Source: Haloarcula regularis (GTDB lineage: Archaea > Halobacteriota > Halobacteria > Halobacteriales > Haloarculaceae). From it: a DNA stretch of 64,000 nt. Position numbers and translations under genes: made by a program. Every line of letters begins with the position of its first letter. The stretch's first letter is position 1. The stretch spans positions 310,001-374,000 of the forward strand of contig NZ_CP119794.1 of the NCBI RefSeq assembly GCF_029338315.1, in the 5' to 3' direction. Under the pieces are notes generated by a model. It was not told the DNA's origin, did not search any database, and worked only from the letters and a program-made list of their open reading frames with translations. Positions 1 through 64,000 of this stretch are shown here, in pieces.

Positions 1-3000
1 ATCATCCGGCCGGAGTTGGCGAAGTTGGCCATCGTCTCCAGCAGGCGCTGGGGGTCGTTCTCCCCGTCGGTCGTGTCCGCGAACAGCTCGTACTCGCCGC
101 GTTCGCCGGTGAAGATCGGCCAGAGCCGACCCTTGCCGTCCGGCTCGTGGGGGTGCCACGGCGCCCCCTCGTCGTCGCGCTCGAGTTCGCCGTAGCCGTC
201 GCCGACGTAGCGGTAGAAGCCCGGCCCGTTGGGCGTCTCGACGCGGATGGTGTCGTCGACGACGTCGACGCTGTTCCGGACGACCTCGTCGTCCCAGGGC
301 TTGATGCCCAGGCGGACCAGCTCGAGGAAGCCGCCGTCGATAATCTCTCGCTCGTCTATCATCGGCCCGCCGTTGGCCAGTGCCCGCCGCGCCGCGTCGT
401 CGGGGTTGCCGTCCCGGGTGATACGGACGTAGTACGGCGTCTGCTGGATGCCGTCGGTCCCCTCCTCGGTGACGGTCCAGGACTCGACGTCCTCGACCCA
501 CTGGTCGGCGACGGCGTACCAGACGAGCGCGTCGCCCAGCTTCCCCTGGTCTTCGGCCACCGCCGCCCCGCAGACGAGGCCGGCGATCTCGGCGGCGATG
601 GAGCTGGGCGAGTACCCGGACTCCTCTTCCCAGCGCTCCTGGGCGGTCACCGGGCCGTTCCGGACGACGTAGTCCGAGGACCGCCGGACGTTCTCGTACG
701 CGTAGTCGACGTCGTCGAACGTGTACCCGTGCTCGGCGAGGTGGTAGGCCATCACCTGCGGGAACGAGATGTTGTCCATCTGCTCGCCGCCCCACCGGGT
801 GCGACCCTGGAGGTAGGTGTTCTGATGAACCCGTCCTCTTCCTGCTGGTACTCGTAGATGTACGCCAGCGCGTCCGCGGCCGTCTCCAGCTCGCCGATGG
901 CCTCGAAGGCGGTGAACGTCTGGTAGAGGTCCCGAGACCAGACGAAGTTGTAGCCGTAACTCTTGGGCCGGTCGGAGGGCACCGCGTCGCCCCACGGCAC
1001 CGACGGGCTCGCGATGGCCGCGCCGTCGAAGGTCTTGTCCTCACAGGCCTGCAGCACCATCATCGACGCCTTGTACTGGGCGGCCAGCTCCCGCGGGTTC
1101 GTGACCGACGCCGGGAGCTGCTTGTCCTCGAGGAAGTCCGCCCAGGAGTCGACGTAGGCGTTTTTGACCTTGTGGTACCCGCGCGTCAGTGCCCCGTCGG
1201 CCTCACCGAGCGCGCCGGCCGTGTCTGACTCCTGTGCGAACCCGATGGCGACCGTATCAGACAGCGACTTCCCGGTCCCGATGCGCCCGACCAGGACGAC
1301 GTTCTCCTCGTAGGCCTCCTCGTGGGGGTCGGGCACCTCGCCGTCGGCAAAGAGGTTCCGGACACGGTCCGTGGCCGCCACTTCGACGGAGGCCCAGTCG
1401 AAGCGGTTAGCGCTGGTCAGGGCCACGGCGACGTTGTACGGTTCGCCGTGCTCGTCGACGAGGAGGTGCTCCTCGTCGTAGACGTCGAACGCGGAGGAGT
1501 CCCGCGCCGCCAGCGAGTACTCGCCCGACTGGCCAAGCAAGAGGCCACGGTCGGTGTCGCCGGTGTTCGTCAGCGCCGTATCGACCACCGTGAACACCTG
1601 GTACTCGTTGTCGTCGGCCGCCTCGAACGAGACGTTCGCGAGGATGGCGTCGTGTTTCGGGTCGGTGACGTAGTCGGCCACCAGCCGCCACTTGTGGCCG
1701 TGGCCGTCGCCCGTCTCCTCGATGGTGTGCCGGAACAGGAGCGCGTCCTCCTCGATGAGTTCCGCCCGGCGCTCGACGGTCTCGGCGTGGTCGTCCCGGC
1801 GTGACTCGTTGTGAGTCCGGGCGACGTAGTCCGAGTCCGCGTCGCTGTCGATGACCAGGAAGTCCATCGTCCGGAGGTTCATCGAGTCGATGCGGGTAGC
1901 GGGCCTCGGTGAGCGCCCCCTCGGTGAGCGTGAACCACACCTTCGACGGTTCGGCCGCGTCGTGGTCGGCCACCGTCGCGACGCCGTACTTCTCGCCGGT
2001 CGTCCAGTGGGGCCGTTCCTCGGGCCCGGCCGGTTTCGCGGGCGTCGGCAGAGCGCCGAGGTCACGGAGCGTCGCGGTGGCCTGGAGGCGGACGGCGTGG
2101 GTCCACCCGAGCGGCGCCGCGCTGTCGGGCCGACCGTCGTCGAAGACCTGTTCGGCCAGGAACCCGACGTCCGTTCCGAACGGGCCGTCGTTCAGCAACA
2201 GCGAGTAGAGGTCGCCGGCCAGGTCGAGCAGTTCGGCGGCGTCGTACCCCAGGTCGTCGGCGAGGATGCCCAGTTCCGTGGCGGCCATCGTCCCGAGCGC
2301 CGTCGACACCGACCAGAGCTTCTCCTGGGCCTGCTCGTGTCGCCGCCAGGGGTCGCCCTCGTAGCGGATGAGCCCCGCGACGCCGTTGCCGTTGTCGCGG
2401 TACAGTTTCGTGACGACGTTCTCGACGTGTTTCTCGAGGCGCACCAGCGTCTCGTCGTCGACGTGTGCTATCTTCGCGTAGGCCCGCACGCCGCTGACCA
2501 GCTCGAGCGCCGCCGAGTCGGCCCGGTCGTCGAGACTCCCGTCGCGCAGCCGGAGCCCGTAGTGGTCCTGCTCCTCGCTCCAGAGGGTGTCGAGGGCCTC
2601 GTAGATGCGGTCGGCCTGCGTCGCCGCGTGCTCCCTGAGTTCGCCCTCGAGTGGCGCGTCCGCCACCGTCGCGTACGCCTGCAGGAACTTCGCCGTGGTG
2701 TGGGTGAACCGTCCGGTCATGTCCTCCCAGGCGTTCTGACAGGGCAGCGGCAGGCCGTCGTCCCCGAGGCTGTCGTCCAGGCCGCGCACGGCGTCCTGAA
2801 TTGTCTCGACGATTCGCGCGCGGTCCTCCGCGGTCAGCAGGTCCTCGCGTTCGCTCAGGATTGTCGCGAGGTACGCAGTCACCGAGGCCGTCTGGTCGGC
2901 CTGGTAGCCGTTGCCGACGCCCTCGATGCGCTCGTTGGCCCATCCGGGCGAGTCGCTCGTCGACCGCCCAGATGCGGTGGGGCCAGGTGCCGTCCTCCCG

Positions 3001-4086
3001 CTGGGTCCGGCAGTACAGGCGGGCGCTGTCGAGCAACTGGATGTCGAGCTCGATGCCCATGCGCTCGGACACCTCCAGCAGCGCGGCCGACACCTCGCTG
3101 TCGTCGCGGAACCAGGTGTAGCCGTACCCGCCCGAGTGCTCGAAGAACGGATCGAACTCGGGGGCCGCCAGTCGGGCCCCCGTCGGGGCCGTCAGCAGCG
3201 ACAGCGCGCGCAGGTCGGCGGTCACCTCGTCGCTGTGGGGCGTCTCCTCGGGGATCGCGGTGATCGCCCGGTCGAGCGCGGCGTCGCGGATGTCGTCGAC
3301 GGAGGCGTGGGTCCGCGCCGCGTGCGTGACGTCGCTGAGTGCCTGCTCGCGCGTCGTCTCCTCGTGGTCGGACAGCTGGGTGACAAGCGTCGTCCGGGCC
3401 GCGCGGCCGACCTTCTCCAGCTCGGCCGCGACGACGATGTCGCCGGTCAGCGACCCGCGCTCCATCTTGCCGACGTGGCGCTCGCGGGGGTACTGGATCG
3501 GCGCGTCGTCGAGCAGCTCGGCCATCGTCTCGACGCGGTTGCCGACGGCCATCTCGACCTGCGTCGACGCCGCGACGTAGTCGTGTTCGCGCCGGTGGTA
3601 GACCTCGACGACGCGTTCGTCTTCGTAGCCGGCCGACTCGTGGACGAGGCGGCTGACCTGCGTCTCTCTCCCTTCCGGGGCGAGCGTGAGGAAGGCGACC
3701 AGTTTCGCGTCCGCCGGGACCTCGCCGCGTAGTTCGACGTGGGTGAGGTGGGCCCGTCCCAGCGTCAGGTCGTACTGGTGGACGCTGAAGGCGCCGGCGT
3801 CGTACTCCGTCTCGACGAGGGGCGTCTCGCGGTAGTAGTGCTGGCGGATCGGGTCGATGTCGTCGAACCACTGGATAGAGTCGCCGGTATCGATACCGAA
3901 GCGGGACCGGTCGACGCCGTGGAGGCCAGACAGTTCGGCAGAGTAGTCTCGAAACGAGCCGTCCCTGTCGACGTAGATGAGGCGGTCGCCGAACCCGGAG
4001 AACGCACCGGTGGTCGTCGGTGCTTCGCCGGGAAACGGCTCGTCGAGGCGGCCCTTGTATTCGTTGAGGGCGGTTCGCAGGCGCAT
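1..4086 (-). CDS. Double-module GH15 glucoamylase / glucodextranase-like protein (3' end outside window; three frame shifts)
   Basis: Predicted exo-acting alpha-glucan hydrolase releasing glucose from starch-type glucans; no signal peptide, so probably cytoplasmic. The start is the ATG at 4086 (MRLRTALNEY), and about 1,360 codons lie inside the window. Reading is continuous only if frame changes near 2950, 1900 and 825 are repaired. Module 1 (4086 to about 2050) shows GH15 signs: GYGYTWFRDDSEV near residue 320, EDGTWPHRIW, and NAWEDMTGRFTHTTAKFLQA. Module 2 (about 1890 to 1) opens with a glucodextranase-N-like beta domain (TMDFLVIDSDADSDYVART). It is followed by a second barrel with YGYNFVWSRDLYQTF and NTYLQGRTRWGGEQ. 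No stop separates the modules, so this is one fusion of roughly 1,500 residues. It is divergent from the malA-like gene. The shift near 825 fits one lost base; the others fit +1 or -2. Confidence 0.85.
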
Positions 4087-4220
4087 TAGTCGGCCAACGT
4101 GGCAGACGGAGTAAAACATTGGCGGTTGGGGCAACGAAAACGGGCACGAACGGGTACCGCCGGTGCGATGACCTGTGTGCAGGTGATCGAACGTGTCCGG
4201 TATCGGGCGTAAAGAAGTTG

Positions 4221-4239
4221 ATTAATTTTGCAAATTAAT
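4221..4239. promoter_or_regulatory. Perfect 19-bp AT-rich palindrome, candidate operator
   Basis: Arms ATTAATTT (4221-4228) and AAATTAAT (4232-4239) are exact reverse complements around TGC. It lies in the divergent glucoamylase/malA intergenic region, about 30 bases upstream of the malA TATA-like box, a usual place for an archaeal activator or repressor site. The regulator is unknown. It does not match the TACT-N8-AGTA motif reported for haloarchaeal TrmB. Confidence 0.5.
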
Positions 4240-4267
4240 ACGCATACCCGAGCTCAATGAGTAAGAA

Positions 4268-4276
4268 ACTTTAGGT
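4268..4276 (+). promoter_or_regulatory. TATA-like box of the malA-like gene
   Basis: The sequence ACTTTAGG is centred about 26 bases before the ATG at 4297. That spacing puts transcription start at or very near the start codon, typical of haloarchaeal leaderless messages. A GAGGG about ten bases before the ATG could alternatively serve as a ribosome site. Confidence 0.4.
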
Positions 4277-4296
4277 CGTGAAGAGGGTTCATAGAT

Positions 4297-6237
4297 ATGA
4301 AGCATCCAGGGCAGCCCCGATTCGCGGCAGTCGGCGAGACCATAGAACTCGCGCCGAGGGACCCGAACCCCGACGCGACGTACCGATGGCAGATTCGCGA
4401 CGCACCGGCCGCGTCGGACGCCACACTCGGCGACGACGCCGTCATCTCGTTCACGCCGGACGCAGCCGGCGTCTACACGGTCGTGCTCTCCGGGCCGACC
4501 GGCGACCACGAACTGACCGTCCGCGTGTTCCCCTCGGAGAAATCCGTGGGTGGCCTCGCGAGCGGCCAGAGCGGCGTCAGCGGCGTCAGCGGCGTCAGTG
4601 GCGAGAGCGGGCTCAGCGGCCAGTGGTCCGGCGGCGCGAGCGGGAGCGCCCGCGGCTCCGGACTGGGCACCGACAGCGACGACCAGCGCGGTCGACCCCG
4701 CATCCAGCTCTCCGGTGGCGTCCGCGGCGACGACGTCGTCGTCGAGGCGACGGTCAAGACCTCGCCCAGCAGCGACGCCACAGACGAGACGCTCGACGTC
4801 GAGTTCGTCGTCGACGACCGGGACCCCGAACCCGAGGGATTCGAGACGGGCGACCGCGAAGCGACGGCCCCGCTCGAGAACGTCGAGGAGGCGTTCCGCG
4901 TCCACGCCGTCGCCATCGGCGAGCAGTACAGCGTCCCGGACGCCGTCCGCGTCCACCCCGACGGCGAGGTCGAACTGCTGAACGACCCGCCCCAGTGGGG
5001 CAAGGAGATGAGCCTCTACGAGATCTACGTCCGGGGCTACAAGGACGGCGACGAGGACCAGTCGGTCTTCGAGGTCATCCAGGACAACTTGGGCGAGATC
5101 CAGGACAACGGCGTCGACACGCTGTGGCTCACTCCCGTCCTCCAGCACGACGGCTTCGACCACGGCTACAACATCACGGACTTCTTCTCGATCGCCGACG
5201 ACCTCGGCACCGAGGAAGAATTCACCGACCTCGTGGACGCGGCCCACGACCGCGGCATGAAGGTCCTGTTCGACCTCGTCCTGAACCACTCCGCGCGCGA
5301 CCACGAGTTCTTCCAGAAGGCCCAGGCCGGCGACCCCGAGTACCGCGACTGGTACGAGTGGCAGGACGACGGGTCGCCCGGCACGTACTTCGACTGGCAG
5401 TACATCGCGAACTTCGACTACACGAACCTTGAGGTGCGCCGACACCTGCTCGACGCCGTCGACAAGTGGGCCGAGTACGTCGACGGGTTCCGCTGTGACA
5501 TGGCGTGGGCCGTCCCGACGCCGTTCTGGCAGGAGATCAGGGAGCGCGTCAAGGAGGACCACCCCGAGTTCGTCCTGCTGGACGAGACCATCCCGTACAT
5601 CGCGGACTTCCACAACCTCGCCTTCGACATCCACTTCGACACGACGCTGTACTTCACCCTGCGACAGATCGGCCGCGGCGACGCCGACGCCGACGACATG
5701 CTGGACGCACTGGAGCAGCGCGCGGTCACGGGCTTCCCGGACCACGCCGGCTTCATGCTCTACATCGAGAACCACGACGAGACGCGCTACGTCGAGGAGT
5801 GCGGTCGCGAGGCCCTGGAGGCGGCCGCCGCCGCACAGTTCACGCTGCCCGGCGTCCCGATGCTCTACGCCGGCCAGGAGATCGGCGAGCGCAACCGCCG
5901 CGGGGAGATCCACTGGGAGCACGCTCAGGAGGACCTCCGGGAGTACTATCAGGACCTCACGTACACGCGCAACACCATCCCCGCTCTGCAGTACGAGGGC
6001 GAGTACGAGGAGATCGAGTACCAGTGTGACGACGACGCCGTGACGGCCTTCGCCCGCCAGGACGACGAGGGCAACCGCTACGTCGTCGCGCTGAACTTCG
6101 GCGGGAGCGAGGCCACCGTCTCGTTCCCCGACGAGGACGTCGACGCGTTCGACGAGGTCCACGACGAGGACGTCTCGGCCGCCGACGGTGACGCTACCGT
6201 CGAGAACGTCGCCGTCCTGTACGCCGGGTCGGAGTGA
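4297..6237 (+). CDS. malA: GH13 alpha-amylase / cyclomaltodextrinase-type enzyme
   Basis: 646-residue GH13 enzyme for intracellular maltodextrin or cyclodextrin hydrolysis; no signal peptide. Residues about 1-85 form a beta-rich Ig/carbohydrate-binding-like domain. Residues about 88-125 are a Gly/Ser linker with repeated GVS units, followed by a second small beta domain. The (beta/alpha)8 barrel starts near residue 235. All four GH13 motifs are visible: DLVLNH near 326, GFRCDMAW with nucleophile D401, LLDETI with acid/base E430, and ENHDE with D494. The next gene starts three bases after its stop, so the two are co-transcribed. The symbol follows haloarchaeal usage and is tentative; the substrate is inferred. 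Confidence 0.9.
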   Translation: MKHPGQPRFAAVGETIELAPRDPNPDATYRWQIRDAPAASDATLGDDAVISFTPDAAGVYTVVLSGPTGDHELTVRVFPSEKSVGGLASGQSGVSGVSGVSGESGLSGQWSGGASGSARGSGLGTDSDDQRGRPRIQLSGGVRGDDVVVEATVKTSPSSDATDETLDVEFVVDDRDPEPEGFETGDREATAPLENVEEAFRVHAVAIGEQYSVPDAVRVHPDGEVELLNDPPQWGKEMSLYEIYVRGYKDGDEDQSVFEVIQDNLGEIQDNGVDTLWLTPVLQHDGFDHGYNITDFFSIADDLGTEEEFTDLVDAAHDRGMKVLFDLVLNHSARDHEFFQKAQAGDPEYRDWYEWQDDGSPGTYFDWQYIANFDYTNLEVRRHLLDAVDKWAEYVDGFRCDMAWAVPTPFWQEIRERVKEDHPEFVLLDETIPYIADFHNLAFDIHFDTTLYFTLRQIGRGDADADDMLDALEQRAVTGFPDHAGFMLYIENHDETRYVEECGREALEAAAAAQFTLPGVPMLYAGQEIGERNRRGEIHWEHAQEDLREYYQDLTYTRNTIPALQYEGEYEEIEYQCDDDAVTAFARQDDEGNRYVVALNFGGSEATVSFPDEDVDAFDEVHDEDVSAADGDATVENVAVLYAGSE

Positions 6238-6240
6238 GCC

Positions 6241-8630
6241 ATGTCGCTCCCTGACTGCAGGACCCTCGACGAGGAAACCGCCGCGCTCGCCGAGTGGCAG
6301 CGCGAGCGACTGGACGCCCACGAGGAGCGCTTCGAGGCGGCAAAGGAGATAACAACCCGTCTCGGTGCCCACTGGCGCGACGGCTACGCCGAGTTCGGGT
6401 TTTGGACGCCACAGCTCGTCGACGCGGTGCCGACCGACGACGTCCGTCTCGAACTGCTGACGGCAGAAGACGACGTCGACCTGACCGCCGACGAGCAGAC
6501 GGTCACGTTCGACCGCCAGTTCGTCGAGACTCGCCGCGAGGGCGAGTTCACGTGGGCCGCCGTCGAGGGGCCCCGCCCTGGAACGCGCGAGCAACTCGGC
6601 ACGCTGTACCGGCTCAGTTACGAGGTCGACGGCGAGCGAGAGACCGTCACGGATCCCTTTGCCGACTCCGTGCCGTTCGGCGCGTACGGTCCGCCCGAAC
6701 TGTACGACATGGACCGCCTGGACGAGGAGCGCGACGACCGCGAGTACTTCCAGAACCTCGAGGCAGACGGCGTCGAACCGTACGCCTCCGAGGACGACGG
6801 CCTCCCGCGGTTCGAACCGGCGACGAGCATGCTCGAGATCCACCCGGGAACGGCCACCGAGTCCGGGACGCTCGCGGGCCTGAAACGCCAGTTCGAGACC
6901 ATCGGCGAGAAACTGGCCGACGACGACGCGGAACTGATGCCCGCGGAACGCAATTTCGTCGGCTACGACGCCGTCCAGCTGATGCCCGTCGCCCCAATCA
7001 CGCAAAACGAGGACGAACTGGGCTACTGGCTCGTCGACGGCTCCCGGGGGGACAAGCTCCGGGTCGACGTCCGCCGCCCGGACATGCTCAACTGGGGCTA
7101 CGACATCGTCATCTCCGGGTTCGGGACGGTCAACCCGGCCATCCTCGAATCGCGCCGCCCGGACGAACTGGTCGACCTCATCGCGACGCTGCACACGCTG
7201 CCCGAACCGGTCAAGGTCATCTTCGACATCGCACTGGGCCACGCCGACAACGGCGCACTCCCCCTGCTCAACGAGGAGTGGTTCGCCGGGCCCGGCATGT
7301 ACGGCCAGGAACTCGACTACCTCGAACCCGTCGTCCGGGCCGGCCTGCTGGAACTCCAGCGCCGGAAGATGGACTTCGGGGCCGACGGCATCCGCGTCGA
7401 CGGCGCCCAGGACTTCACGAACTGGGACCCCGAGGCCGAGGAGGAGTGGCACGACGACGACTACCTCGAGGAGATGGACCGGGTGACCCAGGAGGTCGCC
7501 GGCGTCGAGTACCGGCCGTGGATGATCTACGAGGACGGCCGGCCGTGGCCGCGCTCGGACTGGGAACTTGCCTCGACCTACCGGACGCTCATCGAGCAAC
7601 ACCCACTCCTACCAGTGGGGGCCGGTCACCTTCGCGCACAACACCCCAGCGCTCCAGACGTTCTGGGCGACGAAGTGGTGGCGCGTCAGGGAGGTCGCCG
7701 ACATGGGCGAGAATTGGATCTCCGGGGTCGCCAACCACGACACCATCCGCCGCGGCACCCAGCTCGAACCGGACCCGCCCTTCAGCCAGCCCCAGATCAA
7801 CCGCTACCTGGGCGAGACCCGCAACGAACAACTGCGGAAGGCGTACAACAACCCCGCCTCCTCGATGCTGTTCCACGGGTTTATGCCCGGCTGTCCGATG
7901 GACTTCACGCACGCGAACATGCGCGGCCCCCTGGGGCTTCGTCCGCGACACGGACGCCGTCTGGAACCTCAAGGTACTCTCGGAGGAGGCGAACTTCCCC
8001 GAGTGGCAGGTCCGCCCGCAGGACTTCGCGAGCGACGAGCACTTCGGGCGGCTCAAGGAGTGGGGCTTCGAATCCCGCGAGGAGCTGAGCGAGTTCCTCG
8101 GCCTGCTTGCCGACGTGGTCAGCATGACCGACTACGACAAGGCAGAGATGGTCGACCTGCTGAACGCCGCCGGCACGCCCGTCGGCGACGAGTTCACGGT
8201 CGGGGAACTCGAGCAACTGGGCCGCGACTGGATGCGAGACATGGGCGAGTTTTTCAACCTCGCACACTGGCACGACCAGCAGGGCGACGAGCGGACCGCC
8301 TTCGACCTCGCGGTCCGCGAGTTCCGCCACGACCACGAGTGGGTGACCACCGGCCTCACCGGCGACGACGAACTCGATTACGTCTACCCGACCGACGGGA
8401 CGGTGCTGTACTACGGCTTCCGTCGCGCGCCCGACGAGAGCGAGGAGATCCTCTTCGTCGCGACGATGGAAGGCGTCGCCGAGGAGGTCGTCCCGACGGA
8501 TCTGGTCGACGTCGACGACGCCGGCTGGGAGATCGCGCTGTCCTCGCCCGACCTGGACGTGGCGGCCGCTGACGAACCCGTCGAACTGGCCGATAGCCAG
8601 TCGACGCTGTTCGTCCGCTCACTGGACTGA
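6241..8630 (+). CDS. GH13-fold hydrolase resembling glucosylglycerol hydrolase GghA (two frame shifts)
   Basis: About 796 residues after repairing shifts near 7600 and in the C5 run at 7927-7931; one extra base at each restores the frame (net +2, matching the length). The N-terminal part is a beta domain (YAEFGFWTPQLVDAV). The middle is an amylase-like barrel: NFVGYDAVQLMPVAP, VKVIFDIALGHADNGALP, and GADGIRVDGAQDF, which resembles GH13 region II. A C-terminal beta domain ends SQSTLFVRSLD. The overall pattern resembles the GghA family, which splits the compatible solute glucosylglycerol; that assignment is from memory of the family and could be wrong. It is translated right behind the malA-like gene. 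Confidence 0.65.
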
Positions 8631-8721
8631 CGGCAGCCCCCTGTCGCGTCGACGCCGCTCGCATTCGACGGGTGGTTGTCACGACCGCCCCCTTTATGTT
8701 CCCGAGAGCGAAAGTTCCGGT

Positions 8722-9177
8722 ATGGCAGACAACCGCGTCGTCGAGTTGCTCCGCAAGGCCTACTCCGACGAGATCGAGACCGTGATGAACTACCAGACCA
8801 ACGCCATCGTCCTCGACGGCGTCCGCGCCGAAGAGATCAAAGAGAGCCTCAAGGCCGACATTCAGGAGGAACTGGGCCACGCCGAACAGATCGGCCAGCG
8901 GCTCAAGCAACTGGAGGCCCAGCCGCCGGGATCGATGGACTTCGTCGCCCGACAGGAGTCGCTCCAGCCGCCGGCGGACTCGACAGACGTCCTGACAGTC
9001 ATCGAGGGCGTCCTCGACGCCGAGGAGGACGCCATCGCGACGTACCGCGATCTCATCGACGCCGCCGAGGCGGCGGACGACCCGGTGACCGAGGACCTCG
9101 CGGTGACGTTGCTGGCCGACGAGGAAGCGCACCGGACGGAGTTCCGCGGGTTCCGGACCGAGTACCGCACGGACTGA
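8722..9177 (+). CDS. Ferritin-like di-iron protein
   Basis: 151-residue all-helical protein of the ferritin-like superfamily, probably iron storage/oxidation or rubrerythrin-like stress protection. Metal ligands are spaced as in a di-iron four-helix bundle: Glu in SDEIETVMNY, ExxH in EELGHAEQIG, Glu in LDAEEDAIATY, and ExxH in ADEEAHRTEF. There is no rubredoxin or signal region. It has its own promoter region (TTTATG about 25 bases before the ATG) and is not obviously linked to the flanking glucan genes. Confidence 0.8.
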   Translation: MADNRVVELLRKAYSDEIETVMNYQTNAIVLDGVRAEEIKESLKADIQEELGHAEQIGQRLKQLEAQPPGSMDFVARQESLQPPADSTDVLTVIEGVLDAEEDAIATYRDLIDAAEAADDPVTEDLAVTLLADEEAHRTEFRGFRTEYRTD

Positions 9178-9290
9178 GCGCGCCCGTCACGTTCACATCC
9201 GGGACGGACGTCCCGGACCGCCAGTCGTCGAGTTACAGTTTAATCGATCGCGCACGCGCGGGACGAGTGTGCTAGACGCTTTCTCGCCGA

Positions 9291-10796
9291 TCAGTCCCGC
9301 CTGTGCGCTTCGGTCATGTCCGACAGTCGGGTCCACACGGCGTCGTCGGCAAGCCCCGACCGGGTGAGCCGCCAGGTCCAGTTCCCGTCGGCGGTCCCGG
9401 GTGTGTTGAACCGGGTCTCCCCGCCCAGTCCGAGGAGGTCCTGGAACGGCGCGATGGCGAACACGGAATCGGTGGCCCACACGGCCTCGATGACGTCCCA
9501 GTGGACCGCGGACCCGTCGGTATCGAGGGCAAACTGGAGGCAGTCGCGCTGACGGTCGGAGGCGACGTCCTCGTACCAGCCGACGACCGTCGTCGTGTCG
9601 TGGGTCGACGTGTACGCGACGGAGTCCTCGGGATAGCGGTGGGGCAGGTACTCGTGGTCCTCGGCACACCAGTCGGCGTAGAGGGCGACTTTCATGCCAG
9701 GCAGCCCCAGCCGTTTCCGGAACGCACGCAACTCCGGGGTCACCCCGCCGAGGTCCTCGACCACGAGCGGGAGGTCGCCAAGCGCGGCCTCGACGGCCTC
9801 GAACAGGGCCTCGCCCGGTCCGTCGCGCCACTCGCCGTCGGCCGGGTTCGCGGTGCCGGCCGGGATGGCCCAGTACTGTTCGTACCCCTTGAAGTGGTCG
9901 ACGCGGACCACGTCGACGCGGTCCAGCAACGACTCGAACCGGCGAACCCACCAGGCGTAGTCCTCGGCCCGCATCGCGTCCCAGTCGTACAGCGGGTTGC
10001 CCCAGCGCTGGCCCTCGCCGTGGCCGTCGGGGTTCGTCGGCATCCCGGCGACGGCGGCCGGTTCGTTGGCCTCGTCCAGGTCGAACAGGTCCGGGTTCGC
10101 CCAGACGTCGGCGCTGTCGAGTCCCATGTAGATGGGCATGTCCCCCACGAGCGAGACGCCCCGCTCGTTCGCGTGCTCGTGGAGGGCCCGCCACTGGCGG
10201 TCGAAGCAGAACTGACAGAACACGCGGAGCTCGATCTCGTCGGCGAGGTCGTCGCGATAGCGGGACAGCGTATCCGGGTCGCGTTCTCGGACGGCCGCCG
10301 GCCAGCTCGTCCAGCCATCGTCGTCGAAAGCCGTCTGCAGCGCCCGGAAGAGCGCGTAGTCGTCGAGCCAGGCCGCGTTGGCCGCCGCGAACGCATCGAG
10401 TGCGGCCCGGTCGTCGTCAGTCGCCGTCGTCCGGAACCGCTCGAACGCACGTCGCAGGCGGTCGGTCTTGTAAGCGTTCACTCGGTCGTACTCCACCCAG
10501 TGCTCGTCGAAGTCGGGGCGGTCCGCGAGGTCGGCGTCGGTCAGCCAGCCGGCCGCCCGCAGCGCCTCGAGGTCGACCAGCAGCGGGTTGCCGGCGAACG
10601 CCGAGTAGGCCTGGTACGGCGAGTTGCCGAAGCCGCCGGCCGTCGGGCCGAGCGGGCAAAACTGCCAGAGCGACTGGTCGGCGGCCGCGAGCGCGTCCAC
10701 GAAGTCGTGGGCCGGTGCGCCCAGCGTTCCGACGCCGTCCGGGCCGGGCAGCGCCGTGAGATGAAGGAAGACACCGCTCGAACGATCGAACGTCAT
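9291..10796 (-). CDS. malQ: 4-alpha-glucanotransferase (amylomaltase, GH77)
   Basis: 501 residues, normal length for bacterial-type MalQ. It transfers glucan chains between maltodextrins and releases glucose. The N-terminus has the family signature SSGVFLHLTALPGPDGVGTLG and then GGFGNSPYQAYSAFAGNP. Catalytic elements are VDVVRVDHFKGYEQYW (nucleophile Asp), LVVEDLGG (acid/base Glu) and YTSTHDTTT (third Asp). It completes the local set with glucoamylase and the GH13 enzymes: MalQ makes longer chains that the others trim. It lies 41 bases downstream of a DUF7344 regulator on the same strand and may be co-transcribed with it. Confidence 0.95.
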   Translation of the reverse strand: MTFDRSSGVFLHLTALPGPDGVGTLGAPAHDFVDALAAADQSLWQFCPLGPTAGGFGNSPYQAYSAFAGNPLLVDLEALRAAGWLTDADLADRPDFDEHWVEYDRVNAYKTDRLRRAFERFRTTATDDDRAALDAFAAANAAWLDDYALFRALQTAFDDDGWTSWPAAVRERDPDTLSRYRDDLADEIELRVFCQFCFDRQWRALHEHANERGVSLVGDMPIYMGLDSADVWANPDLFDLDEANEPAAVAGMPTNPDGHGEGQRWGNPLYDWDAMRAEDYAWWVRRFESLLDRVDVVRVDHFKGYEQYWAIPAGTANPADGEWRDGPGEALFEAVEAALGDLPLVVEDLGGVTPELRAFRKRLGLPGMKVALYADWCAEDHEYLPHRYPEDSVAYTSTHDTTTVVGWYEDVASDRQRDCLQFALDTDGSAVHWDVIEAVWATDSVFAIAPFQDLLGLGGETRFNTPGTADGNWTWRLTRSGLADDAVWTRLSDMTEAHRRD

Positions 10797-10837
10797 TCGA
10801 GGGTATTCGACAGCCCCGGGTAAGTATCCCGTGGCCC

Positions 10838-11158
10838 CTAGATGTCGAAGGCGTCACTGACCTGGATCTCGACGACGGTCTTCTCGGCGCCGTCGTAGGT
10901 GATGAGCCCGTGGGCGGTCAGTTTGGGGAGGTGGTTGTGGTGCAGGGCGACCTTCACGTGCTCGGGACCCTGTCGCTCCATCTGTACGCCTGCCGTCGCC
11001 CAGATGGTGTGTGAGAGGTCCTGGAGTGTCACTGGTGGCGCTGCCCGGCCAAGTACCGAAATCGTCTCCCGCCGCAGTTCGTTGGCGAGCAGTTCGTGGC
11101 GCTCGGTCTCGGTTAGTCTCAGTTGTTGGGTACCGTTTAGGTTGTCACCGTTGGCCAT
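10838..11158 (-). CDS. DUF7344-type winged-helix regulator
   Basis: 106-residue soluble protein of the haloarchaeal DUF7344 family, probably DNA-binding. The winged-helix core runs from LANELRRETISVLGRAA to LHHNHLPKLTAHGLITYD, with the usual NHLPKL motif, followed by a short beta wing (KTVVEIQVSDAFDI). There are no membrane helices, unlike the relatives at 54.8 and 56.0 kb. Being directly upstream of malQ suggests control of glucan genes, but nothing in the sequence proves it. Confidence 0.75.
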   Translation of the reverse strand: MANGDNLNGTQQLRLTETERHELLANELRRETISVLGRAAPPVTLQDLSHTIWATAGVQMERQGPEHVKVALHHNHLPKLTAHGLITYDGAEKTVVEIQVSDAFDI

Positions 11159-11243
11159 GGTTCAGTCCTGCGGGATGTCTCTCCGGAGTCGCCGGGGCCC
11201 CGCACGTGTCCTACAAAGGTTGCAGTGACCAATAAGGAAATAA

Positions 11244-11257
11244 CCTAGGTATCTAGG
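11244..11257. promoter_or_regulatory. Short dyad between acyl-CoA ligase and DUF7344 gene
   Basis: CCTAG (11244-11248) and CTAGG (11253-11257) are inverted around GTAT, in an AT-richer stretch upstream of the DUF7344 gene and just past the stop of the ligase gene. It may be an operator for the regulator gene or part of the preceding transcript's end. Weak evidence. Confidence 0.25.
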
Positions 11258-11268
11258 CTCTCTAGTGG

Positions 11269-12831
11269 TCACTCGCCGAACCGCTCGACGACGGCGTCCC
11301 GATCGAGCTTCGAGGGCCCGGACGTCGGCATCGTCTCGACGAACGCCAGCGAGCGCGGGTGTTTGAACCGGGCGAGACGGCCATCGAGGAAGTCCCTGAG
11401 TTCGTCGACGGTCAGGTCCGTGTCGCCCTCGACGACCGCGCGCCCGACCCGGCCCCACTGGTCGTCGGGCACCGCGACCACGATCACCTCGTCGACGGCC
11501 GGGTGGTCGGCGATGGCGTCCTCGACCTCGGACGGATAGACGTTCTCGCCCCCGCTGACGAACATGTGTTTCTTGCGCCCCTCGACGTGGTAGAACCCCT
11601 CGTCGTCGACGCGGGCGAGGTCACCCGTGGCGACCCACCCGTCGTCGCCGAACGTCGCCGCCGTCTCTTCGGGGGCGTCCAGATAGCCGGCGGCGGCGTG
11701 GGGCGACCGCAGCTCCAGTTCGCCGACCTCGCCCCGGTCGACGGGAATGCCGTCGTCGACGACGCGTGCGTCGACGTGCATGGCCGGTCGTCCCACGCTG
11801 TCGGCTTGCTCCCGGGGCCACCCCTCTGGCATCGCGAAGTTGTTCGGTCCACACTCCGTGAGGCCGTAGCCCTGCGAGAGGTCGACGCCGCGGTCCCACC
11901 AGGCCTCCATGACGGCCTGGCGGCACGGCCCCCCGCCGGACTTGACGACCCGGAGCGTCGAGAGGTCGGTGTCCGACCAGGCCGCGTGCTCGGTCATCGC
12001 CCGCAGGACGGCGGGGACGGCCACCAGCACCGACCCGCCCTCGTCCTCGACGACCCGGAGGACCTGGCCGGGGTCGAACTCCCGGGCGACGACGACGGTC
12101 CCGCCCATGTGCCAGATGGGGACGGTGACGACGTTCCACCCGCCGGTGTGGAACATCGGGAACACCATCGGCGTCACGTCGTCGTCGCGCAGGCCCCACG
12201 AGGTGATGGTGTTGACCGAGTTCCAGACGATGCCCCGATGAGTCAGGACCGTCTCCTTCGGTGTGCCCGTCGAGCCGCCGGTGTGGAGCAGGAGGTGGGG
12301 GTCCGATGGCGCGAGCGTCGCCGTCTCGACCGGGTCGTCATCCGCCGGGAGCGCGTCGACGTAGGCCTCGGCGTCCGGGAACGACCCCTCGGTCGACGTC
12401 CCCGCTTCGCCGTCTGTGAGCGTCACCGCCGGACACTCGACGTCTGTTCCCTCGAGCGCCTCGCCAGTCAGCTCGACGAAGGGCGCTTCGACGACGAGGA
12501 GTTCGGGGTCGACGCGGGCCAGCAGGGTCCCCAGTTCCGGCGGCGCCAGCCGGTGTGAGAGCGGCGCCAGCACGCTCCCGGTCTTGCCCGTCGCGAAGAA
12601 CAGGTCGACCAGCCCCGGCCGGTTTCGCGAGACGACGGCGACGGCCTCACCCTCGTCGACGCCCCGGTCGCACAATAGCCGCGCCGTCCGATTCGCGCGC
12701 CGGTCGAGGTCGGCGTAGGTGTAGCGCTCGCCCGTCGTCGCATCGACGAGGCCGGTCCGGTCGGGCGTGAGCGCGGTGCGTTTCTCGCTCCAGGCACCGA
12801 CCCACTCCTGGGGGCGGCCGAACTCAGACAT
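11269..12831 (-). CDS. AMP-forming acyl-CoA synthetase / ligase
   Basis: 520-residue member of the ANL adenylating superfamily that activates a carboxylic acid to its CoA thioester. Visible motifs are the AMP/P-loop LLLHTGGSTGTPKETVLTHR, LSQGYGLTECGPN, GWVATGDLARVDDEGFYHVE and GRKKHMFVSGGENVYPSEVE. The C-terminal part carries the swivelling domain and a terminal GPSKLDRD lysine region. The substrate (medium/long-chain or aryl acid) cannot be read from sequence. The start overlaps the 3' end of the alpha/beta hydrolase gene by eight bases, so both are one transcript. Confidence 0.9.
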   Translation of the reverse strand: MSEFGRPQEWVGAWSEKRTALTPDRTGLVDATTGERYTYADLDRRANRTARLLCDRGVDEGEAVAVVSRNRPGLVDLFFATGKTGSVLAPLSHRLAPPELGTLLARVDPELLVVEAPFVELTGEALEGTDVECPAVTLTDGEAGTSTEGSFPDAEAYVDALPADDDPVETATLAPSDPHLLLHTGGSTGTPKETVLTHRGIVWNSVNTITSWGLRDDDVTPMVFPMFHTGGWNVVTVPIWHMGGTVVVAREFDPGQVLRVVEDEGGSVLVAVPAVLRAMTEHAAWSDTDLSTLRVVKSGGGPCRQAVMEAWWDRGVDLSQGYGLTECGPNNFAMPEGWPREQADSVGRPAMHVDARVVDDGIPVDRGEVGELELRSPHAAAGYLDAPEETAATFGDDGWVATGDLARVDDEGFYHVEGRKKHMFVSGGENVYPSEVEDAIADHPAVDEVIVVAVPDDQWGRVGRAVVEGDTDLTVDELRDFLDGRLARFKHPRSLAFVETMPTSGPSKLDRDAVVERFGE

Positions 12832-13627
12832 CGGCGAGGAACTCCCGAAGGCGTTCGTTCACCCGGTCGCTGTGCTCGATGAACAGCAGGTGGGGGGCGC
12901 CCTCGAGCCGGACCACCTCCACGTCGGGAATCCCGGCCTCCAGCAGGGCGGCGTTCTCGACCGGAACGACCCGGTCGTCCGTCCCGTGTAGCACCAGCGT
13001 CGGGACCCGAATCTCCCCCAGGCGGTCGTGGACGTCGAAGGCGTCGACCGCCGCTGCCTGCCACGCCAGAGCCTGCTCGCCGGCGTCGGACTCGATGCGC
13101 CAGTCCACGATGCGCTCGACGAGGGCGTCGTGCTCGGCCACGAACGACTCGTTCATCGCCGCGGCCATCTTGTACCGGCGCGCTTCGCGCTCGTCGTAGG
13201 ACTCGGGGACCTCGAACATCCGCTCGGCCGTGGCCTCGGGCATCGGGACTGCCTCCGGGCCGCCGGGCGTGGTGCACATGAGGACCAGCGACAGGGTGCG
13301 GTCGTACTCCAGGGCGAACTGCTGGGCGACCATCCCGCCCATGCTGGCCCCGACGACGTGGGCCGTCTCGACCCCCGCGTCGTCCAGCACGGCGGCCAGG
13401 TCGCTCGCCATCGCATCCATCGTGTAGGGCCCCTCCGGCGTGTCGGAGTCGCCCGTCCCGCGGTTGTCCCAGACGATGGTGTCGTACTCGTCGTCCAGGG
13501 CCTGCCGTTGCCAGCGCCACATCCACCGGCCGTAGCCGATGCCCTCGACGAACGCGACGGTCGGTGCGTCCGTGGGGCCGCGACGCTCGTACGCGAGGCG
13601 GACGCCGTCGTTGGTAGCGTACTCCAT
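12824..13627 (-). CDS. Alpha/beta-hydrolase
   Basis: 267-residue soluble alpha/beta-hydrolase. The Ser nucleophile elbow is GASMGGMVAQQ, the acid is in LVLHGTDDRVVPVENA, and the His is in EGAPHLLFIEHSDRV. A cap domain rich in acidic residues lies between about 130 and 190. It resembles 3-oxoadipate enol-lactonase or haloperoxidase-like esterases, but the substrate is unknown. It is the first gene of a two-gene operon with the acyl-CoA ligase. That suggests ester or lactone opening followed by CoA activation of the released acid, which is inference. The ATG at 13627 is chosen because the reading starts MEYATNDGVRLAYERRG, typical for the family. Confidence 0.85.
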   Translation of the reverse strand: MEYATNDGVRLAYERRGPTDAPTVAFVEGIGYGRWMWRWQRQALDDEYDTIVWDNRGTGDSDTPEGPYTMDAMASDLAAVLDDAGVETAHVVGASMGGMVAQQFALEYDRTLSLVLMCTTPGGPEAVPMPEATAERMFEVPESYDEREARRYKMAAAMNESFVAEHDALVERIVDWRIESDAGEQALAWQAAAVDAFDVHDRLGEIRVPTLVLHGTDDRVVPVENAALLEAGIPDVEVVRLEGAPHLLFIEHSDRVNERLREFLADV

Positions 13628-13844
13628 GCGTGGTCGCTGTTGCCGTTGCCCCGATGATCGGGTCCCGGAGGTAAAACCTTCGTCCCCGTAGACCGGCTCC
13701 CGGTGGGAGGCGATCGCGTGGGCCGTTGGCCACTCTGACGGCGCGGCCCCGCCGCCGGTCGACCCGGGGCGGGTTTGTCATTATCGAACGCCTACCCCAC
13801 CCCATTTCAATACAGTTTTACGCTTCGGCTTGGGACGGAATGGT

Positions 13845-16541
13845 ATGACTTTGCACGCCAGAGATATCAAACAGGACGTGCGGGAGCTGGGGGAGCTCCT
13901 CGGCGACGTCCTCGAGGCCCAGTCGTCGACCGACGCCTTCGAGACCGTAGAGAAGATCCGCACGTCGTCTATCGAATACCGACGGGGCGACGCGGAGACG
14001 CGCACGGACGTGGGCCGTACGCTCGACCGCCTCTCGCCCGCCGAGCAGGACATCGTCTCGCGGGCCTTCACGACGTACTTCGAGCTCATCAATCTCGCCG
14101 AGGAGCGCCACCGAGTGCGACAGATTCGCGAGGAGAGCCAGGAGGGGGTCCTCGAGGACAGCGTGGCCGAGGCCGTACAGGTGCTCTCCGAACGCGGGGC
14201 CGACGCAGAGACGCTCGAGGACGTGCTCGAGGACGTTCTCATCCAGCCGACGTTCACCGCCCACCCGACCGAGGCCCGCCGGAAGACGGTGAAGGCCAAG
14301 CTCCGCGCCGTCGCTCGCGACCTGGAGACCTTAGACGAGGTCCGCCTGACAGACCGCGAGGAGGACCTCGTCGAGCGCGACCTGGAGGCCGAAGTGACCA
14401 GTCTCTGGCAGACCCCACAGGTCCGTGACCGCCGCCCCGAGGTCACCGACGAGGCCCTCAACGTCCAGTGGTATCTGGAGAACGTCCTCTTCGACGTCAT
14501 CGACCGCGTCTACGACGAACTCGAACACGCCATCGACGAGGAGTACGACGAGGACGTCGACGTCTCCAAGCTCTACGAGTTCCGGTCCTGGGCCGGGTCC
14601 GACCGCGACGGCAACCCGTTTGTCACCCCTGAGGTCACCGAGGAGACGCTGGAACGCCAGCGCGACACCATCCTCCCGCTGTACCGCGACAAACTCAAGG
14701 AACTCTCGGGCGTGCTGAGCCAGGACGCCGACAACATCGACACCGACGAGCGCTTCGACGAGCGGCTCGCGGACCACAAGGAGCGTCTCCCCGGCGTCGC
14801 CAGCGAGGCCGAGGAACGCTACCCCGACGAGCCCTACCGGCAGAAGCTCAAGCTGATGCGCGAGTCGGTGCTGCGCGTGGGCGACGTCCGGCAAGGCGGC
14901 TACGACGGCCCCCAGAATCTGCTGACGGACCTGCGGGCCATCTCTGAGAGCCTGCGCGAGAACGACGCCGAAGTCATCGCCGAGTCGCAGGTCGACCCGC
15001 TCTACCGGAAGGTCGACACCTTCGGCTTCTCGCTTGCCAGCCTCGACCTGCGCGACCACCGCGCGATGCACACCAACGCCATCGCCGAGGCCGTCGACCG
15101 CCACGGCATCGACTACGAGGGGATGGACGAGGACGAACGCGTCGAGTTCCTGACCGAGGCAATCCTCCAGGAGGACTCGGTCATCGACATGACAGAGACC
15201 GACGGCCTCTCGGACGACTCCAAGCGCGTCATGCGCCGGTTCCGCGAGACTGCCGAGTGGCAAAAGGAGTACGGCGTCGACGCCATCGACACCTACGCCA
15301 TCAGTTGGTGTGAGGAGCCCAGCCACGTCCTGGAGGTCCTGTTCCTGGGCGACCAGGTCGGCATCGTCGACCTGCCGGGCTACTGCGGGCTGGACATCGT
15401 CCCGCTGCTTGAGTCCGAGTACGCCCTCTCGGGCGCCCGGCGCATCATGGGGACCCTGTTCGAGAACGAGGCCTACTCGCAGGCGCTCGAGGCGCGGAAC
15501 AACATCCAGGAGATAATGCTGGGGTACTCGGACTCCAACAAGGAAAACGGGTTCCTCGCCGCAAACTGGTCGCTGTACAACAACCAGAAGCGCTTGGCCA
15601 ACATCACGGGCGACTACGACGTCGAGATGCGGCTGTTCCACGGTCGCGGCGGATCTATCTCACGCGGCGGTGGCCCGATGAACGACGCGATGCTGGCCCT
15701 GCCAAACGAGACGGTCACCGGCCAGATCAAGTTCACCGAGCAGGGCGAGGCCATCTCCGAGAAGTACGCCAACGAGGACATCGCCGAGCGCAACCTCGAA
15801 CAGATGCTCAACGCCCAGGTCCGGGCCCGTTACAACGCCTTGCAGGAACCGGTCGAGGACATCCCCGACGAGTGGTCAGAGGCGATGAAGACGGCGGCCG
15901 ACGCCGCCCGCGACGAGTACCAGAACCTGCTCGAGACCGAGGGGTTCGTCGACTACTTCGAACAGGCCACCCCCATCACGGTCATCGAGAACCTCAACAT
16001 GGGGTCGCGGCCGGCCTCCCGCAGCGAGGACCGTAGTGTCGACGACCTGCGCGCCATCCCGTGGGTGTTCTCCTGGACCCAGGCTCGCTGTATCATCCCC
16101 GGGTGGTACTCCATCGCCACCGGCCTCGAGGCCTACCTCGAAGACGGTGGGGACATCGAATCCCTGCAGGAGATGTACCGGGAGTGGCCGTTCTTCCGGA
16201 CGAAGATAGACAACGCCTCGCTCGCGCTGGCCCGGACCGACATGGAGATCGCCCGGGAGTACGCTGACCTCGCCGACGGGGACCTTCGCGACCGCATCTT
16301 CCCGCGCATCGAGGACGAGTACGAGCGGACCGTCGACCTCGTCACGGAGATCACCGACCGCGAGGGACTGCTCGACCGCGACTGGCTCGAGGAGAATCTG
16401 GATCGGCGCAACCCCTACGTTGACCCGCTGAACCTCCTGCAGGTCCGCCTGCTGGCCCAGTCTCACCTGACAGAGACCGAGAAGCGCACGCTTCGGCTGA
16501 CCGTCCAGGGCATCGCCGCCGGGATGAAGAACACCGGATAA
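13845..16541 (+). CDS. ppc: Phosphoenolpyruvate carboxylase
   Basis: 898 residues, the length of bacterial-type PEPC, not the short archaeal PpcA type. It carboxylates PEP with bicarbonate to oxaloacetate and refills the TCA cycle. Key blocks are present: FTAHPTEARRKTVKAK with catalytic H140, GSDRDGNPFVTPEV, GYSDSNKENGFLAANW, and FHGRGGSISRGGGP. The C-terminus ends MKNTG, as usual for the family. An upstream ATG at 13830 would add five residues; the ATG at 13845 (MTLHARDIKQ) is preferred because the family's N-terminal homology begins there. Single gene with its own promoter region. Confidence 0.97.
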   Translation: MTLHARDIKQDVRELGELLGDVLEAQSSTDAFETVEKIRTSSIEYRRGDAETRTDVGRTLDRLSPAEQDIVSRAFTTYFELINLAEERHRVRQIREESQEGVLEDSVAEAVQVLSERGADAETLEDVLEDVLIQPTFTAHPTEARRKTVKAKLRAVARDLETLDEVRLTDREEDLVERDLEAEVTSLWQTPQVRDRRPEVTDEALNVQWYLENVLFDVIDRVYDELEHAIDEEYDEDVDVSKLYEFRSWAGSDRDGNPFVTPEVTEETLERQRDTILPLYRDKLKELSGVLSQDADNIDTDERFDERLADHKERLPGVASEAEERYPDEPYRQKLKLMRESVLRVGDVRQGGYDGPQNLLTDLRAISESLRENDAEVIAESQVDPLYRKVDTFGFSLASLDLRDHRAMHTNAIAEAVDRHGIDYEGMDEDERVEFLTEAILQEDSVIDMTETDGLSDDSKRVMRRFRETAEWQKEYGVDAIDTYAISWCEEPSHVLEVLFLGDQVGIVDLPGYCGLDIVPLLESEYALSGARRIMGTLFENEAYSQALEARNNIQEIMLGYSDSNKENGFLAANWSLYNNQKRLANITGDYDVEMRLFHGRGGSISRGGGPMNDAMLALPNETVTGQIKFTEQGEAISEKYANEDIAERNLEQMLNAQVRARYNALQEPVEDIPDEWSEAMKTAADAARDEYQNLLETEGFVDYFEQATPITVIENLNMGSRPASRSEDRSVDDLRAIPWVFSWTQARCIIPGWYSIATGLEAYLEDGGDIESLQEMYREWPFFRTKIDNASLALARTDMEIAREYADLADGDLRDRIFPRIEDEYERTVDLVTEITDREGLLDRDWLEENLDRRNPYVDPLNLLQVRLLAQSHLTETEKRTLRLTVQGIAAGMKNTG

Positions 16542-16631
16542 CCGTCCAGCGGGCACCCTGTCTGTCGGACTCGGGAAATTTACCACAGTAGTAGTATTTC
16601 CGAAGCCTTTACTGTTCAGCCGAGTGGACAG

Positions 16632-17090
16632 ATGCCCATGGCGCTCGAAAAGATACTGCTCGCGGTCGGCCCGAACGACAAAGACCGCGTCGAAGAACTC
16701 GCCCGCACCGTCATCGACATCGCCGGCCCCACCGGCGCGGAGGTCACCGTCGCGCACGTCTTCACGGAGGACCAGTACGAGGACGTCGTCGACCGACTCG
16801 AGTTCGCCTCGACCGGCGAGGCGGACCCGGACGAAGTCGCCGACCGACACACGACGGTTCGTGATCTCAGCAACCGACTCGAAGAGGCCGGCATCGTCCA
16901 CTCCGCCCGAGGAGCCGTCGGGAACCACGGCGACCAGATCGTCTCGCTCGCCGAGGATACCGGCGCCGATCTCGTCGTCGTCGGCGGCCGCAAGCGATCC
17001 CCGACCGGCAAGGCCGTCTTCGGTTCGACCGCACAGGAGGTCATGCTGAACGCGCCGTGCCCGGTCACCTTCGTCCGCGGCGAGGAGTAA
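16632..17090 (+). CDS. Universal stress protein (UspA family)
   Basis: 152-residue single-domain Usp. The N-terminal strand is ALEKILLAVGPNDKDR. The C-terminal ATP-binding signature is VVGGRKRSPTGKAVFGS followed by EVMLNAPCPVTFVR, matching G2xG9G(S/T). It may start instead at the ATG at 16638 (MALEKIL). It is separated from ppc by 90 bases that contain TATA-like TTTACTG about 25 bases before the start. Probably a cytoplasmic ATP-binding stress or signalling protein. Confidence 0.92.
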   Translation: MPMALEKILLAVGPNDKDRVEELARTVIDIAGPTGAEVTVAHVFTEDQYEDVVDRLEFASTGEADPDEVADRHTTVRDLSNRLEEAGIVHSARGAVGNHGDQIVSLAEDTGADLVVVGGRKRSPTGKAVFGSTAQEVMLNAPCPVTFVRGEE

Positions 17091-17273
17091 ACGCCCTTCT
17101 TCTCTCTGTCTCTGCCGGCGAGCGGGACGCAGCGACCTCCACGCTCGAGTGACGACCCCCCGACTGAAGCACTCGTCGCGGCCGCCCGCTCGAGGCTGCT
17201 GCCACCGCAGAACGACCATCCCGAGTGACATCTGCCGACACCTCTTTGTACCGGCACTCGTCTACAAGCAAGG

Positions 17274-19037
17274 GTGACCGTGGCAAGTGGCGGCACGATT
17301 CGGGTGCTCCACGTCGACGACGACCCGGAGTTCGCCGAGCTGACCGCGACGTTCCTCCAGCGGGAGGACGACCGGTTCGTCGTCGAAACGGCATCCTCCG
17401 CGGCCGAAGGACTCGACCGCATCGAAACTAGTCGGCCAGACTGTGTCGTTTCCGATTACAACATGCCCGGGAAGAACGGGCTGGCGTTTCTCGAGGCGGT
17501 CCGGAGCGAGTACGCCGACCTCCCGTTCATCCTGTATACCGGACGAGGGAGCGAAACGGTCGCGAGCGAGGCTATCTCGGCCGGTGTGACGGAGTACCTC
17601 CAGAAGTCCGGCGGGACCGAACAGTACGCGATGCTGGCCAACAAGATATCGAACGCCGTCGAGCGCACGGAGGCCGAGGTGGCCCGGAAACGGCACCTCG
17701 CGGCCGTCGAGAGCGCACAGGAGGGCATCAGCATCCTCGACGAGGACGGCCGGTTCGTCTACGTAAACGGGGCCTACGCCGACATCTACGGGTACGAACC
17801 CGCGGAGATGCTGGGCGAGCACTGGGAGCTTGTCTACCCGGACGCGGCCACCGACGTCGCGTACGACGAGATACTCCCGGCGGTCGCGTCGGAGGGGTAC
17901 TGGCACGGGGAGACGACCGGCCTCCGGGCCGACGGGTCGACGTTCCCGGAGGAGCACGTCGTCTCACGGACCGAGACGGGCGATATGGTCTGTACCGTCC
18001 GGGACATAAGCGATACACGGGACCGTGAGGCCGACCTCGCTCTGAAAGAGCGCGCCATGGACGAGGCCCCCGTCGGCATCACGCTCACCGACCCCTCACA
18101 GGACGACAACCCCCTCGTCTACGTCAACGACCGCTTCGAGGAGATAACCGGCTACGATCGAGCGGAGATACTCGGCCGCAACTGCCGGTTACTCCAGGGC
18201 GAGGGGACCGACCCGGAACCGGTGGCAAAACTGCGGGCGGCGATCGACGACGAGCGACCGGTCACCGTCGAACTGCGGAACTACCGCGCGGACGGCACCG
18301 AGTTCTGGAACCGGGTCACCGTCGCGCCAATCGCGGACGGGACCGGCGAGGTGACGAACTTCGTCGGGTTCCAGGAGGTGGTCACCGAGCGCACGGAGCG
18401 CGAACTGGCTCTCGAACGCAAGAACAAGCGACTGGACGCGTTTACCGGGATGGTGAGCCACGACCTCCGGAACCCGCTTCACGTCGCGGAAGGCAGCCTC
18501 GAACTGGCCCGCGAGGAGTGCGACAACGAACACGTCGACCGGGCCAGCGAGGCGGTCGACCGGAGCCTGGCGCTCGTCGACGACCTGTTGACCCTGGCAC
18601 GGGAAGGGCGCGACCTGGACGACGTCGAAGCCGTCTCTCTCGCCGACGTCCTCGAGGCGTGCTGGACGACCGTCGACACGGAAGCGGCGACGCTCGCGAT
18701 ACGGGGCGACGTGCGGTTACGGGCCGACCGGAGCAGGCTGGTGCAACTGCTCGAGAACCTCGTCCGCAACGCCGTCGAACACGGCGGGCGGGACGTGACC
18801 GTCACCGCCGGTCGCCTCGACGGTGGCTTCTACGTGGCCGACGACGGTCCGGGTATCCCACTCGAGGAGCGCCAGGCGGTGTTCGAACCGGGCCACTCGA
18901 CGAACGAAGACGGGACCGGTATCGGGCTGGCGATCGTCGAGCGTATCGCCGACGCCCACGGCTGGGACATCTCGGTCACCACGGGGCCCGAGGGCGGCGC
19001 CCGCTTCGAGTTCACCGGCGTCGACCCGGTCGGGTGA
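17274..19037 (+). CDS. Receiver-PAS-LOV hybrid sensor histidine kinase (blue-light candidate)
   Basis: 587 residues, cytoplasmic, GTG start at 17274. Domain order: response-regulator receiver about 9-125 with phospho-acceptor D61 (VVSDYNMPGKNG); PAS about 135-245; LOV-type PAS about 250-365; HisKA with H396 (GMVSHDLRNPLH); HATPase about 470-580 (ENLVRNAVEHG, VADDGPGIP, GTGIGLAIVERI). The LOV core has GRNCRLLQGEGTDP with the adduct-forming cysteine C304. It also has the flavin-contact asparagines in ELRNYRADGTEFWN and the glutamine in FVGFQE. This makes blue-light sensing plausible. No output regulator is adjacent, so the partner is unknown. Confidence 0.9.
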   Translation: MTVASGGTIRVLHVDDDPEFAELTATFLQREDDRFVVETASSAAEGLDRIETSRPDCVVSDYNMPGKNGLAFLEAVRSEYADLPFILYTGRGSETVASEAISAGVTEYLQKSGGTEQYAMLANKISNAVERTEAEVARKRHLAAVESAQEGISILDEDGRFVYVNGAYADIYGYEPAEMLGEHWELVYPDAATDVAYDEILPAVASEGYWHGETTGLRADGSTFPEEHVVSRTETGDMVCTVRDISDTRDREADLALKERAMDEAPVGITLTDPSQDDNPLVYVNDRFEEITGYDRAEILGRNCRLLQGEGTDPEPVAKLRAAIDDERPVTVELRNYRADGTEFWNRVTVAPIADGTGEVTNFVGFQEVVTERTERELALERKNKRLDAFTGMVSHDLRNPLHVAEGSLELAREECDNEHVDRASEAVDRSLALVDDLLTLAREGRDLDDVEAVSLADVLEACWTTVDTEAATLAIRGDVRLRADRSRLVQLLENLVRNAVEHGGRDVTVTAGRLDGGFYVADDGPGIPLEERQAVFEPGHSTNEDGTGIGLAIVERIADAHGWDISVTTGPEGGARFEFTGVDPVG

Positions 19038-19120
19038 CCGGCCGCCTCAGCACTCGCACTGTGGTGGGTCAGTGACGCTGTGGTCCTCCGAATCCCGTCG
19101 TCGCCGGGACGGCGACCGAC

Positions 19121-20491
19121 TCACTCGACGAGGGCGGCCTCGAGCAGTTCCAGCGGGTGGCGGATCTCGTACCCGGAGCCGTGTTCCATCTGCATGGCAC
19201 ACGTGGGGCACTCGGTCATGCCGACCTCGCCCTCGGCGTGGGCCATGTGCTCGAACATCTCCTCGCCGATCTCCATCGACTTCTCGTACTTCTCTTCCTT
19301 CCAGCCGTAGGTGCCCGAGATGCCCGAGCAGGACTCGCCGACGTCCTCGATGCCCGCGCCCTCGAGGTCGCGGAACAGTTCGACGGCCTGGCGGTCCAGA
19401 CCCTGATTGCGGGCGTGACACGGCGCGTGGTAGGCGAACTCTCGGGCCAGGTCGCCCGAGACCTCCGCCTCCCGGACCGCGCCGGTGAGGTCCTCGTTGA
19501 TGCGCAGGTACTCGAGGGCCTCGAAGGTGTTCGCGGCGACCTCCTCGATGCCGTCGATGTCGAACAGCTCGGGGTACTCCTGGCGCAGCGCCATCGAACA
19601 GGACGTACAGGACGCGACGGCGTCGTACCCCTCCTCGACCAGGTCCGACATCGAGGAGACGTTGACCTCCGCGTGCCGGCGGGCGTCGGCGAGCATCCCG
19701 TTGGCGAACATCGGCGTTCCGGAGCAGCGCTGTTCGGGCGCGACGACCTCGTAGCCGAAGTGCTCGTAGACCCTGACCATCGCCTTCCCGACCTCCGGGG
19801 TGTTGTAGTTGGAGTAACAGCCGTGGAAGTACGCCACCTTCTTCTCGCCGTCGGTGGGTTCGCCGCGGCGCTCGCGGCGCTCGCGGGCGTTCCGGCGGGA
19901 GGCGTCGGCCCCGCCCCGGTCGGCCCACCACTCGCGGAAGGTCTGTGTCGCAAACTCGGGAAAGTCCCGTTCCCTGGTGACCCCCAGCGTCTTCTCCATC
20001 AGCCAGCGGGCCGGGCCGAAGTTCATCGCGACGTTCGCGAGGCGCGGGACCTTGCTCGCGAGGAACGCCGACGTCCGGTAGTTCGCGAGGATGCGGTTGC
20101 GGACGTACTCGACGGAGAGCGTGTCCATCTGCTCGCTGACGTACTCGCCCCGGGCCGTGTTGTGCATCTGGCTGAGCGGCACGCCCGACGGACAGGCGTT
20201 GTCACAGCGCATGCAGTTCGAACACGACATGATGGAGTCGTCGACTGTGTAGTCGTCGTCCGTCTGTTTCAGGCGCCACTGCTCGGGCCCCTGGAACTTC
20301 GGCCCGGGGAAGTCGTCGTCGACCTCCGCCACCGGACAGTTCGTGTCACAGGTGGAGCACTTGTAACAGGAGTCCGCGCCGGGGCGCAGGTCGAAGTCGT
20401 CGCTATCGGGGAAGACGTCGACCGGTTCGAACTCGTCTCCCGTGTTCGGTGCAGCTGGCTCGAATGTAGGGCTCTCTTCGGCGTCGCTCAT
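19121..20491 (-). CDS. glpC: Anaerobic glycerol-3-phosphate dehydrogenase subunit C
   Basis: 456-residue iron-sulfur subunit passing electrons from GlpAB to the quinone pool. Two [4Fe-4S] ferredoxin motifs lie at the N-terminal end (CYKCSTCDTNCP and CSNCMRCDNACPSG). Two CCG heterodisulfide-reductase-like domains follow (HGCYSNYNTPEVG, CTSCSMALRQEYP, and GESCSGISGTYGWKEE with CPTCAMQMEHG). The ATG lies within the end of glpB (four-base overlap), so translation is coupled. It is the last gene of the glpABC operon. Confidence 0.95.
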   Translation of the reverse strand: MSDAEESPTFEPAAPNTGDEFEPVDVFPDSDDFDLRPGADSCYKCSTCDTNCPVAEVDDDFPGPKFQGPEQWRLKQTDDDYTVDDSIMSCSNCMRCDNACPSGVPLSQMHNTARGEYVSEQMDTLSVEYVRNRILANYRTSAFLASKVPRLANVAMNFGPARWLMEKTLGVTRERDFPEFATQTFREWWADRGGADASRRNARERRERRGEPTDGEKKVAYFHGCYSNYNTPEVGKAMVRVYEHFGYEVVAPEQRCSGTPMFANGMLADARRHAEVNVSSMSDLVEEGYDAVASCTSCSMALRQEYPELFDIDGIEEVAANTFEALEYLRINEDLTGAVREAEVSGDLAREFAYHAPCHARNQGLDRQAVELFRDLEGAGIEDVGESCSGISGTYGWKEEKYEKSMEIGEEMFEHMAHAEGEVGMTECPTCAMQMEHGSGYEIRHPLELLEAALVE

Positions 20492-21759
20492 TGTACCTCC
20501 CGTGCGGCGTTCCGGCCCGCCGCGTAGCCTGTCGCGATCGATACCCCGCTGCCGGACTTCTCGGCCGCGTAGTCGTACCCGCCAAGCACACCGCCCGCGG
20601 CCCGGAGGTTGTCGAACTCCGGGGCACCGGACTCGTCCAGCGGTCGCAACGTGGCGTCGGTCGTCACGCCGAACGCCGCGAACGGGTGGTCGCCGAAGAC
20701 GGCTTCGTCGAACCAGTCGTAGCGGTCCGCTGGGTGGGGCACGTGACAGTCGAAGACCGGTTCGCGGACCGCCTCGCGGTCGGACTCGATGCCCTTGCCG
20801 ACCAGGCCCCCCGTCGCGAGGACGTACTGGTCGGCCGAGACGGGAATCTTCGCGCCGTTCTTCTCGAGGAAGACCCGCTCGACGCCCCCGTCGCCCTCGT
20901 ACTCGACGACGGGATTACCGGTCTCGAAACTCGCACCCGACTCGTCCAGGGCCTCGAACAGCGCGTCCTCGAGGCGCAGGCCGGGGAGCGACGGCGGGCC
21001 CGCGGGGACCTCGAAGACGTCGACGCCCATCCGCTCGGCGAGGGTCGCCCTGACCGCGTCGGCCCTGTCGTCGCCCAGCACCGCCGGGAAGCCGACCCGC
21101 TTTTCGCCTTCGAGCAGCGGGTTCACGCGCTCGGCGAGCGCGTCGCGTACGGGGCGCTTCCGGCCGCGGACGGCCACCTCGCCGTTCGTGTCAAGGAGCT
21201 TCGCGTACCGGGTCACCTTCGCGTCCGCGCGCAGGTCGCCGGGGAACTGGATGGTGACCCCCCGAACGCCGAACGGGACGCCGGCGGCGTCCATGTGGGC
21301 GGCGGCGTGGGGTGCGTCGAAGTCGGTCATCGACTCCAGACCCACCAGCAACATGTCGCGGTCGTCGCTCGCCACACCCGCGGCGGCCCCGGGGGGATAC
21401 CGCGCGGTCGGTTTCACCGTGCCGCCGTGGGTCGGGAGCAGGGCGTTGGCGTCGGTGTGGCCGCCATCGTAGGCGGTCACCGCGTCGAACAGCGACATCG
21501 CCTCACGGACCGTCTCGACGCCCACGGTCCGGTAGGGATGCTCGTCGGGCAGGTCGGCCATCGCCGCGTACGGGTCGGTCAGCGGCCCCTCGCCGTCGGG
21601 CGTGTACCCGAGCAGGTCGACCAGCCCGGAGGCGTGTCGGAGCGTGCTCTGTTTGTAGGAGACCAGGCGCACGTCCGCGCCCTCGCGGGCGGCGGTGATG
21701 GCGCTCGTGAGTCCGGCCAGGCCGCCGCCGACGACCAGTACCTCCGACTCAATCGCCAT
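20488..21759 (-). CDS. glpB: Anaerobic glycerol-3-phosphate dehydrogenase subunit B
   Basis: 423 residues. The FAD/NAD dinucleotide-binding fold is at the N-terminus ([20 protein letters not shown]), and a second FAD-contact region is near the C-terminus ([33 protein letters not shown]). It partners GlpA and GlpC. The ATG at 21759 (MAIESEVL) is chosen over an upstream in-frame start at 21870, because the extra 37 residues are low-complexity Thr/Arg/Pro that lie inside glpA. It overlaps the glpA stop by 11 bases and the glpC start by four. Confidence 0.94.
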
Positions 21760-23476
21760 GTCGCCCCCCGTCGGCGGCGACGTCCGCGCCGCCCGACCCC
21801 CCGGTGTGGTCGACGCCGTCGTCGAACGCCGCGAAGTCGACGGGGTCGCCGTCGGCGGGGTCGTGGTCACGGTTCTGGGTCGTCGCGTGCAGCGAGTAGT
21901 TCAACGCCGCCTGGGAGAGCTGTTCGCCCCACAGCGCGTGGCGTTGGCCCTTCCAGCGCTCCTGGAGGAGCTCGTCCCACGCCTGGCGGACGACGTGCTG
22001 GTCGTACTCCCGGTGGAGCTCGTTCGCGAGTCGGTGACTGCAGATGCCGCCCTGGCAGTTGCCCATCGTCGCCCGCGTGCGGATGCGGACGGCGTTGAGG
22101 TCCGACCCCGACTGGGTGATGGCGTCCTGGACTTCAGCGCGGGTCACCCCCTCGCACTCGCAGACCGTCGGGTTCGGCCGGTCGGTCTGCAGCACCTCGT
22201 CGGCCCGCGAGCCGAGGCGCTCGACGCTGCGGCGGCCGATTGGCGAGCGCAGGCCGAACTCGTCCATGTAGTCCCGCAGGACCGAGAAGTCCTCGCTGCC
22301 CGGGAGCGGTTCGGCCGCAGTCCGGCAGGTCGCGTCGATACCGAACTTGCCACAGACGTGGTCGGATATCTGCTCGCCCATCATCCGGTAGGTGGTGAAC
22401 TTCCCGCCGACGATGCTGGTCATCCCCGGCATCCCGTCGCGGTCCTCGTGGTCCAGCAAGAAGAAGTCTCGCGTGATGTCCGTCGGGTCCGTGCTGCCGA
22501 CGTCCGGCGGTTCGTACAGCGGGCGGACGCCCCAAAACGAGCGGATGGTCCGGGCCTCTTGGAGCATCGGCACGAGTTCCGACAGCGTGTCGATCATCAT
22601 ATCGACCTCCCACTGCTCCTCGGGGTAGTCCTCGGGGTCCTCGACCTCCTCGTCGGTGGTGCCGAGGATGGCCGTCGTCTCGTGGGGGACGATGATGTCG
22701 GCGTCGCCCTTGGGCTTGCAACGGTTGATGACCGTATCGACCTGCCGGATGTTCATGATGGTCATGACGCCCTTCGACGGGCGGACGGCGATGTCGAGGT
22801 CAGCCATGTCGCCGATGCGCCCGGCCCAGGCGCCGGTGGCGTTGACGACGTAGTCGGCGCGTATCTCCTCCGTGCCGCCCTCGGTCCCGTGGACGCGCTT
22901 GCCCGGCCCCGAGGCGTGTTCGACCTCGACGCCGACGATCTCACCGTCCTCGACCAGCAGGTCGGTCACTTTCGAGTGGGTCTCGATCCGGGCACCGTGT
23001 TCCTGGGCGCTGGCGGCGTTGGCGACGACGAGCCGGAAGGGGTCGACTGCCCCGTCGGGCACCGAGATGGCTTTGTCCACGTCCTTCGCCAGGTGTGGTT
23101 CCATCGCCCGGGCCTCCTCGCCCGAGACGACTTCGGCCGGGATGCCACAGTCCGCACAGCCCTGCAACTTCGCCTCGAAGTACGCCTCGGAGTCCTCTGG
23201 TCGCTTGACGAACAGCCCGCCGGTCATCTCCACGCAGTGACTGGCGATGTCGCGCAGAACGCGGTTCTCCTCGATGCACTCGGTCGCGCTGGCCTGGTCC
23301 GAGACGGCGTATCGGCCCCCGCTGTGGAGCAGCCCGTGCATCCGCCCGGTCGTCCCGTGCGTGAGGTTCCCCTGTTCGAGGAGCGTCACGTCGAGCCCCC
23401 GCATCGCGAGGTCCCTGGCGATCCCCGCACCGGTCGAACCGCCACCGAGGACGGCGATGTGTGGTGTCGATGCCAT
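21749..23476 (-). CDS. glpA: Anaerobic glycerol-3-phosphate dehydrogenase subunit A
   Basis: 575-residue catalytic flavoprotein oxidising sn-glycerol-3-phosphate to dihydroxyacetone phosphate. The FAD fold is at the N-terminus ([20 protein letters not shown]); substrate-site blocks are [15 protein letters not shown] and [17 protein letters not shown]-like [2Fe-2S] domain follows the oxidase core, with ligands in [12 protein letters not shown] and [12 protein letters not shown]. First gene of the operon; a TATA-like AAAATAAAG sits about 35 bases upstream (23507-23515). No glycerol kinase gene lies beside it here, so glycerol uptake must be encoded elsewhere. Confidence 0.96.
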
Positions 23477-23885
23477 CTACCTTACCGCGACTTTGGATGC
23501 CACGCACTTTATTTTACCGTTGAACCGGATGGCGTCAGTAAATTTCCGTGCGGAACCGTGAACGAACCGTGACGTGGACGGACGGTAGCCGGTCCGGTTC
23601 GTTATTCCCGGTCGCGGTCCCCGAGTGACGAAGCCGGCGACGCGTGGCGACCTCCCGGCTTCGCCGGTTCGGGCCGTTGTGCACTGCTTCGTCTCCCGAA
23701 CGTGCCGTCTTGCGGGGTCGACATCGTCAGGTTTCGGCCCGTCGTGAACCCGACGCCGGGCCGGATCTTCCGGGCGTCTCGAACGAGCCGACGCCCCGGC
23801 TCGCAGTAATCTTTATACCCGTCACTGTAATGTTTACCGTCACGGTCCGGGCCTCGGTAACTATCCGGACCACCGCTCCCGAACG
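23477..23885. other. 409-bp divergent intergenic region, glpA / Orc1-like gene
   Basis: No convincing gene. It holds the glpA TATA box (23507-23515), a tandem repeat of GAACCGTGA near 23552-23571, and a TTTATACC box at 23812-23819 toward the Orc1-like gene. A 9-bp inverted repeat, CGAAGCCGG (23629-23637) with CCGGCTTCG (23655-23663), has a 17-base loop. I looked for origin recognition boxes because of the Orc1-like neighbour and saw none. Confidence 0.5.
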
Positions 23886-25061
23886 ATGGACCTCGAATCC
23901 CGCATCCAACGGCGACAGCGGCGTGAGGGCGCTCAGGGACTCGTCCGCGACTACGAGTCGCTGTCGCCGGTGTTCCACGCCGAGGAGCCGACGGACCGGG
24001 GCCCGGTCTTCGAGCGGTTGCTCGACCACCTCGATCCGGTCTTCGAGGGCACCCTTCCGCCGAACGCGTACGTCCACGGGCCGATGGGGACGGGCAAGTC
24101 GGCCGTCGTCACGGCCTTGTTCGCGAAGCTCGACGCCCTGCCCACGGACGGGCGGTCGGTAATCCACACGAGCACGCGGGCCGAACCCGCGACGTCGCCC
24201 GCCTTCGTCTACGTCGACACCCGGGCGACCGGGAGCGAGTTCGCCTTCTATCACGCCATCCTCGACAGCCTCACCGAGGAGGCCGTACCCGAACACGGCA
24301 TCGGGACCGAGACGCTCAGATCACGTCTGGGGGAGCTGCTGGACGGGCGCCCCACCGGCGCCGTCGTCGCCGTCGACCACGTCGACGACCCGGACGGTAC
24401 CGACCCGACGGCGCTCGTCGACCTGTTTGCCGGCCTCCCGAGCAACACGAGCTGGCTCGCCGTCGGCCAGTCCCCGCCCGCGGCGGCCCGGCTGACCGAC
24501 TACACTGCCCGCGAACTCGGTATCGAGCCGTACCGACAGCAGACGTTGGTCGACATCGTGATGACACGGGCGTCGGACGGCCTGACACAGCAGGCGCTCG
24601 AGCACACGGTCGCCCGGCGCATCGCGAGGTGGGCCGACGGGAACGCCCACCACGCGCTTGCGGTCCTCCTCGTCGCGGCGGCCACCGCCGAGTCGGCCGG
24701 CCGGGACCGTATCTCCGGCGGCGACGTGGAGGCGGCCATCGACGAGATGCCGTCGCCCTGCGTCGAACTGGGACGCGTCCTCGCGCTCCCGGCGAACCGC
24801 CAGACAGTGCTCAGAGAACTCATCGACCTCGACGACGACGAGACGGCGTCGGTCACGCGGACGACGGCGGCCATCAGCGATCGCGACGTCGTCGACCTCT
24901 CGCCGGGAACGGTCAAGCGCTTCCTCTACGAGATGGCCGAGGCGGGCATCGTCGACCGCGTCAAGGCCGACGGTTGGACCGGGCAGGGTCGCCCACCAAG
25001 TCGCGTCGAACCGCGGTTTCCGCCGACGGCCTTTTGCCGCCTCTACGACCTCGGGGGCTGA
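23886..25061 (+). CDS. Orc1/Cdc6-like AAA+ ATPase
   Basis: 391 residues with the layout of haloarchaeal Orc1/Cdc6 replication initiators: AAA+ module about 45-250 and C-terminal winged helix about 300-390 (TVLRELIDLDDDETASVTRT through FLYEMAEAGIVDRVKADGW). Walker A is canonical (HGPMGTGKSAVVTALF). The presumed Walker B is AVVAVDHVDDPDG, with Asp-His where a canonical protein has Asp-Glu. There is no nearby AT-rich origin or ORB repeat cluster. It is therefore likely a paralogue with a regulatory or element-linked role instead of the chromosomal initiator; that is inference. Confidence 0.8.
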   Translation: MDLESRIQRRQRREGAQGLVRDYESLSPVFHAEEPTDRGPVFERLLDHLDPVFEGTLPPNAYVHGPMGTGKSAVVTALFAKLDALPTDGRSVIHTSTRAEPATSPAFVYVDTRATGSEFAFYHAILDSLTEEAVPEHGIGTETLRSRLGELLDGRPTGAVVAVDHVDDPDGTDPTALVDLFAGLPSNTSWLAVGQSPPAAARLTDYTARELGIEPYRQQTLVDIVMTRASDGLTQQALEHTVARRIARWADGNAHHALAVLLVAAATAESAGRDRISGGDVEAAIDEMPSPCVELGRVLALPANRQTVLRELIDLDDDETASVTRTTAAISDRDVVDLSPGTVKRFLYEMAEAGIVDRVKADGWTGQGRPPSRVEPRFPPTAFCRLYDLGG

Positions 25062-25070
25062 GCGCCCGGT

Positions 25071-26042
25071 TTACCGCAGCATGTCGCGGTCGCCGGTCCC
25101 GCGGGTCAGCGCCGAGGCGAGTGCGCCCCGGACCACGACATCGTCACCCATCGACGTCAGCTGGATGTCGGGGATGTTCGCCATGACCATGTCGTCGAGC
25201 CGGTTGCGAATCGGTTCGAGCACCTTGTCGGGGTTGTTGAGGGCGACGGCACCGCCGACGTAGATGACCAGCGGCGCGTAGGAGTGGACCATGTTCGCGA
25301 TGCCGATGGTGTTCCAGTGACAGATCTGGTCGAGGACGTGGGAGGCGAAGTCGTCTTCGCCCGCATACTCGAAGATATCAGCAGCCGAGAACTCCTCTGT
25401 CTCGATGGGCAGGGCCGTCTCGACGGGATCCTCGCGGTGGAGTGCGATGGCGTATTTCGGGATGTTGTCCCCCGAGCAGTACGCCTCCCAGTGACCGTCG
25501 TGGCCACACCCGCAGGTCATGAACCCGTGGGGGTCGATGGTCATGTGGCCGACTTCGCCGGCGTTGCCGTCCCACCCGCTGAGGATGTTCCCGTCGACGG
25601 CGACGCCGGCGCCGATGCCCGAGGAGATGGTGAGATACACCATGTCGTCGGGGTTGCGGTCGGAGTAGAAGCGCTCGCCGATGGCCCCGGCGTTGGCGTC
25701 GTTGTGCAGGAAGACCTGCTCGCTCCCGACGAGCTTGGAGACGGGGCCCGTCAGGGGGATTCGGTCGATGGTGTCGGGGAGGTTTGCGGGGTTCTCGATG
25801 ATGCCCTCCGCGAGGTCCAGCGGTCCGATGGCGGCGATGCCGGCCGCGGTGACGTCGCTCGGCCCGATTCCTGCGGCATCCGTTGCCTGCCTGAGCGCGT
25901 CGAGGACCGCCTCCGTGACGGCGATTCCGGTGGGGCCACGGGGCGTGTTCGTCTTGTGTGACCCCAGAATCGTCCCGGACTCGTCGCCGATGACGGCGCG
26001 GATATGTGTCGCACCGAGGTCGACGCCTGCGTATGCGGCCAT
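25071..26042 (-). CDS. ROK-family sugar kinase (glucokinase-like)
   Basis: 323 residues. ATP/sugar-binding blocks are AAYAGVDLGATHIRAVIGD (N-terminal), VFLHNDANAGAIGE, and LTISSGIGAGVAVDGNIL. The ROK zinc motif reads GCGHDGHWEAYCSG, with His in the place of the third Cys. Likely phosphorylates glucose or a related hexose or amino-sugar in the cytoplasm. It sits next to pyruvate kinase and KDG kinase on the same strand. The 45-base gap to pyruvate kinase has AT-rich sequence that could be its own promoter. Confidence 0.9.
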   Translation of the reverse strand: MAAYAGVDLGATHIRAVIGDESGTILGSHKTNTPRGPTGIAVTEAVLDALRQATDAAGIGPSDVTAAGIAAIGPLDLAEGIIENPANLPDTIDRIPLTGPVSKLVGSEQVFLHNDANAGAIGERFYSDRNPDDMVYLTISSGIGAGVAVDGNILSGWDGNAGEVGHMTIDPHGFMTCGCGHDGHWEAYCSGDNIPKYAIALHREDPVETALPIETEEFSAADIFEYAGEDDFASHVLDQICHWNTIGIANMVHSYAPLVIYVGGAVALNNPDKVLEPIRNRLDDMVMANIPDIQLTSMGDDVVVRGALASALTRGTGDRDMLR

Positions 26043-26087
26043 GTTGGTTGTGTGGTCGCCCCAGCAGTACTTAATTGCACATATTCG

Positions 26088-27854
26088 TTACCGGGGCCGG
26101 TCGCCGGTCCGGCCGCGGTCGGTCGCTTCCCGGTAGACGACGCCCCGCTCGGCGTCGAGCGTGACCGTCGTGCCGTCGGTCACGGAGTCCGGGAGGGTCG
26201 TCTCCGAGACCATCGGCACGCCCAGCTCGCGGGCCACAATGGCGGCGTAACTCGTCATGCCGTCGTGTTCGTCGATGATACCGCCGATGCGACTCGTCTC
26301 GCCGACCAGCTCGGCGTCGAAGTGCTCCGGGACGACGAGGATGGCACCGGTCGGCATCGCTTCGATGTCGCCCGAGGGGTCGATGCGGTGGATCGGCCCC
26401 GTCGAGATGCCCTCGACGACCGACCGGCCGCGGGCGGCCGTCTCTGCGGCGACGTGGACCTTGAGCATGTTCGCGGTGTTCATCCCCTCGAGCTCGGTCA
26501 TCATCCCGGAGATGACGACCACGGTGTCGCCGCCCGAGGCCGCCTCGGTGTCCAGTGCTGCCTGGACCGCGCTCTGGATGACCGCGTCCGCACCCTCGCT
26601 CGTGTACTCGGTCGTGACCGGGGAGATGCCCCACGAGAGCGCGAGTTTCCGCTTGACCTGCGTGCTCGGCGTGGAGGCGACGATCGGGATCGACGGGCGG
26701 AACTTCGAGGCCTTCAGCGCCGTGTACCCGGACTCGGAGGCGGCCACGAGTGCCGAGGCGTCGACGTCGCGTGCGAGGTACCGGCCCGACCGTGCCAGCG
26801 CGTCGGTCCGGGTATCGCCCGCGGCCGGCACCCACTGCTCGCGGGCCTCGTCGTACTCCTCGCTCTCCTCGACGTCACGGACGATACGGTCCATCGTCGA
26901 GACGACGCGGGCCGGGTGGTCGCCGATGGCCGTCTCGCCCGAGAGCATCACCGCGTCGGTGCCGTCGAGGACGGCGTTGGCGACGTCCGAGGCCTCCGCG
27001 CGGGTTGGCCGCCGGGAGTGGACCATCGAGTCGAGCATCTCCGTGGCCGTGATGACAGGCACGCCGGCCTGGCGGCACTTCCGGATGATGCGCTTCTGGA
27101 TGATGGGGACGTCCTCGAGCGGGCACTCCACGCCGAGGTCCCCCCGGGCGACCATCACGCCGTAGGCCGCCTCGATGATGGACGCTAAGTTCTCGACGGC
27201 GCCCGACCGCTCTATCTTGGCGATGACCGGGATGTCGACGCCGCGCTCCTCGATCGCTTGGTTGATCTCGTAGATGGCTTCGCCGTCGCGGACGAACGAC
27301 GCCGCCACGAAGTCCGGTTCCTTCTCGGCGGCGACGTCCAGCTCCTGCTCGTCGTTCTCGGTGATGGTCGGCAGGCCGAGTTCGACACCGGGGACGTTGA
27401 CGCCCTTGCGCGATTCGAGCTCGCCGCCGTTCTCGACGGTGGCATAGACCACCCCGTCTTCGACCCGGTCGACGGTCGTCTCGATTCGGCCGTCGTCCAG
27501 CAGTACGCGGTCACCTGGGCCGGCCGCCGCGATGGACTTCGAGAGGCCGACCTCCTCCGGCGTCGCGTCGTCCCCGACGACGAACCGGACCGTCGACCCC
27601 TCCTCGAGCTGTATCGGCGCTTCGAGGGGCGCGGTCCTGACCTCCGGCCCGGGCATGTCCAGCATCGCCGCGACGGGCTGGTCGACGATCTCGTCGACCT
27701 CCCGGATGCGGTCGATCATCTCCCGGCGGTGCTCCGGCGACCCGTGGCTCGCGTTGAGCCGTGCCACCGACATCCCCGCCCGGGCGAGTTCCGCGATCTC
27801 CTCGACCGACTCGGAGGCCGGGCCCAGCGTACAGACGATCTTCGCGTTACGCAT
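26088..27854 (-). CDS. pyk: Pyruvate kinase with C-terminal phosphohistidine-like swivel domain
   Basis: 588 residues: catalytic TIM barrel plus lid about 1-345, regulatory domain about 350-475, and an extra PEP-utilising mobile-type domain about 490-588. Catalytic lysine lies in PVIAKIERSGAVEN; metal-site blocks are VMVARGDLGVE and VITATEMLDSMVHSRRPTRA. The substrate loop reads LDMPGPEVRT, not the usual DTKGPEIRT. The C-terminal domain has GMTSYAAIVARELGVPMV, with Tyr where phosphotransfer enzymes have the active His, so that domain is probably structural or regulatory. Converts PEP and ADP to pyruvate and ATP at the end of glycolysis/Entner-Doudoroff. Confidence 0.96.
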   Translation of the reverse strand: MRNAKIVCTLGPASESVEEIAELARAGMSVARLNASHGSPEHRREMIDRIREVDEIVDQPVAAMLDMPGPEVRTAPLEAPIQLEEGSTVRFVVGDDATPEEVGLSKSIAAAGPGDRVLLDDGRIETTVDRVEDGVVYATVENGGELESRKGVNVPGVELGLPTITENDEQELDVAAEKEPDFVAASFVRDGEAIYEINQAIEERGVDIPVIAKIERSGAVENLASIIEAAYGVMVARGDLGVECPLEDVPIIQKRIIRKCRQAGVPVITATEMLDSMVHSRRPTRAEASDVANAVLDGTDAVMLSGETAIGDHPARVVSTMDRIVRDVEESEEYDEAREQWVPAAGDTRTDALARSGRYLARDVDASALVAASESGYTALKASKFRPSIPIVASTPSTQVKRKLALSWGISPVTTEYTSEGADAVIQSAVQAALDTEAASGGDTVVVISGMMTELEGMNTANMLKVHVAAETAARGRSVVEGISTGPIHRIDPSGDIEAMPTGAILVVPEHFDAELVGETSRIGGIIDEHDGMTSYAAIVARELGVPMVSETTLPDSVTDGTTVTLDAERGVVYREATDRGRTGDRPR

Positions 27855-27889
27855 CTACGGGTCCCTCCGTGCGCCCTGGTAGCGAAACG

Positions 27890-27911
27890 GGAGTAGACTG
27901 AGTCATACTCC
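27890..27911. promoter_or_regulatory. Dyad operator candidate upstream of pyk
   Basis: GGAGTA (27890-27895) and TACTCC (27906-27911) are exact inverted arms around a ten-base spacer that itself holds GACTGAGTC. It lies 36-57 bases upstream of the pyk ATG, just downstream of a TATA-like TTCTTATCC (about 27920-27928). It therefore probably overlaps the transcription start, where a repressor would act. The half-site order is opposite to the TACT-N8-AGTA TrmB motif. Confidence 0.45.
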
Positions 27912-27986
27912 AGCGTACCGTGGCAGGGGATAAGAAACTTGTCTGACGGCGCTGTGCCGACGCCCTTAGGCGATTGTGGCGTCTCG

Positions 27987-28946
27987 CTACCGGGAGATCT
28001 CGGCCCTGTCGCCCTCCATCACCCGTTCGACCTCGTCGGGCGAGAGCACGGCGATGTCGCCGGGGACCGACCGCTTGAGCGCTGCCGTCGCCGCCCCCCA
28101 CCGGAGCGCCTCGGGAATCGGTTCGCCCGTGACGTACTGGGAGAGGAACCCGCCGACGAAGGAGTCGCCCGAGCCGACCGGGTGCGCGTCGGTCGCCTCG
28201 TAGGCCGGCTGGTCGAACTGCTCGTCCGCGGTGGCTGCGACGGCGCCCTTCGCGCCCTGCGTGACCACGGTGACGTCGAATCCGTAGTCGTCGGTGAGCG
28301 ACGACGCTATCTCGACGGCCGACCCCGTGCGGTCAAAGAGGTTCTCGGCGTCGCGCTTCGCGGTGAGCAACACGTCGACGTGCGGGAACAGATCGGTCAG
28401 GACCGACCCGGCCTCCTCGGGCGGCCAGACCTTCGACCGGTAGTTGACGTCGAGGCTCGTCGTCGCGCCCGCCTCGTCGGCCGTCGCCAGCAGGTCCGCC
28501 GCCGTCTCCTCGAGCGTCTCCGAGAGCCCCGGTGTGATGCCCGACGTGTGGAACGCCGTCGTCTCTTCCAGCAGCTCGGTCGGCAGCTCGGCCGTCTCGG
28601 CCGTCGTCACGCTCGCGCCCGCGCGGTCGTAGATGACGTTGTTCCCACGCGGGACCTCGCCCTGCTCCAGGTAGTAGGTCCCGACGCGTGCGTTCGCCGT
28701 ATCGTCCCAGACGATGTCGGTGTCGACGCCGTGGCCGCGGATCTCGTTGACGACCTTCCGGCCGGGCGGGGAGTCGGGGAGTTTCGAGACCCACGTGCTC
28801 TCGAGGCCGAGTCGCTGGGCCGCCACCGCGACGTTGGACTCGGTGCCAGCGACGTGGACGTCGTACTGGTCTGCGGTCTCGACTCGCTCCTGGGTTGGCG
28901 GAGAGAGTCGGAGCATCGTTTCGCCGAACGTGACCAGATCAACCAT
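27987..28946 (-). CDS. kdgK: 2-keto-3-deoxygluconate kinase (PfkB family)
   Basis: 319-residue ribokinase-fold sugar kinase. PfkB signatures are present: substrate-side GTESNVAVAAQRLGL near the N-terminus, and ATP-side HPVGSGDSFVGGFLSQY with the catalytic Asp near the C-terminus. The FGETMLRLSPPTQ opening is typical of KDG kinases of the semiphosphorylative Entner-Doudoroff pathway used by haloarchaea. The ATG at 28946 is chosen because a TATAAATC box lies about 25 bases upstream (28971-28978), fitting a leaderless message. The frame stays open much further upstream, but that part is antisense-like and belongs to no family. Confidence 0.9.
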   Translation of the reverse strand: MVDLVTFGETMLRLSPPTQERVETADQYDVHVAGTESNVAVAAQRLGLESTWVSKLPDSPPGRKVVNEIRGHGVDTDIVWDDTANARVGTYYLEQGEVPRGNNVIYDRAGASVTTAETAELPTELLEETTAFHTSGITPGLSETLEETAADLLATADEAGATTSLDVNYRSKVWPPEEAGSVLTDLFPHVDVLLTAKRDAENLFDRTGSAVEIASSLTDDYGFDVTVVTQGAKGAVAATADEQFDQPAYEATDAHPVGSGDSFVGGFLSQYVTGEPIPEALRWGAATAALKRSVPGDIAVLSPDEVERVMEGDRAEISR

Positions 28947-28970
28947 ACGCCTCCGTGGTGGCGGGGTCGG

Positions 28971-28978
28971 TATAAATC
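28971..28978 (-). promoter_or_regulatory. TATA box of KDG kinase gene
   Basis: TATAAATC as written on the plus strand (GATTTATA on the transcribed sense). It is 25 bases upstream of the kinase ATG, so the transcript should start at the start codon. Confidence 0.55.
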
Positions 28979-29014
28979 CCTGAGAATTCGTCGGCGAACC
29001 TCCGCCGCGGTGTC

Positions 29015-31594
29015 CTATTCGGGCGTCGCGGCCTCGCCGGCGGCCGCGTCCGGCACCACCCGGGAGAGGCGCATCGCGTTGCCCGTGACCCCGAGGGTCA
29101 TCCCCGCGTCGCCGGCGAGGACGGCCAGCCAGATTGGGACGTAGCCGAAGGGCACCGCCAGCGCGAGGCCCGCCTTCACCGCGAGGCTGGCGCCGATGTT
29201 CTGTTTGATGACGCCGTTGGTCTTCCCGGCGAGTTCGTACAGGTAGGGCAGTTTCGTGAGGTCGTCGCTCAACAGTGCGACGTCTGCCGTCTCGATGGCG
29301 GTGTCGGTCCCCGCGGCCCCCATCGCTATCCCGACCGTCGCCGTCGTCAGCGCCGGCGCGTCGTTGATGCCGTCGCCGACCATGGCGACGTCGCCGTACG
29401 CCTCGGCCAGGGACTCGACGGCCGCGACCTTCTCGTCGGGGAGCAGCTCGGCCCGGTACTCGTCGACGCCGACCGCGTCGGCGATTGCGCGCGCCGTCCG
29501 TTCGTTGTCCCCGGTCAGCATGACCGTGTGCTCGACGCCGAGCTGTTTGAGTCGGCGGACCGTCGCTGCGGCTTCCGGGCGCAGATCGTCGGCCACCGCG
29601 ATGACGCCCTCCAGTTCGTCCTCGGTCCCGACGAGGACGACGGTCTTCCCCTCTGCCTGGAGCGCCGGGACCGTCTCCTCGAGCAGGTCGAGACAGTTGT
29701 TCCGGTCGCACATCGCCTGTGCGGTCCGGGTGACGACGCCGCCGTCGGTTGTCGCGTGGACGTGCGAGAGGTCGAAGCCCAGCTCGTCGAACAGCCCCGG
29801 TTTGCCCGCGTAGTGCGGGGTCCCGTCGAGGTCGGCGCGGACGCCCTTGCCGGTGATGCTCTCGAACTGGTCGACCGCCGGTTCGGGCTCGGTGCCGTCG
29901 GCGGTAGTGAGGATGGCCTCGCCGATGGGGTGCTCGCTGCGCCGTTCGAGGCCGCGGGCACACTGGAGCACCTCTGCCTCGGTGTTCCCGTTCAGCGGGA
30001 CGACGTCGGTGACCGTGAGCTCGCCCCGGGTGAGCGTCCCGGTCTTGTCGAAGGCCACGACGTCGACGGCCCCCATGGCCTCGATGTGGCGTCCGCCCTT
30101 GACGAGCACACCGTTCTTCGCGGCGCTCGTGATGCCCGAGACGACCGACACCGGCGTCGAGATGACGAACGCGCACGGGCACGCGAGGACCAGGAGGGTG
30201 AGCCCGTAGACCACGGCCGTCGCCCAGGTCACACCCAGGACCGCCGGTGCGCCGACGGTCACGAGGACGGCGAAGGTCACGACCGCGGGCGTGTACCGGT
30301 CCGCGAACCGCTCGACGAACTGCTCGCGCTCGGTCCGGTTCGACTGGGCGTCCTCGACCATCTCGACGATCCGCGAGAGCGTGCTCTGGGCGGCCGCCGA
30401 GGTCACCTCGACCTCCAGGTACCCGCCCTCGTTCAGGGACCCGGCGTACACCTCGTCGCCGACCGTCTTGTCGACCGGGACGCTCTCGCCGGTGATGGGC
30501 GACTGGTCGACGGCGCTGTCGCCCTCGACGACGGTGCCGTCCATCGGGATGGTCTCGCCGGGGCGGACGACGACCACGTCGCCGACGTCGACGGCCTCGA
30601 CAGGGACCGTCGATTCCCCGTCGCCGTCGAGGACCGTCGCCTCGTCCGGCGAGAGGTCCATCAGCTCGCGCAGCGAGTCGCGGGCCTGTTCCATGGAGTA
30701 TCGTTCCAGGAGCTCGGCGATGCTAAACAGGACCGCCAGCGTCGCAGCCTCGAAGTACAGGGCCTCGCCGAAGGCCAGGCTAGCGACGATGGCGCCCAGT
30801 ATCGCCACCGACATCAGGAAGTCGATGTCGAGGTTCCGGTTGCGCGCCGAGTAGTACCCGTTCCGGAGAATCGCCTGCCCGCCGACGGCGACGGCGACGA
30901 GGAAGAGGCCGTCGGCCGGCGACAGGCCCGTCCCCAGCACCGGGCCAAACTGCTCGTTCAGCTCCGGCACGACGAACTCCAACATCAACCCGAGCGTGGC
31001 CACGGCGGCGCTCGCCCAGGTCTTCTGTGCCCTGGGCCCCGTCCAGATGCTGGCAGTCCCGTCGCCGTCGGCCGTGTCGTCGTCACGACCGGTCACCTCG
31101 TACCCTGCCCGCTCGACCGCTGCCACGATGTCGTCGATGCTAGCTTGTGCCGTCTCGTACTCGACGTCGACCGTCCCCGTCGTCGGGAACGTCTCGTACT
31201 CCAGGACGCCGGACACCCCGTCCAGGGCGTGCTCGACTTTCCCGGCACAGGAGCCACAGTCCATCTCGGGGACCGACAGCGTCGTCGTCTCGACGCCCTG
31301 GACCGTGGCGCTGTACCCCGCGCTCCGGATTCGCTCGCCGATAGCCGCCGGCGAGGTCTGGTCCCCGTCGTACCGGACGACGAGCGTCCCGGCCGTCACC
31401 TGTGGGTCGACGTCCTCGATACCGGACAGTGTCCGGACGCTCGACTCGACTTTCCCCGCACACGAGGGGCAGTCCATCTCCGGGACGGCAAAGCGGACGG
31501 TCGACGCGTCACCGACGGCGTCGTCGTGCGCATTCGTCCCTCGCCGACTTCGTCCACCGCCGCTCCCGGATGGCTCTCGACCGTCGGCAGTCAT
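29015..31594 (-). CDS. zntA: Heavy-metal P1B-type ATPase, Zn/Cd class
   Basis: 859-residue metal-exporting ATPase. Two N-terminal HMA metal-binding domains carry MDCPSCAGKVE and MDCGSCAGKVE. The membrane core follows, with the TM6 motif ACPCAFVISTPVSVV. P domain has AFDKTGTLTRGE; N domain has RRSEHPIGEAI; hinge has GDGINDAPAL. The CPC followed by VISTP, and GDAGMTLGVTGNAMRL in the last helix, match the Zn/Cd/Pb (P1B-2) subgroup better than Cu pumps (usually GLATP). A TATAAAT at 31634-31640 gives a short leader; an AAGTACTT palindrome (31649-31656) sits just upstream. Symbol by subgroup, not proven. Confidence 0.88.
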   Translation of the reverse strand: MTADGREPSGSGGGRSRRGTNAHDDAVGDASTVRFAVPEMDCPSCAGKVESSVRTLSGIEDVDPQVTAGTLVVRYDGDQTSPAAIGERIRSAGYSATVQGVETTTLSVPEMDCGSCAGKVEHALDGVSGVLEYETFPTTGTVDVEYETAQASIDDIVAAVERAGYEVTGRDDDTADGDGTASIWTGPRAQKTWASAAVATLGLMLEFVVPELNEQFGPVLGTGLSPADGLFLVAVAVGGQAILRNGYYSARNRNLDIDFLMSVAILGAIVASLAFGEALYFEAATLAVLFSIAELLERYSMEQARDSLRELMDLSPDEATVLDGDGESTVPVEAVDVGDVVVVRPGETIPMDGTVVEGDSAVDQSPITGESVPVDKTVGDEVYAGSLNEGGYLEVEVTSAAAQSTLSRIVEMVEDAQSNRTEREQFVERFADRYTPAVVTFAVLVTVGAPAVLGVTWATAVVYGLTLLVLACPCAFVISTPVSVVSGITSAAKNGVLVKGGRHIEAMGAVDVVAFDKTGTLTRGELTVTDVVPLNGNTEAEVLQCARGLERRSEHPIGEAILTTADGTEPEPAVDQFESITGKGVRADLDGTPHYAGKPGLFDELGFDLSHVHATTDGGVVTRTAQAMCDRNNCLDLLEETVPALQAEGKTVVLVGTEDELEGVIAVADDLRPEAAATVRRLKQLGVEHTVMLTGDNERTARAIADAVGVDEYRAELLPDEKVAAVESLAEAYGDVAMVGDGINDAPALTTATVGIAMGAAGTDTAIETADVALLSDDLTKLPYLYELAGKTNGVIKQNIGASLAVKAGLALAVPFGYVPIWLAVLAGDAGMTLGVTGNAMRLSRVVPDAAAGEAATPE

Positions 31595-31816
31595 AGCTGT
31601 ATCTAGCCGACGCCCGGTTATTAAGTTGGCTGCTATAAATCGCCGTTGAAGTACTTAAGAATATTATATTGCGGGAGATGGATTATTAATCCAGCCGTCG
31701 TTATCCGAGCAGTACTCGTGCGATCCGGGGGTCTCGACGGCCGGTGAATCTGTCGCCGTCGGCGAGACGATCATCAGCCACTCTGCCCCGGTCCGCGGGG
31801 CCGGTTGTCTTGACGG
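31595..31816. other. Intergenic region upstream of the metal ATPase
   Basis: 222 bases with no gene. It holds the ATPase TATA box (31634-31640), the 8-bp palindrome AAGTACTT (31649-31656) and an AT-rich stretch to about 31690. The palindrome lies where a metal-responsive regulator could act; the regulator is unknown. Confidence 0.4.
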
Positions 31817-32997
31817 TTAGAGTGCGTCGCTGGTCGCCGCGAGCCCCGCTTCGACGTCCACGTCGGCGCTCTGTTCGGTGAGAGCGTCGCCGAGTGCCGT
31901 CATGAGGTAGCTCACGTTCTTCGGCCGGGCGGAGTGGCCCATGCAACCGATACGCCAGATGTCCCCTCGAGGGCACCGAGACCGCTGGCGATCTCGAGGT
32001 CGTACTCGTCCAGGAGGGACTGGATGACAGCGCCGTCGTCGACGCCGTCAGGTACCCGAATCGTGTTCAGGCTGGGGAGCCAGTACGCCTCGGGGGCGTT
32101 CAGCTCGAGGCCCATCGCCTCGACGCCGGCCTTCAGCGCGCTCGCGACGGCCCGGTGTCGCTCCCACCGCTGCTCGATTCCCTCCTCGGCGACCAGGCGC
32201 AGGGCCTCCCGCAGGGCGTAGACGTTCGTGATGGGTGCGGTGTGGTGGTACGCACGCTCCTCGCCCCAGTATCCCTCCAGCAGCGAGAGGTCGAGATACC
32301 ACGAGCGGGGTGGCTGCTCGCGTGAGAGCACCTTGTCCATCGCGTCGTCGTTCAGCGTGAGCGGGCTCGCACCCGGCGGGCACGAGAGGCACTTCTGTGG
32401 CCCCGAGTAGGCGACGTCGACGTCCCACTCGTCGGCACGGAACTCCACGCCGCCCAGCGACGTCACGGTGTCAGCGACGACCAGCGCGTCGTTCTCGTGG
32501 GCGATGCTCGTGAGCTCGGGGACGGACGGCTGGAGGACCCCGGTACTGGTCTCGGCGTGGACGAAGCCGAACACGTCTGGACTGTGTTCGTCGAAGGCGG
32601 CCTCGACGTCGGCGGGGTCGAGCGGTTCCCCCCACGGTGCGTCGACGGTGACGACCTCACCGCCGGCGCGGTCGGCCATACTCGCCATCCGGTCGCCGAA
32701 GTACCCGTTGGTCGGCACGAGCATGGTGTCGCCGGGCTCGACGAGATTGCCGACGGCGGCCTCCATCGACGCCGACCCGGTGCCGGAGACGGGGATCGTC
32801 CACTGATTGTCGGTGCGGAACGTGTACCGCAGGAGGTCCTGTACCTCGTCCATGATCTCGATGAACGACGGGTCGAGGTGCCCGACAAGAGGGGTGCTCA
32901 TTGCTCGGAGGACCCGTGGGTGGACGTCACTCGGCCCAGGCCCCATCAACGTTCGGTCCGGTGGCGTGAGTTCGCCGACAGCTGGTTTCTCGACCAT
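31817..32997 (-). CDS. Class V aminotransferase, alanine-glyoxylate / serine-pyruvate type (one frame shift)
   Basis: About 393-residue PLP enzyme of the class V family. Visible blocks: LMGPGPSDVHPRVLRAMSTP at the N-terminus, SGTGSASMEAAVGNLVEPGD, HAETSTGVLQP, VADTVTSLGGVEF, and the PLP-lysine region DVAYSGPQKCLSCPPG. The frame breaks in the C run 31963-31966. One missing base there restores DIWRIGCMGHSARPKN, the conserved C-terminal motif, and a stop at 31817. The gene is therefore probably intact and the break a sequencing slip. ATG at 32997 (MVEKPAVGELTPP). The amine donor and acceptor are inferred from the family. Confidence 0.85.
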
Positions 32998-33159
32998 GCC
33001 GAACCGTTTCGACACGATACAATAAAAAAATACGACTTCGTCGGACCGTCCGGCCACTGCTGTCGACGGCAGCGCGTACACAGTGGTCTCTACGGGAGGT
33101 AGTCCGGCAAGAACCCGCGTTCGAGGACTCGGAGCGTCGGTCGGACAGCGATCCGGCGC

Positions 33160-33570
33160 ACGATCGAGGCGTCCGGTGGCGAACTCTCGGCTATCGACGT
33201 CGACCACCCTGTCGTCACCTGCAGTTTGTCGCGCGTCCTCGGCATCGGCGACGATGGAGTCGGCGTCCATCGACCGGACGGTTCCCTGCTTCAAGTAGCA
33301 CGGTCCGGTCGACGATTACGGTCTCGACGTCACTCGCCGGCATCGTGTTTATGATCGCGGACGGGACGTTACTGAATGGCCGATGTCGTGCGGATCGAGT
33401 ACCACGATGTCGGTCCGTTTTCCCACCTCGATACTTCCAATCTCCCTCTCGAGACCCAGCGCGTGGGCACCAGTGATCGTCATCTCGGATCTCGACATCA
33501 GTTCGGTCGGTTGGCGTGTAATCGACAGCCGGTCGGTGAGGTAGTGGACCGTCATAATACAGCAGTTCAA
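33160..33570 (-). pseudogene. C-terminal remnant of an amidohydrolase (MtaD/SsnA-like deaminase)
   Basis: Only the last third of a TrzN/MtaD-type amidohydrolase is recognisable, spread over three frames. ALGLEREIGSIEVGKRTDIVVLD lies in one frame (to about 33400), split here as ALGLEREIGSI and EVGKRTDIVVLD. SNVPSAIINTMPASDVETV and IVDRTVLLEAG lie in a second frame. TVRSMDADSIVADAEDA lies in a third. The metal-binding N-terminal two thirds are absent: the P450 gene's stop at 33583 lies only about a dozen bases from where the homology begins. It is a broken gene, not a simple sequencing error. Family assignment is from the C-terminal pattern only. Confidence 0.65.
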
Positions 33571-33582
33571 CTGGCTTAATTT

Positions 33583-34906
33583 TCACCGCACGTCGAGTGC
33601 TATCTCGATCGGACCGCCCGGCTTGAGGTTCGTACTGGCGATGAGGTCTGGGTCCGGGTCGGACACGAGCTCGAAGGAGTATTCGTCCAGCAGTGTCGCG
33701 AGAACGGTTTTCATCTCCATACGCGCGAATCGCATCCCGATGCAGTGACGAGGGCCGCCGCCGAACGGGAAGTATGCGTACTCTGGGCGGCCGGCGTCGC
33801 CGTCGAATCGCTCCGGACGGAACGTTTCCGGATCGTCCCACCACGCCGGGTCACGGTGGACGGCCCACTGTGGCAGGACCAGCGTCGTGCCTGCCGGGAT
33901 GTCGTATCCCTGTAACGTCACGTCGCGCTTCGCTTCCCGGAAGAACATGTACACGGGCGGATAGAGCCGCAGCGCCTCGTCGATCGCGTGCTCCAGCCGT
34001 TCGAGTTCCGGGAGGTCCCCAGCAGTTACTCGCCCGTCACAGACGGCGTCGACTTCCGCCTGAAGGTCGGCCTGTCTGTCGGGGTGTTGAGCGAGACAGA
34101 GGAGTGTGTAGGTCAGCCCAAGAGCCGTCGTCTCGTGTCCGGCGAAGAGGAACGTGACCATGTTGTCGCGGAGTTCGTCGACCGTCAGATCGCCCGCTTC
34201 GACGAACCCCACGAGGAGCGACAGCAGATCGTCGCCACGATTCTCGGGGTCTTGCTGACGCCGCTGTCGGGCCAGGTCGTCGACGAACTGCTGGAGTTTG
34301 TCGAGTTTCCGTCTGTACCGCCGGTTCGTCGGTGTCGGGAGACGGTCCGGGAGGAACGACCAGAACCGGCTCGTATCGAACCGGGTGAGAATCGCGTCCG
34401 ACGCTTCCGAGACGATTGGGTTTTCCCGCACGTCCACGCCGAACAGCGTTCGACCGAGCACGTCCATCGTTGTCGCGGTCATCGTGTCGTTGACATCGAC
34501 AACCATGCCATCACGCCACTGTTCGACTGTCTCTGCTGCAGTTGACTGCATCTCGGGGACGTACGTGTGCAACTGTTTCCGGTAGAACGCCGGTTGCACC
34601 TGCGTTCGTTGATTCTCCCACTGGTCACCACCGGACACGAACAGCCCCTCGCCCATCGCGTCTGCGAGATTCCGGGTCAACACCTCACCCTTCCCGAAGG
34701 CTTCGTGATCGTCGAGGAGCACCCGCTGGACCGCGTCCGGATGGGCGATCATACACGCATCGGTCCCGAACACCTCGTAACGTGCGACGCGACCGTACTC
34801 GTCGCGCAGTTCTTCGAAACGCCAGGATGTCGCGGCTCAAATCGATTGTGTTGCCGACAACTGGCAATCCGCGCGGACCGGGTGGGTCACTCACTTCCGA
34901 GCTCAT
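33583..34906 (-). CDS. Cytochrome P450 (one frame shift near the N-terminus)
   Basis: About 440 residues, soluble haem monooxygenase. The I-helix oxygen motif is FLFAGHETTALG; the ExxR helix is IDEALRLYPPV; the haem-thiolate loop is FPFGGGPRHCIGMRFA. The N-terminus MSSEVSDPPGPRGLPVVGN (ATG at 34906) is in another frame. Removing one T of the run at 34817-34819 joins it through FEELRDEYGRVARYEVFGTD to the long frame. It resembles haloarchaeal CYP174-type enzymes; substrate unknown, perhaps isoprenoid or carotenoid. It is divergent from a Bat-type regulator with a shared promoter. Confidence 0.9.
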
Positions 34907-34949
34907 ATACACGTGTTTTCGACACCGGGGCGCTAGCGTTTTGTCGGAC

Positions 34950-34980
34950 CTGTCCATGCCCTTTTATAATTAACGGACAG
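34950..34980. promoter_or_regulatory. Shared divergent promoter of P450 and Bat-type gene, with flanking inverted repeat
   Basis: A TATA element (CTTTTATAATTAA, about 34961-34973) reads acceptably in both directions. It is about 26 bases before the Bat-type ATG, so that message should be leaderless. CTGTCC (34950-34955) and GGACAG (34975-34980) are exact inverted arms bracketing it. A regulator bound there would block or recruit TBP/TFB for both genes. Confidence 0.5.
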
Positions 34981-34992
34981 CTATCTCGCTAA

Positions 34993-35673
34993 ATGCGGTA
35001 TCTCCAGTTACAGATCCACTTCCCGCCGGCGGCTCGCCATCGGATGCACCAATTCCTCGTTGAACAGGACTCGCTTCGTCGCGCGTACCTGCGCCACTGG
35101 AACTTCTCGAACCCCGAGTACGTCACTACCCTGCTCTATATCGTCGGGGATGTTGCGGAGGGGAAAGAGGCGTACCTCGCTGCGCTCGACACCGTCGACG
35201 ATATCCGAGAGTACGAGGTGACGCCAGTCGATGACCGCAGCTTCTACGTCTACATTCGGGAGAAACCGCAGGGATTCGCCAGTCGCCTGCGTGCTCTCCT
35301 CACCGATACTGAACTACTCGTCGTCCCACCGATCGAATACGGCACCGATGGTGAGATGCTCTTCGAGGTGGCTGGCAAACAAGATGCCCTCCAAGGGCTG
35401 GTCGCAAATCTCCCTGACCACCTTTCGGTATCGATCGACCGTCTCGGGGAATACGATGCATACCGGGAGTTGCAAGTTACAGCGTTGACCGACCGCCAAG
35501 CGGAGGTACTCGACGTCGCACGGGAACGCGGATACTACGAAATCCCGCGCCAGGCGAGCGTTCGAGAAGTCGCTGACGAGGTCGGCTGTTCGAAAAGTAC
35601 CGCCGCAAACCATCTGCGAAAGGCAGAGGCGCGACTCGTAACGCTCTACGAAGACCGTTCTACCACGAAGTGA
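34993..35673 (+). CDS. Bacterio-opsin activator (Bat) type HTH regulator
   Basis: 226 residues. N-terminal about 150 residues form the haloarchaeal Bat-associated sensor domain with no GAF or PAS. The C-terminal HTH_10 domain runs LTDRQAEVLDVARERGYYEI to ADEVGCSKSTAANHLRKAEA, the recognised Bat-type DNA-binding signature. Such proteins are transcriptional activators; the target is not known, but the shared promoter suggests the divergent P450 gene. Initiation at the ATG 34993 is supported by the TATA spacing. Confidence 0.88.
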   Translation: MRYLQLQIHFPPAARHRMHQFLVEQDSLRRAYLRHWNFSNPEYVTTLLYIVGDVAEGKEAYLAALDTVDDIREYEVTPVDDRSFYVYIREKPQGFASRLRALLTDTELLVVPPIEYGTDGEMLFEVAGKQDALQGLVANLPDHLSVSIDRLGEYDAYRELQVTALTDRQAEVLDVARERGYYEIPRQASVREVADEVGCSKSTAANHLRKAEARLVTLYEDRSTTK

Positions 35674-36063
35674 CACCCTCACCTGCCGTGAGCGGCGGGG
35701 GCTCCGGCAAGACCGGTTGCAGTGGACACAGGGATAATATCCCCGTCACGGAAGTCCAAACGTGGGGCTAACTGGTGATTGTGTCCTGTGTGTAACAGCA
35801 GACAGGGCCTATAGACGGTGTGTTCCAGGCCTACAGACGGTGTGTTGCGAGGAATTCACGAGTCGATCGAGTTGGCTCTTGACGCTCGTCCTCTGCTTTG
35901 CCCTCCTCCTCGTTCTGGACCATCTATCGATTCGACAGCTGTACGAAGATTCGATGGCTGGACGCGAACGATTTACTAGGGCTGTATCGACTCCATTTGC
36001 AATGTCAGAACGAAACGACCGACACGCCGGTGATAGCGATTCGAACCCGGGAGGCAGCTAATC
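35674..36063. other. Intergenic region before the ApbE operon
   Basis: 390 bases. Contains a 13-bp palindrome GGGATAATATCCC (35731-35743), a 22-bp imperfect tandem duplication (35806-35827 and 35828-35849, core AGACGGTGTGTT), and a TATA-like TTTACTAGG (35972-35980). A 19-codon open frame (36002-36061, MSERNDRHAGDSDSNPGGS) starts 27 bases after the TATA box and stops two bases before the next ATG. It may be a leaderless leader peptide coupled to the operon. Confidence 0.45.
36002..36061 (+). CDS. Possible 19-residue leader peptide
   Basis: ATG at 36002 lies about 27 bases after TTTACTAGG, the right spacing for a leaderless archaeal transcript. The frame encodes MSERNDRHAGDSDSNPGGS and stops at 36061. 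A GGGAGG inside its last codons could act as ribosome site for the ATG at 36064. No homologue is recognisable; it could be a fortuitous frame in a 5' leader. Confidence 0.3.
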   Translation: MSERNDRHAGDSDSNPGGS

Positions 36064-36435
36064 ATGCGTGCCCCTGTCCCCAGAAACAAACTCGTTGCCT
36101 TCACTCTTGTCGGTGCGCTCCTCACAGCTGGTGTCGCCGGGGCCCTCGCTCTGCCCGGTGGCGGCCTCGCACAGGGTGGCGTGCAGTCTGACGCACCAGA
36201 CGCGACCCCGTCGGACGCATCACAACAGGTCGCGGCTGATGCGCCGACGCCCAACCGGGACTTCACCCCAGCAGTCCAGACACAGTCTGGATACGAGGAC
36301 GAGGAACACGAGGGCGACGAACACGAAGCGAATGGTGAAGAATACGAAGCGGAACACGAGGACGACGAACACGAAGCGAATGGTGAAGAACACGAAGCGG
36401 AACACGAGGACGACGAACACGAAGCGGACGAATGA
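36064..36435 (+). CDS. Secreted His/Glu/Asp-rich repeat protein (metal-binding candidate)
   Basis: 123 residues, unknown function. Signal-peptide-like N-terminus (RNKLVAFTLVGALLTAGVAG) is followed by a Pro/Asp/Ala linker. The C-terminal about 45 residues consist of a 16-residue repeat: DEHEANGEEYEAEHED, then DEHEANGEEHEAEHED, then a partial copy. The repeat offers many His and carboxylates and would bind divalent metals or simply be a charged spacer outside the cell. The last codons overlap the ApbE start by four bases, so it is the first full-size gene of the coupled operon. The DNA repeat is 48 bases long and could vary in copy number. Confidence 0.7.
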   Translation: MRAPVPRNKLVAFTLVGALLTAGVAGALALPGGGLAQGGVQSDAPDATPSDASQQVAADAPTPNRDFTPAVQTQSGYEDEEHEGDEHEANGEEYEAEHEDDEHEANGEEHEAEHEDDEHEADE

Positions 36436-37310
36436 CCGAGATGATTGGTTCGTTCGCACCGGTCTACGACCGGTTCGGAGACAGCCACCGCGAGTTCGAC
36501 TGTTGCGATACGACGTTTCGGATCCAGGCGACAGGCATCCGGGCCGAAACTGCGGTGACTGGGGCTCGAGAAACGGCGGAGTCACTTGAAGCACAGTTGA
36601 ACGCCTTCGACGAGACGAGTGCTGTCAGCCAGCTCAACCGTGCTGGAGCGGTCGTAAACGAACACGTCGCCCGTATCGTTCGCCGTGGGCTCGAATACTA
36701 CGACCGGACCGACGAGGTGTTCGATATACAGCAGGGTCGCGTCGAACAGGACCTCAAAGCGTACCTGCGCGGTGACAGCGACACACTACCCGAGACGTTC
36801 GACAGCGGTACAGTCCACGTCGACGGCGCCACCGTCACCAGCGACATCGAACTCGACCTGAACGGGCTTGCCAAGGGCTACATCGTCGACCGAACCGCCG
36901 AGACGCTCGCGGGACTCGGCCGACGCGGGTTCGTCAGCGGTGGCGGGGATCTGTCCCCACCGACTGGACCGGTCGCCGTCGAGAGCCCGTACGACGACGA
37001 CATGCCGCTGAAGGTTCTGCACACGGACTGGCACGTCGCGACCTCCGGCGGGTACCGACGCTCGCGAAACGGCACAGACCACGTCTACGATCCGACCACC
37101 GAGACGGTCGGCGCTCGTCACGAATCTGTCACCGTCGTGGCGCGGCGAGACTGCATGGAAGCCGACGCCTTAGCGACGACGCTGGCGTCGCTCCCGCTCG
37201 CCGAGGCACGCGAGTTAGCAGTGGAGTGGGAGGGGGTTGAGGCGCTCATCATCCACGACGGCGTCTTTCGTACGACTGAGGGGTTCGACACACATGTCAT
37301 GGACACATAA
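36432..37310 (+). CDS. apbE: FAD:protein FMN transferase (ApbE)
   Basis: 292 residues. ApbE enzymes attach FMN covalently to Ser/Thr of redox proteins, using FAD and Mg. Family blocks in order: LNAFDETSAVSQLNRAG, IELDLNGLAKGYIVDRTAE, GFVSGGGDLS, HVATSGGYRRSRNGTDHVYD, and EADALATTLASLPLAEA (Mg-site Asp). No signal peptide or lipobox is visible, unlike many bacterial homologues, so it may act in the cytoplasm or leave by another route. The segment between about 90 and 130 is shorter and less conserved than usual. It overlaps the genes on both sides, fixing it in the operon. Confidence 0.9.
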   Translation: MTEMIGSFAPVYDRFGDSHREFDCCDTTFRIQATGIRAETAVTGARETAESLEAQLNAFDETSAVSQLNRAGAVVNEHVARIVRRGLEYYDRTDEVFDIQQGRVEQDLKAYLRGDSDTLPETFDSGTVHVDGATVTSDIELDLNGLAKGYIVDRTAETLAGLGRRGFVSGGGDLSPPTGPVAVESPYDDDMPLKVLHTDWHVATSGGYRRSRNGTDHVYDPTTETVGARHESVTVVARRDCMEADALATTLASLPLAEARELAVEWEGVEALIIHDGVFRTTEGFDTHVMDT

Positions 37311-37581
37311 ACAGCGGCTCACCGTCGTCGCGATCGTCGTCCTGGTCGTGGCGGTACCGATCCTCTGGCAGATCGGCGACGTCCGTGCTACCCAGGCGAC
37401 CGAGGAGAAACAGAGTGACCTGGGCACTCAGAGAGTGTCCTCGAGACAGGCACCAGCCGATTACGACGGCGACGGGACCAACGACTCCGCCGATCGGTGT
37501 CCGACGCGACCGGAGACGACGAATGGGTTCCAGGACGCGGACGGCTGTCCCGACGTCGTGGCGACGACGGGGGCCTCGTGA
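37294..37581 (+). CDS. Membrane-anchored thrombospondin type-3-like (Ca-binding) small protein
   Basis: 95 residues. One N-terminal membrane helix or uncleaved signal (LTVVAIVVLVVAVPILW), then a short stalk. A type-3 calcium repeat follows: DYDGDGTNDSADRCPTRPE, then NGFQDADGCPD, with the two Cys typical of these repeats. The chain ends DVVATTGAS. It starts 17 bases before the ApbE stop and its own stop overlaps the next ATG (TGATG). Likely faces the outside. The Thr/Gly/Ala/Ser tail faintly recalls ApbE target motifs (DxxTGAT), but the Asp is at the wrong distance. Confidence 0.7.
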   Translation: MSWTHKQRLTVVAIVVLVVAVPILWQIGDVRATQATEEKQSDLGTQRVSSRQAPADYDGDGTNDSADRCPTRPETTNGFQDADGCPDVVATTGAS

Positions 37582-38120
37582 TGTCGGCGATTGTCTGGTA
37601 TCTCGACCGCGGTGCTGCACTCGTCACGTATCCGACGCTGTATCTGGCAGTTCTCACAGGCATCCTGTATAACACCGAGTCGTTCGGTGTGCTCCACGAG
37701 GCCGCCCGACGCGTCCACATCGAACTGTCCGTGTTCGCGATGATCGTCACGCTGCTGCACGCCGGGCTCGGTGTCCTCGACGCGTGGTTCGTCGTCACCG
37801 GACAGGTCCCGGCGCCGACATACTCGATGTCGTACTTCCTCGCCGCCGTCGCCGTGGGCGCGGGGGGACTGCTCGTGCTCGTCGTCGCAGTCCTGGGCTT
37901 TACGGACGCGAAGCGCTTCCAGCAACCGTGGGGCCCACGCGTCGTCCACTCGTTCGCGTACGCCGGGTTCGCTTTCGGAACAATCCATGCTGCGGCGATC
38001 GGTACTGACCTGATGGGACTCGTCCGGCCCCTGCTGGGCCCCTCGGTGGCGTTTCTCGCGTACGTGCTCCTGTTGCGACTGCTGGTGCTTCGAGGGATTT
38101 CGTCGAACGCGACGGGTTAA
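37581..38120 (+). CDS. Ferric-reductase-like di-haem transmembrane protein
   Basis: 179 residues, about five membrane helices. Two helices each carry paired histidines: VHIELSVFAMIVTLLHAGLG has His-x13-His, and VHSFAYAGFAFGTIHAA has His-x12-His. That is the spacing that ligates two haems in the ferric reductase / NOX membrane domain, seen here without the flavin-NAD(P)H domain. The predicted role is electron transfer across the membrane. The ATG at 37581 overlaps the preceding stop. The 3' end overlaps by four bases the stop of the convergent regulator. Family call is from helix/His pattern, not full alignment. Confidence 0.72.
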   Translation: MSAIVWYLDRGAALVTYPTLYLAVLTGILYNTESFGVLHEAARRVHIELSVFAMIVTLLHAGLGVLDAWFVVTGQVPAPTYSMSYFLAAVAVGAGGLLVLVVAVLGFTDAKRFQQPWGPRVVHSFAYAGFAFGTIHAAAIGTDLMGLVRPLLGPSVAFLAYVLLLRLLVLRGISSNATG

Positions 38121-38638
38121 TAGCTATCCCAGAGACCCAGCATACGGTCGACGACCTTGTCAGTGAACGAGGGCCGGTGAACCGTATACAGATATTTGAC
38201 CCGATCAGGATCGCTGACTTCGTAGACGACACGCCGGCCGTCGCGTTCTTTCGTGACGAGGTCGGCCTCGGCGAGCCTCGAGAGATGCCACGAGACGGTC
38301 GACTGGGCTTTATCCAGGCGGTCGCTCAGGTCAGTCGTCGAGAGCGGGCCGTCAGTGAGCAGGTGCGCGAGAATGCGACGGCTGTACTCCCGGCGAAGGG
38401 CATTCATGACTGTCCGATCGGTTTCGTCGAACTCGGCAGCCGGATAGTACCGCGTGTACTTGCCGTCGTCCGAGACGTCGATCAGACCCTCGTCGGCGAG
38501 CCACCGGAGCTGATACTGGAGTGTCCCCTGTGCGTACTCGAGGTCGTCGAGGAGCCCACGAAAGTGAACCCCTGGCGTGTCGGCAATCCGCTGGTAGATT
38601 CTCCGTCGAGAGGCCAGTTCGAGATCCGGGTCCGACAT
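38117..38638 (-). CDS. Tandem winged-helix transcriptional regulator
   Basis: 173 residues with two winged-helix domains. The first (about 5-70) has TPGVHFRGLLDDLEYAQGT through RWLADEGLIDVSDDG. The second, ArsR-like (about 85-150), has REYSRRILAHLLTDGPLST through TVSWHLSRLAEADLVTKERD. No sensor domain or metal-site cluster is evident. It is convergent with the di-haem protein (stops overlap) and lies three bases downstream of a small DUF7521-type membrane gene on the same strand. A role in controlling the ApbE operon is possible but only positional. Confidence 0.82.
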   Translation of the reverse strand: MSDPDLELASRRRIYQRIADTPGVHFRGLLDDLEYAQGTLQYQLRWLADEGLIDVSDDGKYTRYYPAAEFDETDRTVMNALRREYSRRILAHLLTDGPLSTTDLSDRLDKAQSTVSWHLSRLAEADLVTKERDGRRVVYEVSDPDRVKYLYTVHRPSFTDKVVDRMLGLWDSY

Positions 38639-38641
38639 TGC

Positions 38642-38929
38642 TCAGTCCCGGGTCAGCGCGATGAAAAACGTCAGGAGGCCACCGAGAATCAGGATCGCAC
38701 TCCCGTGTTCGAGCAACTCGAGCGTTGCATACGGGAAATACGGGAGCAACGGATACTCGAGAAACACGATGAGTCCGTAGACCGCGAACATCCCGTATCC
38801 GAGCGTGACGATTCGCATCCGGCCATCGCGTTCCCGTCGCCATGCGAGGAAACTGAGGACGCTGAGCCCTGTAGCGAGGACGAAGATACCGAGACTGACG
38901 TACTGTTCGAGGAGTTGCGAGAGTGGCAT
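38642..38929 (-). CDS. Small membrane protein, DUF7521-like
   Basis: 95 residues, three predicted helices: ISLGIFVLATGLSVLSFLAW-like segment at the N-terminus (precisely YVSLGIFVLATGLSVLSF), YGMFAVYGLIVFLEYPLL, and ILILGGLLTFFIALT. This matches the small haloarchaeal DUF7521 membrane family, commonly found next to winged-helix regulators. Here it is translated just ahead of the tandem-wHTH gene with a three-base gap. It may transmit a membrane signal to that regulator; function unknown. Confidence 0.7.
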   Translation of the reverse strand: MPLSQLLEQYVSLGIFVLATGLSVLSFLAWRRERDGRMRIVTLGYGMFAVYGLIVFLEYPLLPYFPYATLELLEHGSAILILGGLLTFFIALTRD

Positions 38930-39202
38930 ACGTTTCTATCTGTGCACACGGTCGGTGCGACGTGCTCGGCGATCGATACAATTCAACCGTGGCGGGTAGC
39001 GGGGAAAACGATTGGCGTTCAACCGTCGAATCCAATCCTACACATCGAGACGATTAGTCAACTTCTGTGAGCCAATTATGTATCGCGATATGAGGTTTAC
39101 GTGAGCGAGAGCGAGCATTTGAATTTGGCTCTTGAGATGACACATTTGGTGGTGGTGAGCTCCTGATGGCCCAGCACCCCACTGGCGAAGGCGGCACCGA
39201 GG

Positions 39203-39322
39203 CTACGACTCGAACGTGTATCGCACGAGATACCGGAGTAGATAGAGCGACCCGACGATGCTGAGGACCATCACGACGAGGACGATCAGAACCATGAACA
39301 GGAGGTCCAGTTCAGATGCCAT
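39203..39322 (-). CDS. 39-residue single-span membrane protein
   Basis: ATG at 39322, stop at 39203. The protein is one long hydrophobic helix (LLFMVLIVLVVMVLSIVGSL) with a short acidic N-terminal (MASELD) and a basic C-terminal stretch (LLRYLVRYTFES). A GAGGG about ten bases upstream may be a ribosome site. Hydrophobic continuity over the whole frame argues against chance, but no family is recognisable. Confidence 0.5.
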   Translation of the reverse strand: MASELDLLFMVLIVLVVMVLSIVGSLYLLRYLVRYTFES

Positions 39323-40314
39323 CGTTTGCCCTCTGTCCCGGACGTTGCCTCCGCCGGCCCCCGCTGTGAGCGCCTTTCATGTATCCGCGTAGCCGGCCCG
39401 GGAGTAAGAGAGTATCTCTTCGGGAACCAGTAGTGAACTGCCACGTATCGTCGCTCTCGGCGTCTCGGGGCACGTCAGTAGACTTCCCTCGTCCCCGAAC
39501 ACGCCACACTCCCCTCGTCGAGAGATGCTTTCGGACCCTGTCGACAGCGCGCCTCTCTGAGTGGGTGGACGTGGAAGATTTTCGGCTACGAGTCGTTCGC
39601 CGGCCGATACACAGGGATTGTCAGGCGGGACGGACGTCAGGTCGGCGTGCTAGTCTTCACCTGCGGCCGCTGGTAGCCGGGGCCGTTTCTGTCGGTGGTC
39701 CACTGGTGCCCACTTCGTTGGCAGTCGGGACTGTCGAGTCGTCTCTCCGCCTGCGTACGCCGCCTGAAGGCACCGGTCGGTCTGTTGCTGGGGCCGCTTC
39801 GGAGTTGAGAGGTAGGCGCTCACTTCGGGGCATCCGCCGTGGGGATACCGGGGGAGGACCTGTTCTGGCCATCCGGTCAACACCAAACTGTTTGCAGTGC
39901 TGGTTCTCGAGTCTACAAGGTACCGGGTCGCGCTGTCGGCGCTGTAGGGACTGCCGGGCTGTTCGGAAGCCGAACCGAACGGGTCTCGATTGGCCGTCCC
40001 GCGGGAACCACTTGCCGTCCGTGATGCCCCCACCCGAGTGATAGGGGATCTGCAGCTGAGCCGACGAGATGGACAGATTGCTCGACGCAGTGGGAACTGC
40101 TTGGGGAGTAGCCGTTCGCCCTCATCCGTCGATGCCACCTAAATTTATATTTGTGATTATAGTTATGTAGAGTTACCCATGCTCCATTCTATAAGTGTTT
40201 ATCCGTGTGTGTGGCCCCAGACTGGGTGCAAAAGTATACTCACTTGCACGAATAAGTGTGTTTATCCGTGTAGATGGCCACACTTTGATAATGGTCGGGT
40301 GAGTGGGCCCTCAC
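39323..40314. other. About 990 bases without a recognisable gene
   Basis: Open frames here are Arg/Ser/Pro-rich, lack family motifs and look like chance frames of GC-rich DNA. The last 170 bases (from about 40140) turn AT-rich and hold the direct repeats and dyad upstream of the RHH gene. The rest could be decayed accessory sequence. I see no transposase, tRNA or RNA gene. Confidence 0.5.
40191..40279 (+). repeat. Direct repeat pair with central dyad, candidate autoregulatory or recombination site
   Basis: Two near-identical copies, at 40191-40216 and 40252-40279, share ATAAGTG, TTTATCCGTGT and TGGCC; the second has two extra bases. Between them GTGCAA (40226-40231) and TTGCAC (40244-40249) form an inverted repeat around AGTATACT. 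The block lies 36-124 bases upstream of the RHH gene that begins a three-gene recombinase unit. It may be the RHH operator, or core and arm sites for the recombinase. Confidence 0.5.
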
Positions 40315-40536
40315 ATGCCGAGTGACGACAGCACCGAGCGCGCGGTCGTCCGGACGTACGTTCCGGCCTACCAGAAAGCTCACTGGCAAGACCACGCGGA
40401 CGAACTCGACATGAGTCAAAGCGAGTTCGTCCGAACGATGGTGCAGGCGGGCCGCAGCGGGTTCGAACCGCCCGAATCGACGTCGTCGGACGACGCCTCG
40501 GAGCGTAGCCCCGAGGAACCCCTTCCCGGGACGTGA
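40315..40536 (+). CDS. Ribbon-helix-helix-like protein, DUF5805 type
   Basis: 73 residues. A short beta strand (ERAVVRTYVPAYQK) is followed by two helices (WQDHADELDMSQSEFVRTMV), the layout of a ribbon-helix-helix DNA binder. A Ser/Pro/Glu-rich tail follows. Haloarchaeal DUF5805 proteins of this kind commonly precede integrase genes. The ATG at 40315 is chosen; an upstream ATG at 40303 would add four residues. Its stop overlaps the next GTG start (GTGA), coupling translation. Likely represses its own operon through the repeats upstream. Confidence 0.7.
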   Translation: MPSDDSTERAVVRTYVPAYQKAHWQDHADELDMSQSEFVRTMVQAGRSGFEPPESTSSDDASERSPEEPLPGT

Positions 40537-40730
40537 CCCCTGGGGGTGAAGGCCTCGAAGACCGGGTCCTTCAGACGCTCTCCGACGGCGGGCACTACGA
40601 CTGGGACGAGTTGCTCACCGAGCTCACCGACGACATCGAGGCGCGCCTCGACGAGACGCTCCAGGACCTCCAGTCGCGAGGGCAGGTCAGATACAGCGGT
40701 CGCCACGGGGGGTACGTCCTCGACCGATGA
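40533..40730 (+). CDS. Small winged-helix protein of the recombinase operon
   Basis: 65 residues, GTG start. The core LEDRVLQTLSDGGHYDWDEL through TLQDLQSRGQVRYSGRHGGY reads as a compact winged helix. It lies between the RHH gene and the recombinase gene with four-base overlaps on both sides, so the three products are probably made together. It could be an excisionase-like directionality factor or a co-regulator; this is inferred from position only. Confidence 0.65.
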   Translation: MTPGGEGLEDRVLQTLSDGGHYDWDELLTELTDDIEARLDETLQDLQSRGQVRYSGRHGGYVLDR

Positions 40731-41767
40731 GTTCCGAGACTGCCGGTTCCGACCCCGACGAAGACGCGATCGGGTACTTCCTCGACGACATCACGTTCCA
40801 CGGGAAGAGCGACCGGACCCGGACGTTCTACGAGCGCGTGCTGCGTGACTTCGAATCCTTTCTGGCGTCGGGTGACCGCCCAGTCCCGATCGAGGATGCG
40901 AGCCACCGGGACTGCATGGCTTACGTCCACGGCCTGCGGGGTGACAAGAGCGAGAGTACGGTCGCGACCTACGCGTCGTACCTCCACCGGTTCTTCGCGT
41001 ACATGACCCAAGTCGGGACCTTCGAAGGCAACCCCATGACGCTGGTCATGGAGGAGATGGACGAGTCCATCAACACCGATCCGACGCGCCGCGAGATCGA
41101 CGTAGCGGCGATGCGAGCCTTCGTCGCTGATATCTCCCACCCACTGGAACGGGCCGTCGTCGTCACCCTCTTGAAGACGGGGATGCGTGTCGGCGAACTC
41201 TGTAACCTCGACGTCCGGGACCTCAACCTCGAAGACCCGGGTCCACGACCGCCCGTGCCCGTCAGGGCCGCGCTCGACGGCCGGCCGAACTCGCTGTACG
41301 TGGCTGCGAGCCCGGCTCGCGGGACAGTCGTCAACGGGGAGGAACGGACGGCCTCGAACAAGCGAAAGCGTGACACGACAGTCCCGGTCGACGACGAACT
41401 GGCGGCCGTGTTGCGCCGGTGGCTTGCGATTCGCCCAGATTCGCAATCCGATGCAGAGCCGCTCTTCCTCTCGACGAGTGGAAGTTGGGGGCAACGGCTC
41501 ACCCCGGACATGGTCCACCACGCGGTCGAGAACCACGCCCGGGAACGTGGCTGGTACCGGGATGGTGGCGGTGCCGAAGAGAACGTCACGCCCCACTACT
41601 TCAGACACTTCTTCACGACACATCTACGGGACCGAACCGGCGATAGGGGCGTCGTGAAATACCTCCGCGGGGACGTTGCACAGGACGTCATCGACACGTA
41701 CACCCACGAGTGGGGTAACCGTATCCGGGCAGTCTACGAGTCCAATATCTACCGACTACTGGACTGA
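40727..41767 (+). CDS. Tyrosine recombinase / integrase (XerC/D-like)
   Basis: 346 residues. The N-terminal SAM-like DNA-binding domain is about 15-105 (SESTVATYASYLHRFFAYM), and the catalytic domain about 125-346. Active-site residues are visible: R154 in KTGMRVGELCNLD, H290 and R293 in PHYFRHFFTTHL, and nucleophile Y325 in VIDTYTHEWGN. Length and layout fit haloarchaeal phage-type or Xer-like integrases. No tRNA or obvious att duplication is seen in the window. It could be the integrase of an accessory segment or a resident recombinase. Confidence 0.92.
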   Translation: MSSETAGSDPDEDAIGYFLDDITFHGKSDRTRTFYERVLRDFESFLASGDRPVPIEDASHRDCMAYVHGLRGDKSESTVATYASYLHRFFAYMTQVGTFEGNPMTLVMEEMDESINTDPTRREIDVAAMRAFVADISHPLERAVVVTLLKTGMRVGELCNLDVRDLNLEDPGPRPPVPVRAALDGRPNSLYVAASPARGTVVNGEERTASNKRKRDTTVPVDDELAAVLRRWLAIRPDSQSDAEPLFLSTSGSWGQRLTPDMVHHAVENHARERGWYRDGGGAEENVTPHYFRHFFTTHLRDRTGDRGVVKYLRGDVAQDVIDTYTHEWGNRIRAVYESNIYRLLD

Positions 41768-42016
41768 AAGTATTGGACTTTGACAACTCGTGTGGCCGGC
41801 GGAGTGTTTGCTGCCGCCCTTGTAAACTGTATGTCGCTATACCGAATCGCGGCCACGACCGCGTCTCCTGGGCCCCGATCGGCGGGTCGTTCTGCAGCGA
41901 TGCGTCGCCACGTCGAGTCGGGTGCCGACCTCGAGTAACACACAGAACGAAAGCCGACGCTACTGGGACCCGCGCAACGTACAAAGGTAAAGTGTCTCTG
42001 CCGCGGACACCCCGGT

Positions 42017-42502
42017 ATGGTTGACGGAGACATCGACGAGGTCGACAGGGCGATACTGTACGCGCTCCAGGAGGACGCCCGGAACATGTCGTCCGGCGAC
42101 ATCGCGGAGCGAACCGGAACCTCGGACAGCACCGTCCGCAAGCGCATCCAGCGCCTCGAGTCCGAGGGCGTCATCAAGGGGTACAGTGCCAGTGTCGACT
42201 ACCAGAAGTCCGGGTACCCGCTCCGGATGTTGCTCTACTGCACCGCGTCGATCCCGGACCGGGGCGACATCGTCCCCGAAATCCTCGAGATAGACGGCGT
42301 CGTCTCGGTGCAGGAACTCGTCACCGGTGAACAGAACCTCCTCGTCACCGCCGTCGGCGAGACGGACAGCGACATCACGCCGGTGGCCCAGGAACTCCTC
42401 GACATGGGCCTTACCGTCGCCGACGAAGTCCTCGTTCGAAGCCACGTGACGACCCCCTTCGGTAGGTTCGACACCCGGACGGGGACCGCGGACGACGAGT
42501 GA
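42017..42502 (+). CDS. Lrp/AsnC-family transcriptional regulator
   Basis: 161 residues. The N-terminal HTH spans about 5-55 (DEVDRAILYALQEDARNMSS, GTSDSTVRKRIQRLESEGVI), and the RAM effector domain about 65-145 (MLLYCTASIPDRGDI, VVSVQELVTGEQNLLVTAV). Such proteins bind amino acids or other small ligands as oligomers. It is upstream of dabB-dabA on the same strand, separated by 441 bases, so it might regulate the carbon-uptake genes; this is positional only. Confidence 0.9.
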   Translation: MVDGDIDEVDRAILYALQEDARNMSSGDIAERTGTSDSTVRKRIQRLESEGVIKGYSASVDYQKSGYPLRMLLYCTASIPDRGDIVPEILEIDGVVSVQELVTGEQNLLVTAVGETDSDITPVAQELLDMGLTVADEVLVRSHVTTPFGRFDTRTGTADDE

Positions 42503-42943
42503 GCGCCGAAGGGTGGGGCTAAACACGGGTGACTCCCCGTCTGAACCCCCTCGCTGCTCCAGATGCTCACGTCCCCGCGTCGCGATAGGCGTCGCGGATG
42601 CTGTTCTGCGGCCGGTGACGTCGCCGGGTTACTGTCGCTCAGCACGGGTTGGCACTGCTCCGACGGACGCTCTCATAACCCCCAGCACGAGCCGTGTGGA
42701 CCTGTGGTGTGCTTCCGGTACCGTCGACCCTGTGCCTGCTCCCGTTATCGCGTGCCCGTAATCAAAAGGGTCCGTCGGACTATCCACCTGGAATCATAAT
42801 GTTCTTTCATAACCTATTGTCGAACAGTCTGGTAAATTAGATAGATTTAATAGACAGTTTGTTACAATATCGGGGTAGAGACGACCGGTGACGGTATCCG
42901 GGCCACCCCGAACGCCGGAACTGGTCGCAGACCGGACCGAACG
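42503..42943. other. Intergenic region upstream of dabB
   Basis: 441 bases, no convincing gene. The last 140 bases are AT-rich, with TTTAATAG at about 42845-42852 as a possible TATA box, giving a leader of some 65 bases before the dabB ATG. No clear operator dyad seen. Confidence 0.4.
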
Positions 42944-44428
42944 ATGTCAGGACACAACCCGAAACCGACGGTCGGAGCGCTCCCGGACACGACGGCGGAG
43001 TCGCCGTTCGTGCCCGTTGCACTAACGTGGCTCGTGTGGTCGCTGTTCGCGGCGAGCATCGCCGTCCTGGGCGCCCGACTCCTGTCCGACGGCGCCTGGG
43101 TGGTCCCGGGCGTGGCCGTCGTCGACGGCCTGACCGTCCTGCTGTGGGTGGTTGTCACGTTCTTCAGCGGCATCGTCCACAGTTATTCGCGCCGCTATAT
43201 GGCCGGCAACGCCGTCGAGACCGACTTCTTCGTCACCGTGTTTGGCTTCACCGTGGTCGTGATGGGGCTCGTCGCCGCCGACCACGTCGCCCTGTTCGGC
43301 GCGCTGTGGCTGACGATGGGACTTCTGATGGCTAGACTCGTCGGCGTCGTCGACGGGTGGAACCAGGCACAGGCGGCCGCGAAGGTCGCCCGCAGGTACT
43401 TCCTCGCGAGCAGCGCGCTCCTGGGTGTCGCGGTGGCGACGCTCTGGTGGACGACGGGGGCGACGACGATCTCAGGAGTCGCCTCGGTGTCCGGGTCGCT
43501 AGATGGGACGGCCCTGGTCGTCGCCGCTGGGACGCTCGTCCTCGCAGCGATGATACAGTCCGCCCTGGTGCCTTTCCACACCTGGCTGCTCTCCTCGATG
43601 ACCGCGCCGACGCCGGCGTCGGCGCTCATGCACGCGGGGTTCGTCAACGCGGGCGGCATCCTGCTGACTCGCTTCGCCCCCGTCGTCAGCGTCGACCCCA
43701 CGATACTGCTGGCCATCGTCGTCGTCGGCGCCGTCAGCGCGCTAGGTGGGAAGCTGCTCAAGTCAGTCCAGTCGGACGTCAAGGGCGAGCTCGGTTGCTC
43801 GACGGTCGGGCAGATGGGATTCATGATACTGCAGGCCGGACTCGGGTTCTTCGGAGCAGCGATAACCCACCTCGTGCTCCACGGCTTCTACAAGGCCTAC
43901 CAGTTCCTGGGCGCGGGAGGCCAGGTCCAGCGCCGTGCTCCTGGGTCGTCCGCGACGGCGGGGACAGGCCTGACCGACATCTCCGTCACGCTCGTGACGG
44001 CACTCGCCGGCGGCGCGCTCTTCGCGTTCTTGACCGGAAAGGGCACGAGCCCCGATAGCGGCCTCCTGCTGGCCCTGTTCGTGGTCCTCACCACGCTCCA
44101 CGCGGCCAGGAGCGTCGTCCAGCACAGCGACCTCTCGGCGACGGTCCGTTACGGGGCGGTTCCGCTGGTCTTCTTCCCGGCCATCACCGTCTACGCGCTC
44201 GTCTACACCGCCATCTCGGGCCTCCTGTCCGGACTGCCGGCCGTCACGGCGGCGACCGAACTGACCGCCCTTCACGCCCTCGTAGCGGTCGCCTTCGTCG
44301 GCGTCTATCTCGCCGTGGAGACCGGCATCCATCAACGGAGTCACCGCCTCTACGTCGCGCTGGTGAACGCGAGCCAACCACCACAGCAGACCATCACGAC
44401 CACCGCGGAGGACTACGATGACTACTGA
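42944..44428 (+). CDS. dabB: DabB-like proton-conducting membrane subunit of inorganic carbon pump
   Basis: 494 residues, about 13-14 membrane helices, of the NuoL/MrpD proton-translocating family. Characteristic blocks: FFSGIVHSYSRRYMAG in the N-terminal third, the core SALVPFHTWLLSSMTAPTP with SALMHAGFVNAGG, and LGCSTVGQMGFMILQAGLG. The gene overlaps the start of dabA by 11 bases. The partner identifies it as DabB of a DAB-type dissolved inorganic carbon accumulator, in which proton flow drives vectorial CO2 hydration. The name rests on that pairing. Confidence 0.88.
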   Translation: MSGHNPKPTVGALPDTTAESPFVPVALTWLVWSLFAASIAVLGARLLSDGAWVVPGVAVVDGLTVLLWVVVTFFSGIVHSYSRRYMAGNAVETDFFVTVFGFTVVVMGLVAADHVALFGALWLTMGLLMARLVGVVDGWNQAQAAAKVARRYFLASSALLGVAVATLWWTTGATTISGVASVSGSLDGTALVVAAGTLVLAAMIQSALVPFHTWLLSSMTAPTPASALMHAGFVNAGGILLTRFAPVVSVDPTILLAIVVVGAVSALGGKLLKSVQSDVKGELGCSTVGQMGFMILQAGLGFFGAAITHLVLHGFYKAYQFLGAGGQVQRRAPGSSATAGTGLTDISVTLVTALAGGALFAFLTGKGTSPDSGLLLALFVVLTTLHAARSVVQHSDLSATVRYGAVPLVFFPAITVYALVYTAISGLLSGLPAVTAATELTALHALVAVAFVGVYLAVETGIHQRSHRLYVALVNASQPPQQTITTTAEDYDDY

Positions 44429-46819
44429 GACGACGATTCACGACAGCATCGACAAGGCAGCGACTACCGTCGGGTCGGTCTGGCCGATCCACTCGTTCGT
44501 GACGGCCAACCCCCTCGCGGGGTTCGAGGACCTCCCGTTCGACCGGGCCGTGATCCAGGCCGCAGATCTGCTCGGCGGGCGCGGGTACCCGCGCCCCGAG
44601 ACCTACCGGGCCGCCCTCGAGGACGGGCAGATAGACCCCGAGATACTCGAGGCAGAGCTCGCGGAACGCGGTTTCGAGGGAGACCCGGAGAGCCTGCTCG
44701 ACCGTATGGACACCGACGCCGAGCACGACGCCCCAGACACCGCCACCGAACGCGTCGACCACGTCCTGACGAAGTGGCTGGCGGACTTCATCGACGAGGG
44801 GCGCGCCGAGTGGGCGATGCCGGACCGCGAGGCCGGGTTCTACGCCGCTTTCCGGACGGTGGCCGAGCACGACGGCGACATCCCCGAGGAGGGGATCGTC
44901 CGTGACCTGCCCGAGACGCCGCTGACGGCCATCGAGAGGCTGCTCGACCCATACCCGGAGAGCCAGTGGGTCCCGATCCTCGAGGAACAGTTGGCCGCGC
45001 TCCCGGGCTGGACCGGGTTCGTCAAGCAGCGCGTCGAGGACGGCGGGGACTGGCAGTCGGCCCACCCCATCACGCTGGAGGGGTACCTCGCCGCCCGCTT
45101 CGCGCTGCTCGACGCCTTCGACGTGGATATCGAACCATCGACCGGTCCCGACAGCGCCGACGCCGACACCGTCGACGAACTCGCCGACGCGTTCCTGACC
45201 GCTTGGGAGGCGAGTTACCGCAGCGACGTCGTCGAGCACGTCGCCGACGAGAGCAAGTTGTTCACAGAGCGCGAGTCGTCGGGGCGCCCCGACGCGCAAC
45301 TGGTCTTCTGTATCGACACCCGATCAGAGGTCATCCGCCGTCACGTCGAGGCCGCGGGCGACTACGAGACCCACGGCTACGCCGGGTTCTTCGGCATCCC
45401 CATGGAGTACCAGGGTTACGACGACGTGGCCGTCGACGCCTGTCCGCCCATCCTCGACCCGCAGCACCGCATCTCCGAGGTACCGACCGACGACGACACG
45501 CGGGCGAGTCACGCGACGTGGACGGACCTCCGCGAGACCGCGGGGTCGGCCGTCAAGACGCTGAAGACGAACCCCGCGACGGCTTTCGGCTTCGTCGAGC
45601 AGGCCGGGAGCGGGTACGGACTGGCACTCGCCGCCCGGACGCTCGTTCCCGGCCGCGTCGCCGACCTGTTCGACACCGCTGAGGACGCGGTCCCCGACGG
45701 ACACGAGTTCTGCGACCAGACCGTCCACCACCAGCACACCTACGCGGGCGACCTCCCGGTGGGGCTGACCCACGAGGAGAAAGTCGAGTACGCCGCGACG
45801 GCCTTCGACCTGATGGGGTGGGCGGAGTTCGGTCGCCTGGTCGTCTTCACCGGTCACGCCAGCGAGACAACCAACAACCCCTACGACGCGAGTCTCGACT
45901 GCGGGGCCTGTGCCGGCAACCCCGGCGGCCTAACGCGCGCGTGCTCGCGTCCATCTGTAACGACCCGGACGTCCAGGCGGCGCTTCGCGAGCGCGGCGTC
46001 GACGTACCCGAGGACACCGTCTTCCTCGCCGGCGAACACAACACGACGACCGACGAGGTCGAACTGTTCGACGGCCACGTCCCCGAGAGCCACGCCGACG
46101 AGCTCGAGCAGTTGCGCGAGGACCTCGCCACCGCTCGCGAGAGCGCGGCGGCCGAGCGCGCCGGGTCGATGGACGCCGGCGCCTCGACGGGTGTCGGCGA
46201 GACGGAACGCCGCGCCGCCGATTGGGCGGAGACCCGCCCCGAGTGGGGGCTGGCCGGCAACGCCGGGTTCGTCGTCGGGCCACGCGCCCTGACCCAGGAC
46301 CTGGTTCTCGACGGCCGGTCGTTCCTCCACTCCTACGACTGGTCGACCGACCCCGAGGGCGACGCCCTCGAGGCCATACTCACGGGCCCGATGGTCGTCA
46401 CGCAGTGGATCAACGCCCAGTACTACTTCTCGACGGTCGACAACGCCGTCTACGGCAGCGGGTCGAAGGTGACCCACAACCCCGTCGGGAACGTCGGGGT
46501 CTACCAGGGCAACGGCGGCGACCTGATGACCGGGCTCCCGTTCGAGTCGCTGATGGCCGCCGACGGCGACCCGTACCACCAGCCGCTCCGTCTCTCGACG
46601 GTCGTCCACGCCCCGGTCGACCGCACCACCGAGGTGCTGGCCGGCCACGACCACCTGACCGAGCTGCTGGACAACGACTGGCTCTCGCTGACGGTCGTCG
46701 ACCCCACCCAGGGCCACCGCGCGTTCCACTACGAGGCGGACCTGGAGTGGACCCCGGTGGCCGACCAGCCGGAAGTGCGCCCGGCGGAAGCGAGGGCGCC
46801 GACGGTCGCGGACGACTGA
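44418..46819 (+). CDS. dabA: DabA-like (DUF2309/UPF0753) carbonic-anhydrase-type subunit (one frame shift)
   Basis: About 800 residues after inserting one base near 45930 (GGCGGCC likely lost a C), matching family length. N-terminal signature [20 protein letters not shown]. The beta-carbonic-anhydrase-like zinc site is complete: C298 and D300 in [12 protein letters not shown]480 in [13 protein letters not shown], and C495 in [12 protein letters not shown]-terminal part has [18 protein letters not shown] and [20 protein letters not shown]. It works with DabB to hydrate CO2 to bicarbonate in the cytoplasm. Because all ligands survive, the frame break is more likely a read error than decay. Confidence 0.9.
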
Positions 46820-46943
46820 CCACACTGGATTCGAGCTCGCTACTGCCGGCGGTGTCCGCGACCACCCGCCTCCCGCCGGACCTCCCCCGCTGGCGAGCGG
46901 CCCGGTCATAGTGCCCGCCGACCGAACCGTGCGACCGCCCTAC

Positions 46944-46959
46944 TTTAGGCCGACCTAAA
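46944..46959. promoter_or_regulatory. Iron-box-like operator 1 (DtxR/SirR type)
   Basis: TTTAGG-CCGA-CCTAAA, exact 6-bp inverted arms. It resembles DtxR/IdeR-family boxes (TTAGG...CCTAA) used for iron-dependent repression in haloarchaea. It lies 41-56 bases before the ATG at 47000. Confidence 0.65.
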
Positions 46960-46979
46960 TATCGAAAGGGGTTTTATTC

Positions 46980-46995
46980 TTTAGGTTGGCCTAAA
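46980..46995. promoter_or_regulatory. Iron-box-like operator 2 (DtxR/SirR type)
   Basis: TTTAGG-TTGG-CCTAAA, same arms as operator 1 and 36 bases downstream of it. It sits directly before the ATG at 47000; a TTTTAT element lies between the two boxes. The arrangement would let a metal-loaded repressor cover TATA and start site. Confidence 0.65.
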
Positions 46996-46999
46996 CAAT

Positions 47000-47418
47000 A
47001 TGTACGACGACGCGGACGGATCCGACCACACGACACGACGATCGTCCTGCAGTACGGCGGCGCCCTCCTCGCTGGCTGTTCGAGCGACGACGGCGCCGAC
47101 GGCAGCAGGTACACGACCGCCGAGCCGTCGACCGACACGCCGACGGCCACGGCTACACCCGAGCAGATAGCGTCCGCGGACGGGGAAGCGACGGAATCCC
47201 GGGGCGATTCCTACGCCGTCGAGATGGCGCCCGCCGGCCGCGTCGAGTTCGACGCGCCGCCCGAGACGGTCACGCACTACTTCCCCGACTAGGGAGACAT
47301 GGCGGTCGCGCTCGGTCACGGCGACTCGATTCTCTCGATGGGGGTGCCCTCCCGGTTCCATACGAGCCACTACGACGACCTCGCCGGCGTCATCGAGGCC
47401 GAATCCCCGCCGTACTGA
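47000..47418 (+). pseudogene. Broken ferric-siderophore ABC transporter substrate-binding lipoprotein
   Basis: The start MYDDADGSDHTTRR is followed by a frame change near 47042. The other frame then gives a Tat/lipobox-like segment (IVLQYGGALLAGCSSDD) and a Thr/Pro linker (EPSTDTPTATATPEQ). It continues into the mature start YAVEMAPAGRVEFDAPPETV, as in haloarchaeal iron-siderophore binding proteins. An in-frame TAG at about 47290 stands where a Tyr codon (YGDM) is expected. After a short further match (GDMAVALGHGDSILSM) the frame ends at 47418, so most of the mature domain is gone. With a frame shift, a nonsense codon and truncation, this is true decay. Confidence 0.75.
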
Positions 47419-47440
47419 CCACCTCTCCCGCCGTCTTGAC

Positions 47441-47773
47441 TTACTCTCGCTGGAGGTTCGGGCCCGGTTTCCAGGTGTTGCCCTCCAGGACGACCAGGTC
47501 GTACCGTTCGAGCACCTGCAGGGTGTCGACGACTGCCTGTGCGTCGAAGTCCACAGTCATCGTGTCGGGCAACCGTTCCGCGATGGCGCTTCGCGTGCCA
47601 CCGTCCATCTGGACGACCGTCTCGAGCAGCGTCTCCAGGTCGGCCATGAGCGGTTCGAGCCCCGGGCTTCCGTCGGTCGGCGACTGGAGTCTGTCCATGA
47701 CGTCGTCGTAGTTACCCGTAATTTCGAGTGATACGGCCACAGTATCGCTTTCCGGTTCGGAATCGTCGGACAT
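47441..47773 (-). CDS. Conserved hypothetical, small helical/winged-helix-like protein
   Basis: 110 residues, soluble. A beta/alpha N-terminal portion (TVAVSLEITGNYDDVMDRLQ) is followed by helices and a wing-like end (VVDTLQVLERYDLVVLEGNT WKPGPN, written here with a break). ATG at 47773 is preferred over a GTG at 47788 because a TATA-like CTTTTAGGA lies about 27 bases upstream (47797-47805). It follows rdfA on the same strand but with its own promoter. Family not recognised. Confidence 0.6.
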   Translation of the reverse strand: MSDDSEPESDTVAVSLEITGNYDDVMDRLQSPTDGSPGLEPLMADLETLLETVVQMDGGTRSAIAERLPDTMTVDFDAQAVVDTLQVLERYDLVVLEGNTWKPGPNLQRE

Positions 47774-47942
47774 ATCGATGGCATTCACAGAGAAATCCTA
47801 AAAGTGTTTCCATCTATGGCGGTTCTGCGAACGTATCGATTCGAGATACGGGCATCGACCGACCGACGCCGGGGACTCGCTATACGGCCGTCGAAGGTGT
47901 GTGGTGTCGTCGAACTCCACACGGCGCGACACGTCTCGCCGG

Positions 47943-48563
47943 TCAGGACCCGCGTTCGCAGTCACAGCCGCGCTGTTCGAACAGTTCCGTGACGGAGTAC
48001 TGGGCGCCACACTCCTGGCAGAGGACCTGGGCGTCGAGGAACACCTCGAACTCCCCGAGGTCGAACCGCCCCGAGTTGCGCAGCTTCTCGATGCGCTCTT
48101 CGGTGACCGACATCGTCCGCGTCATCAGCCGCTGGATGCTTTCCAGGTCCTTCTGTATCTTCTCGTCGTCGGACGGCCCCTCGTAGGCCGCGCCCCGCCA
48201 CTCCTTGAGATACGAGCGTATCGCCTGATACGTGACGAAGTCGCCCAACAGGTCGTCGACGTCGACGCCGTTTCGCTCCAGTCGACTGCGCGTGTCGGTC
48301 TGGACACCCGTGCTCACTTCCTCGTCGGTGAGGTTCCGGTAGGTCATGTCCACGTTCGTCTCGAGCGCGCTCATGCCGGCGTCGAGCAGTCGCTGTTCCA
48401 GGAGGCGTTTGTTGAACAGGGTCGCGAGGTCGCGGAGGCTCATCCGCTCTTCGCCCGTCCCCGTCCAGCGAGCTTCCAGTTCCGCGCCGAGTCCGTCGAG
48501 GTCGTAGTCGTCGATGAGCCGGGCTACTTTGCTCGACGGACGGTCTTCTGTCGCGTCAGCCAT
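47943..48563 (-). CDS. rdfA: Rod-determining factor RdfA-like protein
   Basis: 206 residues. Core: KVARLIDDYDLDGLGAELEA, RMSLRDLATLFNKRLLEQRL, and TYRNLTDEEVSTGVQTDTRS. The C-terminal part has a zinc-ribbon-like end with LCQECGAQYSV and GCDCERGS. This matches the haloarchaeal RdfA family, named for its role in rod cell shape in Haloferax volcanii. There too it neighbours an SMC-like gene (sph3). It lies 45 bases downstream of the SMC-like gene here, with its own TATA-like CTTTTACTGG about 30 bases before the ATG. Whether it sets shape in this organism is inference. Confidence 0.8.
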   Translation of the reverse strand: MADATEDRPSSKVARLIDDYDLDGLGAELEARWTGTGEERMSLRDLATLFNKRLLEQRLLDAGMSALETNVDMTYRNLTDEEVSTGVQTDTRSRLERNGVDVDDLLGDFVTYQAIRSYLKEWRGAAYEGPSDDEKIQKDLESIQRLMTRTMSVTEERIEKLRNSGRFDLGEFEVFLDAQVLCQECGAQYSVTELFEQRGCDCERGS

Positions 48564-48608
48564 CTATTGCTTGAAACGTGGGGCGAGACCAGTAAAAGCG
48601 TGTCGCCC

Positions 48609-50560
48609 TCAGATGTCGGTGATTCGGTGGTAGTCGTCGTCGAGCGCCTGGGCGTCCTCGGGGAGGAGCGCTACGACCAGATACTCGGCGTAGTCGCTGA
48701 AGTAGTCCACCAGCGCCGCGATGCGGTCCGCGTCGATGGCCTCGAGCGAGTCGAGCAGCATGAACGGGACCACCTCGTGGAGGTCGTGGACGAGGTAGCC
48801 CGCCAGCGCGAAGATGAGCCCCGTCACCTTCCGCTCGCTCTCGCTGAGGTGGTCGATGGTGTCCTCGTAGGCCGCGCCGTTCTCGGTCGTCCTGACGATG
48901 TGGAGTTCGAACATCGCGCGGTCGACGGTGCGACGCCCCTCGCGAACGGAGCGTTCGACGCGCTCGATCCAGATGCGGTCCAGGTTCTCGTACTCGAGGG
49001 TCTCGAGCAGGGCGTCCATGTGCTGGTTGAACTCCTCGACGGCCTGGCTCTCGATCTGGTCGATCTTCGTCCGGAGGTCCGTGAGCTGGTCACCCAGCTC
49101 CTCGCGCTCCGTCCTGAGTTCCTCGGCGTCCTCGAGCATCCCCTCGATGGTCTCTATCTCCTCCGTCGCTTCGTCGAGGTCAGACTCGAGGCGGTCGATC
49201 TCGAACTCGAGCTGGTTGGCCTCCGTGTGGAGGGAGAGGATCTCCTCGAAGTCCTCCGACTCGAGGTCCTCGACGTCGGACTCGAGGGTCTCGACCGTCT
49301 CGGTCAGCGACTGGCGCTGTTCCTTGAGCGACTCGACCTGTTCGGTCCGCCGGTCGATCTCGGCCGCGATGTCGTCGATCTTCTCGTCGAGTTGCTCTCG
49401 CCGGCGCTGTTTGCGCTTGGCCTCCGACTGCTGGTCCTTGAGGTCTTCCAGTTCCGTCTTGAGGTCGTTCAGTTCGGCGACCTTCTCCTGGCGCAGCGAC
49501 TGGAGCCGCTCGACGGTCGCCTCGATCTGTTCGCGGTCGACGGTCGACCCACAGGTCCAGCAGACCAGGTCCTCCTCGTCGTCGGCGAGCAGCTTGTCGG
49601 TCACTTCGCCACTCGTCGACGTGTCCTCGAGTGTCTGCAGGACCTCGTAGTCGTCGTCCTCGAGTCGCTCCTCGTTGTACTGGATGAGACTCTGGAGGTC
49701 GGAGATCTCCGTACTGAGCGACTGGCGCTGTTCCCTGAGTCGGACGATCTCGTCCTCGAGGTTCGCGTGTTCGCCCATCGGGGCCGACGGGAGCTCCTCG
49801 CGTTCGGTCTCGAGTTCGCTCCGTTCCGATTTCAGCGAGGCGATGCTCTCCTCCTGGGTCTCGATCTTCCGGCGGATGGACTCGATCTCCGAGCGCGTCT
49901 CGCGGAGCTCGTCGAGCTTCGACTCGAGCTTCTGTTGCTCGCGACGACTCTCCTCGATGTTCTGGCTGTTCTCGTCGATCTCCGCCTCGAGTTCGGCGAC
50001 TCGTCGCGCTTGTCCTCGATCTGTTCGCGCAGCTCGGTCCGGCGCTGTTCGAGCCTTGGGAGGTCCGTTTTCCGATTCTCGATGGTTGCGAGCTCTTCGT
50101 TTATCTCCTCTTTCTCCGCTTCGAGTCGGCTGATCTCCTCCTTGATAGCCGTCGTATCCACGGGGCGCATGATGATCTCCCGGAGGTCGTCTCCACGGGC
50201 GACGGACTGCCGGGGTTCGTTGGTCTCGAGCAGGAACGCGAAGAGGTCCGCCACTTCTGGTTCCTCGAGGAACGGGTCCCCCGAGAACTTCACGGCGTCT
50301 CCCGTGCGAGCGAGGGTTCGCTCGTACGTCTCGCCGCCGAACTCGAGTCGGATGTGTCCCTCGTCGGCATCGCCTTTGAGTGTCACCTCCCGACTGCCCA
50401 TCGCACCCATGATGGACTGGAGGAACGACGTCCTGTTTGTCGCGTTCTTCCCCGTCAGGACGGTTACCCCGGGTGGGATGTCGACCTGTGCGCTATCGAT
50501 CCCGCCGATGTGCTCGACGTCGAATCGGGCGACATCGGAGACCTGACTCGATGAACTCAT
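48609..50560 (-). CDS. Archaea-specific SMC-related protein (Sph3/ASP type; one frame shift)
   Basis: About 650 residues after adding one base near 50000; a length remainder of two fits a single deletion. Head-coiled-coil-head layout: N-terminal nucleotide region VTVLTGKNATNRTSFLQSIM, long acidic coiled coil about 150-520, and a Rad50-like CxxC hook in DLVCWTCGSTVDRE near the middle. The C-terminal head has signature LSESERKVTGLIFALAGYLV and FMLLDSLEAIDADRI. The Walker A position has Arg where Lys is canonical and the Walker B has Asp-Ser, so ATP hydrolysis may be altered. Leaderless start suggested by TTTTTATAATGG about 27 bases before the ATG at 50560. It pairs with rdfA. Confidence 0.85.
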
Positions 50561-51144
50561 TGCTACCCGTTTGGCACGTCCATTATAAAAATCAACTGGT
50601 CGAAGCGACGTCTACGGCCCGCAGCGGCCGTGATAATGAATGTACAATTGTTACTCACGAGCGCGTGTTACGTCCCTCACCCTGGTGCCCACGCCCGGGG
50701 CGTGGGGACAGAGTTGTCCGACCGTCCTGTCATCGCCACACCGTAGTGATGCCAGCCCAGACTGGCGGCGCCGTCCCGTAGCTGCGGGGTGGCGTCGCCC
50801 TCTGTCACGTTTACCCCGTGTTGGGTCCCTGTCCGGGGACTCCTTTGGGACCAAATCGTCGAACTTCTGTTCAAACAAAATACATTTGGCTGCGAATATC
50901 TCAATTTCGTGTCGAGTGTGTCTGGGATTGTCTCTGACTCCCGACGTATCGCTCACCTGGGCGCCCGGACTGAGGGCCACCGGTCGAATCCGGGCGGAGA
51001 GGACCGCTCCGTATCGATTGGACCACACCCGTCCTCCACGGGCAGGTCTGGGTTGCCACGCTCGTATATAAAGCCACGCGCGTGACCCGGCGATATCGGT
51101 TGGTAAGTAAAACATTTATTGTTCTTAACACGGTACAGTCACCC
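50561..51144. other. Divergent intergenic region, Sph3-like / DUF7260-like genes
   Basis: 584 bases. It holds the Sph3-like TATA box (about 50582-50592) and, at the other end, ACATTTATTG (about 51109-51118) some 30 bases before the ATG at 51145. An AT-rich patch lies near 50865-50910. No tRNA or protein gene seen; a TCGAATCC near 50993 is not part of a tRNA T-arm. Confidence 0.45.
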
Positions 51145-51876
51145 ATGTCAACTTCCCCCGCCCGCGAAAACCCCCACTGGTTCCTCGACTCGCTCAACGA
51201 GTACGTCGCGGAACCACTCGAGACGGCGACGGCGTCTCTGGAGCGCGAACGGCGGGAACTCACGGCAGAGTGTGACGCCCTCGAGTCGTTCCGGGACGCT
51301 GTGGAGGACGTGCCTCCGGAGGCGGTGAGCAGTCGCGGGCAGTTCCCAGTCGGGATCGACACGGGATCGAGCGACGAGACGGACACCGTCCGGCGGGCCT
51401 ACGAGGAGACGTTCTACGCCGTCGATCACCAGCACGAGGTCTACGGGGACACGCTGGTCGAGAGCATCGCGAGCGAGTTCGGCTGGGACTTCGCCGCCGT
51501 GTTGCGCCCGGGTAGCGACGTCCAGTTCTCGCGGACGCTCAAGGAGGGTCTACTCGGCGGCGTCGACCGGGCCATCGACGAGCGCCAGTCGCTTCTCTCC
51601 TGCGTCGAGGCCGAGGAGGCGTCGGTCGAACGGGCGGCCGCCGACCTCGCCGACCTCCTCGAGCCGATCGACAGCAGCGTCTTGCCCGAGTGGTACCGGA
51701 ACTCCTTCGAGAGCGAACTGCGGGCCATCACCGACACCAGACAGCGAACACTCCACGACCGGACCAAGACGTTCGACAACCACGACTTCTGTTCGTACCT
51801 CTACGAGGAGCCCGAGTGGACCTACCCCGTCCTGACCAGCGTCGCCCGCCTGCGTGAATCGGTGTCGCTCCAGTAG
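51145..51876 (+). CDS. DUF7260-like haloarchaeal coiled-coil protein
   Basis: 243 residues, soluble, helical. The N-terminal half has a charged helix (ETATASLERERRELTAECDA, LESFRDAVEDVP); the middle has VRRAYEETFYAVDHQHEVYG and VESIASEFGWDFAAVLRPG; the C-terminal has LEPIDSSVLPEWYRNSFESE and HDFCSYLYEEPEWTYPVL. The pattern matches the haloarchaeal DUF7260 family of unknown function. The ATG at 51145 follows a TATA box at the expected distance. It is divergent from the Sph3-like gene, where shape-control genes can cluster, but a shared role is only a guess. Confidence 0.65.
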   Translation: MSTSPARENPHWFLDSLNEYVAEPLETATASLERERRELTAECDALESFRDAVEDVPPEAVSSRGQFPVGIDTGSSDETDTVRRAYEETFYAVDHQHEVYGDTLVESIASEFGWDFAAVLRPGSDVQFSRTLKEGLLGGVDRAIDERQSLLSCVEAEEASVERAAADLADLLEPIDSSVLPEWYRNSFESELRAITDTRQRTLHDRTKTFDNHDFCSYLYEEPEWTYPVLTSVARLRESVSLQ

Positions 51877-52772
51877 GCCAGGGCAGTCGGCATCCGTCGT
51901 GTTGCTGGTCCGGCAGGCGCGCCGATACTAAGTAGTCGACCAGACGCCACGTCCCCCAGAGTAATCGCTACTTATCGTATCCGCCAGTCGACGAATTCCC
52001 GATTCGCTCCGTAGCGACCCTCTCCCGGGCAAGTGGTACTGCCGCCGGAGCCGCCGGACGTGCCATTTCACCTGGCGAAACCGGCGATAGGGAGAGATTT
52101 ACAATGCCGAATCGCGCCGCACCCGGCGATGCCGGACACCGTCGGACCCCGGCGGAAGCCTGCTGGCCGCGGCCGGTCCCGACGTCGGCACAGACTCCAC
52201 TCGCGTGTGACGCCTCCCGCGTCGACGGTAGAGCGGGCCCCGGCCGACTTCAGCACTCGGCCGGCGTGCACGGGCACGAGGACCGCCCGCTCTCTGGATT
52301 GTCAGTCGTCCTTTATCAATGGGTTTGCCCGTTCGGCGCAATCCGCTATTACTCCCGGATAACTCGGTTATAACAATATCACTGTATCGCCTGGTACTAC
52401 TCGGGGAGAGGAAGTTACAGCGACTATTTGGCCGACATCCCTTGCCATCCCACCCGACCCCACCCACCCCAGGCCAAGCATCGGGACGACTGCCGGGCCG
52501 TTTTCGGCACTCGCACCCCGCATCTCTCCCCCAAAAACTCCGATTCGACGTTTCTTTCGAACACCGTCCCACAGTGGCGACGACGCAGTGCAGGTGCCCT
52601 CACAAGACGCCACTAGCGGCTCCGACAGTGTCGGACAGTGAGACGCTCCTCGATTGCAACGGCCTAACTCCCAGTATCAAGGGGTGAAGGAGAACGAGGC
52701 CCCCGAGGATGAGAAGACCCGAAGTCTCAGAAAGGCACCGGGGACACACCGGGTCGTCTGCCCGGCCCAAGT
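51877..52772. other. About 900 bases without a recognisable gene
   Basis: Frames here are Pro/Arg/Ser/His-rich without motifs. A small hairpin TCCGAC-AGT-GTCGGA lies near 52620-52636, and AT-rich blocks occur at about 52310-52330 and 52360-52385. The stretch just past the glmS stop (52680-52760) is purine-rich on this strand. No RNA gene could be supported. Confidence 0.45.
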
Positions 52773-54572
<1,800 letters not shown>

Positions 54573-54795
54573 CGCTACCTCCAGTGCGGGCCGCACTGTT
54601 GGGCGGTCGGACCGTGGTCGCGCTGGCTGGGTGCGTTCCGTTCCGAGAGCGACTCCGGCGTGCTACGTTGAATCATAGTGGGGACTGTTTGCTGGTAGAC
54701 GCTCACTCAGTCACGTCGTCACCGTATTGTAATCGGAGTCTTTCTGGAAAGTATACGACGTCTACCCGACTGCCGGAGCTGCGGAAAATGAAGCC

Positions 54796-55416
54796 TCAGT
54801 CGTCGCTGTTCTCGGCCGCCCAGTGCAGCGCGGAGGTGACGCCGGCGATACCGACGACGAGTGCGAGCATCGCCATGACCGCCCAGCCGGGAACCGGTGC
54901 GAGGACCGAAAGCGCCAGGACGAGGACCCCGACGACGGAGACGCCTGCGTAGTACTTGTACCAGCGACGCGCCGGTCCGTCGTCGGCGTGGTCCAGGTAC
55001 TTCTCGAAGTGGACGGCTTCGTCGGTGAGTTCCACGTGACCGCGGTTCTGGTTGAACTCGACGACCCCGATGTCGTCCATCTTCGGGAGGTGACACTGGT
55101 AGAGGCCGACGTAGACCCGCTTGCGCTGGCTCGAACTGAGTTCGGCCGTCGTGATACCGTTCTCGACGGCCGCGACGTGTTCTGCGAGGTCCGACAGCGA
55201 GACTCGTTCGTCGCGCTCGCGGAGATACTTGATGACCTCCCGGCGCCGGCTGTTCTTCAGGATCTCGAAGATGAGGTCGAGTGACGGTTCCGGCGGTTCG
55301 TCGGACGCCTCGTCGGTCTCTGACTCCGCTGTAACCTGTTCTGAAGTGCTAGTAGTGACTGATTGTTCGTCCACGTTCCGTTCCGATTGCGACATTGATT
55401 GATCCTTGACTCCCAT
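54796..55416 (-). CDS. DUF7344 regulator with two membrane helices
   Basis: 206 residues. A Ser/Thr/Glu-rich disordered N-terminal about 45 residues is followed by the DUF7344 winged helix: LIFEILKNSRRREVIKYLRE, ELSSSQRKRVYVGLYQCHLP and KMDDIGVVEFNQNRG. Two helices at the C-terminus (YAGVSVVGVLVLALSVLAPV and AVMAMLALVVGIAGVTSAL) anchor it. The DNA-binding part faces the cytoplasm. Alternative start ATG at 55395. It belongs with the relative at 55965 on the opposite strand; targets unknown. Confidence 0.8.
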   Translation of the reverse strand: MGVKDQSMSQSERNVDEQSVTTSTSEQVTAESETDEASDEPPEPSLDLIFEILKNSRRREVIKYLRERDERVSLSDLAEHVAAVENGITTAELSSSQRKRVYVGLYQCHLPKMDDIGVVEFNQNRGHVELTDEAVHFEKYLDHADDGPARRWYKYYAGVSVVGVLVLALSVLAPVPGWAVMAMLALVVGIAGVTSALHWAAENSDD

Positions 55417-55964
55417 AGTTTCCCTTTCCCGCTACCGTGGCCCATTCACGAGGCCTTACGAGGGTGTGTCGGCTCTTCCCCGTGGCTGGAGTAGCCACCC
55501 GATTGTACTCGGTATAACTGTTATTCTATTGGAAAGTACTTAATCCTTTGCAACTGCTGAGTAGGCGATACTAATTCGATAATATCATCTTATACAGATA
55601 GTAGGGAAGACGTTGCTGTGGCCAATCGGGTCCCTGGGACGCTCTTCGAGGTCGTGCTGTCGGCGCTCGTAGCGGACTCGGTAGGTTCGTCGTTCCCCGG
55701 GTTGGGGGTAACTGACACCGTGTCGGCTACGGCGAAACGGTTACTACCACGTCGATTCGGTAGCATCGGGGGGTCCGGTCGTTCGTACGTGGAACGCAGC
55801 AATACAAAATAACCAGGGATTGCGCCAGCTATCTCGCCATTTGGCTCCGAATACATGAGGTATGGCCCAGGTAACAAAGGCCTTTATACGCCAAATCCTG
55901 TACTGTGATTTACGAAAACCACCTGACTCGGACCCCGTACGAAAGACACTGGGAGTAAAAGCCG
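55417..55964. other. Divergent intergenic region between two DUF7344 genes
   Basis: 548 bases with long AT-rich parts (55505-55600 and 55860-55920). These would hold promoters for both regulators. Frames inside lack motifs; no gene called. Confidence 0.4.
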
Positions 55965-56531
55965 ATGATAGGCTCTGACTCTGCAGTGATACCACGTGAC
56001 GACGCCTACGAGGTGCTCAGCAACCCTCGCCGTCGAGCGATACTCCACATCCTCCGGACCGCAGCGACACCGGTGGAAGTGACCACGCTGGCTGCGAAGG
56101 TCGCCGCGTGGGAGGAGGGTGTCGCGCCCGTCGACCTCACGAGTCGACAGCGCAAGCGTGTCTACGTTTCGATGTACCAGACGCACATTCCGAAGCTCGA
56201 GTCGGTGGGGCTCGTTGCCCACGAGGGAGAGTCGGTTCGCCCGACAGATCGGATCCACGAGATAGACGCCTACCTGTCGAAAGAGAGCCGGTGGGTTCCC
56301 TGGTACTACCTGACGACGGCGACGTCCGCGTTCGCGGTGGTCCTGTTCGGCGTCGCCTCACTGGTTCCGTCGTTGACCCTGTCGCTCGCTTACTTCGCCG
56401 TGTTCTTGCTCGTAGCCGGCGTCGGACTCAGCGCAGTCGGCGGCTTCGTCGAACACAGGAACCGCACCCGAAAACTCCCGGCCGAGCTCTCGCGCTACCC
56501 GGCGTCGATACAGGTGACCACCAGTGACTGA
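55965..56531 (+). CDS. DUF7344 regulator with two membrane helices (second copy)
   Basis: 188 residues. Winged helix about 10-100: AYEVLSNPRRRAILHILRTA, DLTSRQRKRVYVSMYQTHIP and KLESVGLVAHEGESV. Two C-terminal helices follow: YYLTTATSAFAVVLFGVASL and LAYFAVFLLVAGVGLSAVG. Same architecture as the protein at 54796-55416, with clear sequence relation around SRQRKRVYV. The pair therefore arose by duplication or belongs to one regulatory family set. Membrane-tethered transcription factor is the natural reading; ligand and targets unknown. Confidence 0.8.
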   Translation: MIGSDSAVIPRDDAYEVLSNPRRRAILHILRTAATPVEVTTLAAKVAAWEEGVAPVDLTSRQRKRVYVSMYQTHIPKLESVGLVAHEGESVRPTDRIHEIDAYLSKESRWVPWYYLTTATSAFAVVLFGVASLVPSLTLSLAYFAVFLLVAGVGLSAVGGFVEHRNRTRKLPAELSRYPASIQVTTSD

Positions 56532-56690
56532 CACCTCCCGTCCGGGAACGGTCGCGGGGACGTGCCTCTCGAGTGCGCAAGAGTTATCCGCGAACCACGT
56601 GAAATATCTATCAGTCGGTGTGACAACAAACCGCAGGGACCGGCGTCAGCGCGCGGTCGGCTCCTGGACTACAGCGCCGAACAACGCATA

Positions 56691-56972
56691 ATGGCAGACT
56701 TCGATCAGTGGGACAAGGTAAGTTACGTGATCAGTTCACGGTATCGCGTGGAGACGATTCGACGGCTGTCGGAAGGTCCGGCGACACCGTCACTCATCGC
56801 GAGTGACCGCGAGCTCAGTATCGCGCACGTCTCACGGGCACTACAGGAGCTTCGGGAGATGGACCTCGTCGACCTCCTGGTATCGGAAGATCGGAAGAAA
56901 GGGCGCGTCTACGGTATCACGGACAAAGGATTGCAGGTCTGGGAGACCATCGAACGAAAGAACATGGCCTGA
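56691..56972 (+). CDS. Winged-helix regulator (MarR/PadR-like small protein)
   Basis: 93 residues. HTH core: VSYVISSRYRVETIRRLSEG, TPSLIASDRELSIAHVSRAL and QELREMDLVDLLVSEDRKKG, then the wing and ITDKGLQVWETIERK. This is the pattern of haloarchaeal short winged-helix proteins. The ATG at 56691 (MADFDQWDKV) is preferred; the frame is open for 43 more codons upstream, but that part shows no homology-like pattern. Same strand as the DUF7344 gene before it, gap 159 bases. Confidence 0.78.
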   Translation: MADFDQWDKVSYVISSRYRVETIRRLSEGPATPSLIASDRELSIAHVSRALQELREMDLVDLLVSEDRKKGRVYGITDKGLQVWETIERKNMA

Positions 56973-57026
56973 CGGTCCCCAGTTTGGACCGACCGTCCCG
57001 CGACGTTTCTCGTCCCGGTATCTGGG

Positions 57027-57308
57027 TCACTCGCGTGCGCTGTCCAGTCGGTCGACCTCGATACCCGTCGGGTCCAGCTCGACGTGACAGCCCGCGTGTG
57101 TGAACTCGAACCGGAAGTCGGCGCCTGCGCTCCGCTGGAACAGACGGTTCAGCGCGTCGGTGTCGATCTGGTTCCCGATGGGTTCGATATCCGTGACGTC
57201 TTTCTCGAGTGTCTCGGAGAGCTTGAAAGCGATCTCCGCGCTCGGTGGCCGGTCGACGAAATCCTCGATGCGACTCTCTTCAGCTCCCGGTTTCTCGTCC
57301 GTCCACAT
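57027..57308 (-). CDS. HalOD1 output-domain protein
   Basis: 93 residues, essentially a single HalOD1 domain: PSAEIAFKLSETLEKDVTDI, EPIGNQIDTDALNRLFQR, and FRFEFTHAGCHVELDPTGI. HalOD1 is a haloarchaeal domain predicted to act in signal transduction, often at the end of two-component circuits. Convergent with the wHTH gene, 54 bases away. No partner kinase in the window is obviously tied to it. Confidence 0.85.
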   Translation of the reverse strand: MWTDEKPGAEESRIEDFVDRPPSAEIAFKLSETLEKDVTDIEPIGNQIDTDALNRLFQRSAGADFRFEFTHAGCHVELDPTGIEVDRLDSARE

Positions 57309-57542
57309 ACCTCCGCTTTCGCGAGCGGTTATAAATATCTACTGAACTCGGTGGGGACGACGTGTCCCCACGTCCGCCGGCGGCCCCGCCGGACACTGCC
57401 GAAACCGAGCGACGGAAGCCCTTCCTAATCGAATCGTTCCAGACTGCTTACCGGGTCGTTCGTGACGCCATCTCGAACTGGAACGTACCCGGATGCTATT
57501 ACAATCTATCTAACAATATCTCCGTATTCGGTCTACTGTGAC

Positions 57543-59372
57543 ATGGCTATCAGCCACAGGCAGTTGGTTCTGATCGGCTTCGCAGTCGTCGGAATCGTCA
57601 CGGTCGGTGCCGTGACGGGAGGGTTCAGTGAACCGCTCTCTGCACAGGAACAATCACTCGAGACAGCAGACGTCGACTTCGCGGTCGGCGACGTGGACGA
57701 CTCCGATCAGGTCCTCCCGGGCGAGGACGTGACCGTCTGGGCGACGGTCCAGAACCCCGAATCGTCCGAACGGACGCGGCAAGTCGAACTCCGCGTGGAC
57801 ACCGACGGTGACGGCGTCCTCGATACGACCGTCGCAAAGCAGGAGGTCACGCTCGGTGCGGACGCGTCCAGGACAGTCGAGCTGACCGTCCAGAGCGAGG
57901 GGATGGACCCGGGCACCTACACGTACGGGATCACGACCGGGGACGACGACCCGCTCGAGACGAACGAGTTCGTCGTCCTCCGACCGGCGACGTTCACCCT
58001 CGACGACAGTGACGCGTCCTCCCCTGTCGTCCAGGGCGACAGCACGACCATCACTGCCACCGTCACGAACGACGGCGAGACGAGCGGTGTCCAGGACGTC
58101 GAGCTCTACCTGACCGACGGGAGCGGCTTCGGCGAGGACGACCTCGAGACGAGCAAGTCACTCTCGCTCGGCCCAAGCGAGTCCGGCACCGTCTCCTTCT
58201 CGGTCGGGACTGCCGACCGCTCGCCCGGGTGGTACCGCTACGAACTGCGCACCGGGGACGACGAGCGGAGCGGCAGCCTCGTCGTCCACCAGCCGGCCAC
58301 GTTCGAGGTGACCGACGTGAACGGCTCACTCGACGTCGTTCGCGGTGAGACGGCCAACGTCACCTGGACCGTGTCGAACGTCGGCGACGTAAACGGCACG
58401 CAGACGGTCACGTTCACCCACGACGGCCAGGCACTCGAGAACAGAACGCTGACGCTCGGCGCCCGTGAGTCCGCCGACTTCCAGTTCAGCGTCGACACGG
58501 CCACCCACACGCGCGGGAACTACACTTACTCGCTGGCGTCGACCGACCACGAGGCGTCGGCCGACCTGCGCGTCCGCGAGAGCGAGTTCACTGTCGTCGA
58601 ACTCCGCGGGAACGACACCCTCTACATCGGCGACCCGATGGTGTTTACGGCCACGATCCAGAACACCGGTGACGCGCCGGACACGCAGTCTGTCGAACTC
58701 AAAATCGACATCGACGGTGACGACCAACCGGAATCGTATGGCCTCACGCAGAACGTCACGCTCGCGGCCAACGAGACCAAAGACGTCGTCTTCGACGTCC
58801 CGTACCTGGAGGACCCGGATCCGCTTCCGGTCGAGGACTTCATCACCGGCACGTTTATTTACAGCGTCAAGACTGAGGATACCGCCAAGAACTCCGTCTT
58901 CGTAGCCAAGTGGCCACCGTACAGTGGTTCCGGTGGGGCAGACGACGATGATACCGAAGACACCAGTGCGGACATCGAGTACACCACGCTCGACGAGATC
59001 TCGGTGGCCAAGACCGGCCACCACTACGACGAGCTCAGCGGAGAGACCACGCCCCAGATCGAGGAGATATTCGCCCGCCAGCCGTTCGCCGATGGCCTCG
59101 ACATCACGCAGGTCTACACCCGCGAAGAGTTCGCGCGCAAGGTCTACGACGTCCCGGTGCCCCGAAGCGAAGACTTCGAGTTCAGCGAACTCGACATGGA
59201 CCTCCAGCAGAAGATAGAGGCGGAGTACGACGCCCAGTTCCTCACCGAGGAGGGTGACACGGTCGAGTCCTGGGACGAACTCGCCCAGGCGAAACACGGG
59301 ACCGACTACGAGAGCCTGAACGACACGGAACAGGCAGCCATCCGCGACGCGTACCTGGCGCAGTTCGACTGA
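57543..59372 (+). CDS. Secreted CARDB-repeat surface protein
   Basis: 609 residues. Signal peptide-like start (LVLIGFAVVGIVTVGAVTGG) followed by four CARDB/Ig-like beta repeats of about 90-100 residues. Each has a conserved frame such as VLPGEDVTVWATVQN, VVQGDSTTITATVTN, VVRGETANVTWTVSN and LYIGDPMVFTATIQN. NxS/T sites are frequent (possible N-glycosylation). After an Asp-rich linker, the C-terminal about 110 residues are helical with two similar halves (DEISVAKTGHHYDELSGETT and DELAQAKHGTDYESLNDTEQ). No PGF-CTERM anchor is visible. The ATG at 57543 sits right at the signal peptide; an upstream ATG at 57462 adds 27 unlikely residues. Confidence 0.82.
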   Translation: MAISHRQLVLIGFAVVGIVTVGAVTGGFSEPLSAQEQSLETADVDFAVGDVDDSDQVLPGEDVTVWATVQNPESSERTRQVELRVDTDGDGVLDTTVAKQEVTLGADASRTVELTVQSEGMDPGTYTYGITTGDDDPLETNEFVVLRPATFTLDDSDASSPVVQGDSTTITATVTNDGETSGVQDVELYLTDGSGFGEDDLETSKSLSLGPSESGTVSFSVGTADRSPGWYRYELRTGDDERSGSLVVHQPATFEVTDVNGSLDVVRGETANVTWTVSNVGDVNGTQTVTFTHDGQALENRTLTLGARESADFQFSVDTATHTRGNYTYSLASTDHEASADLRVRESEFTVVELRGNDTLYIGDPMVFTATIQNTGDAPDTQSVELKIDIDGDDQPESYGLTQNVTLAANETKDVVFDVPYLEDPDPLPVEDFITGTFIYSVKTEDTAKNSVFVAKWPPYSGSGGADDDDTEDTSADIEYTTLDEISVAKTGHHYDELSGETTPQIEEIFARQPFADGLDITQVYTREEFARKVYDVPVPRSEDFEFSELDMDLQQKIEAEYDAQFLTEEGDTVESWDELAQAKHGTDYESLNDTEQAAIRDAYLAQFD

Positions 59373-59851
59373 CCCACGGTCGCGGCTCGTTCTTTCTTGC
59401 GGTATCACCGCTCGCTCACGGATCGATTCAGCGCAGCCACCCCGGGCCTCCGTCGCGCTGTCCTGTTCTGTGTCGGTCGTCTCACACCAGGTGCGTACGT
59501 CAGTCGTTGCGGTCGGCCGACGGTTGGCGACCGTGGGCGAACGCCCTGCGTTGCCTGATTCATCCTGCACGCAACATCCTGGTATCGAGTTGCCCCGAAT
59601 ACCGTCACTACCGACTGAAAGCAAGGAATAACAATGCGACTTTCTGGGGAAGGAGAGGGTGGAAACGGGATGGTCGACACGGGGTCGACGTCACCGGTAC
59701 CGACGCAGCATGACATTTACTGAACGTACCCACGCACGAATCGACGACGGTCGCTCTGATGGCCACCCGCAGGACGTGTGCCTCCAGCACGGACGACGAG
59801 CGGTCGATACGTCGACCGGGACTCGACTGGCCACCGGCGGAGGTGGCTGAG
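59373..59851. other. Intergenic region between surface protein and glycosyltransferase
   Basis: 479 bases, no gene called. It includes the 3' end of the CARDB message and, close to the end, the Shine-Dalgarno sequence GGAGGTGG (about 59839-59846) before the glycosyltransferase ATG. Confidence 0.4.
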
Positions 59852-60709
59852 ATGTACCGCGGATCCTCGGTCGGCGTCGTCATCCCCGTCTACAACGAGG
59901 CTGATTTCATCGGCGAGGTGCTGGAGACGATACCCGGCTTCGTCGACAAGGTGTTCGTGGTCGACGACAGATCGACCGACGAGACCTGGTCTGTCATCAC
60001 CGAGTACGTCGCCGAGACGCCGCCGGAGACAGACCAGGCACCCGAGACAGCCACTGACGGGATCGCTGCCCTCACCGACGGTTCTGGCCAGGAGTTCGCG
60101 TCGCCGTCCCTGCTCGGGGACCGCATCGTCCCGGTCAGACACCAGACAAACAGCGGGCGGGGTGCCGCGGTCAAGACCGGCTATCGACTCGCCTTGATAA
60201 ACGACCTCGACGTCGTCGCCGTCATGGACGGGGACGGACAGATGGACCCGGACATCCTCGACCGTATCATCGACCCGGTCGTCGAGGGCACCGCCGAGTA
60301 CGCGAAGGGGAACCGCCTGGTCTCGCTCGAACACTGCCGGCAGATGTCCAACTGGCGGCTCTTCGGGAACACGCTGTTGAGCGTCCTCACGATGGTCGCC
60401 AGCGGTCACTGGACCATTCGGGACCCACAGAACGGCTACACGGCCATCTCCGGGGAGGCGCTGGACCGACTGTCGCTCGACGACCTCTACGACGATTACG
60501 GGTTCCTCAACGACGTGCTCATCAAGATGAACGTCCACGACTTCACTGTCGTCGACGTCCCGATGGACGCGTTGTACGGCGACGAGGAGAGCGGTATCCG
60601 CTACGGTTCCTTCGTGCCCAGGCTCTCCTTGCTCCTGTTGCGCGGCCTTCTGTGGCGGCTGTGGACGAAGTACGTCGAGCGGCCGAGCCGCTCCGCCACG
60701 ACGGCATGA
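59852..60709 (+). CDS. Family 2 glycosyltransferase (dolichol-phosphate hexosyltransferase-like)
   Basis: 285 residues, GT-A fold. Signs: VGVVIPVYNEADFIGEVLET, FVVDDRSTDETW, TNSGRGAAVKTGYRLAL, VVAVMDGDGQMDPDIL (DxD-type metal site) and IRDPQNGYTAISGEALDRL. The C-terminal region ends with a hydrophobic/basic segment (LSLLLLRGLLWRLW) that may lie on the membrane. Resembles enzymes that load a sugar on dolichol phosphate in N-glycosylation. The ATG at 59852 is chosen because GGAGGTGG stands just before it; the frame is open 31 codons further upstream. Confidence 0.88.
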   Translation: MYRGSSVGVVIPVYNEADFIGEVLETIPGFVDKVFVVDDRSTDETWSVITEYVAETPPETDQAPETATDGIAALTDGSGQEFASPSLLGDRIVPVRHQTNSGRGAAVKTGYRLALINDLDVVAVMDGDGQMDPDILDRIIDPVVEGTAEYAKGNRLVSLEHCRQMSNWRLFGNTLLSVLTMVASGHWTIRDPQNGYTAISGEALDRLSLDDLYDDYGFLNDVLIKMNVHDFTVVDVPMDALYGDEESGIRYGSFVPRLSLLLLRGLLWRLWTKYVERPSRSATTA

Positions 60710-61149
60710 AGGTCGTCCGAGCCGAGGCGTTCCGGTTTTTTGTTGACGATGGCCAGTTCAGTGAGCCGCTGTGCTGGTTGGAAGCCGCTCTCTGTGGTGG
60801 CCGCCTCGAGTCAGACGTGCCGTCGAAACACGAGCGACGACAGTCGAGCTAGTGTCCGGGAGTGAATCGCGGACGTGATCGAGATCGACGACGACCGGCC
60901 CGGTCCGGAGATCTCCTGCTCGGTCCCACCACCACGACAGCCGGTGGTACGGAGGCACTGCTGCCGACATCGTGAACCCGGGGATCGGAATCCTCACCGC
61001 GTTCTACCGGTCTGTGCTTCCGCTCCCGTGAGACACGTCGCCGTGACTCGGCCGTCAGAATCTACGTCGGCCACGCTCGCGCCGCAGGGGTGGAGCAATC
61101 GCTCACAGCGCGTCTCGTCACTGGACGACTGCGGTCCTGAAAACCTTCG
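60710..61149. other. About 440 bases without a recognisable gene
   Basis: Convergent gap between the glycosyltransferase and the WecC-like gene. Frames are short and without motifs; no clear terminator stem was found. Confidence 0.45.
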
Positions 61150-62428
61150 TTACAGCTGTTCGACGTCCATGCCGTGTTCCGCCCACTCCTCGGCGTCGAG
61201 GACCCACTTCGTGTCGATGACGAGGTTGCCCCGCATCCGGTCGCGGAGGTCGTCCGGAGAGAGGTCGGCGAACTCGTCGTGGTCCGTGGTGATGACCACG
61301 GCGTCGGCGTCGGCGAGTGCGCTCTCGTAGTCCGAGAGCTCGAACTCGGAGGTCGTGACGTACGGGTCGTAGACGCGGACGTCGAGACTCTGCTCACCCG
61401 TCGGTGGTGATGAGCGGCGGTTCCTCGAACAGGGTCCTGGCGAAGCGCTCGCCGGGGCTGTTGCGGGCGTCGTCGACGTTTCCCTTGTACGCCAGACCGA
61501 AGACGGCGACGTTGGCGCCGGCCAGGCTCCCCAGTTCGTCCGTGAGCATATCGGAGACGTACTCGACCATCCCGTCGTTGACGTCGCGAGCACACTCGAT
61601 GAGGTCCACGGAGTCGGAGTTCTGGCCCAGGTAGTGGGGGTCGACAGGCAAACAGTGGCCGCCGACCCCCGGCCCTGGGGTGAGCAACGAGACGCGCGGA
61701 TGGGTGTTGGCGAGGTCGAAGCTCGAGCGCACGTCGACGCCGTAGTCGCGTGCCACCTTCGCGAGCTCGTTGGCCAGCGCGATGTTCGTGTCCCGGAAGG
61801 TGTTCTGCGTGAGTTTGACGAACTCCGCCGTGGTCGGATCGGGAGCGCGGTGGACGTGGCTCTCGGTCACGGACTCGAACAGCCACGCGGCCGACTCGGT
61901 CGAGTCGTCGTCGATACCGCCGACGATGCGGTCGTTGTGTTTGATCTCGTGGAGGATGTTCCCCGGGAGGATGGTCTCGGGACAGTGCGCCAGGTGGAAG
62001 TCCCGGCCGGCGCGGAGGCCGCCTATCTCGAGCGCGGGGCCGACGACATGCTCGGTCGTCCCCGGGGGCGAGGTCGAGGTGAGGATGACCGTGTCGCCCT
62101 CGCGGAGGTGGGGTTCGACGTTCCGGGCGGCCTGCTCGACGTACGTGAGCACGGCGCGCTCGGCGTCTTCGTCGAACGGCGTCGGGACGCAGATGAGGTG
62201 GTAGTCACTTTCTGTAGCCGTCGTCTGGAGCGACAGGCGCCCCGAGTCCAGCGCCTGCTGGACGTACGCCTCGAGTTCGACCTCGTTGTACGGCGGCGCG
62301 CTCTCACGGAGCATCTCGATGCGCTCGCGGTCTGTGTCGACGCCGACGACGGAGAACCCCTCGTTGGCAAAGAGCGCGGCGGTCGGCAGACCGACGTACC
62401 CGAGTCCGTGGACGGCGACGCTCGTCAT
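61150..62428 (-). CDS. wecC: UDP-N-acetyl-D-mannosaminuronate dehydrogenase-like (one frame shift)
   Basis: About 426 residues after a frame correction near 61400-61415. Nucleotide-sugar dehydrogenase with three domains: NAD fold (VAVHGLGYVGLPTAALFANE), central domain with LTQNTFRDTNIALANEL and the catalytic-Cys loop TPGPGVGGHCLPVDPHYLGQ, and the UDP-binding C-terminal. The last is split: VAVFGLAYKGNVDDARNSPG lies before the shift, SLDVRVYDPYV and NLVIDTKWVLDAEEW after it. Oxidises UDP-ManNAc to UDP-ManNAcA, judged from the adjacent 2-epimerase. Its ATG overlaps the epimerase stop (ATGA). Confidence 0.88.
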
Positions 62429-63532
62429 GCCCGCACCTCCGAGGTGACTGCCGTCTCGATGCCACATCCCGCCAGAATGCGGGCCGCGGCGTGGCCGTCG
62501 CCGAAGGGGAGGTCCCAGTCGGTGTCACGGGTCTGCATCTCGAAGGCGTTGACCACGATGCTTTCCGGTTCGGGACCGGCGAGCACGTTCGACCCGACCT
62601 CGAGCGTCTCGGGGCGTTCGGTGTTCTCCCTGAGCGTGACACAGGGTCCCGAGGATGCACGTCTCTTCCTGGACGCCACCGGAGTCCGTGAACACGAGCG
62701 AGGCGGTGTCCTCGAGGTGGAGGAACTCGAGGAAGTTCAGCGGCTCGATGCACCGGATGTGTTCGGGCACCGTCAGGCCGAACTCCTCGAGCTTCGCCTC
62801 GGAGCGGGGGTGAATCGGGTAGAGGACGGGCTTGTCGGTCAGTTCCGCGTACCGGTTCACGCCCTCGAGTAGCTGGGCGAACCGCTCCGGGTCGTCGACG
62901 TTGCCTGGCCGGTGGGCCGTAAGCAGGACGAACTCGCCGGCGGCCACACCCAGGTCCTCGAGGACGGTACTGCGGTCCGCGGCAATGTCTCTGTTCTGGA
63001 GGACCGCGTCGACGACGGTGTTGCCGGTGACGCTGACTCTGTCGGCGGGGATGCCCTCCTCCCGGAGGCGCTCGGCCGAATCGCCGGTCGGCGGGAACAG
63101 GAGGTCTGCGGCGTGGTCGACGAGGACGCGGTTGTGTTCCTCGGGCATGTCGCGGTCGAAGCTACGGAGGCCCGCCTCGACGTGTCCCAGCCGGACGTCG
63201 AGTTTCATCGCCGCGATGCCACCGGCCAGTGCGGAGTTCGTATCGCCCTGGACCAGCACGACGTCCGGGTCCTCGTCGAGGAGGATCTGCTCGATCTCGA
63301 CGAGCATCTGCCCGGTCTGGGCGCCGTGAGTCCCGGACCCCACACCGAGGTTGTAGTCGGGTTCGGGGAGCTGGAGGTCGGTAAAGAACACGTCGTCGAG
63401 CTTCTCGGAGTAGTGCTGTCCGGTGTGGATGACCGTGAAGGGCACGTCTCCGTCGACACACGCTCTGATTACCGGGGCGAGTTTGATTATCTCGGGTCTG
63501 GTCCCGAGGACGAACGCGATGTGTGTGCTCAC
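62425..63532 (-). CDS. wecB: UDP-N-acetylglucosamine 2-epimerase (non-hydrolysing; one frame shift)
   Basis: About 369 residues. N-terminal FVLGTRPEIIKLAPVIRACV; active-site regions VIHTGQHYSEKLDDVFF, VQGDTNSALAGGIAAMK, HVEAGLRSFDRDMPEEHNR and TDSGGVQEETCILG. The frame breaks near 62645 within GILG-CVTLRENTERPE; two lost bases (or one extra) explain it. The rest (VGSNVLAG, PFGDGHAAARILAGC) continues to the stop at 62425. Makes UDP-ManNAc, feeding WecC. The promoter is AT-rich upstream of 63532. First gene of the wecB-wecC pair. Confidence 0.9.
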
Positions 63533-63908
63533 AGGCCTGAAGACCCGGTATATCCGCTTTGTAAATTGTTTCTTATCGATTCGGGCGTGAAAAACAGATC
63601 GCTGGAAGCAACTCCTTTCGTCGGTTCGGTCTCTTTACCACCTGGTCGTCTACTTACTATTCAAATTTCTAATAGTTGTGTCGGAGTAGCATTCGTTTGC
63701 TAGCCGGGCGGTGGGTGGTTTCCCGGGCAACAGCGACGGAGCCGTCGCGACGATCCGCCGTATCGAGGGTGGAACGACCCGTCGAGGACCCTCGCGTCTG
63801 CCCCGGCACATGGTCGCCTCGTGACGGGTTAGTCACTCTCTTCGGGTCGTCGGTCCGGATAACGACCTCCTTCTCTCCTCGCTGTAACGTGCTGAATCGG
63901 ACCCACGA
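63533..63908. other. Intergenic region upstream of wecB
   Basis: 376 bases. AT-rich segments at 63555-63600 and 63650-63690 would carry the wecB promoter; the remainder shows no motif or gene. Confidence 0.4.
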
Positions 63909-64000
63909 TCAGTCGGTCACCTGGGCATCGACGGTGACCCGGCCGGACCGTGCGCCACCCCCGGTCACGAGCCGGTCGTACGTCGCGAGGAGCTGGTCGG
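63909..64000 (-). CDS. C-terminal end of a gene, probably a glycosyltransferase (truncated by window)
   Basis: The last 30 codons of a frame entering from the right edge read DQLLATYDRLVTGGGARSGR and end VDAQVTD at a TGA (63909-63911). The ATYDRL end resembles the final helix of GT-B (group 1) glycosyltransferases, and the neighbours are nucleotide-sugar genes, but too little is visible for a firm call. Confidence 0.4.
   Translation of the reverse strand, partial: DQLLATYDRLVTGGGARSGRVTVDAQVTD

Follow-up and report, generated by a model that had tools for sequence, protein, structure and literature searches.

The window (the whole 64,000-nucleotide stretch of DNA analysed here) contains a pair of adjacent genes on the minus strand, with sph upstream of rdfA and the following features:

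47943..48563, minus strand: rdfA, rod-determining factor family, 206 aa (PF21811)
47958..48020, minus strand: C-terminal four-cysteine site of RdfA (C182, C185, C200, C202), a probable zinc ribbon with putative zinc binding
48609..50560, minus strand: sph, SMC-like, ASRP family, about 650 aa spread over two frames (NF045487)
49832..50560, minus strand: N-terminal piece of sph, open frame of 242 aa, in the family frame up to about residue 185
48609..49998, minus strand: C-terminal part of sph in a second frame, with the frame change near 49,998–50,010
50426..50452, minus strand: Walker A motif of Sph, GKNATNRTS, with Arg where Lys is usual
49551..49562, minus strand: zinc-hook motif of Sph, CWTC, read in the translation
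48834..48848, minus strand: ABC signature of Sph, LSESE, read in the translation
48747..48758, minus strand: Walker B motif of Sph, LLDS (LLDSLE), with Ser where the catalytic Glu is usual

RdfA matched PF21811 over the complete profile (positions 1–195 of 195; E = 4.2e-77; 258.8 bits against a cut-off of 27). The C-terminal piece of Sph scored 398 bits against NF045487, the ASRP profile (cut-off 300), and the N-terminal piece scored 226 bits over profile positions 1–205; in a genome-wide search the two pieces jointly cover the profile (positions 1–206 and 163–593). These matches bear out a sequence-only reading of this DNA, which had recognized RdfA beside an SMC-like protein, and we agree with its placement of the pair in the haloarchaeal shape-control set, as described in the accessible text of PMC10869688. 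The CxxC zinc hook expected between the coiled-coil arms of an ASRP is present as CWTC, whereas the LSGGE signature and DE Walker B of Rad50 are replaced by LSESE and DS. The locus is a sph–rdfA module of the known haloarchaeal RdfA/Sph set, and the window copy is a further member of a known, widespread gene pair and not a new system. A role in cell shape has been demonstrated only for the H. volcanii relatives and is putative for the window pair.

The sequence-only reading had placed the pair, with the motifs of the SMC-like protein, at 47943–50560; the motifs are there, but the reading missed that the sph frame is not intact. Near 50,000 the reading frame of Sph switches, so that its N-terminal half is encoded in a different frame from the remainder; the N-terminal piece runs on in the wrong frame until a stop, and the remainder is open in the other frame. 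This frame change could mean that the window sph is a true pseudogene and that the organism has no working Sph, since it is the single ASRP above the NF045487 cut-off in the genome (which also has a single RdfA match). However, both Sph pieces match the family end to end, and the same kind of break affects two other genes of the genome. The neighbouring DabA gene (PF10070; window positions 44418–46816, plus strand) has profile positions 1–496 in one frame and 495–747 in the next, the frames meeting at position 495/496 in a clean break that resembles that of sph, and Rad50 (C1:3047862–3050374) is also read in two frames. With DabA and Rad50 broken likewise, we take the break in sph for an error of the assembly rather than the mark of a pseudogene, which we regard as very improbable. 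Two further results argue against it: a codon-usage scan with our own settings, covering the window only and with no control genome, gave nine places in 64 kb where the frame may change with no stop at the junction (including those near 823, 1896, 7597, 20559 and 62641), some of which may be overlapping genes; and the genome is 90% complete in 2 contigs, compared with 99–100% for 23 congeners drawn without a completeness limit. Indels may have broken many genes of this assembly. With its broken frame, the window copy is a poor starting point for study; its nearest named relatives, from Haloarcula species, have intact Sph proteins of about 650 aa with 70–72% identity.

Of 292 haloarchaeal genomes sampled at a completeness of at least 90%, 260 contained RdfA (259 of them above the cut-off), and so did 71 of 76 genera. 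At 80 RdfA loci, which we picked from the best-scoring places listed, Sph lay within 400 bp in 59 cases; these pairs were arranged as RdfA then Sph (37), as Sph then RdfA, the order of the window (7), convergently (12) or divergently (3). One further locus had Sph 1.6 kb away, and 20 had no Sph in the stretch examined (mostly 7.8 kb). Conversely, we took the best 80 Sph loci from named genomes, found through HLSESER/NATNRTS peptide patterns, and 65 of them had RdfA within 400 bp; at least one of the 15 others is cut by a contig end. These counts agree with the pairing counts of 42/54 and 42/50 given in the part of PMC10869688 that was available. We also observed 3 to 6 RdfA matches in each of 15 genomes of the same genus, compared with 1 in this genome.

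Evolutionary distances among RdfA proteins followed those among Sph proteins across 100 adjacent pairs (Spearman 0.89). For 13 genomes that each hold two or three RdfA–Sph pairs (28 pairs in total), the true partners gave 0.80, whereas swapping partners within genomes gave a mean of 0.26 (sd 0.14), with 1 of 2,000 swaps as high. RdfA and Sph evolve as matched pairs, each RdfA travelling with its own Sph. Such matched evolution supports a functional pair, short of proving contact; joint transfer of neighbouring genes could also bring it about.

We aligned the window Sph with 60 proteins that other genomes encode at their RdfA loci, without any selection by motif. The Walker A residue was Arg in 60 of the 61 proteins and Lys in one, Walker B was DS in 60 and DA in one, and both LSESE and CWTCG were present in all 61. 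Three motif assignments of the earlier reading (Arg for the Walker A Lys, Asp-Ser for the Walker B Asp-Glu, and a CxxC hook) are confirmed by these counts and by the translation, which reads GKNATNRTS, LLDSLE and CWTC. Its 'good LSESE signature' is the usual form in the clade, but it is not the LSGGE found in Rad50 of the same genome. The P-loop Asn, Thr and Ser, the signature Ser and the Walker B Asp, which would be the residues that contact nucleotide and magnesium, were among the most conserved columns, so that the site is kept in an altered form; E608, three residues past the Walker B Asp, was invariant (61/61) in the window's clade. ParA and MinD P-loops have a second, signature lysine, and we considered the Lys before NATNRTS (position 38) as a candidate for it. 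We rejected this candidate, as the place is occupied by Arg in 45 of the 61 proteins, Lys in 7, Glu in 6, and Gln, Asp and Pro in one each.

A wider set combined these 61 proteins with divergent haloarchaeal proteins, the named loci, and Lys forms that a DNA pattern picked out in 32 of 391 genomes. Its 194 rows, less 7 that were identical to others over the last 590 residues, comprised 178 haloarchaeal and 9 other proteins (187 in all). Among the 178 distinct haloarchaeal Sph, the Walker A residue was Arg in 138 and Lys in 40, shares that do not represent frequencies because the set is partly motif-selected. The Thr/Ser after this basic residue, the Walker B Asp and the hook cysteines were each present in 178 of 178. 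The residue after the Walker B Asp was Ser in 144, Ala in 26, Gly in 5 and Arg in 3, and in none was it Glu; every one of the 138 Arg proteins carried Ser. Arg and Ser went strictly together in the first 162 rows, but the Lys-form pattern then yielded six proteins with Lys and Ser, so that we retain only the statement that Arg never occurs without Ser.

Because parts of the wider set were motif-selected, we made a profile-based census of all haloarchaeal NF045487 places apart from the window's two pieces, which gave 55 places in 34 genomes (at most five candidates were scored per genome, and the table has 57 rows, two places being entered twice). Forty-three places had Arg with Ser, 5 Lys with Gly, 3 Lys with Ala and 3 Lys with Arg; the last was a Lys fragment lacking the C-terminal part. 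Thus both motifs of the window Sph are recognizable with Arg for Lys and Ser for Glu, as in 43 of the 54 census places that retain both regions; Ser was found in all 43 Arg places, and the Walker B Glu in 0 of 54. The odd ATP-site letters are a fixed mark of the haloarchaeal Sph clade and not a local defect. The description of these motifs as 'weakened' is therefore not upheld, with the catalytic Glu absent from all 54 census places and all 178 proteins of the wider set.

Several subgroups varied in these letters. In one (eight loci), Walker A has Lys (PNASNKTS) and Walker B is DALEP-like; seven of its members form a clade nested among Arg forms. In another (six loci, 609–624 aa), Lys is combined with a DSLGAFD-like Walker B, in which Ser follows Asp, and with an LAESE signature, and RdfA is near in 4 of 6. 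Three Sph of one genus carry the Walker A variant GRNATHRSS.

The window Sph has in common with other ASRPs (Sph and coalescin/ClsN) its match to NF045487, its length, its zinc hook, and a Walker A at the N-terminal end with a Walker B at the C-terminal end. Unlike it, the nine non-haloarchaeal ASRPs that we compared (ClsN not among them) all keep Lys, and six keep Glu (Walker B is DE in six, DN in two and DD in one). Because three of the nine, from outside Halobacteria, have also lost Glu (DD, DN) while keeping Lys, the loss of Glu is not tied to RdfA.

Two trees of the heads, both built without the motif columns, bear on the order of these changes. The fewest changes were 2 for Glu and 3 for Lys/Arg in the first tree (84 heads, all nine outgroup rows), and 1 and 2, respectively, in the second (88 heads, with more Lys forms and three Glu-bearing outgroup rows). 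In the second tree, Lys changed to Arg in a large clade, and Lys appeared again in a seven-row clade (support 100) among the Arg forms, in which Ala also replaces Ser. We did not retain a single loss of Glu, since the count of one change rests on the three Glu-bearing outgroup rows and becomes two with all nine. The direction of change rests on outgroup rooting, and the detail is limited by long branches and by support below 95 on several inner forks.

One explanation for these patterns is that Sph does hydrolyse ATP, at a site so rearranged that Arg does the work of Lys, and E608 of DSLE or the LSESE Glu replaces the catalytic Glu, perhaps only in an RdfA-bound dimer. Consistent with this, Arg is always accompanied by Ser (138/138 and 43/43), E608 is invariant in the window's group, and the nested seven-row Lys clade has Ala for Ser, as would be expected if the two places cooperate. 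However, with only two K/R changes on the tree, the coupling lacks statistical significance (median p 0.5 in a sign test). In addition, six Lys proteins also carry Ser, and there are Lys groups with DG/DR, or with DSLG, that lack the later Glu. We consider an active, rearranged site unlikely.

The sequence-only reading had labelled the protein Sph3, a label that our comparisons do not sustain. According to the accessible text of PMC10869688, the H. volcanii genes are ordered rdfA–sph3–ddfA, with HVO_2174–HVO_2175 encoding RdfA–Sph3. In Haloferax denitrificans, an RdfA–Sph pair precedes a 66-aa HalOD1 open reading frame (PF18545, E = 2.1e-14), and we took this pair as Sph3-type because its order corresponds to rdfA–sph3–ddfA. 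As in the window, RdfA lies beside an ASRP there, and the protein has GRNATNRTS, LSESE, DSVEAID and CWTC, with the same Arg and Ser as the window Sph. The altered site is thus compatible with a working protein, if the Sph3-type protein works as H. volcanii Sph3 does. Nevertheless, the window Sph is only 45% identical to the Sph3-type protein, compared with 52% to another Haloferax Sph (HVO_2175 itself was outside the comparison), and the gene order is reversed, with RdfA before Sph in Haloferax and Sph before RdfA in the window. In the first tree the window Sph fell within a 15-row set (support 96) that excludes the Sph3-type protein, and in the second no supported set of up to half of the rows contains it. 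The two features expected of a Sph3 orthologue, greater similarity to Sph3 than to other paralogues and an rdfA–sph3–ddfA order, were not found for the window Sph, a HalOD1 gene near the pair having been looked for among part of the window's open reading frames. The available text of PMC11276520 groups Sph2–4 apart from Sph1, and 'Sph of the Sph2–4 group' would be a safer name. The haloarchaeal ASRPs of about 600 aa (eight loci) are probably of the Sph1 type; like the window Sph they have an RdfA-like neighbour (in 7 of 8), but they differ from it in having Lys (NWQGKSS or NFQGKSS), DG or DR, and LSEGE.

The intact 653-aa Sph of Haloarcula japonica, modelled with 43 relatives (mean pLDDT 83), is predicted to have a long coiled coil attached to a head; the tip (residues 301–339) is poorly predicted. 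The best PDB match of this model was Rad50 in the ATPgammaS-bound Mre11–Rad50–Nbs1 complex (E = 3.6e-17), and Smc5/6 and MukB were also among the best matches. Judging from the relative's model, Sph would share the head fold of Rad50 as well as its zinc hook; the Rad50 of this genome differs from Sph in its motifs (GLNGSGKSS, LSGGE and LILDEP) and lies beside an open reading frame that, judged by eye, would be Mre11. We did not accept weak coiled-coil matches of Sph to LmuB, JetC and SbcC models as evidence of membership.

The window RdfA, modelled with 47 relatives (pLDDT 90.3, pTM 0.66), is predicted to be made of helices, with a small C-terminal four-cysteine element that has two short strands and two helices; C182, C185, C200 and C202 were nearly invariant (at least 90%) in 48 aligned RdfA. 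Foldseek searches of the model against solved structures returned nothing at E < 0.001, comparison with 429 chains gave a best Z of 4.6 over 76 residues, which is the noise level for helical proteins, and a sequence profile gave one PDB match, at E = 0.99. The model therefore has no convincing match among solved structures, although this is no proof that the fold is new. RdfA had no counterpart among PADLOC and PHROG families, and one peptide pattern matched 24 stretches of viral contigs, none of which was a relative.

Glu-to-Gln mutants of ABC and SMC ATPases trap closed, ATP-bound heads, and the first site of CFTR, which has Ser at the place of the catalytic Glu, holds ATP. By analogy with this general behaviour of ABC/SMC ATPases, a Sph head may close on ATP and stay closed. 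In the reading that we favour, to which we give an even chance, Sph and RdfA form a module whose heads bind nucleotide, hydrolyse it poorly or not at all, and act as a stable clamp or scaffold. Sph would have a head of the SMC/Rad50 kind, joined to an antiparallel coiled coil that ends in a zinc hook. Two such heads would close with nucleotide between them, gripped by the altered P-loop with its Arg or Lys together with the invariant Thr/Ser, the Walker B Asp and the signature. As the catalytic Glu is missing, hydrolysis would be very slow or would not occur, and the closed heads would be long-lived, as in the trap mutants. Sph would then be a clamp or scaffold gated by nucleotide, acting on DNA or as a coiled-coil assembly, and not a motor, with RdfA (small and helical, with its C-terminal four-cysteine site) as its dedicated partner; the cell shape and gene conversion phenotypes would follow from this scaffold.

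Several points count against such a clamp or scaffold. Other ATPases often lose binding or hydrolysis when Arg replaces the Walker A Lys, and ATP binding and hydrolysis by the window Sph are putative, the case for binding being the conservation of the site. E608 could serve as a catalytic base. The matched evolution of the pair is also explicable by joint transfer, and 15 of the 80 Sph loci and 20 of the 80 RdfA loci have no near partner. The Sph frame is broken in the window, and 3 of 9 non-haloarchaeal ASRPs also lack Glu.

Alternatively, the head may no longer use nucleotide, and Sph may be a coiled-coil scaffold like intermediate-filament-type proteins. The authors of PMC10869688 suggest such an intermediate-filament-like scaffold for Sph3 in the part of that paper available, and it is consistent with the predicted long coiled coil and with the fact that all haloarchaeal Sph examined have lost Glu and most have lost Lys. 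By contrast, a dead site would not need the P-loop, signature and Walker B Asp that are among the most conserved columns, and a Lys clade is nested among the Arg forms, so that we find a nucleotide-free scaffold quite unlikely.

The published phenotypes bear on a further alternative, in which Sph works mainly on DNA, in intermolecular gene conversion, and its part in shape is a by-product or a use specific to certain paralogues. In the accessible text of PMC11276520, survival in gene conversion falls when any one of the four H. volcanii sph genes is deleted, and sph2 and sph4 cannot be deleted together; the nearest folds of the Sph model, Rad50 and SMC-type proteins, would also agree with DNA work. 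Against it, deletion of rdfA or sph3 gives a clean disk-only phenotype (PMC10869688, with the sph3 result confirmed in PMC11276520), and deletion of sph2 gives rods (PMC11276520), as far as the available text of both papers goes. This alternative, which does not exclude the clamp or scaffold, has some plausibility, but we lean against it. The accessible part of a further paper, PMC13286277, states that Sph3 promotes plates, contrary to PMC10869688 and PMC11276520, in which sph3 deletion removes rods.

A broader version of the clamp or scaffold, which we put forward as a doubtful possibility, is that haloarchaeal Sph are a branch of SMC proteins without an ATP hydrolysis cycle, in which nucleotide only locks the heads, and RdfA replaces a kleisin- or Mre11-type subunit. 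If this is true, cell shape and genome copies would be served by an SMC scaffold that is not a motor. If Sph heads bind ATP without turning it over, shape control by Sph would not be motor work.

The gene pair is known and has been studied experimentally. What may be new is that no haloarchaeal Sph examined keeps the catalytic Glu, although the remainder of the nucleotide site belongs to the most conserved parts of the protein. The ASRP family, with its Walker and hook motifs, is named in the accessible text of PMC9389158, whose main text uses none of the words arginine, lysine, glutamate and degenerate; the main text of PMC10869688 and that of PMC11276520 do not use the word Walker. A clade-wide loss of Glu is not mentioned in the available parts of these three papers or of PMC13286277, in a search that left subscription journals mostly outside. 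The clade-wide peculiarity of the ATP site is real and deserves a biochemical test.

Relatives of Sph also occurred on 114 plasmid records, one of which (CP002989.1) carries the annotation 'Kinetochore-Ndc80 complex, subunit Spc25', probably a misnaming caused by the coiled coil. In two genomes of another class, we observed that an ASRP is adjoined by a 307–334-aa protein with a paired CxxC near its start (at 2013–2936 and 1969–2973 in its two loci), which is a possible partner gene.
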